Positions 1-36,871 of a DNA stretch of 36,871 nt are shown here, one piece after another. Every line of letters starts with the position of its first letter. Within the stretch, counting starts at the first letter, position 1. The notes under the pieces were generated by a model that worked only from the letters and a program-made list of their open reading frames with translations, did not search any database and had not been told where the DNA came from. The stretch spans positions 1 to 36,871 of the forward strand of contig JASJBY010000001.1 of the NCBI GenBank assembly GCA_030066245.1. Reading direction: 5' to 3'. The DNA is from Gammaproteobacteria bacterium. GTDB lineage: Bacteria > Pseudomonadota > Gammaproteobacteria > JAABTG01. The translations under genes and the position numbers were made by a program.

Positions 1-483
1 CCCCGCTGCGGCGCCTGTCCGCTGCAGGAGGACTGTGTGGCGCGCCGACAGGGCAGCCAGGACCGCTACCCTGTCGCCAAAGCGCGCCGGTCGTTGCCCA
101 TCAGGCAGGTGACCTTCATCCTGCTGCGGGAGCCGGGGGGCGCCGTGCTCCTGGAGAGGCGACCGCCCACCGGCGTCTGGGGCAGCCTCTGGAGCCTGCC
201 CGAGTGTGCCCCGGAGATCCCGGTCGCCGACTGGTGTCTGGAACGCCTGGGCCGAACGCCGGCCGAAGTGCGCGAGCTTCCCCGGATGCGCCACACCTTC
301 ACCCACTTCCACCTGGATATCACTCCCGCCCTGGCCACCCTGGAAGCCCCCGGCGTCGGTGTATTGGATGGTGATCAGACCCTCTGGTATAACCCTCGCC
401 AACCTGGCGAGCTGGGCCTGCCGGCGCCGGTCGCACGCCTTATCGCCCGACTCAACGACGAACCACAGGAAACCCGCCCATGA
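1..483 (+). CDS. mutY: A/G-specific adenine glycosylase MutY, C-terminal part (5' truncated by window edge)
   Basis: Frame from nt 1 reads [14 protein letters not shown] (Cys pattern of the MutY FeS cluster), then a Nudix-like C-terminal domain ([26 protein letters not shown]). Confidence 0.9.
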
Positions 484-746
484 CCCGCACCGTGCACTGC
501 GTGAAGCTCGGCCACGAGGCCGAGGGACTGGACCGCCCGCCCTACCCGGGCGAGCTGGGCCAACGCCTGTTCGAGAACGTATCCAAAGAAGGCTGGCAGC
601 TATGGCTCCGCCACCAGACCATGCTCATCAACGAATACCGCCTGAGCGTCATGGATCCTCAGGCCCGCAAGCTGCTCGAGAAGGAAATGGAGAAATTCTT
701 CTTCGGCGAAGGCTCGGAGAAACCGGAAGGTTACAGGGAGGAGTAG
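480..746 (+). CDS. yggX: YggX family Fe(2+)-trafficking protein
   Basis: [28 protein letters not shown]...[21 protein letters not shown] overlap with mutY, the usual mutY-yggX order. Confidence 0.93.
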
Positions 747-773
747 CGGGCAGCGGGCAGCGGGCAGCGGGCA
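746..773 (+). repeat. Four perfect tandem copies of GCGGGCA, left arm of an inverted pair
   Basis: gcgggcagcgggcagcgggcagcgggca read directly; inverted counterpart at 1195-1222. Confidence 0.85.
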
Positions 774-801
774 GCGAAAAGATTAGCGGGAGTAGCCGAG
801 C

Positions 802-1164
802 TTGGGAAGCTACAGGGAGCTCGACGTGTGGCAGAAATCCATGGACTTGGTGGTCGCCTGCTACCACGCCTCCAATGACTTTCCCGACCACGAGATCTAC
901 GGCATCACCAGTCAGCTTCGACGCGCCGCTGTGTCGGTTCCTGCAAATATCGCTGAAGGCCGGGGACGTCAGCACACGGCTGAGTTCATCCAGCACTTGT
1001 CCATAGCGACCGGCTCGCTGGCCGAGCTTGAGACGCACATGGAGCTTGCCCAGCGCCTCGGTTACATCGACGCAACGATTCTGGAAAGCGTGCTCGCACG
1101 CAGCAAAGAGGTGGGCAGGATGCTGAACGCGTTGCGAAACGCCCTGCGCCGCAAAGAGTCCTGA
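802..1164 (+). CDS. Four-helix bundle protein (S23/IVP family)
   Basis: YRELDVWQKSMDLV...ITSQLRRAAVSVPANIAEGRGR is the family signature; TTG start likely. Confidence 0.85.
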   Translation: MGSYRELDVWQKSMDLVVACYHASNDFPDHEIYGITSQLRRAAVSVPANIAEGRGRQHTAEFIQHLSIATGSLAELETHMELAQRLGYIDATILESVLARSKEVGRMLNALRNALRRKES

Positions 1165-1173
1165 GCAGCCGAA

Positions 1174-2304
1174 TCAGGTGGGTTCCGTCTTTCCTGCCCG
1201 CTGCCCGCCGCCCGCTGGCCGCTGAACGAGAAGCTCCGCTTCTCGTTCGTACTTCTTCAACAACACCCCCTCCTGGCCGCAACAGCTTGCGCTGCACTTC
1301 TTCACGGCGTGCAGCTCTCCGCTGTCGCCTTGCAGATAAGCATCCACCGGCAGGTTGGTGGTGGCGCAGTCGCAGCCTTTGTCGTCGTAGACGTACACGT
1401 TTTCCAGACCGACTTCGCGGGCCGCGTCGTGGGCGGCCCACAGGCTTTCGGAGGGCGTCGGCGGCACGTGGCCGAGCTTGAAGGCAGGGAAAAACTTTGT
1501 CACATGCCAGGGGCTGTCCGCACCCAGATGGTCGCGGATCCACAAGGCGATTCGCTCCAACTCGTCCCGGTCGTCGTTGCGACCGGGGATGACATTGGTG
1601 CGGGTCTCCACGTGGATGCCGAGCTCGTGGGCGCGCTCGATGGAGCGCAGCACCTGCTCGACCCGCGCCGCGCCGCAGATCTCCTGATAGAACTCGTCCC
1701 GCAGACTCTTGATGTCGGAGCACAACACGTCCACATACGGCGCCATCAGCTCCAGAGACTCGTCGGTCACGAAGCTGTTGGACACATAGACCGTATAGAG
1801 GCCCGCCTGCTGGGCAAGCTGGGAGACGTCCAGCACGTACTCCAGCCACACCGCCGGCTCCGAGTAGGTGAACGCAATGCCCTGGACGCCGTGCCGCTGA
1901 GCCGCCTCCACCAGCTGCTCCGGGGTCACGTAGACCGCCGTGGACTCGCCACGCGCCAGCTCGTCGAGAGCCGACACACCCCAGGATATCTCCAGATTGT
2001 GGCAGCCCCCGCAACGGAAGCTGCAACCATAGCTACCCACCGACATGACCTGGGTGCCGGGCCGGAAATGTTTGACCGGCTTGTCCTCCACGGGACCGAT
2101 ATCGATGGCGGAGATGATGCCGTAGGACAGGTTGTAGAGGGTCCCGTGGCGGTTTACGTGAGACTGGCAGAACCCTCGCTGCCCGTGCCGGAGGCCGCAG
2201 CGCCAAAGACACAGGTGGCAGCGGGTCTTGCCGTCCGGCAGCCGTTCCTGCAGGCGGGTGGGTACAAGCTGGTATTCACTGGGCGCCTTGCGCGGCAGGG
2301 CCAT
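1174..2304 (-). CDS. amrS: AmmeMemoRadiSam system radical SAM enzyme
   Basis: CSFRCGGC (CX3CX2C) radical SAM motif; CHLCLWRC, RGFCQSH, KHFRPGTQVMSVGSYGCSF, ETRTNVIPGRND; Cys-rich C-terminus. Confidence 0.88.
   Translation of the reverse strand: MALPRKAPSEYQLVPTRLQERLPDGKTRCHLCLWRCGLRHGQRGFCQSHVNRHGTLYNLSYGIISAIDIGPVEDKPVKHFRPGTQVMSVGSYGCSFRCGGCHNLEISWGVSALDELARGESTAVYVTPEQLVEAAQRHGVQGIAFTYSEPAVWLEYVLDVSQLAQQAGLYTVYVSNSFVTDESLELMAPYVDVLCSDIKSLRDEFYQEICGAARVEQVLRSIERAHELGIHVETRTNVIPGRNDDRDELERIALWIRDHLGADSPWHVTKFFPAFKLGHVPPTPSESLWAAHDAAREVGLENVYVYDDKGCDCATTNLPVDAYLQGDSGELHAVKKCSASCCGQEGVLLKKYEREAELLVQRPAGGGQRAGKTEPT
1195..1222 (-). repeat. Four heptamer units TGCCCGC/TGCCCGC/CGCCCGC/TGGCCGC, inverted relative to 746-773
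   Basis: 26 of 28 positions match the reverse complement of (GCGGGCA)x4. Confidence 0.75.
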
Positions 2305-2513
2305 GGCCGTTTAATCCCATATCTATAGAACGCCGGTAAAACTTAGTGGACCCGGCGACCGAAACGCAACCCCAATATCTGTCGGCCCACGCCAAATTGT
2401 AAGTACTCACTCACCCTCATACCTGGCAAGAAGGGGCGTGCACGTCACAAAGAATCGCGGGTGCCGCGCTAGACGCGAGGCTCATTTCGTGCTGAGCCCG
2501 ACGCCCCCTGTCC

Positions 2514-2542
2514 TTGACTGAAGCAAGCGCAACCGCTTTAAT
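2514..2542 (+). promoter_or_regulatory. Sigma-70-type promoter for tRNA-Phe (TTGACT-17 bp-TTTAAT) with GC-rich discriminator
   Basis: TTGACT 2514-2519, TTTAAT 2537-2542, 17 bp spacer, 16 bp upstream of the tRNA 5' end. Confidence 0.75.
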
Positions 2543-2558
2543 TTGCGTCCTTCCCGAA

Positions 2559-2634
2559 GGCCAGGTAGCTCAGTTGGTAGAGCAGGGGACTGAAAATCCC
2601 CGTGTCGGGTGTTCGATTCACCCCCTGGCCACCA
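2559..2634 (+). tRNA. tRNA-Phe (GAA), CCA encoded
   Basis: Acceptor GGCCAGG/CCTGGCC, anticodon stem-loop GGGGA-CTGAAAA-TCCCC, T-loop TTCGATT, 3' ACCA. Confidence 0.95.
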
Positions 2635-2705
2635 CTTGCCTGCACTAAATCCTGTCACGATCTACCTGCTACAGGTTCGTCGCCTCCAGGGCAGACGTTG
2701 CCATC

Positions 2706-2741
2706 TGCCCAAATTGGGCACTAAAATGCCCGAAATGGGCA
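2706..2741 (+). promoter_or_regulatory. Two palindromic operator-like sites overlapping the start of the HTH-nucleotidyltransferase gene
   Basis: TGCCCAAATTGGGCA (2706-2720) and TGCCCGAAATGGGCA (2727-2741); centres 21 bp apart. Confidence 0.7.
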
Positions 2742-3382
2742 ACCTTACCACAAACAAGGGAAGCCGGCCTGCGCGCCGCAGGGCCGCCGCATCCGGCTTG
2801 GCGGCGCCTACGGGGCTGGCCGATGCGCTGTTCACGACTACTCAGCAAAGGGTGCTGGCACTGCTATTCGGTCAGCCCGCACGCAGCTTCTTCGCAACCG
2901 AGTTGATAGAGCTCACCGGCTCCGGTTCCGGCGCTGTGCAGCGCGAACTCAAGCGTCTCACTTCCAGTGGCCTCGTGACCGTTACGCGCATCGGCAACCA
3001 GAAGCATTACCAGGCCAACCCCAACTCGCCTGTCTTCGAGGAGCTCCGTCGCCTCGTGCTGAAGACCATTGCGCTGGCGGAACCGATCCGGCAGGCGCTC
3101 GAGCCGCTGGCAGACCGCGTTGAGCTGGCCTTGCTGTACGGCTCCGTCGTAATGGGTACGGACACCGCCCAGAGCGACATCGACATCCTGATTGTCGCCG
3201 AAGAAGTCACGCTGGAGGATGTCTACTCGGCACTGGCTCCGGTGGAAACGGATCTGGACCGCAAGATCAACCCCACCTTGTACACCTCTCAGGAATTCGC
3301 TGCTCGGAAGGCATCCAAGAATGCTTTCCTTACCCGAGTGATTTCGGGGGAGCACCTGGTCCTGCTTGACGGCAAGACATGA
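2726..3382 (+). CDS. Winged-HTH plus nucleotidyltransferase (MNT) protein, antitoxin-like
   Basis: N-terminal wHTH (ATELIELTGSGSGAVQRELKRLTSSGLV) and NTase motif GSVVMGTDTAQSDIDILIV. The ORF-track start at 2609 overlaps the tRNA; ATG at 2726 or 2735 is preferred. Confidence 0.85.
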   Translation: MPEMGNLTTNKGSRPARRRAAASGLAAPTGLADALFTTTQQRVLALLFGQPARSFFATELIELTGSGSGAVQRELKRLTSSGLVTVTRIGNQKHYQANPNSPVFEELRRLVLKTIALAEPIRQALEPLADRVELALLYGSVVMGTDTAQSDIDILIVAEEVTLEDVYSALAPVETDLDRKINPTLYTSQEFAARKASKNAFLTRVISGEHLVLLDGKT

Positions 3383-3798
3383 GTCATCCGCAACTTGATA
3401 ACTTGGTGCGAATTGGGAAGCTGAAGACCGAGCCACCAGGCCAGGGGGAGTTGGAGGGCCTGGTGCGCTCAGGCGTCCGGCGGCTCGGCGACGCTGAGCG
3501 GCCGGAACTAAGCCCTGAGAGCCGTTTCGACCTCGCCTACAACGCCGCCCATGCGCTGGCCCTGGCAGCACTGCGTTACCGGGGCTATCGCTCGGAATCG
3601 CGTTACCTGGTGTTTCAGTGCCTGCAGCACACGATTGACCTTCCTCCGGTACAGTGGCGGGTTCTGGATCAGGCGCACCGCAAGCGCAACCTGGCCGAGT
3701 ATGAGGGCGATACGGAAATTGACGAACAGCTCGTAGCCGCGCTGGTGCGGGTCGCGCGCGAGGTCGCGAAGCGCGTCAACAAGTTGGTGAAATCATGA
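3379..3798 (+). CDS. HEPN-like partner protein of the MNT gene
   Basis: ATGA overlap with the NTase gene; all-helical; AHRKRNLAEYEG resembles a HEPN motif but lacks the canonical His. Confidence 0.65.
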   Translation: MSHPQLDNLVRIGKLKTEPPGQGELEGLVRSGVRRLGDAERPELSPESRFDLAYNAAHALALAALRYRGYRSESRYLVFQCLQHTIDLPPVQWRVLDQAHRKRNLAEYEGDTEIDEQLVAALVRVAREVAKRVNKLVKS

Positions 3799-3987
3799 AG
3801 ATGGAGGCCGCCTGAATGTCCAGAGTCAGTTAGAAAAGCAAGAGAACACACGCAAACGTCGTCAGCTACAAACCCGGCTTGCGGCGGTAAACGCTTTTTC
3901 CATCCCGGCAGACTTACAGGCGCGCGCGGCTGAGAGGAGTATACCGCCCCGGCTGACGAATCGCGTGTGCGACATGGCGTTGGCCGG

Positions 3988-5310
3988 TCAACCTGTCCAT
4001 TGAATACGCTGCCACAAGGCCTTCAACCGATTTCCCCTGGACGGATTCAACCAGGCTACGTAGGCAACTCTGCCCGCCAAGTGAAACTTGAAGTCCACGA
4101 GCCCCCGGCGATTCTGACTGTCAGGGCCGAAGCGAACGCAGTTGTGGAGTACTGCCTTCAGGCGATCGTACTCACGGCGGCGTGGATTGGGCTTTTCATT
4201 CACTACGACACCGGCCAGGCACTGACATTGCCCCTGTGTATTGAGCCGAGTCTTGCGGTGATTCACACTGAAGCCTTCCTCCATTGCCACCGCTCCGACT
4301 AACCCCTGAAGGTAAGGTGCCAGGCCAACCAGTTTCGAGGAGCCGGAGAATGCCAGATCATCCGCGTATCGGGTGTAATCGAGACCGAAGTGCTCAGCCA
4401 CCCCATGCAAGCGGCAATCAAGACGCCAGGCACAGAGATTGGCGATGGCCGGCGAGGTAGGCGCCCCTTGGGGAAGATGCTTCTGTAGCAGGCGCTTCTT
4501 CCGTGCCCAGGACAGCTCCCGATAAGGTGCGCCCGCCAGTACAGGTGAGACGGCGTGGGTGCAGAGCCCCTGGAGTAATCGGGCCACGGTCGACGGATAG
4601 CCAAGGCGACGGAACAGGGCGCCGATGCGCGGCGTAGGCACGGAGTGAAAAAAGTCCTTGAGATCCATGCGCAGGATAGCGGCCTTACCGATGTGGGGAG
4701 CCGCATAGCTCAAACAGGAGTGACGGCGCCTGAAGCCATGCGCACACGGGTGAGGCGGTACAAGGTTCAACAGCTCGTGCAGCACCTGCCGCTGTATTAT
4801 TTTCAGGCGAGACTTGGGGATTTCAATCAGCCGCCGCATCCCCGACCGTTTGGTGATCCACCGATAGCGATAGTGGTGCAGCTTCGGTTCCACCATCCTG
4901 CTCTGCAACGCTTCGCGGTCGGCAAACCATGCCAGCTCGTTATCGAGCAGCCCCAGCCAGAGTCGTAGATCCTTCCAGGTGGCAAGCCGGGGCAGGGGAA
5001 GGGTGAACAGGCCGTCGGGCAACGGCCCCATGACCGGCGGCTCGAGCAAAATATTCTGCCTGAGGTCGTGCTGGGATTGGCTCCAGATCTGGTGAAGGTC
5101 GTCCTGGTCCCGGAGAAACGCCGTCAGTCGCGACATGGACGGGGGACGTCCCTCGTCGAAATGAAACACCAGCCGAGCTGCCAGGCGCCGGGGGTCGGGA
5201 GAACCACCGCCCAAAGCCCTCCGTATCCGGTCCGCCAGAGATTCCTTGTCCCAGCTCCCCGCGGTCAGGGAAAGCGCCAGCCGCCGGACCTCGGTCGTGT
5301 AACTGGACAA
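3988..5310 (-). CDS. Retron-like reverse transcriptase with about 140 aa N-terminal extension
   Basis: AHGFRRRHSCLSYAAPH, ILRMDLKDFFHSV, LPQGAPTSPAIANL, YTRYADDLAFS, GFSVNHRKTRL, CLAGVVVNEKPNPRR; TTG start follows an in-frame TGA. Confidence 0.9.
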   Translation of the reverse strand: MSSYTTEVRRLALSLTAGSWDKESLADRIRRALGGGSPDPRRLAARLVFHFDEGRPPSMSRLTAFLRDQDDLHQIWSQSQHDLRQNILLEPPVMGPLPDGLFTLPLPRLATWKDLRLWLGLLDNELAWFADREALQSRMVEPKLHHYRYRWITKRSGMRRLIEIPKSRLKIIQRQVLHELLNLVPPHPCAHGFRRRHSCLSYAAPHIGKAAILRMDLKDFFHSVPTPRIGALFRRLGYPSTVARLLQGLCTHAVSPVLAGAPYRELSWARKKRLLQKHLPQGAPTSPAIANLCAWRLDCRLHGVAEHFGLDYTRYADDLAFSGSSKLVGLAPYLQGLVGAVAMEEGFSVNHRKTRLNTQGQCQCLAGVVVNEKPNPRRREYDRLKAVLHNCVRFGPDSQNRRGLVDFKFHLAGRVAYVAWLNPSRGNRLKALWQRIQWTG

Positions 5311-5396
5311 TCAGAGTTCCCGCCAGATTGAAAGGGCGCTGGCCAGGCGCCGTCTCGAGGTTGAAGGGTGCGACCGGCCTCCGACTTATCTCGTAA

Positions 5397-5535
5397 CGGC
5401 CGGTACAACTCTGCGTGAAGCGCAGCGGCGTACCGGCAATGCAATGGACCACAGACAACGCTTCCCCGGGGTTGCCCCGGAGAGTTCCTAGACCTGTACA
5501 GAGCCAGGCCCTGGAACTACTCGGAGCACCGGCCG
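5397..5535 (-). ncRNA. Candidate structured RNA (msr-msd-like) upstream of the RT
   Basis: Minus-strand hairpins at 5483-5518, 5466-5480 and 5399-5437; closing stem CGGCCGGT (5535-5528) with ACCGGCCG (5404-5397); weak TTGACT-17-CAAGAT promoter at 5572-5544. No folding program was run. Confidence 0.4.
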
Positions 5536-5741
5536 CGAGGGACATCTTGAAAACCGCATACGCTGAAGTCAAGCGGCAAATGCACCAAAGACTCGGAGAC
5601 CAGGGGGGCATCGGCGCCGGCCGGCGACACTGGGCCAGGTCAGAAATACATTCGAATCGCCAGGTCCGGCAAACGCGAAACACACCTGCCCGGTGCAGGC
5701 TCTGGCCAGGCGCTAGGTGAGCAACGCCGACCGAACGTGAC

Positions 5742-6734
5742 CTACGGCGAATTCGCCAGGTCTTCGACAACCCGGGCAAGGCCGATGACGACCCGGGTCA
5801 AAGCATCAAAATCGACGTGCTCCGGGGTGTCGCTGGGCTTGTGGTAGTGGGGATTTCGAAAGGGCGCCGTGTCGGTAACCATCAAGGCCGGGTAACCCTG
5901 CGTCCAGAACGACGCGTGGTCGGAACGCCCTACATCTTTCACGAGAGAATCTGGTGCGGCCACGCCTTCGGAGGGAAACTGGGCATGCTTGCGAAAACTC
6001 GCGATGCTACGCCGAACGAGTGCGCGGGACTTCAGATTGCCCACGAATGCAATAAATGCAGCCACGTCAGGATAGAACCAGGAAAAAGGCGGCGGGTAGT
6101 GCTGACTGCCAGGCTTGTCACTGTAATAGCCAAGACTCTCCAACGCGAGCATGCCGACAACGGCCGCGCCTTCCTCTCGAGCGCGTTTGGCATAGACCAC
6201 ACTGCCCATGAGCTCGGAGTAGGAAAACGGCTCTTCTTCATTTGTGAACGCGACAAGATGCACTGTCCTGCTCAATGGCTTGTCCCGTAATAACCGAGCG
6301 ACCTCAATGAGACCTGCGACCCCGGATGCGTTGTCGTCCGCCCCGGGCGATTTGGCTACCGTATCGTAATGGGCGCCCACTACCACGATCTCGCTCTTTC
6401 GGTCTGATCCAGGGACCCGCACCACCAGGTTCTTGAAGGGCTGCCCCACGTCGCCGAAAGCCTGGGTCCCGACCCCATAACCCACGGATTCGAGCGTTTC
6501 CTCAATGTAGGCTGCCGCGGCATTCAGGTGTTCGGGCACCCCGACGTTTCGTTCGCCGATTTGGCCGGCAAGGTGACGCACATGGGTTTCCAGATTGCGA
6601 CGGACGCTCTCCCCGGTCTCGCTCAATGGAGGCAGTTCTCCGGAGTAGGACTGGCCCGGCATGGCTATCACCAGATACAGGGAAGCCGAGGCCAGAAAAA
6701 GCAGGATAAGTGCGAAAGCAATCAGATAATTCAA
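5742..6734 (-). CDS. M28 family zinc peptidase, membrane-anchored
   Basis: N-terminal TM; GAHYDTV, PGADDNASG, TNEEEP, GRSDHASFW. Confidence 0.88.
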   Translation of the reverse strand: MNYLIAFALILLFLASASLYLVIAMPGQSYSGELPPLSETGESVRRNLETHVRHLAGQIGERNVGVPEHLNAAAAYIEETLESVGYGVGTQAFGDVGQPFKNLVVRVPGSDRKSEIVVVGAHYDTVAKSPGADDNASGVAGLIEVARLLRDKPLSRTVHLVAFTNEEEPFSYSELMGSVVYAKRAREEGAAVVGMLALESLGYYSDKPGSQHYPPPFSWFYPDVAAFIAFVGNLKSRALVRRSIASFRKHAQFPSEGVAAPDSLVKDVGRSDHASFWTQGYPALMVTDTAPFRNPHYHKPSDTPEHVDFDALTRVVIGLARVVEDLANSP

Positions 6735-6847
6735 TCGCAGTACCTAAGCGTAGCGAGATTCAAGGTTGTATCCTTGTCATGGGGCGGCCCGACGCGGGCC
6801 TGGCACGCGGATAGAAAAGGCCAGCCATTACCCGAGCTATCGGTGGG

Positions 6848-7747
6848 TCAGGGCGACAACCAGGCGAGGAAGGCTGCGGTCAGCGGCAGGCCGAAGCCGA
6901 CGAATATCAAGGCCGGTCGCTTCGTCCGCCGGGGTTCTTTGCCGATGAAAACCCCGGTACCGTCCTGGACCGTCGACCGGGACAACGCCGCCAACATCAT
7001 ACCCACCCAGAACAGGATCGCGAACCACAAGGAGACGTGACCAGGCCTAGGGGAGGGCAGACCGAGAAAACTCTGGATGGACGGCTGCAGCATGGCTGTC
7101 TGGGCCGTCAACAGGACCGTGGCCAGGATCATCCAGGTCCGACAGGTCTCCCAGAACGTGCAGACTGCCAAGCGCTTTCGTTGCCTCGACTCATTCCACT
7201 CCGTGACCCGCTGGGTGGCCAGGCCGGCGAGCTTGCTGACGCCGAAGCCCACAACCTGGCTCGCGCTCGGTGCGAACCGACTGGCGGCCAGTTCACCGAG
7301 TATGCCAGCCACCTCCGCGACCCCATTGCCTGCATTCACCGGCGCTTCTGGTCGAGCCGCTTCCTCGCCGAACCGGATGATGCGCCCCTCGAACACCAGG
7401 CCAGCGAGGTAGCCTACCATGGCACCCAGGTTGACGGATAAGGCCACCACCAGCCAGTGCCCTCCCGGGAGCCAAACGACCATGTTCCCGCCGGCCAGGA
7501 AACCGGCGATGGCCAGAAGACCTGCAACCCGATTTCGCCGCCACGACCAGCGCATCAACAGCAGCAAGGAGAGCTGACCCACCGCCACCGTTGAGACGAG
7601 CAACACCTGGAGGTCCCACGTTCGAGGCCGCCAGGACTCGACAACAGACAGCCAAAGAAGGAATGCAAGCGTCATGGCCGCTGCTGCGACGCTTACCGGA
7701 CCCTCGTCGATTACCACGCTGTATCCCTGGATCGGATCCTTATCCAT
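6848..7747 (-). CDS. Multi-pass membrane protein of unknown function
   Basis: Several hydrophobic segments; clean ORF in a minus-strand gene pair. Confidence 0.65.
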   Translation of the reverse strand: MDKDPIQGYSVVIDEGPVSVAAAAMTLAFLLWLSVVESWRPRTWDLQVLLVSTVAVGQLSLLLLMRWSWRRNRVAGLLAIAGFLAGGNMVVWLPGGHWLVVALSVNLGAMVGYLAGLVFEGRIIRFGEEAARPEAPVNAGNGVAEVAGILGELAASRFAPSASQVVGFGVSKLAGLATQRVTEWNESRQRKRLAVCTFWETCRTWMILATVLLTAQTAMLQPSIQSFLGLPSPRPGHVSLWFAILFWVGMMLAALSRSTVQDGTGVFIGKEPRRTKRPALIFVGFGLPLTAAFLAWLSP

Positions 7748-8032
7748 CCGGCCGCCTCCTAGGCCTGTTGTTTCACGGCGTTACCAGTTCCCTCCTCCGT
7801 CAACGGGCTGCCGGCCTGAATAACCACGGCAGGCGTGCTCTAAAGCAAGCCGCCCGCCGCTCTCCGCGAGAGCGTTCACCCCAGGTCAACGCCCTCGTCA
7901 GAAGTATAGAGCAGGAAATGTTTTACCGGTCGGCTGACTGCTGCTTCCCATCGCCGCCAGCCAGCCTGCGTTTCCGAAAGCTCACGAGCCAAACCTCACC
8001 GATCGAGCCCGCTTTCCGGCAAAAGACGAAAC

Positions 8033-8052
8033 GGGAACGTGTCCCCAGTTCC
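8033..8052. repeat. REP-like short palindromic fragment GGGAACGTGTCCCCAGTTCC
   Basis: GGAAC(8034-8038)/GTTCC(8048-8052); resembles, from memory, repeats near REP-associated transposases. Confidence 0.3.
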
Positions 8053-8136
8053 GCCTGCAATGGCCGTTTGCGTCGGCAGGGCAACGCTGCTAGTCTCCGC
8101 CGCTGCCCCGAGCTGAATCCGGAAAAAGAAAGGCTT

Positions 8137-9369
8137 ATGCGCCGGCTAAGACTCATCGCCTTAAACATCTTTGTCACCGTGCTGCTGGTGTTCGTCGTTG
8201 ATCAGCTGCTCGGTTTGTTCGGGTTCCCTGCCGATACGCCGTTCCAATCGGCACACGGGAAGAACCGTTGGGATTTCCGGACGAACATCGAGTATCAGCA
8301 CGAGTTCATGACGAATGACTTTGGGCTGAGATACGGAGAGCTCCCTCGCGAGAAACCAGCGGGTGAAGCTCGCTTCCTGCTTGTGGGTGATTCGTTCACA
8401 GAGGGCCAAGGTGTAGAGGCCGAAGAGACGTTCGGCGCTTTCCTGGAAGAACATTACCGAGGCGAATTTGATAAGAAAATCCGTTTCATCAATGCGGGCC
8501 TGAGCGGGCAAGGCCCCGCAAAATACTGGCGTGTCTTTCACGAGGTAGGCTTGACGCTCGACCTGGATGGTGTGCTGATCTGCATGTATGGCAACGACGT
8601 GACGGATACCCCCGCGTCGTTGACCCGGGAAGACCTCTATCGCCGATACCCGGAACGCCAGGGGCTCGATGGAGTGCTGCATCGCCTCGTGCCTCGACTC
8701 CATGCGCTCGGGAGCAAGGCCGTAAGGAAAGTGAACAAAAAGCTCAGAAAACGGCGCGGCTTCAGGGACGTGGTCTCCGCAAGAGCACGGGAAGTCGGTA
8801 TCAGTGAGGAGGCGATTCAGCGCTGGAACGAAGCGCTCCCCGCGGACCTGGTCGCGGCCACGAACCGAAATGCATTCAACGGCACGCTGCTCAGCCATGG
8901 CCTGTTGGGCCCGGACATTTGGGTGAGGGCGCTGGACCTCGACGGACCGGGAGCAGATCGGCAGTATCAGGCAGTGGAACTCGTCCTGGACGAGATTCTT
9001 CAGGTTGCCCGCGAACGTGGGATCGCGGTCGGTCTCGTGTATATTCCTGGGCCAATGCAGTATGACCCGTCCCGGCACGAAAGCTGGAACCCCATGCTCA
9101 TAGGCGGCGTGCAGTTCAGAGAAGAGTGGCTGCACCGCGACGCGGGGGTGCAGAAGCGTCTTGCCTCGTGGGCGACGGCGAAGAAGGTCCCGTTTCTGGA
9201 TCTGACGGCTACTTTCAGGGCGGAGATTAAGCAGGGAAGGGCGTTAAACTTCAGGCTGGACGGGCACTGGAACCCCGAGGGACACCAGGTTGCAGGGCGG
9301 GCCATAGCCGCATGGCTCGACCGCGGCGAGGTATTTCGCGAACTCGAGAAGCCGGGAGCGGACGGCTGA
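8137..9369 (+). CDS. SGNH/GDSL-type hydrolase, signal-anchored
   Basis: FLLVGDSFTEGQGV (block I), GNDVTD, LDGHWNPEGHQ (catalytic D-x-x-H). ATG at 8137 has a purine-rich RBS; the upstream ORF extension is unlikely. Confidence 0.85.
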   Translation: MRRLRLIALNIFVTVLLVFVVDQLLGLFGFPADTPFQSAHGKNRWDFRTNIEYQHEFMTNDFGLRYGELPREKPAGEARFLLVGDSFTEGQGVEAEETFGAFLEEHYRGEFDKKIRFINAGLSGQGPAKYWRVFHEVGLTLDLDGVLICMYGNDVTDTPASLTREDLYRRYPERQGLDGVLHRLVPRLHALGSKAVRKVNKKLRKRRGFRDVVSARAREVGISEEAIQRWNEALPADLVAATNRNAFNGTLLSHGLLGPDIWVRALDLDGPGADRQYQAVELVLDEILQVARERGIAVGLVYIPGPMQYDPSRHESWNPMLIGGVQFREEWLHRDAGVQKRLASWATAKKVPFLDLTATFRAEIKQGRALNFRLDGHWNPEGHQVAGRAIAAWLDRGEVFRELEKPGADG

Positions 9370-9692
9370 AGATTCTTGCGGCGGCCATCGACAGGGAAGT
9401 CGAGAGCTCCGCTGTGAACTCGCCTGGGACCCCGCGCCGAAACCTGGCCTGAAACGCCGCCTCACCCGGCTCGTGCCGCACGCTGCGGCAGCTAAAGAAA
9501 CGACACCCAGGGTCGCTATGGATGACGACTGCTGCGCCCCGATTACTTTCCCGGGGACCGCAGGCCTCAAGCGCACCGAAACGGCTCGCGGGCTCACGCG
9601 CACATTCCTCGGGCTTCACGACAGACGAGCGCGCGCCGTGTTCTTTGCCAGCGGGCGCCAGTCGCTCATGTGTGCGAGCGGATATAACTGCT

Positions 9693-9729
9693 GTTGCTTC
9701 TCTCGCCACGACAAAGTTGAGGAAGCAAC
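9693..9729 (+). other. Strong hairpin in the leader of the GGDEF/EAL gene
   Basis: GTTGCTTC (9693-9700) / GAAGCAAC (9722-9729), extended inward by a T-G wobble and CTC/GAG. Confidence 0.45.
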
Positions 9730-9879
9730 GGTGTCCGATCGTCATCTCGGCAACCACCCTGATTTGCGTCCCGAAGCGCCGGTGAGGCGCCGGCGCGCAG
9801 GCACGCACGCCGGGCTCGAGAGCGAGATTCGGCCGGGTCTCCGTCACAACCTCGACCAACGGCGTCTCAAGGGATCTCC

Positions 9880-12195
9880 GTGAGCCAAGAGCCGCTTTTC
9901 AACACCTCCATCCTCGTTGTCGACGACGAGGACGGCATCCTCGAATCTTATCGCAACGCGCTGCGACCGAGGAACCAGCCGAAAGAGGAAATCGACAACC
10001 TGGTCACACGCCGCCAGCGTAGAAGTCCCGGACGAAAAGCGAGAGCGGACAAGGTCCGGCAGTTGCTGACCTATAACCTGCTCACCGCGTCCAGCGGCGA
10101 GGAGGCGGTGGAGATCGTTCGCCGCGAGCGCCAGGCATCACGTCAGATCCCGGTGGGTTTCTTCGACATGGTCATGCCGGGGGGAATCGATGGCGTCGAG
10201 ACCATCAGACGCATCCTTGAGATCGACAGCCAGATGCTCTGCGCCGTGGTCACCGCCTACACGGACCACTCCCCAAGCCGACTCGGCACCTTGTTCTCGA
10301 GGCAGGACGACTGGCTGTACTTCAACAAACCCTTCTCCCAGGGCACGCTGGAGCAGACCGCCTACCATCTCGTCACGGCATGGAATCAGCGCCGGCGGGA
10401 GGAATCGCTCATCAGAAATCTGGAACGCCTTCACGAGCAGAACTCGGAGCATGCCCGAAACCTCGCCTACCGGGGCGAAGAACTGTTGCGCCAGAAGAAC
10501 CTCGTCACCGATATCCTCGACATGGCCCAGATCATCGTGCTCACCCAGAACGACAGGGGTGAGATCACCATGGTGAACAAGTACACCCAGGCACTGACCG
10601 GCTACAGGGATACAGAGCTGCTGGGAAAACCCTTCGTGCATCTCGTTCCGCTGGACTCGGCCACCATGGAGCACTTTGATGAGCTGCACGCGGTCCTGGC
10701 CGGGGAAAGCGATCACTTTCACGACCAGACGGAAGTGGAGTGCCGCGACGGAGAACGCCGACAGATCGCCTGGCACCATTCGCGGCTGTCGGCCGGCACC
10801 GGCTCCGGCGCCGTCGCCATCTCTGCAGGACTCGACATCACCGATCGGCACCGTGCCCTGACCCGTCTTGCCTGGCTGGCTGAGCACGACCCCCTCACAG
10901 GCCTTTGCAACAGAACCCGCATTCAGCGAGCGCTGGACGAGGCCATCCTGACGGCCAGGCAGCTGAAGCATACGGGGGCGCTGCTGCTGATCGACATCAA
11001 TCACTTCAAAGACGTCAACGACAGCAGAGGACAGCTGCACGGAGACAGCCTGCTCCAGGCGGTCGCCACCACTCTGCGCTCGACCCTGCGCGACAAGGAT
11101 ACGGTGGGCCGAATCGGCGGCGATGAGTTCGCGGTGGTGCTACGACGCGCAAGCACCCAGAGCGCCTCGCAAATCGCTCAGAAAGTCATGACCGCGATCG
11201 GTATGGCCACACTGCATGACAGCGACAAACGCCCGATGATCTCCGCGAGCGTCGGCATAGTCATGTTTCCCAATTCCGGCACCAAGTCCAGCGAGCTACT
11301 GACCAATGCGGACCTCGCCGTGAACAAGGCGAAGAAAAAGAACGGCCCTCGTTATCATGTTTTCACCGAAGAAGACGAGGTGCAGCTTCGCCAGGACATG
11401 CAGGAGCGGGTCTACTGGCGCGCGAGGATCGAGAAGGCGATTGCCGAAGAGGACTTTGTTCTCTATTACCAACCGATCATGCAGGTGAAAGATGGCACCG
11501 TCTCCCATTACGAAGCGCTGGTCCGGCTCCAGGAAGAAGACGGACGGATCATCGGCCCGAATGCGTTTATTGAGATCGCCGAGAGCGAAGGCCTGATACG
11601 GGAGATCGACAAGCTGATCGTGCGCAAAGCCGTATCCCAGCTTGGCAGCTCCGCACGCGACGGACAGGTCATGCACATCTCGGTGAACCTGTCACCCCAC
11701 GCCATTGCCGACAATGAACTGCTGACAGAATTGAGCGACATCCTCGCCGAGCACGAAGTGAATCCGACCAGCCTCATCCTCGAGATAACAGAGCGCCTTG
11801 CGGTTGCCGACTTCGATGCAACCCGTGACTACATGAGCGCGATCAAAGCCATGGGTTGCCGATTCGCGATCGACGATTTCGGCGTGGGTTTCGGCTCCTT
11901 CAACTATCTCAAGCAACTGCCCGCAGACTACGTCAAGATCGACGGTGCGTTCATTCGCGAGCTGGCAACCAACAAGGATGATCAGATCCTGGTGGAGGCG
12001 CTCGCGAGAGTCGCGAAGGGGTTCGGGAAGAAGACCGTGGCCGAGTACGTGGAGACCGAAGACGTTTTCGCTTTGCTGCGAGACTATGGTGTGGATTACG
12101 CCCAGGGACATCTGGTCGGGGAACCGCTGCCCGCAGAGCAGGTGTTCGCCAGGCCCCGGAAGGCTAAAGTGCGGTCACGCGGTCGCGCGCGATAG
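9880..12195 (+). CDS. REC-PAS-GGDEF-EAL bifunctional c-di-GMP protein
   Basis: REC with FFDMVMPGG and FNKPF; RDKD-TVGRI-GGDEF (I-site and active site); YEALVRL, ILEITE, DDFGVGFGS, YVKIDG, QGHLVG. GTG start. Confidence 0.92.
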   Translation: MSQEPLFNTSILVVDDEDGILESYRNALRPRNQPKEEIDNLVTRRQRRSPGRKARADKVRQLLTYNLLTASSGEEAVEIVRRERQASRQIPVGFFDMVMPGGIDGVETIRRILEIDSQMLCAVVTAYTDHSPSRLGTLFSRQDDWLYFNKPFSQGTLEQTAYHLVTAWNQRRREESLIRNLERLHEQNSEHARNLAYRGEELLRQKNLVTDILDMAQIIVLTQNDRGEITMVNKYTQALTGYRDTELLGKPFVHLVPLDSATMEHFDELHAVLAGESDHFHDQTEVECRDGERRQIAWHHSRLSAGTGSGAVAISAGLDITDRHRALTRLAWLAEHDPLTGLCNRTRIQRALDEAILTARQLKHTGALLLIDINHFKDVNDSRGQLHGDSLLQAVATTLRSTLRDKDTVGRIGGDEFAVVLRRASTQSASQIAQKVMTAIGMATLHDSDKRPMISASVGIVMFPNSGTKSSELLTNADLAVNKAKKKNGPRYHVFTEEDEVQLRQDMQERVYWRARIEKAIAEEDFVLYYQPIMQVKDGTVSHYEALVRLQEEDGRIIGPNAFIEIAESEGLIREIDKLIVRKAVSQLGSSARDGQVMHISVNLSPHAIADNELLTELSDILAEHEVNPTSLILEITERLAVADFDATRDYMSAIKAMGCRFAIDDFGVGFGSFNYLKQLPADYVKIDGAFIRELATNKDDQILVEALARVAKGFGKKTVAEYVETEDVFALLRDYGVDYAQGHLVGEPLPAEQVFARPRKAKVRSRGRAR

Positions 12196-12656
12196 CCACG
12201 CTGTCGAGCCCAGAAGCAAGTGCCATAACCGGGTGAACCGACACTACGACCCCACGCTAGACCTTGCATTCCGGTACGAGCGCATCGCGGTCGCACCCAT
12301 CGAGCCAGAGTCTACAAGCACAAAAAATTACGATGTCCGCATAAGGTCGAATCCATGGCTTAGATGCGATCTGAGCCCGCAGCCCGGCATTTTCCCGTTT
12401 TGAGAGATCCGTCACAGAAAACCGGCGCCATTGCTGCTTCCTGGGGCAAGAATGCAGGTCGCCGTTTGCTACCCTTGGGATAGCTTGCCGTAGCTGGCTA
12501 CGACGAGCCGAGTTCTGGAAGCAAATCTGCGCGCGTAAGTTTTCTGCTTTGGAGCTGCGTCGCCCTTCCAGCCCCGAAACGGGGCCTTTGTAGTGATGCG
12601 CCTAGAACATCGCCGGAAGGGGTTGGAAAACAGCAACTGACATGGAGGTATCCCCC

Positions 12657-13463
12657 ATGATGTCACGATACGCTTCTGCTTCGGCCTTGACCGGTCTCAC
12701 CCTGTTGGGCATCGCCTTCGCGACACCTGCGGCTGCCGAGATGACCGGAAATCGTTACAACCTGCCGCGGGAGTACAACGCCGACGTCAGCGCCGCCAAG
12801 GCTTATCTCATGACCAGTGGTGAACGCTTCCCCATTCTGAAACATTTGAGACGGCACAAGGATCGCTTGCCCGCTCCGGTGATTATCGACGTGCGTACGG
12901 TCCAGGAGCACCTGGATGGACACCCACCCGGGGCTTACAGCATGCCGTTCCCCCGCGTTCGGAGCAAGCCCGACAAACTTGATTTCATCGGCTACGACGT
13001 TTCCGCGAGCGCCGAGGGCAGCGAGGGCGTCAAGAATGTGGGCTTCGGTGCCGCTGCGCCCAAGCGCGGTATCATTCTGCAGATCAATCATTTCGTCGAG
13101 TATGTGGAATCCGTGTTTCCCGACAAGAACAGACCCTTGTATCTGCTGTGCAAGACGGGATATCGCAGCGTCCAGGCGGCCAATGCACTGGTTCAGCTGG
13201 GCGGATACAACAAGGTCTACAATATCTGGCACGGCTACGAGGGCAAAGCGAAGTACGCCTACGACAAGTCGACGGGGGCGCCGCTGCAGCCTTTCGAAAT
13301 GCTCGATCTGGACAACGACGATGAGCTGAAATTCAAAGAGGACGGGAAAGAGAAGATCGATGCGGACGACCTGGACGGCTGGGCATACTTCCAGGGGCTG
13401 CCGGTCACGAAACGCGTGCTTCCACAGCGCATCGACGCGCGCTTTATCGACCTGTACCGGTAA
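12657..13463 (+). CDS. Exported rhodanese-domain protein
   Basis: Signal peptide (FATPAAAE), VIIDVRTVQEHLDGHPPGA, LLCKTGYRS active-site loop; RBS GGAGG. Confidence 0.85.
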   Translation: MMSRYASASALTGLTLLGIAFATPAAAEMTGNRYNLPREYNADVSAAKAYLMTSGERFPILKHLRRHKDRLPAPVIIDVRTVQEHLDGHPPGAYSMPFPRVRSKPDKLDFIGYDVSASAEGSEGVKNVGFGAAAPKRGIILQINHFVEYVESVFPDKNRPLYLLCKTGYRSVQAANALVQLGGYNKVYNIWHGYEGKAKYAYDKSTGAPLQPFEMLDLDNDDELKFKEDGKEKIDADDLDGWAYFQGLPVTKRVLPQRIDARFIDLYR

Positions 13464-13506
13464 CCGCTTAAGAGGCTCTCAGCCGCCGACTTGGCTTTTC
13501 CGGTTC

Positions 13507-13534
13507 GAACCCCGCACCCAGCGGGGTTCTTTTT
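13507..13534 (+). terminator. Rho-independent terminator after the rhodanese gene
   Basis: GAACCCCGC-ACCCA-GCGGGGTTC-TTTTT. Confidence 0.9.
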
Positions 13535-13552
13535 CTGACGGCCGCAAGCGGT

Positions 13553-16153
13553 TTACGAGACGCCGGCGACGGCATCCCGAGTGGCAGTGAACAACAGCTG
13601 ACCGCCCTCCGCCTCTCCGTGGATGGTATCGCCCGCGGCGAAGCGGCCTGCGAGGATTTCCTGGGCCAACGGGTTCTCCAGGTGCTGCTGGATGGCACGC
13701 TTCAACGGCCGTGCGCCATACACCGCATCGTAACCCACGTTGCCCAGCAGCTCGAGGGCCTCGCGGGTGAGCTCCAGCTGCATCCCGTGCTCGCCGAGAC
13801 GCCCTGCCAGTATGTCCACCTGCAGTCCCGCGATGCGCCGGATCTGGCTTTTATCCAGGGGATGGAAAACGATCACGTCGTCGACTCGATTGATAAACTC
13901 GGGTCGGAAATGACCGGCCACGATCTCGAGCACGGCGCTCTTCATCTGTTCATATCGCTCCTCACCCGCCATCTCCTGGATGATCTGCGAGCCCAGGTTG
14001 GAGGTCATGACGATGACGGTATTCCGAAAGTCCACTGTGCGTCCCTGCCCATCGGTAAGCCGGCCATCGTCGAGCACCTGCAGCAGCACGTTGAACACGT
14101 CCGCGTGGGCCTTCTCCACCTCGTCCAGCAGGAGCACGGAGTAGGGTCGCCGACGCACGGCTTCCGTCAGGTAGCCGCCCTCCTCGTAGCCCACATAGCC
14201 GGGCGGCGCGCCAATCAGTCGCGCCACAGAGTGCTTCTCCATGAACTCCGACATATCCAGGCGAATCATCGCTTCCTCGGTGTCGAACAGAAAAGCGGCC
14301 AGGGTCTTGCACAGCTCGGTCTTGCCCACGCCGGTCGGTCCGAGAAACAGGAAGGAGCCGTTGGGGCGATTTGGATCGGCCAACCCCGCCCTTGACCTGC
14401 GAATGGCGTCGCTCACGGCGCGGATGGCCTCTTCCTGGCCCACCACGCGCTTGCCGAGCTCCTGCTCCAGGTGCAGCAGCTTCTCGCGCTCGCCCTCCAG
14501 CATTTTGGCCACGGGTATGCCCGTCCATTTTGAAACGACCTCCGCGACCTCCTCACCGGTCACCTTGTCCCGCAGCAATGTTTTCTCGGCCGATTCCGCA
14601 GCGGCGGCTGCGGCCAGCTGCTTTTCCAGCTCGGGGATGCGGCCGTACTGCAGCTCCGACATGCGCGCCAGATCGCCCGCGCGGCGTGCGGTTTCCAGCT
14701 CCAGACGGGCCCTTTCCAGGGTCTCCTTCACCTGCGCCGTGCCCTGCAGGCTCGCCTTCTCGGCTTTCCATACTTCCTCCAGGTCCGCATATTCCCGCTC
14801 CAGCCGACCCAACTCTGACTCCAGATCCTGGCGCCGCTGTTTCGAGGCTTCGTCCACCTCCTTCTTCAACGCTTCGCGCTCGATTTTCAGCTGGATGATG
14901 CGTCGGTCGAGACGGTCCATTTCCTCCGGCATGGAGTCGATCTCCATGCGGATCCGGCTTGCCGCCTCGTCCACCAGGTCGATGGCCTTGTCCGGAAGCT
15001 GGCGGTCCGTGATGTAGCGCTGCGAGAGCATTGCCGCGGCAACGATGGCCGGGTCGGTGATTTCGACGCCGTGGTGAATCTCGTAGCGTTCCTTGAGGCC
15101 TCTCAGAATGGCTATGGTGTCCTCGACGCCCGGCTCCTCCACCAGCACCTTTTGAAAGCGCCGCTCCAGGGCCGCGTCCTTCTCGATGTGCTTGCGGTAC
15201 TCGTCCAGGGTGGTGGCGCCCACGCAGTGCAGCTCACCGCGGGCAAGCGCCGGCTTGAGCATGTTTCCGGCGTCCATCGCGCCCTCGGCCTTGCCGGCAC
15301 CCACCATGGTGTGTATTTCGTCGATGAACAGGATGATCTGTCCTTCCTGCTTGGCGAGATCATTGAGCACCGCCTTGAGACGCTCCTCGAACTCGCCACG
15401 GAACTTGGCACCGGCGATGAGCGCGCCCATGTCCAGCGCCAGCAGGCGCTTACCCTTCAGACCTTCGGGGACTTCCTTGTTGATGATGCGCTGGGCGAGC
15501 CCCTCGACGATCGCAGTCTTGCCGACACCCGGCTCGCCTATCAGGACTGGGTTGTTCTTGGTGCGCCTCTGCAGCACCTGGACGGTGCGCCGGATCTCGT
15601 CGTCCCGGCCCACCACAGGGTCGAGCTTGCCGCGTTCCGCCCGCTCCGTGAGGTCGATGGTGTACTTCTCCAGCGCCTGCCTCTGGTCCTCGGCCTCAGG
15701 GTCGTTGACCTGCTGGCCGCCGCGGACGTCCTCCACTGCCCGGCTGACCGCAGCCTTGTCGGCTCCGGCCGCGCGCAGCACGTCGCCCAGCGGCCCCCTG
15801 TCCTCGACGGCGGCGAGCAGAAAGAGCTCGCTGGAGATGTACTGGTCGGACCTCTCCTGGGCCAGCTTGTCGGTGACGTTGAGCAGTCGCGCCAGGTCAT
15901 TGGAGACGTGGATATCACCGGCGGCACCCTGGACTTGAGGTATGCGGTCGAGAATCTCCATGAGCTTGAGGCGCAGCTGATGGATGTTCACGCCAGCCCG
16001 GGTGAGCAGCGGCCGGGCGGTCCCGCCATCCTGATCAAGGAGCGCCGTCACCAGGTGAACCGGCTCGATGTACTGGTGGTCGCGACCCACGGCGAGACTT
16101 TGGGCGTCGGCCAGAGCCAGCTGGAATTTCGTGGTGAGTTTGTCGCTACGCAT
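13553..16153 (-). CDS. clpB: ATP-dependent chaperone ClpB
   Basis: Full-length Clp N domain, Walker motifs [13 protein letters not shown] and [12 protein letters not shown], coiled-coil middle domain. Confidence 0.97.
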
Positions 16154-16281
16154 GCTGAGGGTCTCCCCGCCTAGAGGGCCGACCTCGGCGCGCGACTCTG
16201 CGCGCCCGGTGCCGGCACCGGTTGTCTATGTCCGATTTTCCCGTGGCCTTTATGCGCTCCAGACGGAGCAGCACCGGCAAG

Positions 16282-16298
16282 TGTCGGTATTCTTTACA
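16282..16298 (+). promoter_or_regulatory. TGTCGGTATTCTTTACA element between clpB and the ATPase gene
   Basis: Matches the two sites at 20362 and 20415 at 15 or more of 17 positions. Confidence 0.5.
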
Positions 16299-16476
16299 AT
16301 TTGTCTTCAACTTTGTCCGCTATTGCGCGTAAGCCTATGTTTCATATATATATGCATGATTCTTGCTATTTCAACAGATTGACTGCCGCTCGCGCTCGGG
16401 CGGCGTGCCTGCTCCTGGCGGACGAAGGATGTGTCGGTAACGCAGGAATACTGGCTTTTTCTGACCGCACTGCCCT

Positions 16477-18744
16477 ATGTCAGCAAACAGCTTCGGCTGC
16501 CGAGAACACCCGTTCGGACCCGGCTATGACAGCCGGTTCTTCTACGTCCGCCCTGGTCAAGAGGCGAGCTTCCAGGAACTGTTCGCCAGAATTTCCGCGC
16601 CCGACGGGTTGGTTCTGATCACCGGCCAGGCCGGCTCCGGCAAGACCACGCTGCTTCGCGAGCTGAGAACGCAGCTGGATGCGGCGGAGGCGCTTACGGT
16701 GTTCTTCCCGAGTCCGGCCGCCACGGCGGACACCCTTCTCGACGCGTGCCTGCAGCGGCTCGGACTGCACGACGCACTCGGCGCTGGGCGCGCCGCCAAA
16801 CTGGAGGCGCTCGCAGATCCGTCACGCCATCCCGAATCCTCTCGACCGGTGGCGATACTCGCAGACGAAGGACATGCGCTCACCGATGACGTCTTGAACA
16901 CGTTCCTGGCGCTGTCGGCGCCGGTGGCAGAGAGGCGCGCCCCTCTGGCCGTGGTGGTCGGCGGCGAGCCCGTGCTGGAGGCCCGGCTGTCCGAGGAGAT
17001 CTTCCAGCCGCTCGCCGGCTGCATCGGGTACCGGTACCAGTTGGCTGCCCTGGACCGAGACGAAACCGCTGCCTTCATCGAGCTCCGCCTGCGTGCAGCC
17101 GGCTGTACCCAAGCAAGCCCATTCTCCACGGAGGCGGTCGAGCGTATAGCTTTCTACGCGGACGGATTGCCGGCCCGCATCAACCAGCTTGCCGACATTG
17201 CTCTGTTCATTGCCACGCTGGAGTCGACGCCGCAGATCACGGCCGAGCTTGTGGAGCGCGCCGCCCAGGACGCTCTGCTCTCCGATGAGCCCATCAACCT
17301 TGGCCGCACCGCGGCCGACAAGCAGGGCGGCGCCCCGCAAGGGCCTGACGACGACGAGCCTGGCGTCCCTCTGCTGACGGACGTTGTAGGCTCGTCCGGT
17401 CGGATCGGCGCCCTGCCTGGCGCCGAGGCCCAGCTCGCGGCGGCGCTTCTTCCTGAAGTTGGCCGTACCCAACAGGACCCTACGCAAACGCTCGCATCAG
17501 CCTGGCCGGGGCAGGACTCGCCGCTTCTGGATCACGACGAGACAGAGGATCTCACTCTGGACGATCCCGACCCCAGGCCCACGACAGCGCCGACAACCGC
17601 GGACCTGGGGCCCCTGAGTGCGTTGCGTCAGAGCCCCGCCGGGTCAGCGAATAGGATGAAGCCAGCGCCCCGCGAGCGCCCGCACAGGTCACTGGGAACA
17701 CGGCGGCTGGTGGTTGCACTGACGCTAGTGGGGAGCGTCGTGCTGGCCGGTTGGCTCTTGTCTAGCCACCAGCATCGCCTGCACCAGTTGGAGCCCCTGC
17801 TCGCCACGCTGGACAGGGCTGCCGAGCTCTCGAGTGACCGCCTCCAGGAGCTGTTGCGCACGCTCCGTGCGCACGCGTCCACCATGCTTGCGCCAATTAC
17901 CAGCCCCGCGCCAGAAGAGGCGCCGCAGAAGCCACTCCCGCCAGCAGCGGCGACACAGGCGCATAGGGCGCCGACCGGGCGCCCCACAGCACTGAACGTC
18001 GCTCCCGGCTCGCCGGCGACCGCCTCGATTGACGAGAGGGCAGCCGCTGGGCTGGACGTGCCTCCGGAAACCCTTCGCACAGCGACGCCCAACGCTGAGA
18101 CACCGGATGACCCGCCGGCCCCGGGCTCGACAAGCTATCGCCTGCTCACGGCCGCAAAGGTGCGGGAGCGGCCGTCGGTAAGCGCCCGTTTGCGCCTTAT
18201 GCTCCAGAAAGGCAGCGACGTGGTGGTCACCGGACACGTACCCGGTAGCAACTGGTACCGGATTCGAACCCCCCGTGGCGTCGAAGGCTATATGTACGGC
18301 GGCCTCGCGCCGGGGCCGCGCACTGGCCTGGCAGGGGGGACAGGGCCCGCGCCTCCGGCTTTGGGACTCCTGCAGATCGACGAAGCAGAAGCGGCGGCGG
18401 CGGAGATCACGGAGCTGCTGGCGCGAGCCGACGAGCACGTCCGCGCGGACCGCCTGATGGCGCCGCGGTTCGACAACGCGTTGGCCCTATATCGCAAGGT
18501 GCTGCGCGCGGAACCCCATGACCCAGAAGCCCTCGCCGGCATCGAGAAAATCAAGGATAAGCTGATGGGCTTCGCCCGAGCGGCGGTCGCCCAGGGAGAC
18601 CTGGAGGGCGCGCGCAGCCAAGTCAACAAGGTCCTCGTCATTGACGCCGAGGACAGAGCAGCGCGTGCCGCCCTGGCCAATTTCGGCGAAGCGGTTCCCT
18701 TTGCAGACTTTGCGGGTCTCGAGGATCCCGGACCCACACAATAA
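16477..18744 (+). CDS. ExeA-like AAA ATPase with TM segment, bacterial SH3 domain and C-terminal TPR-like helices
   Basis: GCREHPFGPGYDSRFFY, GQAGSGKTTLLREL, ILADEGHAL; TM LVVALTLVGSVVLAGWLL; SH3 AKVRERPSVSARLRLMLQKGSDVVVTG...NWYRIRT. Confidence 0.85.
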   Translation: MSANSFGCREHPFGPGYDSRFFYVRPGQEASFQELFARISAPDGLVLITGQAGSGKTTLLRELRTQLDAAEALTVFFPSPAATADTLLDACLQRLGLHDALGAGRAAKLEALADPSRHPESSRPVAILADEGHALTDDVLNTFLALSAPVAERRAPLAVVVGGEPVLEARLSEEIFQPLAGCIGYRYQLAALDRDETAAFIELRLRAAGCTQASPFSTEAVERIAFYADGLPARINQLADIALFIATLESTPQITAELVERAAQDALLSDEPINLGRTAADKQGGAPQGPDDDEPGVPLLTDVVGSSGRIGALPGAEAQLAAALLPEVGRTQQDPTQTLASAWPGQDSPLLDHDETEDLTLDDPDPRPTTAPTTADLGPLSALRQSPAGSANRMKPAPRERPHRSLGTRRLVVALTLVGSVVLAGWLLSSHQHRLHQLEPLLATLDRAAELSSDRLQELLRTLRAHASTMLAPITSPAPEEAPQKPLPPAAATQAHRAPTGRPTALNVAPGSPATASIDERAAAGLDVPPETLRTATPNAETPDDPPAPGSTSYRLLTAAKVRERPSVSARLRLMLQKGSDVVVTGHVPGSNWYRIRTPRGVEGYMYGGLAPGPRTGLAGGTGPAPPALGLLQIDEAEAAAAEITELLARADEHVRADRLMAPRFDNALALYRKVLRAEPHDPEALAGIEKIKDKLMGFARAAVAQGDLEGARSQVNKVLVIDAEDRAARAALANFGEAVPFADFAGLEDPGPTQ

Positions 18745-18839
18745 AAGGCCGGGAAACACGCGCGCTGTTCGCAACCAGACCAAACCAAAGATTCGATTTG
18801 CCGGTGCCAGAAGATAACACTCGATCGAGGAGAACATTC

Positions 18840-19493
18840 ATGCCGACACGAAACCCCTTGCTAGCCCGTCTTGGCGGGGCTTTAACCGGGCTGCTCATGG
18901 CGGTCCCGTGCGCGTGGGCCCTGGAGGTTAATCTTGCCGACCAGCTCCCCTTTCTAGACGTGGAGATCGAGGGCAAGCGTGTGCGCATCCAGCGCATTCA
19001 GGATACGAGCAACCGGCTCGACAACAGCTTCGCAAAGACGTCCAGGCCCTGCCCGCCGTTCTGCATTGCTCCCATGCACGCAGCGATCGGCGTGGAGACA
19101 GTTGGTGAGTTGGAGCTTCTGGATTTCCTGGTCAAGAAGGTGCGCACGAACCGGGGGCTTCTGGTGGATGCCCGGCTGCCGGAATGGTATCAGCGAGGCA
19201 CCATCCCCGGCGCCGTGAACGTCCCCTGGACCATCCTGGTCGCAGGGCCGGACAATCCATTCACGGCGAAGATGCTTCGAGCCCTGGATGCCGTGGAGGA
19301 GAACGGTGAATGGGATTTCCGGCGCGCGCTCGAGCTGCTGCTGTTTTGCAACGGCCCGTGGTGCGACCAGTCCCCTCGCGCCATCAAGAACCTCATATCC
19401 CTCGGCTACCCACCGGAGAAGCTCTACTATTACCGAGGCGGCATGCAGGTCTGGCAGCTGCTCGGGCTGACCACCGTCGTGCCCGAGCAATGA
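18840..19493 (+). CDS. Exported rhodanese-like protein
   Basis: Signal peptide; GLLVDARLPEWYQRGTIPGAVNVPW; LLLFCNGPWCDQSPRAI. Confidence 0.83.
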   Translation: MPTRNPLLARLGGALTGLLMAVPCAWALEVNLADQLPFLDVEIEGKRVRIQRIQDTSNRLDNSFAKTSRPCPPFCIAPMHAAIGVETVGELELLDFLVKKVRTNRGLLVDARLPEWYQRGTIPGAVNVPWTILVAGPDNPFTAKMLRALDAVEENGEWDFRRALELLLFCNGPWCDQSPRAIKNLISLGYPPEKLYYYRGGMQVWQLLGLTTVVPEQ

Positions 19494-19529
19494 AACCTGT
19501 TTCACGACTGCCATTTACAGGAACTTTCT

Positions 19530-20261
19530 ATGAAAAGACACACTATTGCGATCGCCCTGTGCGGTATGCTGCTGACACGGCTGGTGCTGGCTGGCACGGG
19601 AAACCCCGCACCGAACCCTCACCACTCCCTGCATCCGCGCACCGTCCCGGAGCGGCTTGTCCAGGTCGACATGGCCGCAGACAGCGAGCAACAGGAATAC
19701 CTGGAGTCGCTGAACCAAGAGGCAGCCCGATCAGATCCGACTTCCTCGCAGCCAGCTGCGAAGATGTCAGATAGCGCTCCGGCAACCCCAACCCCGGAAC
19801 CGGCGACCGGACCAGGTCGATTCAATGCCATAAGAAGCATCGTCTCGGAGGCCCTGGCCAAACCCGAACCCGAGAAGGTGGATGACCCACCAGCGAAGCC
19901 TCCGGCGCCGGCCGCCACCCAGCGTCGCGAGGAGCTAAAGAGCGTGGTGATCAGCGCGCCTCCGCCTAGGGACGCGCCGGGCGACAATTACATCTCTGTA
20001 CTCAAGGAGGAGGTGTCGACAACGGTAGTGGTCAAGCCCGGCGATGAAGCCTCGGCCATGGGGCTTAAGGCGTCCACCGCACGGACCCAGACCGCGACCT
20101 ATGCCTACACGGTGCGCTTCGGAGACTCACTCTGGACCATAGCGGAGCGCGTCTATGGCAACGGCTACCGCTGGGCGGCCATCTACGAAGCCAACCGGCA
20201 AGACATTCCCGACGCCAACGTTCTCCAGGTCGGTCAGCAGCTGAGGCTGCCCAGGGAGTAG
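19530..20261 (+). CDS. Secreted LysM-domain protein
   Basis: Signal peptide, Pro/Ala-rich linker, C-terminal YTVRFGDSLWTIAERVYGNGYRWAAIYEANRQDI...LQVGQQLRLP. Confidence 0.87.
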   Translation: MKRHTIAIALCGMLLTRLVLAGTGNPAPNPHHSLHPRTVPERLVQVDMAADSEQQEYLESLNQEAARSDPTSSQPAAKMSDSAPATPTPEPATGPGRFNAIRSIVSEALAKPEPEKVDDPPAKPPAPAATQRREELKSVVISAPPPRDAPGDNYISVLKEEVSTTVVVKPGDEASAMGLKASTARTQTATYAYTVRFGDSLWTIAERVYGNGYRWAAIYEANRQDIPDANVLQVGQQLRLPRE

Positions 20262-20361
20262 TGCTGTTTGGTTATCCGGGGTGACCGGCTGCGGCCCAGC
20301 TGCAGCCGTCGCCCACACGAACACGAAATCGCCAGAAACGGAGGCTAGCCGCCGGTCGCAG

Positions 20362-20378
20362 TGTCGGAATTCCTTACA
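20362..20378 (+). promoter_or_regulatory. Putative activator site 1, TGTCGGAATTCCTTACA
   Basis: Read directly; 53 bp upstream of site 2. Confidence 0.65.
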
Positions 20379-20414
20379 CATTGGCGCCGACTGGATGGCG
20401 CAGCGCGGCGAATG

Positions 20415-20431
20415 TGTCGGAATTCTTTACA
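20415..20431 (+). promoter_or_regulatory. Putative activator site 2, TGTCGGAATTCTTTACA
   Basis: 16/17 identical to site 1. Confidence 0.65.
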
Positions 20432-20469
20432 GTGAATGGGTCACAAAACCGTGAATAAGGCCTCCCGAG

Positions 20470-20486
20470 TGTAGGCCAGCTTTACA
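20470..20486 (+). promoter_or_regulatory. Putative degenerate activator site 3, TGTAGGCCAGCTTTACA
   Basis: 12/17 identical to site 2; 55 bp downstream of it. Confidence 0.45.
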
Positions 20487-20538
20487 CCGGGACCCAGCCG
20501 GGCTTCCTAAGCCGTTGAACAGAAACAACAAGGTGCGT

Positions 20539-20556
20539 TTGGCACGGAAACCGCAT
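20539..20556 (+). promoter_or_regulatory. Sigma-54 (RpoN) promoter, TTGGCACGGAAACCGCAT
   Basis: TTGGCACG -24 element; GG (20541-20542) and GC (20553-20554) separated by exactly 10 nt. Confidence 0.65.
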
Positions 20557-20612
20557 CGCCGACGGTGAAAGCACACCGTGGGAACCAATGAGGCACCTTG
20601 TGGGAGGCGCCC

Positions 20613-20801
20613 ATGTCGAATAACAGAACGAGATCGGCAGATCGGCATCGACGCCTGCCCGAATCGCCGGCGGGGCCAAGGACGCAACGCCGCGATCCCC
20701 AACGCAGACCATTCCAGCCCGACAGCCCTGGAGCTCAGCCGGAGGAGGAACTGGTGGTCGCATACACATGGCCCGAGGCGGGCGGCTGGCGCGTTTACTG
20801 A
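20613..20801 (+). CDS. Small uncharacterised basic protein (62 aa)
   Basis: GGGAGG RBS, ATG at 20613, first ORF downstream of the sigma-54 promoter; no recognised domain. Confidence 0.45.
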   Translation: MSNNRTRSADRHRRLPESPAGPRTQRRDPQRRPFQPDSPGAQPEEELVVAYTWPEAGGWRVY

Positions 20802-20872
20802 TATTCCGCCAGCCGCTAGTTTCACTGGCCCAGTCTACCCGTAGCGGGTTCAGGTGACCGCCAGGGCAAGGC

Positions 20873-21103
20873 ATGCAGACAGATGAACCCAGCACCATGG
20901 AAAACAAGCGCTGTACGAACAACAGATCCCCCGGAACCGGTCATGTATTTGCTGTGCCCGATTCCAACGACTGGTATCTCACCACCGACGACAGCATCGT
21001 CCTGGGGCCTTACGAAAGTTGTCAGGAAGCAGTCAGGCTCCTGGGCCTGCTGCGCGAGCGAAGGAAGCCTGCTCCGCCGGGCAAGGGCTTGCGGACAGCA
21101 TGA
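20873..21103 (+). CDS. Small uncharacterised protein (76 aa or 68 aa)
   Basis: DWYLTTDDSIVLGPYESCQEAVRLLGLL looks like a genuine folded segment; start uncertain (20873 or 20897). Confidence 0.5.
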   Translation: MQTDEPSTMENKRCTNNRSPGTGHVFAVPDSNDWYLTTDDSIVLGPYESCQEAVRLLGLLRERRKPAPPGKGLRTA

Positions 21104-21200
21104 TCGGCCAGCGTTCCGGCCTTCGCGCCGGGCTTGAAAACGGGCAGCGGCAGGCGTTTGTGCGCGGCACGGCGACCGCAGTGGGCATTGAGGTCTAGCT

Positions 21201-21524
21201 GTGGCCCATCTGCTGCGCAACGCACGGGATCGGCGAAGCCACCCTCGGATCAACGCTGCGTACGAGGCCAGGCTCCGCCTGACCCAGCAGGTGCCTGTGC
21301 GTGGCGAACTGGTCGATTTGAGTCGCTCTGGCGCGTTCATCCGTCTGTTTCCAGTAGGCGTCCCCGAGAGCCGGGTAATAGAACTGGTGCTGATCACGCC
21401 GCGAAGCAATCGGGTGGTCCGCATCTGGCGGCGCGCCGCCGTCGTCGTGCGTCGTTCACCGTCGGGGGTCGGTGTCGCCTTCCTCCGTCCTTCCTGGCGC
21501 CGCAGACAGCTCGCAAAGCCCTAG
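21201..21524 (+). CDS. PilZ domain protein
   Basis: RRSHPRI and DLSRSGAFI, the two c-di-GMP binding motifs of PilZ; GTG start. Confidence 0.8.
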   Translation: MAHLLRNARDRRSHPRINAAYEARLRLTQQVPVRGELVDLSRSGAFIRLFPVGVPESRVIELVLITPRSNRVVRIWRRAAVVVRRSPSGVGVAFLRPSWRRRQLAKP

Positions 21525-21636
21525 AGAGCGCTGCGCGATGGCCGGCGACCCATCGGCTCGACTCCACCCGTCCCGCCAGTTGCTCCGCTCCTCGACGTTT
21601 TCATACGCCTGCGTTGCCCGGTCGGACAGGTTCACG

Positions 21637-21766
21637 CTAGCGCGCATTTCTCACGGGGATTCGGACAACCGGCAAACGAGACAGTGGACAAGAAAGATGC
21701 CAAGGCTTTGAACATCGAAACATTTACGTGGAAACCGGGTCCGCCTGGTGAGAAAATGCGCGCTAG
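21637..21766. repeat. Long imperfect inverted repeat (18/19 nt arms, 93 bp core)
   Basis: CTAGCGCGCATTTCTCAC (21637-21654) versus GTGAGAAAATGCGCGCTAG (21748-21766), complementary with one extra A. Confidence 0.75.
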
Positions 21767-21784
21767 GGGTGAGGAGGGCGTAAG

Positions 21785-22429
21785 GTGCTAACGTGGCTGG
21801 CCCGCTGGATAGAGAAACACCGCCGCGTTCACCGTTGGTCGCTGCGGGTATGGCGCTTATTCCCGCCTCGTTTAGCGGGGTTTCTCAAGGGACAGTTCGC
21901 GCGCAGCTGGGTGGTGGGCGCCGTAGCGGTCATGGTGGACGCGGACGCGACGCCGCCCGAAGTGCTGCTGGTTCGGCACAGCTACCGTCGACGGGGCTCC
22001 TGGGGCCTCCCCGGGGGCTCCCTGGAGTCTATCCCCGGTAATGCCACCGCCGCGGGAAGTGGACCGTCGCCAGATGACGTTGTAGAGGCCACACTGCGAC
22101 GGGAGGTGTGGGAAGAGCTCGGGCTCAGCATCGCCGCAATCGAGTTCCTGCGTATCGACGCGGTGCCCTACGTGGCGGAGGAACCGGGACCTGATCGGCT
22201 GGATTTCTACTTTCTGTGCAGGCCCGAAGGTGGATTCGCAAAACTACGGGAGGATATCGCCAGCCGCAGCTTCAGACCCAGGTCACCGGAAATAGACGAC
22301 GCACGTCTGGTGCCCCTTTCGGCACTTGATGACCTGGATCTGTTCTCGCCAGATGCCCGTTTCTTGCAGAGCGATCTGCCAAGATTGAGACCGATGCTGT
22401 TTGAACGGCGCTTGAACAGTCACGCTTAG
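21785..22429 (+). CDS. Nudix hydrolase
   Basis: WGLPGGSLES...REVWEELGL Nudix box, with an insertion. Confidence 0.85.
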   Translation: MLTWLARWIEKHRRVHRWSLRVWRLFPPRLAGFLKGQFARSWVVGAVAVMVDADATPPEVLLVRHSYRRRGSWGLPGGSLESIPGNATAAGSGPSPDDVVEATLRREVWEELGLSIAAIEFLRIDAVPYVAEEPGPDRLDFYFLCRPEGGFAKLREDIASRSFRPRSPEIDDARLVPLSALDDLDLFSPDARFLQSDLPRLRPMLFERRLNSHA

Positions 22430-22456
22430 GCCCGGGAACAAGGTACGAGCTGCCGC

Positions 22457-22484
22457 TTGACTTCGAATTCAGAACACGTATGCT
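22457..22484 (+). promoter_or_regulatory. Sigma-70-like promoter TTGACT-16 bp-TATGCT
   Basis: Places the +1 right at the 22492-22509 palindrome. Confidence 0.5.
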
Positions 22485-22491
22485 CCGCCAC

Positions 22492-22509
22492 TAAGTTCAG
22501 GAGAACTTA
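22492..22509 (+). promoter_or_regulatory. Perfect palindrome TAAGTTC-AGGA-GAACTTA ahead of the RBS
   Basis: 7 bp arms, 4 nt loop; SD AAGGAG lies just downstream. Confidence 0.6.
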
Positions 22510-22524
22510 CAAGGAGCGTGCAGG

Positions 22525-22707
22525 ATGGATTCTACGGTAATGCTCGCTTTGCTCGGGATGTGGTTTGTCTTGGTCTCCCTGATTCTCGGGTTTTTTGCGG
22601 GAGCGCGTCGCATTGGTGGTGCGTCGACCACACGTGTACTGGCACCCAGGCTCAGGCGCAAAGCCCGGGTAGCGGCTCTGCGACCGCCCATTCGGGAGAC
22701 GGTCTAG
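22525..22707 (+). CDS. Small single-TM membrane protein (60 aa)
   Basis: MLALLGMWFVLVSLILGFFAGARRIGG TM helix then basic tail; RBS AAGGAG. Confidence 0.65.
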   Translation: MDSTVMLALLGMWFVLVSLILGFFAGARRIGGASTTRVLAPRLRRKARVAALRPPIRETV

Positions 22708-22733
22708 CATCACCCTGGTCCCGGAGACAGGGA

Positions 22734-23207
22734 TTATCTACCCTTGAATCGCACGAACAGCTGCGCCAGCAGGTGCGTAATGTCGCGCGATAGCTTTGGG
22801 TAGTCGCCTTTGTTGAGCAGATCCTGGGCAAGCGCCGGGTTGCCTTTATCCACCTCGGCAACTATCTGCCCGGCCGATGCGTGAAAACGCGCGTGCACGG
22901 CTTTCAGCTCCTTGAACAGCTGCTCACCGCCGTAGCTCGCCAGCCCCTCGCCGTAGATCCACTTGCCCAGCACGCACTGGTCATCCTGGGCCACGACCCC
23001 CGCGTCTAGAGCCTCGCTGCTGGTTCCGGCACAGTAGCGGTTCAGCCTGCCTTTCCATTTCATATGCGCATCTATGGCGCCCTTGAAATCCAGGCCGGCT
23101 ACCTCTTTTTGGTCCAGACTGCTGACTGCCCGGTCTATAAGGCTGGCCGCCTCGCCGTCCAGCGCCGTATCGCTTAGAGCGCCTTTGGCGAAGTCTGACT
23201 TGCTCAT
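22734..23207 (-). CDS. Stand-alone CZB (chemoreceptor zinc-binding) domain protein
   Basis: AIDAHMKWKGRLNRY, DDQCVLGKWIYGEG, HARFH: His/Cys/His/His pattern of CZB. Confidence 0.82.
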   Translation of the reverse strand: MSKSDFAKGALSDTALDGEAASLIDRAVSSLDQKEVAGLDFKGAIDAHMKWKGRLNRYCAGTSSEALDAGVVAQDDQCVLGKWIYGEGLASYGGEQLFKELKAVHARFHASAGQIVAEVDKGNPALAQDLLNKGDYPKLSRDITHLLAQLFVRFKGR

Positions 23208-23661
23208 GGTGTGTCCCTGTCCTTGTGGCTCAGAAATATACGCGCCAAACCATCGCCGGCAGGAGTCACCGCCTAGATGGTTTTCAAAGGCGCTATATGG
23301 CGGGAATGTCCCTCAGTGCAAACGTCCCTTTGGTTATCTAAAAAATAGCATCCCAGCAAACCTCCGCAACCCATCGCCTGTGGCTGGATGTCACGGCGGG
23401 AGCCGGTCCTTGCGGCTCCGCACACGGGTACGGCCCCGGTGAGTGGCGACTTTGCGCCCCATTCGTTAAAGGCGGGACCGTTTGCGCCGATTAGACTAAG
23501 TTGACGGGACTGCAACCCGCGGCCACTAAAAGCCCCCTGCGCCTGGCACCCGCGAGGCGGAGAGCGGCACAAGCGTCGCTGCCGGTCACCGGGCCACAGT
23601 CCGCGCCTGAGACGTTTTCTACGGCCTACCAGGGCGTCGATCCTGGGTTGATAAGGAGACC

Positions 23662-24576
23662 ATGGCAATGGCTGAGTCCTCAGCAGGGAAAGTCAAACGA
23701 TCATCCAGCGTCCGCGGTCGCTTCAACAGGGCACTGCTGCTGTTCTATATCATCAGCGTCCTGGTGAGTATCCCCGCGACTTACTTTCTGACCAAGCAAC
23801 AGGTGCTGTCCCAGGCCGACAGGGAGCTGACCCTGCTGGTGGATATGATTCGCGCCGCACGCAACGTCGTGCGGGAAGAAACAAGGCCGTACTTCATGCC
23901 GAAGGGAGAGTTTTTTGGGCCGACCATTTCTTCAACTGTGATGGCGAACACCATTGCCGGCAAGTTCCTGCGTGAACAGCCGGATTACTACATCAAAATC
24001 GCTTCCGATAACCCGCTGAATCTGAAGAATCTGCCGGAGCCCCTGGAAACTCAGCTCCTCAGCCGGTTCCGAGCAGACGGCGAATTGAAGCGCATCGTCG
24101 AGACCGGCACCGTCAAGGGCAAGCTTTACCTGGTCTCCGCCGCCCCTGCCAAAGTGAAGAAAGGCTGTATGCGATGCCACGGGGATCCTGCCGAAGCCCC
24201 CAGCGAGATCACGGAGCCCTACGGCACCACCAGCGGCTACCACTACACCATGGGTGATGTGGTGGGTGCGACGGTGGTCGGGGTCCCGCTGGCGGACGTC
24301 AATTCGCTGGTGGTACAGCGAAGCATCGCCGTCATTATCACCCTGTCCCTGTTGTTCGCGCTGGTGCTGGTCTTGGTCAACCTGCTGGTCAGGCGCTCCA
24401 TCATCAATCCGCTCTCGGCAATCACCGCCCACGCCTACGCGGTGAGTCACGGTGATTTCGACGCGGTGTTCGATAAAGAGAATCTGCGTGACGACGAGAT
24501 CGGCGAGCTCGCCATCTCCTTCGAACTGATGCGCAGAAGCATGCTGCTTGCTGCCAAGCGTCTGAAGGGCGGCTAG
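23662..24576 (+). CDS. Tll0287/DUF3365-like heme sensor with HAMP domain and no output domain
   Basis: N-terminal TM, GCMRCHGDP c-type heme motif, second TM, HAMP (RRSIINPLSAIT...DDEIGELAISFELM), then stop. Confidence 0.82.
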   Translation: MAMAESSAGKVKRSSSVRGRFNRALLLFYIISVLVSIPATYFLTKQQVLSQADRELTLLVDMIRAARNVVREETRPYFMPKGEFFGPTISSTVMANTIAGKFLREQPDYYIKIASDNPLNLKNLPEPLETQLLSRFRADGELKRIVETGTVKGKLYLVSAAPAKVKKGCMRCHGDPAEAPSEITEPYGTTSGYHYTMGDVVGATVVGVPLADVNSLVVQRSIAVIITLSLLFALVLVLVNLLVRRSIINPLSAITAHAYAVSHGDFDAVFDKENLRDDEIGELAISFELMRRSMLLAAKRLKGG

Positions 24577-24587
24577 CCCCGAACAGC

Positions 24588-24626
24588 AAAAAAGCCGACG
24601 CTGGGTCCCCCGCGTCGGCCTTTTTT
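24588..24626. terminator. Bidirectional Rho-independent terminator
   Basis: AAAAAA-GCCGACGC-TGGGTCCCCC-GCGTCGGC-C-TTTTTT. Confidence 0.9.
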
Positions 24627-24672
24627 GTTCTCAAACGGTTTTACCGCGCCGCGGTCTCAGCGCGACCTCCGG

Positions 24673-26070
24673 TCAGAGGGGGCGGACCCAATCGATCGCC
24701 GCCAGCACCTCCTCGGCGCTCTGGAAGCGTTCGTCCGGATCTTTCGCCAGCAAGCCCTCGATGAATGGCTGAAAGGCGGCCAGGTCTTGCTCCAGTTTGG
24801 GGATGGGCGCATGCAGATGCGCATCAATGAGCATTGCCACGTTATCGCCTTGGAAGGGCTTCTGGCCCGTCAGCATTTCGTATAGCACCACGCCGAGGCT
24901 GTAGAGATCGCTGCGCTGGTCAATCTGACCGTCTCTGACCTGCTCCGGGCTCAGGTAGTAAGGAGTTCCCAGAATCACGTCATCCCGGGTAAAACTGCGC
25001 TCTTCGTCCAGGGTCTTAGCAATGCCGAAATCGGTGATCGCCAGGGTGTCGTCTCCCCGAAACAGGATGTTGCCCGGCTTCAGGTCACGATGCACCACGT
25101 CTTGCAGGTGCGCGGCCATCAATCCTTCACAGATCTGGCGCAGATAGTACAGACTGCTCTCGGCCGACACGCCCCGGGCGATGCGCTGTTTCAGATCTCC
25201 GCCCGGAAAATGCTCCATGGCGATGTAGGCGTACTCTTTCGCGAATGCACGCTCGTGGATACGCACAACGTTCTTGTGCTGTATCTCCTCGATCAGTTCG
25301 TATTCCTGCATGAACCGCCTGAGCAGGTTCGGGTCGCGCTTGCAGGCGGCGGTGAAAACGACCTTCAACACCACGGTAAGCTGGTCTTCCATGCGCTCTG
25401 CGAGGAACACCGTGGCCGAGCCGCCCTCGCCGACTCGCGATATGATCCGGTATCCGGGCACGCGCAGACGACTGCCTTCGGTACCGGACTGGGTGCCCGG
25501 GTCTTCGCGCAGCGCCACCCCGCTGGCTTTCAGCGCCCGACGCAGGTGCGCGCGCGTCATACCGGTTTGCTCTCGGCTGTCCGTGCCGGAATGGTCGACC
25601 GTTGGCGGCGGTGGGGAATGGCGCTGCATGGCCTGCAGCATCTCCTGGATGGCTCCGTTCAAGGTCTTGGAGGACAGACTGTCCTTGCGCATGTAGCCGG
25701 CGGCGCCCAGCTTCATGGCGCGCACGGCTAGCGCCTCGTCACCTTCGTCAGTCAAGACCAGCGCGGGGGGTAGGTCCGGCTGCTCCCTGAGTTCCTCCAG
25801 CCACTGCAGACCGTCTTCGCCCTCCAGGCCAAGCCGATAGTCGATGATGAGCAGGTCGTACTCGCTCCAGTGGAAATGGGCACCCGGCTTTCCTTTGCTC
25901 GCCGGACGGTGCCAGTGCACTTCCACCTTTGGCCATTCCTGGCGAAGGAAATAGCCCGCGAGTCGCCCGAACTCCTCAGAATCGTCAATGACCAGAACGC
26001 GCCTTAGCATGCCATGGCTGGAAGCGTGGCCAGGCGACCTGTGTGTCCCCCCTGAGACCTGGGTAGTCAT
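24673..26070 (-). CDS. Response-regulator receiver fused to a Ser/Thr protein kinase
   Basis: REC (VLVIDDS, LLIIDYRLG, MRKDSLS) then kinase (VGEGGSATVF, VVHRDLKPGNILF, ITDFGIAK, GTPYYLSPEQ). Alternative start about 26010. Confidence 0.93.
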   Translation of the reverse strand: MTTQVSGGTHRSPGHASSHGMLRRVLVIDDSEEFGRLAGYFLRQEWPKVEVHWHRPASKGKPGAHFHWSEYDLLIIDYRLGLEGEDGLQWLEELREQPDLPPALVLTDEGDEALAVRAMKLGAAGYMRKDSLSSKTLNGAIQEMLQAMQRHSPPPPTVDHSGTDSREQTGMTRAHLRRALKASGVALREDPGTQSGTEGSRLRVPGYRIISRVGEGGSATVFLAERMEDQLTVVLKVVFTAACKRDPNLLRRFMQEYELIEEIQHKNVVRIHERAFAKEYAYIAMEHFPGGDLKQRIARGVSAESSLYYLRQICEGLMAAHLQDVVHRDLKPGNILFRGDDTLAITDFGIAKTLDEERSFTRDDVILGTPYYLSPEQVRDGQIDQRSDLYSLGVVLYEMLTGQKPFQGDNVAMLIDAHLHAPIPKLEQDLAAFQPFIEGLLAKDPDERFQSAEEVLAAIDWVRPL

Positions 26071-26106
26071 ATTGCGACCTTGCGTCTACCTGCCCGGTTT
26101 GTCGTC

Positions 26107-26625
26107 TTAGAGTGAGGGAATGTCCGCTTTCGCCTCCATAGGAAGAGCTTCGGCGAAACTCGACGCTGTCCCGCGCCGCGACAAGCCGCCCGAGAAGACA
26201 TGCGCCAGATTCACTATCGGCAACGCCCTGGACTGGTGTCCGACGCAAGAGAGCGCTATCTCCCGCCATTCGGCCATGTCCGGGGGCAGCTCGCATGCCT
26301 GCTCGTCGGAAACGACGATCCGGCGCGGAATGGCGCTGAGCCGCAGCGCCCCGTACCGGTTCTCACCGGCCCGAGTGTCGAAGAAAGCGGCGACCGCCAC
26401 CACTGTCGGCTCGTCGCGGCTCGGCCGGCCCTCCAGCCAAGCCGAGAGTGCCATCACCGGCACAGGCTCCTGTTCCCAGATGACCACATGCCTGCAGAAA
26501 AAGGGGCTGGCCGGCACCTCGTGCAGCGACAACGGTGCGGGGAGCAGATGCAACAGCTGCCGCTCGCCGATGACGCCCGTCTGTCCCGAGCCGAATTCGA
26601 GCAGCCACGCGCCCTGCCCGCTCAC
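26107..26625 (-). CDS. CheW-like protein (divergent)
   Basis: Position in the chemosensory operon and CheW-like pattern (HVVIWEQEPVPVMALSAWL; ALPIVNLAHVF). Confidence 0.65.
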   Translation of the reverse strand: MSGQGAWLLEFGSGQTGVIGERQLLHLLPAPLSLHEVPASPFFCRHVVIWEQEPVPVMALSAWLEGRPSRDEPTVVAVAAFFDTRAGENRYGALRLSAIPRRIVVSDEQACELPPDMAEWREIALSCVGHQSRALPIVNLAHVFSGGLSRRGTASSFAEALPMEAKADIPSL

Positions 26626-27137
26626 GGGTGAACCTCACTGCCGGGCCGGGATTCCGGCGGCGACGGCGGGCTGAGACCCACCTGCGAAGACAGCGAGCCG
26701 AGTAGAGCAGCACTCGAGGTCAAGCAACCGAGAAAGCCCTCCTGCTGCACCAAGCCCCGCACCGGTGAGCCGGGCGTGCTGAGCACAGGCGGCAGTGACA
26801 GGCTCCGACAGGATTCCGCCTCCAGCGTCGTCACCGCCTCACACAGAACACCGGCGTAGCCGGCCTCGTGATGGAGCAGCACACAGACACGGCGCTCCGC
26901 CGGCACCAGAGTCGTCATGCCAAGGTTCTGGTCAAGGCAAACCACGGGCCAGCGCCGGCCGTCGGCCTGTATCCAGCCGGCGACGCCGTCTGCTTCTCCG
27001 CCTGGCTGCACGTCCGAGGAAGGCTCCAGCGTGTAAACGTCGGTATCCGGCAACACCAGGGGCATGCCCGCAAAGGTCAGCACGACATAGCGGCCTTGGA
27101 TCGATTTGACCGGCCGGATCGCGGACGAGGCGCTCAT
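26622..27137 (-). CDS. CheW-like protein (divergent)
   Basis: YVVLTFAGMPLVLPDTDVYTLEP...WPVVCLDQNLG; ATGA-type overlaps with both neighbours. Confidence 0.68.
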   Translation of the reverse strand: MSASSAIRPVKSIQGRYVVLTFAGMPLVLPDTDVYTLEPSSDVQPGGEADGVAGWIQADGRRWPVVCLDQNLGMTTLVPAERRVCVLLHHEAGYAGVLCEAVTTLEAESCRSLSLPPVLSTPGSPVRGLVQQEGFLGCLTSSAALLGSLSSQVGLSPPSPPESRPGSEVHP

Positions 27138-30100
27138 CGTGCGCCTCCCAGGTCGGCCAGGTGCTTGAGAAGCTCATCCTCGGAGAACGGCTTGGTGAGG
27201 TAGACATCTACGCCGGCCGCCTCGGCCTCCCTGCGGTGCTTGCCGGTGGAACGGGAGGTGACCATGATGACCGGCAGGGAGGCCGTGGTCTCCCTGGCCC
27301 TTACGTGGCGGGTCAGCTCGAGCCCGTTCATGCGCGGCATTTCCAGGTCGACCAGCAAGACGTCCGGTCGCTGCTCCTCGATGATGGGTACCGCTTCCAG
27401 ACCATCCCGCGCCGTGAGCACCCGAAAGCCGGTGTCCTCCGCGAACTGGGCCAGCGAGCGCCGCGCGCTGAGCGAGTCGTCCACTACCAGCACGGACCGC
27501 GCCTGGGCGGGCTGCGGTGTTTCCGTGTCAGACGGGAGTGCCCGCTCGTCGACAAGCTGGCTGCGCAGCAGCTCCGGCACGTCCAGCACCGGCGTTACAC
27601 TACCGTCGCCAAGAATGGTTGCGCCGATCATGCCCTTCAGCTTCGGCACATACTGCCCCATGCTCTTCACCACGAGATCCCGCGTGTCCAGGACTTTCTC
27701 GACGAGCACCGCGCTGGGCCCATCGTCGCCGCGGATAATGAGCACGGCGCCGGCATCGTTGTCCTCTTCGATGGAGCCGGAATATGTGCCCAGCAATGAC
27801 GTCAGCCGGCGCACGGGAAAGACATCTTCGCCCACCTGATACATGAGCTCCGTACCCACGTCACGCAGCTCCCCGTCTCCGGCGTGCAGAATGTGTTGCA
27901 CACCGCGGGCAGAGACCCCGACCACAAACTCGCCGAGTTGGACCAACAGCGCATGGGTCGAGATGAGCGTGACCGGAAGCCGTAAGGCAATGCGCAGACC
28001 CTGGCCGCCGGCGGACTCCATGTCCATGGACCCACTGAGCTCCAGCACGCGTGTGTAGACCGCGTCCATGCCAATGCCACGACCGGAGGTCTGGGTGGCG
28101 TGCTCGCGCGTGGAGAAGTTCGGGCGCAGCACATAGCGTTGCAGCTCCGATTCCGGTACCAACTGCTCGGACGTGAGCATGCCCCGCTCTTCAGCCACGT
28201 GCCGTATGGCCTCCAGGTCCAGGCCCGCCCCATCGTCCCAGCAGATAACCACTACGTAGTTGCCGTCGCGCACAAACTCCAGAGTGATGCGCCCGGATTC
28301 ATGCTTGCCCAGTCGGCGCCGTTCTTCCGGCACCTCGATGCCGTGGTCGACGGCATTGCGGAGCAAGTGCATCAACGGGTCCACCAGCTGGTTCAGCACG
28401 TCGCTGTCGACGAGCGTCTCCGCGCCCTGCACTTCCAGCTGGGCTTGTTTACCGGTAAGACGGCAGGTCTGTCGAACGGCGCGCTGCAGCCGAGACACAA
28501 TGGTCTGGGCGGACACCATACGGGTGTCCAGGACCGCGCCCTGGCTGTCGCGATTCAACCGCTCCTGGTTGACCAGCATGGCGTCGAGCGCTGCCAGGTG
28601 CTCCTGCAGCATCTGCCCTGCCTCCCTGGCGTCGGTGGTGGCCTCCATGAGGCGCCGACTGTAGGTATGCAGCTCGTTGTAACGGTCAAACTCCAGGGGG
28701 TCGAACACGTCCCCTGATGGCGACTGCTCCTTGAGTGCGGAAATGTCTCGCAGGTCGATAAACTGCTCCAGCTCCTGACCGAGTTGCTGGGTGAGGGCCA
28801 GGCGGTCACGCATGGCCCCGGCCTGAACGAGCGCAAGATTCACGCGCTCGTGCACCTGACCGGTCAGGATGATGGTCTCACCGGAGAGCCGCAGCATACT
28901 GTCCACCAGGGGCGCCGGGACGCGCAGGGTAGCCGTGGTCGGGCGGGGTGCGGGAGCGGGGGGCTGGGGAGCGGACGCAGCGTCCGTCTCATTGCCGGCC
29001 AGCGCCGTCGCGGGTTCGCCGCGCTGAGCCGCGCCGATGCCCTCCCGCGCGATGCGATTGCGCCAGTCGATAACCTCCTGAACCACGTCAAGGGCATCGG
29101 CCGGGGGCTCTCCCACGCCCGTCAACGCTTCGCTCATGGTCTCCAGACAATCGGCGGCCTTCACCAGCGACTCGGCCAGGGTCGTGCTGGGCAGAACCGC
29201 ATGCTTGGCGAGGGAAAGCAGCACATCCTCGAGACGGTGGGTCAGGGTCGCGACGCCCCGGATGCCGACCGTATTGGCGGCACCTTTTACCGTGTGCGCC
29301 ACACGCTGGGCGGTCTGCAGATCCTCGACGGTGGCAACTCCCTGGCCCATGCGCTGGATGACGGCGGAGAATGCCTCCGTCTGTCCAGGCAGCTCCTGAA
29401 GAAGGCTCTCCAGCACCTGGGGATCGACCCGCTGGGAGATCTCCAGGGAAACATCCTCCGCCGTGACCACGACCTCCGGCGGCTCCTCTTCTTCCTCCGC
29501 GCCGGGGGGCACCCGGTCCAGAAGGCCCACAAGCTCGGACCGTTCGACCGCGGCCAGCGGTCGCGGCCAGCGGGCGTCCTCCAGGTGGCTGAGCAACTCC
29601 TCGGAACTCTGCCTCGTGCCCAGAGCTTTCAGATAACCTCCGACCCGGTCACCCCAGGCCACCAGCAGCTGCGTTTCCTCGAGCTCGGCAACCGATGCGT
29701 TCTCCGAGAGCGGGCCAAGGTTCTCCTGCAGGTGCGCGCATACGCGCTGCAGCCCGCGAAACCCGGCCGCGTCCGCCGCATCGCCGAAGCGCTGCACATG
29801 GTCGGCGTAGCCCCGCATAGCCTCACGGCGGTCCGACTGGGCCGCCCTGTCAGAAGCCGCCACGGCCAGCGCGTCGTCCAGGGTCTTGCCCATGGGCGCC
29901 AGCTCGGCGAGCAACAGGTCCCGCAGCTCCGTCTGGGTCTCGGTCAGCTCCGCAAACGCCTCCAGCGCCTGGCCTGTCGTGAGCGGCGAGGGCACTGGGT
30001 CTGCGATGTTCAGCTCTCGCGAGGCGGGCAAGGCTTCGGACAGGGGAACGGTCGCCTCGAGCCCCGCGGAGTCAGCGCTTCCTGGCTCGCCCGTGGCGCC

Positions 30101-31096
30101 CTCGTCAGTCGCGAACACCGTTAGGCCGCTTCCCGCCAGGGGATCCGCGTCGTCCGCTCCGGACGGCTCCATGGCCAGCAGGCTGCGCAGCATCTCGGCG
30201 TCAACCTCCGCGAGTGGCGCAGGCCAGCGCGCGTCGCTGAGATGCTGCAGCAGGGCTTCAATCGCCCGGCCATCGCCGGGTGTCTGCAGGTAAACCCTCA
30301 CCAGGCGCGGCCACGCCGCCAGCAGCTCGCGCTCGGCGGCAGAGGATACCTCGCTCAAGCCGCTGAGACGCTCCTCATGGAGCAGACAGGCGTCCTGCAG
30401 GCCGTGCAGCTCAGAAGCTTCCGCGGCGGCCGCCAGCCGGCCCAGCTGGGCCGTGTAGCTCGCCAGCAGCTCCTCACCCTCGGAGCCGGCGGACACCGCC
30501 TCGAGCTGATCGAGAACACCCAGGAGCTCCGCCGATGCCGGGCCGGGCGCGTCCAGGCTCGACGCCGACAGGGACCCCGTGGCCTCCCGCGAACCGTCCG
30601 CCGGTGCCACAGGCGCCAGCGCCTCCGGCTCTTCTCCCTCGATGACCGTAAGCCCACTGCCAGCCAGGGGGTCGTCCTCTTCGGAGTCCGAGCCCACCGC
30701 AGCCAGGAGGCTGCGCAGCATGTCGGCATCCGCCGCGGCCAGCGGCGAAGGCCAGCGGTCATCCGCCAGGTGCCTGACCAGCGCCTCCCCCTGATGGGGA
30801 TCGTCCGGCAGCTGCAGGTAATCCCTCACCAACCCGGGCCAGGCGATGAGCCACTCGCGTTCGGCTTCCGTCGAAACTGTGCCCACACCGCCGACCCGTT
30901 CCTGCATGAGCAGGCAGGCATCCTGCAAACCATGAAGCTCGGCGGTCTCGGCCGCCGTCGCCAGCTCCCCGAGCTGCTCCGCATAGCCGGTCGACAGCGC
31001 TTCGCCCTGCTCTGAGCTGAGCAAACTCTCCAGCTGAGCAACCGCAGCTAACACACCCTCCTGATGTAGCCGTGTATTGGGGTTCAGATTATGCAT
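27134..31096 (-). CDS. Hybrid CheA/ChpA-like histidine kinase with receiver domain
   Basis: Hpt VAHTVKGAANTVG; HLLRNAVDHGIE, DDGAGL, GRGIGMDAV; CheW-like domain; C-terminal REC VLVVDDSLSARRSL...LLVDLEMPRMNG...TKPFSE. Confidence 0.95.
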   Translation of the reverse strand: MHNLNPNTRLHQEGVLAAVAQLESLLSSEQGEALSTGYAEQLGELATAAETAELHGLQDACLLMQERVGGVGTVSTEAEREWLIAWPGLVRDYLQLPDDPHQGEALVRHLADDRWPSPLAAADADMLRSLLAAVGSDSEEDDPLAGSGLTVIEGEEPEALAPVAPADGSREATGSLSASSLDAPGPASAELLGVLDQLEAVSAGSEGEELLASYTAQLGRLAAAAEASELHGLQDACLLHEERLSGLSEVSSAAERELLAAWPRLVRVYLQTPGDGRAIEALLQHLSDARWPAPLAEVDAEMLRSLLAMEPSGADDADPLAGSGLTVFATDEGATGEPGSADSAGLEATVPLSEALPASRELNIADPVPSPLTTGQALEAFAELTETQTELRDLLLAELAPMGKTLDDALAVAASDRAAQSDRREAMRGYADHVQRFGDAADAAGFRGLQRVCAHLQENLGPLSENASVAELEETQLLVAWGDRVGGYLKALGTRQSSEELLSHLEDARWPRPLAAVERSELVGLLDRVPPGAEEEEEPPEVVVTAEDVSLEISQRVDPQVLESLLQELPGQTEAFSAVIQRMGQGVATVEDLQTAQRVAHTVKGAANTVGIRGVATLTHRLEDVLLSLAKHAVLPSTTLAESLVKAADCLETMSEALTGVGEPPADALDVVQEVIDWRNRIAREGIGAAQRGEPATALAGNETDAASAPQPPAPAPRPTTATLRVPAPLVDSMLRLSGETIILTGQVHERVNLALVQAGAMRDRLALTQQLGQELEQFIDLRDISALKEQSPSGDVFDPLEFDRYNELHTYSRRLMEATTDAREAGQMLQEHLAALDAMLVNQERLNRDSQGAVLDTRMVSAQTIVSRLQRAVRQTCRLTGKQAQLEVQGAETLVDSDVLNQLVDPLMHLLRNAVDHGIEVPEERRRLGKHESGRITLEFVRDGNYVVVICWDDGAGLDLEAIRHVAEERGMLTSEQLVPESELQRYVLRPNFSTREHATQTSGRGIGMDAVYTRVLELSGSMDMESAGGQGLRIALRLPVTLISTHALLVQLGEFVVGVSARGVQHILHAGDGELRDVGTELMYQVGEDVFPVRRLTSLLGTYSGSIEEDNDAGAVLIIRGDDGPSAVLVEKVLDTRDLVVKSMGQYVPKLKGMIGATILGDGSVTPVLDVPELLRSQLVDERALPSDTETPQPAQARSVLVVDDSLSARRSLAQFAEDTGFRVLTARDGLEAVPIIEEQRPDVLLVDLEMPRMNGLELTRHVRARETTASLPVIMVTSRSTGKHRREAEAAGVDVYLTKPFSEDELLKHLADLGGAR

Positions 31097-32951
31097 TGGC
31101 CATTGCTATGTCGTTCCCGCCGGGCACGTCAATGACCTGGTCTAGCACGGGCGCATGTTCGAAAGTCTGCGTGTCCGATTCGGCTTCGGGCAGCTTGAAC
31201 ACTTTCACCGATTCGATCAGGCGCTGCGCCGCATCCACCAGCTGCAGCGTGTACTGCGTCTGCTCTGTAAGCTGCGCGGCCGTGTCACGGGAGCTCTGCT
31301 GAATGGAGCCGGCATGCTTGCGAAGCTCGGTGCTGCCCTGCGCCTGGGCCTTCGAGGTGGCGGCGATGGTTCGGACCATCTCCACGAGCTCGGCAGTGGT
31401 CTTCCGGGTCGCCTGCATCTGCTCGCCGGCCTCCTCCGCCAGGCCACTGCCCTCGACGACCTGCCGAATGGCCTCGTTCATGGTGTTGACCGTATCGGCC
31501 GTCTCCGTCTGGATGTTGCTGACCAGCGTGGCGATCTGGGCGGTCGCCTCGCGGGCATTCTCCGCGAGGCGCTGCACCTCGTCGGCGACGACAGCGAAGC
31601 CACGGCCGGCTTCACCGGCTGAGGCTGCGTGCATGCTGGCGTTCAGAGCGAGGATGTGGGTACGCTCAGCGATGCTGTTGATGAGGTTGACCACGCCGCT
31701 GATCTCCTGCGAGCGTTCACCGAGGCGTTTGATGCGTTTCTCTGTCTCGCGAATGGTATCGCGCGTGCTGCTGATACCGACCACCGTGTTCGCCACCGTC
31801 TCGTGTGCCTTGCCGGTCGTCTTGATGGCCTTATCAGCGACGGCGTAGCAGGCCTGGGCCAGCTTGGCAATTCGCATCATGGCGTCGGAAGCGCTCGCGA
31901 GTTTGTCGGCCGTCTTGTCGATCTCGGCCTGCTCGTTGGCCGCCACCTTGATGACGTTCTCAGACTGAGACCGCACGCGGTTCGAGGCCTCCGACACGTT
32001 GTGGGAGATCTGCCGGACACCCTGCAGAACCCTGGAGGTCTCGTCGGTGAGCACGTTGAGAGCGTCGGCTACCGGGCCGGTGATGTCCTCGGTCACCGGC
32101 ACCTTCACGGTCAGGTCCCTTTGGCTGAGCTGCGCCACGGCCTCCAGAAGCCTGATCACCGATTCGTTGATACGGTCGCCATCTTCCTGCGCCGTTACCA
32201 GACTCGCCACCTTGTCTTCCAGCAGCCCGTCGAACGCCTGGGCGAGCTCGCTGAGCTCGTCCCGCCCGGAAATGCCGGTGCGCGCATAGTGGTCACCTGC
32301 CACCACCTGGCGCACGGTAAAACCGATTCTGGCAACGGGTGCCGCGATGGAGCGGTAGATGACGAAGCTGAGCCCGGCGGTCAGGAGCGTGCCGACCACG
32401 AACATGGCAATCGCCACCAGGAACATGAGCTGCTCTTCGTTCACAGACTCCTGGAACGCAGCTTCGGACTGGGCATGTTGCCGGCTCACCCTTTCCGCAA
32501 GGACGTTGACGAAAGGCGCGATGTTCGGCTCCAGATCGTTGAGGACGTAGAGCGAAAGATGCGCCCGGTTCTCCGACGCCAGGATATCGCCCAGATCCTT
32601 GAACACCTGACGAAAACCGATCACGCCTTTCTGCAGCGCCGGGTCCTGTCCGCCGAGCGCGGACCAGGCCCTGTTGAACTCAGTGTTTGCGCGGGCCAGA
32701 TCCTGTCGGGCCTGCTTCCAGGTGATGGTGCCGCGGTTGATGCCGTTGATCGTCCCGAGCATGTCCGAGCGAATAGCCGCGGTGACATGGCTCAGCTTGA
32801 CCTGATCCTGAACGTGCTGGTTCAGGGTGACGATCGTGTTGGTGGCGTAGCCTCGGAAAAGCAGCGCCGCCAGACCCATGGCCAGAAGCACCGCCGCCTG
32901 CACACCGATGAGCAGCAGCAGACGGTGACCGATGCGCAGTTTGCTCAACAT
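31089..32951 (-). CDS. Methyl-accepting chemotaxis protein, PilJ-like
   Basis: Two TMs, HAMP, and hairpin tip RTHILALNASMHAASAGEAGRGFAVVADEVQRLAE. Confidence 0.93.
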   Translation of the reverse strand: MLSKLRIGHRLLLLIGVQAAVLLAMGLAALLFRGYATNTIVTLNQHVQDQVKLSHVTAAIRSDMLGTINGINRGTITWKQARQDLARANTEFNRAWSALGGQDPALQKGVIGFRQVFKDLGDILASENRAHLSLYVLNDLEPNIAPFVNVLAERVSRQHAQSEAAFQESVNEEQLMFLVAIAMFVVGTLLTAGLSFVIYRSIAAPVARIGFTVRQVVAGDHYARTGISGRDELSELAQAFDGLLEDKVASLVTAQEDGDRINESVIRLLEAVAQLSQRDLTVKVPVTEDITGPVADALNVLTDETSRVLQGVRQISHNVSEASNRVRSQSENVIKVAANEQAEIDKTADKLASASDAMMRIAKLAQACYAVADKAIKTTGKAHETVANTVVGISSTRDTIRETEKRIKRLGERSQEISGVVNLINSIAERTHILALNASMHAASAGEAGRGFAVVADEVQRLAENAREATAQIATLVSNIQTETADTVNTMNEAIRQVVEGSGLAEEAGEQMQATRKTTAELVEMVRTIAATSKAQAQGSTELRKHAGSIQQSSRDTAAQLTEQTQYTLQLVDAAQRLIESVKVFKLPEAESDTQTFEHAPVLDQVIDVPGGNDIAMANA

Positions 32952-33017
32952 CGCTTTATCCTCACTCTGGTTAATCCCTGTTCCGTCGCAATCGGGCGGA
33001 ACCTGCTCCGCGGTTTG

Positions 33018-34295
33018 TCACCGCTGCACCATGCCGCGCCAGTCCGTACGCGTCATGGTCTTGTACTCGGCACCCGCCAGATACGTCACCGCGACCAGGT
33101 CCGACCCCTGGTTGTCCTCCGTGAAGTCCAGCTTGACGCCACCCACATTGAAGCGCTGACCACGAACGGCGCGCAGGAAGTTCTTACGCGTCACTTCCCC
33201 CTGAACCCGACTCATGATGGCAAGGAACATCTTGCCGACGATGTATCCCTCCAGAGACACATAGCCGTAGTCATCACCCAGCGCTGCTCTGGCCTCCTGC
33301 ACTATGGGCAGATCCGAGTCCAGGGGCGGGACGACCTGGGTCATCACCACCTTGTCGGTCACACCGAACTCTCTCAGGGTAACTCTGTAATTGTCCGCGC
33401 CGGTGAAAGACACGGCGCTGACGATCCAGTCGTCCCCTTTGAGCCTTGCATACGCAGCAAAGCGCGCAATGGCATTGTAAGTGCCGACCGAGACCACCAG
33501 ACGACAGTGATTACCGGTCCTGCTCTCCCAGGCCTTCAGAGAGTTGTAGCCGTCGCGGGACGTGAAAGTGTTGCGAACATAGACGCCGACCGGTCCCAGG
33601 TTGTTACGCTTTGGAAGAGCCCCTTTCCGGCCCATGATGTCGTCCAGGGTCGACACGATCTGCTCCACCCCGCGACGACCCGCAAGGGCACGCTTGATAC
33701 CCTCCACACCCGCCATGCCATAGGCGTCGTTCTGAACGTAAGCGCATATCTCCGTCGGTTTGATGCCGGCGTTTATCGCCTGGCGGATGACCGCTGCAGT
33801 CTCCTGCACGTAGCTCGCCCGATAGTTGATAATGTCGCCCACTCCAGGCCGAAGAATGCCGGCCCCGGTGAAGAACCCGACCGCCGGCACGCCCTGCTCG
33901 GCAAGGATCGGCAGCGTTACCTTCGCAGTCGGTGTGCCCACGTTGCCCACCACGGCGAAGACACCCTGGCTGAGCAGTTGCTCGGTAGCTTTCTTCGACT
34001 TTTCCGGCGTATAGGAGTCGTTCAATGTGACGAACTCGATGCGCCGCCCGCGGACTCTCTGGCCGCGGACCGCCGCTTCGATGCCGGTCTTCATTCCCAG
34101 GCCGAGACCGCGGGAGACGCCTTCCAGATCCATGACGCCGCCTATGCGTATGGTCGACGGGGTAACGCCCGGCTCCGCCTCAGCCGGCGCGACCAGGAGA
34201 ACACATACCAGCAAGCTCAGCCCAATCGCCGAGGATAAGCGGCGCGCGCCTCGCCCGCCGCGGCACCCTTCTTTGCAACTACCGATTCCTTTCAT
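33018..34295 (-). CDS. Branched-chain amino acid-type (LivJ-like) periplasmic substrate-binding protein
   Basis: Signal peptide; TIRIGGVMDLEG, GIEAAVRGQRVRGRRIEFVTLNDSYTPEKS, AVVGNVGTPT. ATG at 34295 is preferred over the ORF-track start. Confidence 0.85.
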   Translation of the reverse strand: MKGIGSCKEGCRGGRGARRLSSAIGLSLLVCVLLVAPAEAEPGVTPSTIRIGGVMDLEGVSRGLGLGMKTGIEAAVRGQRVRGRRIEFVTLNDSYTPEKSKKATEQLLSQGVFAVVGNVGTPTAKVTLPILAEQGVPAVGFFTGAGILRPGVGDIINYRASYVQETAAVIRQAINAGIKPTEICAYVQNDAYGMAGVEGIKRALAGRRGVEQIVSTLDDIMGRKGALPKRNNLGPVGVYVRNTFTSRDGYNSLKAWESRTGNHCRLVVSVGTYNAIARFAAYARLKGDDWIVSAVSFTGADNYRVTLREFGVTDKVVMTQVVPPLDSDLPIVQEARAALGDDYGYVSLEGYIVGKMFLAIMSRVQGEVTRKNFLRAVRGQRFNVGGVKLDFTEDNQGSDLVAVTYLAGAEYKTMTRTDWRGMVQR

Positions 34296-34375
34296 CCGTT
34301 CATGCCTCTTGCTAGTCACCCAGTTGCGAAAACAAATTCGTCCAATCGAAAGCGCCCCGCTCTGGCCACGAAGAA

Positions 34376-34939
34376 TCACCCGCTCGCGGCGCCGCTTGCC
34401 ATCAGCTGGCCGATGGCAGCAAAAAGTTCCCGGTGCCTTATCTCAAGCCACACCGCGTCGTCAACGAAATACGCTGCCGCCAAATGTTCTTCGAGAGTGC
34501 CCGGCAAGCTCGGCGTGCGGGCCATGGGCTCGGCGAGCTTCAGCGGTCGCGGAAATCCGTCCACGAGTATCCCGGCGGCGTTCTCTTCCTTGTCCAGAAC
34601 CAACAGCTTGCGCTGCGGCGCACTGTCGTCGCCAGGCATCAACAGGCGTTTCAGGTCAAAAACGGGAATCAGGTTTCCACGCAGATTGACGAGACCGGGG
34701 AACCAAGGTGGCGTGTTGGGAACAGGGTATACCGACAGGTCGCCCATGAGTTCGCTCGCCGTCTTTGCCGGAACGAGCATGCCGAGGTTGCCGACGCGGA
34801 AGCCATAGCGCACCGCGTCGTCCTCTGCAGGCGCCGCCTCCCGGGCTGGCGCCTCCACCGGGTCACAATAACCAAGCGCCTCGGTCGGGCCGAGCCAGGG
34901 ACCTTGCGCAGTCCTTTCGGTCGTCTGGTCGGTGTTCAC
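34376..34939 (-). CDS. CheW/PilI-like protein
   Basis: RYGFRVGNLGMLVP...VYPVPNTPPWFPGLVNLRGNLIPVFDLKRLL. Confidence 0.88.
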   Translation of the reverse strand: MNTDQTTERTAQGPWLGPTEALGYCDPVEAPAREAAPAEDDAVRYGFRVGNLGMLVPAKTASELMGDLSVYPVPNTPPWFPGLVNLRGNLIPVFDLKRLLMPGDDSAPQRKLLVLDKEENAAGILVDGFPRPLKLAEPMARTPSLPGTLEEHLAAAYFVDDAVWLEIRHRELFAAIGQLMASGAASG

Positions 34940-34999
34940 CTTACCGCATTCCGATAGCGATATCCGCGCCGCCAGTGCCCTGCGGCCGCGAGCCGGCGC

Positions 35000-35365
35000 C
35001 TAGCTCAGCGCCTCCAGCTGCTCGATGATTTGATCCTTGGTGTACGGCTTCGAGAGCAGTGCCTTGGCGCCCTGCATCTGCGCCCATACCCGGTCCGCTT
35101 TCTGATTCTTGCTGGTTACGAAGACGATCGGGATGTCTTTGGTGGTGTCGTCCTTGCGCAGGCGTCGACAGGCCTCGAAGCCGTCCATCTCCGGCATGAT
35201 GACGTCCATGAAGATCACGTCCGGCTTCTCCGCTTTGGCGCGCGCCACCGATTCAGCGCCGTCGCTGGCCGTCAATACCAGGCAGCCGGTGCCGGAAAGG
35301 ATGCTCTTAAGATTCTCCCGGTCAACGGGCGAGTCGTCTACGATGAGCACTTTGCGGTTAGTCAT
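35000..35365 (-). CDS. PilH-like single-domain response regulator
   Basis: KVLIVDDSPVDRENL, VIFMDVIMPEMDGFEACR, LLSKPYTKD. Confidence 0.92.
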   Translation of the reverse strand: MTNRKVLIVDDSPVDRENLKSILSGTGCLVLTASDGAESVARAKAEKPDVIFMDVIMPEMDGFEACRRLRKDDTTKDIPIVFVTSKNQKADRVWAQMQGAKALLSKPYTKDQIIEQLEALS

Positions 35366-35387
35366 AGTCCCTTCTCCTCAATTCAAC

Positions 35388-36242
35388 TCAAGCACCGCTC
35401 GCCAGCTGGGGCAGAGACCCCGCAGGCAAGTTGAAATAGCGTTCGACGACTCCCAGGAAGACTTCGTGCCGGACCGGTTTTATGAGGTAGGTGTCGCACC
35501 CGGCGAGCCGGCCTTTGATCCGGTCCGCAGGCGAAGAATTGCTGGTCAACATGATGACCGGTGTACTTTTGCGGCTCGGATCAGACTTGATGACTTTGCA
35601 GATCTCATAACCGTCCGCGCCGGGAAGGATGACGTCCAGGAAGACGATGTCGTAAGCGTTGTCCCGAATTAGCTCGAAGGCTTCGTCTCCCGTCTCTGCA
35701 AAATCCACGTGGGAGGCGAAAGGTTTCAGGGCCAGGTCCATTTGCACCCGCACGGGAAGACTGTCGTCGACCACCAGCGCGTTGAAGCTGGACTGTTCCC
35801 CCGCCGCGGACCGCGCCGGCGCCGCGCTCGCCTGCCCGGCGCCTGAGGTGAGGTTGTCCCGGGGGTCGATGGCCAGAACAGCTGAGAAACCGAGTGCCTC
35901 GGTTGCCACCAATTCAAGGGCCACCAGCAGGCGTGTCGCGATCATCGGTTTGCGAGCGGAAAAGCAGCCCTCCGGGGCACTTTCTTTGCGTGCTACGACG
36001 AGGGTCGGCGCAGCGGTCGTAGCGCCGGCCGATTCGGCGAATGCCCGCCAGTCGGCCACGGCACGGTCATCGTCACCGTCCACCATGAGAATGTCTGCCG
36101 CCTGCTGGCGGTCGGGCGCAGCGACCGAGAAAGAAGGGTTGCGGGTCATTGACAGGCTGAAGACGCGCGCGAGCGCACGGCGCTCGGCGTCGGAGAAACC
36201 GAACTGGGCAACCGAGAAAACAGCATGGCTTCCTTGCGTCAT
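35388..36242 (-). CDS. Response regulator with divergent N-terminal domain and C-terminal PilG-like receiver
   Basis: C-terminal ALVVDDSLPVRVQM, IVFLDVILPGADGYEICK, YLIKPVRHE. Start uncertain (36242 or 36254). Confidence 0.83.
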   Translation of the reverse strand: MTQGSHAVFSVAQFGFSDAERRALARVFSLSMTRNPSFSVAAPDRQQAADILMVDGDDDRAVADWRAFAESAGATTAAPTLVVARKESAPEGCFSARKPMIATRLLVALELVATEALGFSAVLAIDPRDNLTSGAGQASAAPARSAAGEQSSFNALVVDDSLPVRVQMDLALKPFASHVDFAETGDEAFELIRDNAYDIVFLDVILPGADGYEICKVIKSDPSRKSTPVIMLTSNSSPADRIKGRLAGCDTYLIKPVRHEVFLGVVERYFNLPAGSLPQLASGA

Positions 36243-36506
36243 TTCACAAGCCATCCATTGAGCGGTGACGGTCTTAGGCGGGCTAGGTGCGGTGATGAGA
36301 CCTGGAAGCAAGACCGGACATTGCAACCTCCAGTAACAACCCGACCGAAGCCGAATGCCGTCTGGCGCGTGGTCGCAAATCCTAGTCTCATCTTCCCCAC
36401 CGGACCTGCCTGCGGACTTCTAAGGGCGTCACCCCACGGTACGCATTGCATAGTCATCCTCTTGAGACTAAAGCGGCTGACAAGAAAGGAACTTTAGACT
36501 GCCAAC

Positions 36507-36547
36507 AGCCCCCTGGCCAGGCTCTGCAAGCAGCCTTGGCGGGGGCT
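36507..36547. other. Long imperfect hairpin upstream of the chemosensory operon
   Basis: AGCCCCC (36507-36513) / GGGGGCT (36541-36547), with inner GGCCAGGCT versus AGCCTTGGC. Confidence 0.5.
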
Positions 36548-36871
36548 TTGAATCCGCCTTCTGCAGGGCTGTTCGTGCCCCGCAACGGCGCCGCAGCTGT
36601 CGCTTTTGTGCGCCAGTTCACACTTTGGCGTCGAGCCCTGGTTCAAGGCCGGCTCGACGATGGCGTCGTGGTACATAATGAGGTGAAGGCAGGGTCGAGA
36701 GGGGTGCCGCGACCAAGAGACCCACCGGAGCGTTGCCGGCGACAGCACCCGTGCCACCGTGGCACCAGCGGTCGTACCTGGCGTGGGGGGCGGAATGTGC
36801 AGAGTCAGGTTCGGGAGAAACACAGTGCGCCGGCAGGCAAGAGCTGGGAATCACAGGTGGAGCGAAGAGCG

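Follow-up and report, generated by a model that had tools for sequence, protein, structure and literature searches.

A probable retron of an untyped lineage, comprising an msr-msd-like RNA and a reverse transcriptase with a family-specific N-terminal helical domain

Is a lone reverse transcriptase (RT) gene, preceded by a long leader and flanked by no obvious effector, a retron, and if so how might it act? The question is raised by a 36,871-nt stretch of a gammaproteobacterial genome (assembly GCA_030066245.1, contig JASJBY010000001.1, positions 1 to 36,871), hereafter the window, which encodes an RT that had been proposed from the DNA sequence to be a retron RT of a new subtype. Comparative analysis of the gene, its leader and their homologues makes it very probable that the locus is an authentic retron, belonging to a lineage without an assigned type and made up of two parts, a structured msr-msd RNA and an RT whose N-terminal helical domain is peculiar to its family (Table 1).

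Affinities of the reverse transcriptase

The motifs on which the original prediction was based, namely LPQGAPTSP, YADD, YAAPH and LAGVVVN, are all present in the translation of the RT open reading frame, which is intact and gives an RVT_1 match of 1.1e-20. Its start codon is a TTG at 5310, and most homologues have TTG or GTG in this position. Among PADLOC models the protein matches RT_other (1.7e-142), RT_outgroup, which is labelled retron (1e-134), and RT_XIII (1e-85), and among NCBIfam models it reaches 176 bits with retron_St85, below that model's own cut-off of 235, versus 27 bits with Drt2. Its best solved relative is the RT of retron Ec86 (2.3e-31). The RT core is predicted with pLDDT mostly >90, and a Foldseek search with the predicted structure returned retron RTs as all of its top matches, Ec86 first (E 2.7e-20), with group II, DGR and DRT RTs after them. 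Both sequence and modeled fold thus point to the retron class of RTs. The two deviations remarked on earlier, in regions X and Y, are real and common to the whole family: in region X the H of NAxxH is kept and the N replaced throughout, and region Y reads LTG, LAG, VTG and similar, with LAG in the window RT. These departures from NAxxH and VTG count against a retron; the same N is also replaced in Ec48 and Mx65, and the VTG also deviates in Vc81 and Ec48 (PMC6868368).

Searches at the level of class, phylum and order, together with a scan of genome contigs and plasmids, recovered 32 loci including the window, which come from gammaproteobacterial genomes, Burkholderia megaplasmids, other proteobacteria and two actinobacterial plasmids. 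Close full-length members occur in 21 of 210 genomes of one order, 12 of them in a single genus, 12 species of which carry the family, and in none of four other genomes of the window's own family. Homologues on viral contigs and in phage records were only distant RTs, mostly with 25-36% identity over the RT core. In the phylogeny the family forms one clade (support 100/99), apart from the type XIII-like, I-C, XI and I-A RTs; the protein scores and folds as a retron RT and stands in a clade of its own. Since the window copy nests inside the clade of the genus with 12 carriers, horizontal transfer is suggested. The RT is under strong purifying selection, as dN/dS is 0.06-0.18. Some copies are broken: the RT gene has an in-frame stop in a close homologue (TAG in L134) and in a distant one (TGA in L150), and in L001 it is truncated and directly followed by another RT gene (5294-6583). 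In places, therefore, the system is decaying or can be done without.

The N-terminal extension, put at roughly 140 aa in the original prediction, is in fact about 100 aa long, with residue 47 of Ec86 aligning with residue 146 here. It is modeled as helical at low confidence (pLDDT 31-56 by block) and evolves faster than the RT core, with dN/dS of 0.15-0.53 versus 0.06-0.18. Searches of Pfam and PDB with the N-terminal ~95 aa gave no credible relative and matched no known effector; hits to PLC-beta3 in PDB (E 0.008) and to GntR (E 0.08) were judged to be chance matches. The N-termini of type XIII-like RTs show no profile match to that of the window family (hhalign probability 0.2), and the family alignment displays no obvious conserved set of catalytic residues in this domain.

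A conserved structured RNA in the leader

As had been claimed, the stretch from 5311 to 5741 contains no credible gene. Folded alone, the whole 432-nt leader is not unusual (z -1.0); the exact 167-nt element folds far better than its shuffles (z -5.35, 0 of 200). Alignment of homologous leaders showed 46-85% identity inside this element and 17-32% outside the element and its promoter. RNAalifold recovered the a1/a2 closing stem and two hairpins, to which we manually added a third hairpin of variable sequence. Across 24 leaders the structure comprises 37 pairs, 21 of them with double (compensatory) changes, and 96.6% of cells are paired, as against 35-44% in slid alignments and with 0 of 500 shuffles as good. 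An alignment of 30 leaders, which was fitted to the model and so leans towards it, gives 47 pairs, 41 with double changes. The a1/a2 stem accounts for 14 consensus pairs, 11 with double changes, and it forms in the window's own fold too. At least 30 related loci share the conserved shape of this RNA.

Table 1. Features of the locus, in coordinates of the window
Feature	Coordinates	Strand	Description
Retron-type RT	3988..5310	-	440 aa, TTG start; RT core from ~residue 100; YADD; region X YAAPH; region Y LAGVVVN
Family-specific N-terminal helical domain	5026..5310	-	residues ~1-95; five helices, low-confidence model
msr-msd-like structured RNA	5370..5536	-	167 nt; from alignment, covariation, covariance model and fold
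a1 arm	5521..5536	-	GCGGCCGGTGCTCCGA; pairs with a2; covariation
Candidate priming/branching guanosine	5520	-	directly 3' of a1; role inferred from PMC6868368
msr hairpin I	5483..5517	-	variable sequence, covarying
msr hairpin II	5464..5482	-	CTCCGGGG-CAA-CCCCGGGG; 9-bp stem, 3-nt loop; best-conserved part
msd hairpin (hairpin III)	5399..5437	-	9-bp and 5-bp helices, internal loop between
a2 arm	5370..5384	-	TCGGAGGCCGGTCGC; pairs with a1; covariation
Conserved promoter	5544..5572	-	-35 TTGACT (5567-5572), 17-nt spacer, -10 CAAGAT (5544-5549)

A covariance model built from the 24 leaders was tested on leaders left out of the build, and it recognized L153 (1e-20), the Burkholderia loci L012-L014 (1e-12 to 1e-14), the actinobacterial L016 (7e-11), L151 and L152 (~1e-6) and, weakly, L015 (0.003). 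It found no match at 13 more distant retron RT loci (L154-L166, including type XIII-like ones) or at 42 RT loci of viral contigs. Of 30 whole genomes searched, 26 carry the RT, and 24 of these have a single copy of the full-length element, placed directly upstream of the RT gene; none was found in the 4 genomes that lack the RT. The remaining two positive genomes contain the divergent L151 and L152 copies, which were seen in locus-level searches and lie below the genome-wide threshold. Reverse-strand matches, mainly of hairpin III alone, were discarded as palindromic echoes. A search of 5250-5760 against Rfam returned no family up to E = 10 and, within a limited literature search, the family's msr-msd appears to be undescribed.

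Published retron RNAs have 1-3 msr hairpins, with stems of 7-10 bp and loops of 3-10 nt, a1/a2 repeats of 8-30 nt, an msd stem of 10-50 bp that is usually mismatched and, at the inner end of a1, a priming G within TAGC, CAGC, GAGC or a similar context (PMC6868368). The parts of the window RNA agree in size with this anatomy: 1) a covarying RNA lies upstream of the RT on the same strand. 2) It is closed by an a1/a2 repeat. 3) A guanosine is found at the inner end of a1, where position and identity agree with the priming G; this column is G in 30 of 30 leaders, its context being GAGT in the window and mostly GAGC/GAGT or AAGC in the family, and its priming role is a prediction. 4) Inside the closing stem come two msr-type hairpins, followed by 5) one msd-type hairpin, whose short stem (9+5 bp) is at the low end for retrons and counts against this reading. 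Of 28 homologues, 26 have a TTGAC upstream of the element, and in most of them its distance from the element is nearly constant; the position of the promoter, which the leader alignment reveals and consensus promoter/terminator scans missed, would put the transcript start at about a1. The leader that had been pointed out as the place for an msr-msd is hence conserved and covarying among homologues, down to the a1/a2 repeat and the G that follows a1.

An RNA that is co-directional with the RT, upstream of it and furnished with its own promoter might instead be a riboregulatory leader of the RT mRNA, that is, an attenuator or autoregulatory binding site that serves as no template. We regard this as highly improbable: hairpin II lies anywhere from 112 to 190 nt from the start codon, the linker to the RT is unconserved, and every part of the RNA matches an msr-msd, including a closing stem that ends at an invariant AG, which is not required of a regulator. 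It is also very unlikely that the protein is a non-retron RT of the DRT kind, which would use the upstream RNA as template or scaffold in the manner of DRT2 or DRT9 and dispense with a branched 2'-5' primer. Some DRTs likewise consist of one RT gene to which an upstream RNA is linked, and have no effector gene; however, in NCBIfam the 27 bits for Drt2 (cut-off 390) and 15 bits for Drt3 (cut-off 200) compare with the 176 bits for retron St85, the fold search ranks retron RTs first and DRT2 only at rank 27, and the RNA possesses the a1/a2 repeat, the G after a1 and the msr/msd hairpins.

By analogy with established retron biochemistry, the C-terminal region of the RT would bind msr hairpin II with its 9-bp stem and 3-nt loop, prime from the 2'-OH of G5520, and begin copying at G5385, continuing across the msd hairpin and halting short of msr hairpin II. 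The predicted product is a branched msDNA of roughly 60-80 nt.

Gene neighborhoods and the effector question

No gene family besides the RT recurs across the 32 loci. Neighbors include mutS (7 loci in one genus), an AbiEii-like pair, an AraC-type regulator and transporters. The mutS gene is downstream of the retron in L131, L132, L136, L137, L138, L141 and L142, and its product was confirmed as MutS by Pfam for L136. Since an msDNA can titrate MutS if its stem is mismatched (PMC6868368), this adjacency and the internal loop of the msd hairpin are suggestive, though only suggestive, of a link to MutS. Elsewhere in the window a 23S rRNA intervening-sequence protein of the S23 family (802-1164, + strand, 7.6e-40) stands alone, with no rRNA gene in the window.

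Convergent with the RT, 2609-3379 and 3379-3798 (+ strand) encode an HTH-nucleotidyltransferase and a small, HEPN-like partner, annotated by PADLOC as PDC-M05A/B and resembling MntA/HepT; the pair directly follows a tRNA-Phe gene (2559-2634), and no tRNA-derived att repeat was found. Toxin-antitoxin pairs of this kind could in principle serve as the effector module of a retron, and the pair is directly downstream of the RT also in L134, L136 and L142, while a homologue of its first gene is upstream of the RT in L141. Its convergent orientation in the window and its absence beside most homologues, including the closest (L129), nonetheless make this very unlikely; further, in one genus the pair sits in a variable region with other cargo, and a published lone retron RT adjoined a PDC that defended on its own (PMC12548924).

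Given the absence of a conserved neighbor, the output would come from the RT-msDNA particle itself, in which the fast-evolving N-terminal domain is the most likely agent, or from a protein that the host supplies or that is encoded at an unlinked site; this is a weaker inference than the steps of msDNA synthesis. One possible, though tentative, version is a retron with only one protein: the helical domain at the N-terminus of the RT would itself act as sensor or effector, restrained by the retron's own short msDNA; if true, this would be a retron type working without a separate or enzymatic toxin. The same lack of a conserved neighbor, the broken RT genes and the patchy spread could alternatively mean that the retron is an orphan whose effector is gone and which survives as a neutral or decaying element. 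We consider this unlikely in view of the strong purifying selection on the RT, the maintenance of the RNA by compensatory changes across proteobacterial and actinobacterial hosts, and the spread through 12 species of one genus. Retrons are established anti-phage systems; since no effector was found, such a role for this locus is hypothetical. With its conserved RT and RNA and no linked effector, the probable retron described here offers a clean case for asking whether the RT-msDNA particle alone acts. For the msr-msd, exact coordinates and a covariance model are now available, as is a prediction open to experiment; its small size (~167 nt) makes it a compact template for tools based on RT-DNA.

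Relationship to known retrons

What defines each of the 13 named retron types is its effector and the structure of its operon. The absence of a recognizable linked or fused effector sets this locus against them and has to be counted against the retron reading. The proposal of a retron of new subtype holds as regards the retron, given the RT class, the clade and the covarying msr-msd; its novelty is partial, as PADLOC-DB already models this RT clade as an unassigned retron RT. RT_other (PDLC02949) and RT_outgroup (PDLC03740, labelled retron) represent the same RT family and are the best match for the window and for six of six further members, near full length including the N-terminus (1e-127 to 1e-161). 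They are protein models without a type; to these our analysis adds the msr-msd RNA of the family, a covariance model for it and the finding that no effector is linked. Covariance models of msr-msd RNAs are also part of PADLOC (PMC9252829).

Among the typed retrons, type XIII differs in that RT_XIII scores 286 bits with the window RT versus 474 for RT_other, the N-terminus is not alignable and the RNA model has no match at XIII-like loci. The myxococcal retrons Mx162, Mx65, Sa163 and Ne144, compared by their descriptions, share with the window RT an extended N-terminus of unknown function, and Mx65 further shares the loss of the N of NAxxH and, with many members of the family, the GAGC priming context (PMC6868368). 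Their nearest proxies, the type XIII-like RTs among L154-L166, however, differ in the N-terminus and leave the window RNA unmatched, and the Mx162 transcript is 241 nt long versus ~167 nt here. Retron-Bth1 and Retron-Sda1, lone RTs likened to ours by description, likewise lie outside the known types and have no obvious effector (PMC12548924). Ec86/Eco1 (type II-A) differs in its ~27% identity, in its intact NAxxH and VTG, in having an effector gene and in being without an N-terminal extension; yet it is the closest solved RT fold (TM 0.82 on target), and its RT recognizes in the msr an 8-bp stem with a 3-nt loop (PMC6868368), to which hairpin II of the window RNA offers a similar counterpart.

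Follow-up and report, generated by a model that had tools for sequence, protein, structure and literature searches.

Organisation of the promoter region

The window (the whole stretch of DNA analysed, 36,871 nucleotides) includes an intergenic segment, between the end of a LysM gene at 20261 and a small open reading frame (sORF1) that starts in the same direction at 20613, with three copies of a 17-nucleotide box and a -24/-12 element. The features of this segment and of the genes that follow it are:

20362–20378, + strand: PEP-CTERM box copy 1 (TGTCGGAATTCCTTACA), exact 17-mer match; predicted PrsR enhancer site
20415–20431, + strand: PEP-CTERM box copy 2 (TGTCGGAATTCTTTACA), exact 17-mer match
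20470–20486, + strand: PEP-CTERM box copy 3, proximal (TGTAGGCCAGCTTTACA), one mismatch to the 17-mer
20540–20555, + strand: sigma-54 -24/-12 promoter TGGCACG-N6-GCA, with GG at 20541–20542 and GC at 20553–20554
20613–20801, + strand: sORF1, 62 aa, no family; putative coding, ATG preceded by GGGAGG
20873–21103, + strand: sORF2, 76 aa, weakly DUF6316-like (PF19837, 14.1 bits, below the cut-off of 28.5)
21201–21524, + strand: PilZ-domain protein, 107 aa (PF07238, 35.4 bits; cut-off 22.5)

An earlier note on this DNA had described three activator-like sites starting at 20362, 20415 and 20470, spaced 53 and 55 bp from start to start, and an element at 20539 with GG-N10-GC geometry. The positions of the sites were confirmed to the base, and TTGGCACGGAAACCGCAT at 20539–20556 has the geometry described. 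Box copies 1, 2 and 3 end 161, 108 and 53 bp, respectively, before the -24 element. The layout is thus shorter than the 100–200 bp of the classic enhancer arrangement that the note had invoked.

The box motif with up to two mismatches was found seven times in the window, as compared with 1.0 ± 1.0 expected, and none of 100 shuffles reached seven. TGGCACG-N6-GC occurs once in the window, on both strands counted, 53 bp past the third box, which is the modal distance in the genome. By itself, a loose -24/-12 pattern is not significant (146 matches in the window, 162 expected), and GG-N10-GC alone occurs 719 times; hence, the weight rests on the combination of box and promoter. A scan of 20250–21800 for sigma-70 promoters and terminators gave nothing above shuffles. 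In an Rfam search of the window, the sole match was a tRNA at 2559–2631, and no riboswitch was found in the leader.

Elsewhere in the window, an ORF at 3988–5310 (- strand) resembles reverse transcriptases of the retron St85 and Ec67 types (175.8 bits, below the curated cut-off of 235); it lies near the tRNA and is possibly a defence element. A Pil-Chp-like chemosensory cluster at 24673–36326 (- strand) encodes a CheA-hybrid, a methyl-accepting protein, CheW and response regulators, and a response-regulator/Ser-Thr-kinase fusion at 24673–26070 adjoins it.

Genes downstream of the promoter

The three downstream genes are separated by 71 and 97 bp, and none of their products has a PEP-CTERM domain, the usual but not universal target of box promoters. 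The earlier note had spoken of small unknown ORFs; small ORFs are indeed present, but the group is better described as two small proteins followed by a PilZ protein. The GGGAGG before the ATG of sORF1 looks like a good ribosome-binding site. No homologue of sORF1 was found, and its codon-position GC is flat. sORF2 has one paralogue in the genome (G000:C107, 52% identity over 46 aa), for which no box was found. In the PilZ protein, the c-di-GMP receptor motifs read from the translation are intact: RxxxR is RSHPR, and DxSxxG (consensus (D/N)xSxxG) is DLSRSG. Its best paralogue in the genome (G000:C16, 42%) also has a box and a promoter, the latter 64 bp downstream of the box; a third PilZ paralogue (G000:C8) has no box with fewer than three mismatches. 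The operon was not found in relatives from the same family, where sORF2 had no match and the PilZ protein weak matches only.

It is quite improbable that the promoter is real but makes a small RNA or leader transcript and not a protein operon. Such a product would fit the missing homologue and weak coding statistics of sORF1, as well as the small size of the genes and the gaps between them, whereas the ribosome-binding site of sORF1, the protein-level paralogue of sORF2, the PilZ gene further along the same strand, no terminator having been found before it, and the lack of an Rfam family in the region all argue for translated genes. As judged by these predicted products, the three-box promoter seems to drive a gene for a probable c-di-GMP sensor of the PilZ type, not the usual surface-protein genes.

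Distribution of the box in the genome

The genome (label G000) comprises 3.87 Mb in 353 contigs, and the assembly is 85% complete. A genome-wide motif scan, as suggested in the earlier note, was carried out by pattern searches for TGTCGG-N5-YTTACA, with the reversed pattern as a control. It revealed 14 exact sites and none for the control, and the box pattern at 20362–20486 is therefore not due to chance. The inventory of three sites in the note was correct for those sites and missed a perfect fourth copy, which marks a second promoter within the window:

16282–16298, + strand: fourth PEP-CTERM box (TGTCGGTATTCTTTACA), perfect match
16352–16367, + strand: -24/-12-like element ATGCATGATTCTTGCT (TG-N10-GC), 53 bp past the 16282 box
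16477–18744, + strand: 755-aa AAA ATPase with SH3 and TPR regions, predicted target of the 16282 box

The ATPase scored 101.3 bits against TIGR03015, below the equivalog cut-off of 324.5; on its sequence, it is related to the ATPase of the XrtA/PEP-CTERM system.

Only about two of some 11 box promoters in the genome head PEP-CTERM genes (loci L149 and L150), whereas most of those in family relatives do. Besides the ATPase, a gene for a DUF5658 protein is headed by a box, and a lytic transglycosylase gene is preceded by a box with one mismatch; in the genome G002, a box is likewise followed by a transglycosylase end of similar appearance. At unrelated genes, the central five bases of the site vary and the outer bases are constant.

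Several other loci were observed in the course of the scan. Two PEP-CTERM C-termini (G000:C77:4846 and C157:5281; L176 and L177) have no box within the stretch read, hence not every PEP-CTERM gene here belongs to the box regulon. Proteins of 66–67 aa with one likely membrane helix and no known family are encoded at L147:1898–2101 and L158:1834–2034, and both genes are preceded by a box that is exact or has one mismatch. At L154:3641–4747 (- strand), a box lies upstream of a transposase-looking gene (MSFLQHFAELPDPR...), which is perhaps an insertion beside a former box target.

Spacing between box and promoter

In the genome, ten pairs were found in which a sigma-54 element lies 52–54 or 63–65 bp downstream of a box, as compared with none in the upstream control. 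The two perfect boxes next to the 20540 promoter also see it, at 108 and 161 bp. In relatives, where 106 sites were used, the gaps are grouped like a comb, with teeth at 43, 51–52, 61–67, 73–76, 83–86 and 96–97 bp. The box-promoter gaps fit best to a period of 10.8 bp when this genome is taken alone and of 11.2 bp when all sites are pooled, a fit equalled by 0 of 5000 jittered controls, under a scoring scheme and threshold chosen by the analyst and with a few of the G001 and G003 sites being orthologous. The window gaps of 53, 108 and 161 bp all fall on the comb. The periodicity of ~11 bp suggests a requirement for the box to be on one side of the DNA helix.

Helical phasing is not reported by Haft et al. 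2006 (PMC1569441), in which the word 'helical' occurs solely in a reference title. With somewhat less than even confidence, we propose that PrsR activates in strict phase with the helix at gaps of 43–97 bp and that, in this lineage, the box regulon is no longer confined to surface proteins and has come to include genes for PilZ c-di-GMP receptors, for a lytic transglycosylase and for small proteins.

Co-occurrence of the box with PrsR

The earlier note had likened the motif to sites upstream of PEP-CTERM/exosortase genes linked to PrsK/PrsR. This comparison agrees with what Haft et al. 2006 (PMC1569441) describe as motif 1, as judged against the text description in that paper, not its logo. 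Motif 1 is a 17-nt sequence ending in TTTACA, sometimes repeated, that was predicted to be the PrsR site; it lies 62.8 ± 10.6 nt (range 32–92) before the sigma-54 motif 2 of PEP-CTERM genes, and a few motif 1 sites precede other genes (PMC1569441).

PrsR (TIGR02915) was scored above its cut-off in 13 of 55 other genomes. These 13 genomes have 107 boxes and 7 controls, as compared with 12 boxes and 12 controls, i.e. background, in the 42 genomes without PrsR (Mann-Whitney p = 7e-9). Thus, across the 55 genomes, boxes exceed background only where PrsR is encoded. The numbers of boxes tracking PrsR and the spacing following the helix give independent support for the PrsR box predicted in 2006.

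These data bear on the reading of the sites as a chance or repeat-derived pattern with no regulatory function. It could draw on -24/-12 elements alone being common by chance and on the degenerate middle of the motif. Against it stand the excess of boxes over the genome control, the fixed helical spacing to the promoter, and central bases that vary within constant outer ones at unrelated genes, unlike a repeat. Box counts correlate with PrsR as well; the spacing and phylogenetic data already contradict this reading, which is extremely unlikely.

A search for the genes named in the note found PEP-CTERM genes and RpoN (TIGR02395, 504.6 bits); PrsR, PrsK and EpsH/exosortase gave nothing above cut-off in the assembly, which is 85% complete. 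All four genomes of the same family encode PrsR and exosortase, PrsK being shown in one of them, G001. There, a cluster that includes genes for EpsB2, PrsK, PrsR, export, chain-length, kinase, ATPase, exosortase A and FemAB functions spans PrsK, PrsR and exosortase A within ~14 kb; hence, in a fragmented assembly, all three could have dropped out together through one gap. Other activators in the genome were considered as readers of the box, and none of the 13 examined carries a PrsR-type DNA-binding end (SRPTLYDL-type recognition region).

An unlikely alternative is that the boxes and promoter are functional but serve a different sigma-54 activator, in a lineage that has lost PrsK/PrsR and the exosortase. 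Such a loss would account for the three genes missing from the assembly and for the small share of box promoters that head PEP-CTERM genes here as compared with relatives. It is opposed by the four family genomes, by the compact G001 cluster, by the recognition regions of the 13 activators and by the drop of box counts to background where PrsR is not encoded. Given the relatives, the clustering in G001 and the lack of a PrsR-like end among those activators, gene loss is less likely than incompleteness of the assembly.

Proposed function

Very probably, the segment 20362–20556 belongs to the PEP-CTERM-box (PrsR) regulon and acts as a sigma-54 promoter that depends on enhancer sites. An activator of the PrsR type, when phosphorylated, would bind the three boxes, which face approximately the same side of the helix, and would then make a short helix-phased contact with sigma-54 RNA polymerase at TGGCACG-N6-GC. 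The sORF1-sORF2-PilZ operon would thereby be switched on as one transcript together with PEP-CTERM surface genes elsewhere, its PilZ protein would sense c-di-GMP, and the operon would belong to the exosortase/exopolysaccharide programme. Computation showed the sites with their spacing and their enrichment across the genome, the PilZ domain, and the joint occurrence of box and PrsR; we infer binding by PrsR, a single transcript and c-di-GMP sensing by the PilZ protein. The mismatch in the proximal box, sORF1 having no homologue, the operon not found in family relatives, and the absence of PrsR, PrsK and exosortase from the assembly count against the proposed PrsR model.

Through the two PilZ genes behind boxes, we propose, the exosortase/exopolysaccharide programme is connected with c-di-GMP signalling. 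If this is true, one sigma-54 activator would set both the surface matrix and the c-di-GMP response of the cell. The list of boxes provides testable targets beyond PEP-CTERM genes.

Comparison with known systems

The 20540 promoter shares with known PEP-CTERM-box/PrsR promoters the 17-nt motif ending in TTTACA, its repeated copies and a -24/-12 element within 32–92 nt; PEP-CTERM proteins in the genome and PrsR in its relatives are further common traits. It differs in that the target is a small-protein/PilZ operon instead of a PEP-CTERM gene and in that PrsR is not in the assembly. The copies, 53 and 55 bp apart, are also set tighter than the 76–201 bp found elsewhere at the loci examined. A direct study of PrsR binding to the box was not found in a literature search.

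The pepA promoter of Aquincola tertiaricarbonis RN12, which has been mapped (-24/-12 TGGCAC / CTGCTT) and is RpoN1-dependent, has a predicted enhancer sequence upstream, and the PEP-CTERM gene is needed for flocs (PMC9850573). The 20540 promoter is similar in its TGGCAC-type -24/-12 element with a predicted upstream enhancer; the RN12 promoter was tested experimentally and drives a PEP-CTERM gene, whereas the 20540 promoter is predicted from sequence.

Other NtrC-family layouts (NtrC, PilR, FleQ) likewise combine a -24/-12 promoter with enhancer sites that precede it; the present layout differs from them in a proximal site much nearer to the promoter. The recognition sequences of these activators presumably differ from the PEP-CTERM box. 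The promoter is thus a known kind of switch, and its new features are the atypical PilZ-operon target, the unusually close set of three boxes and the comb-like spacing.
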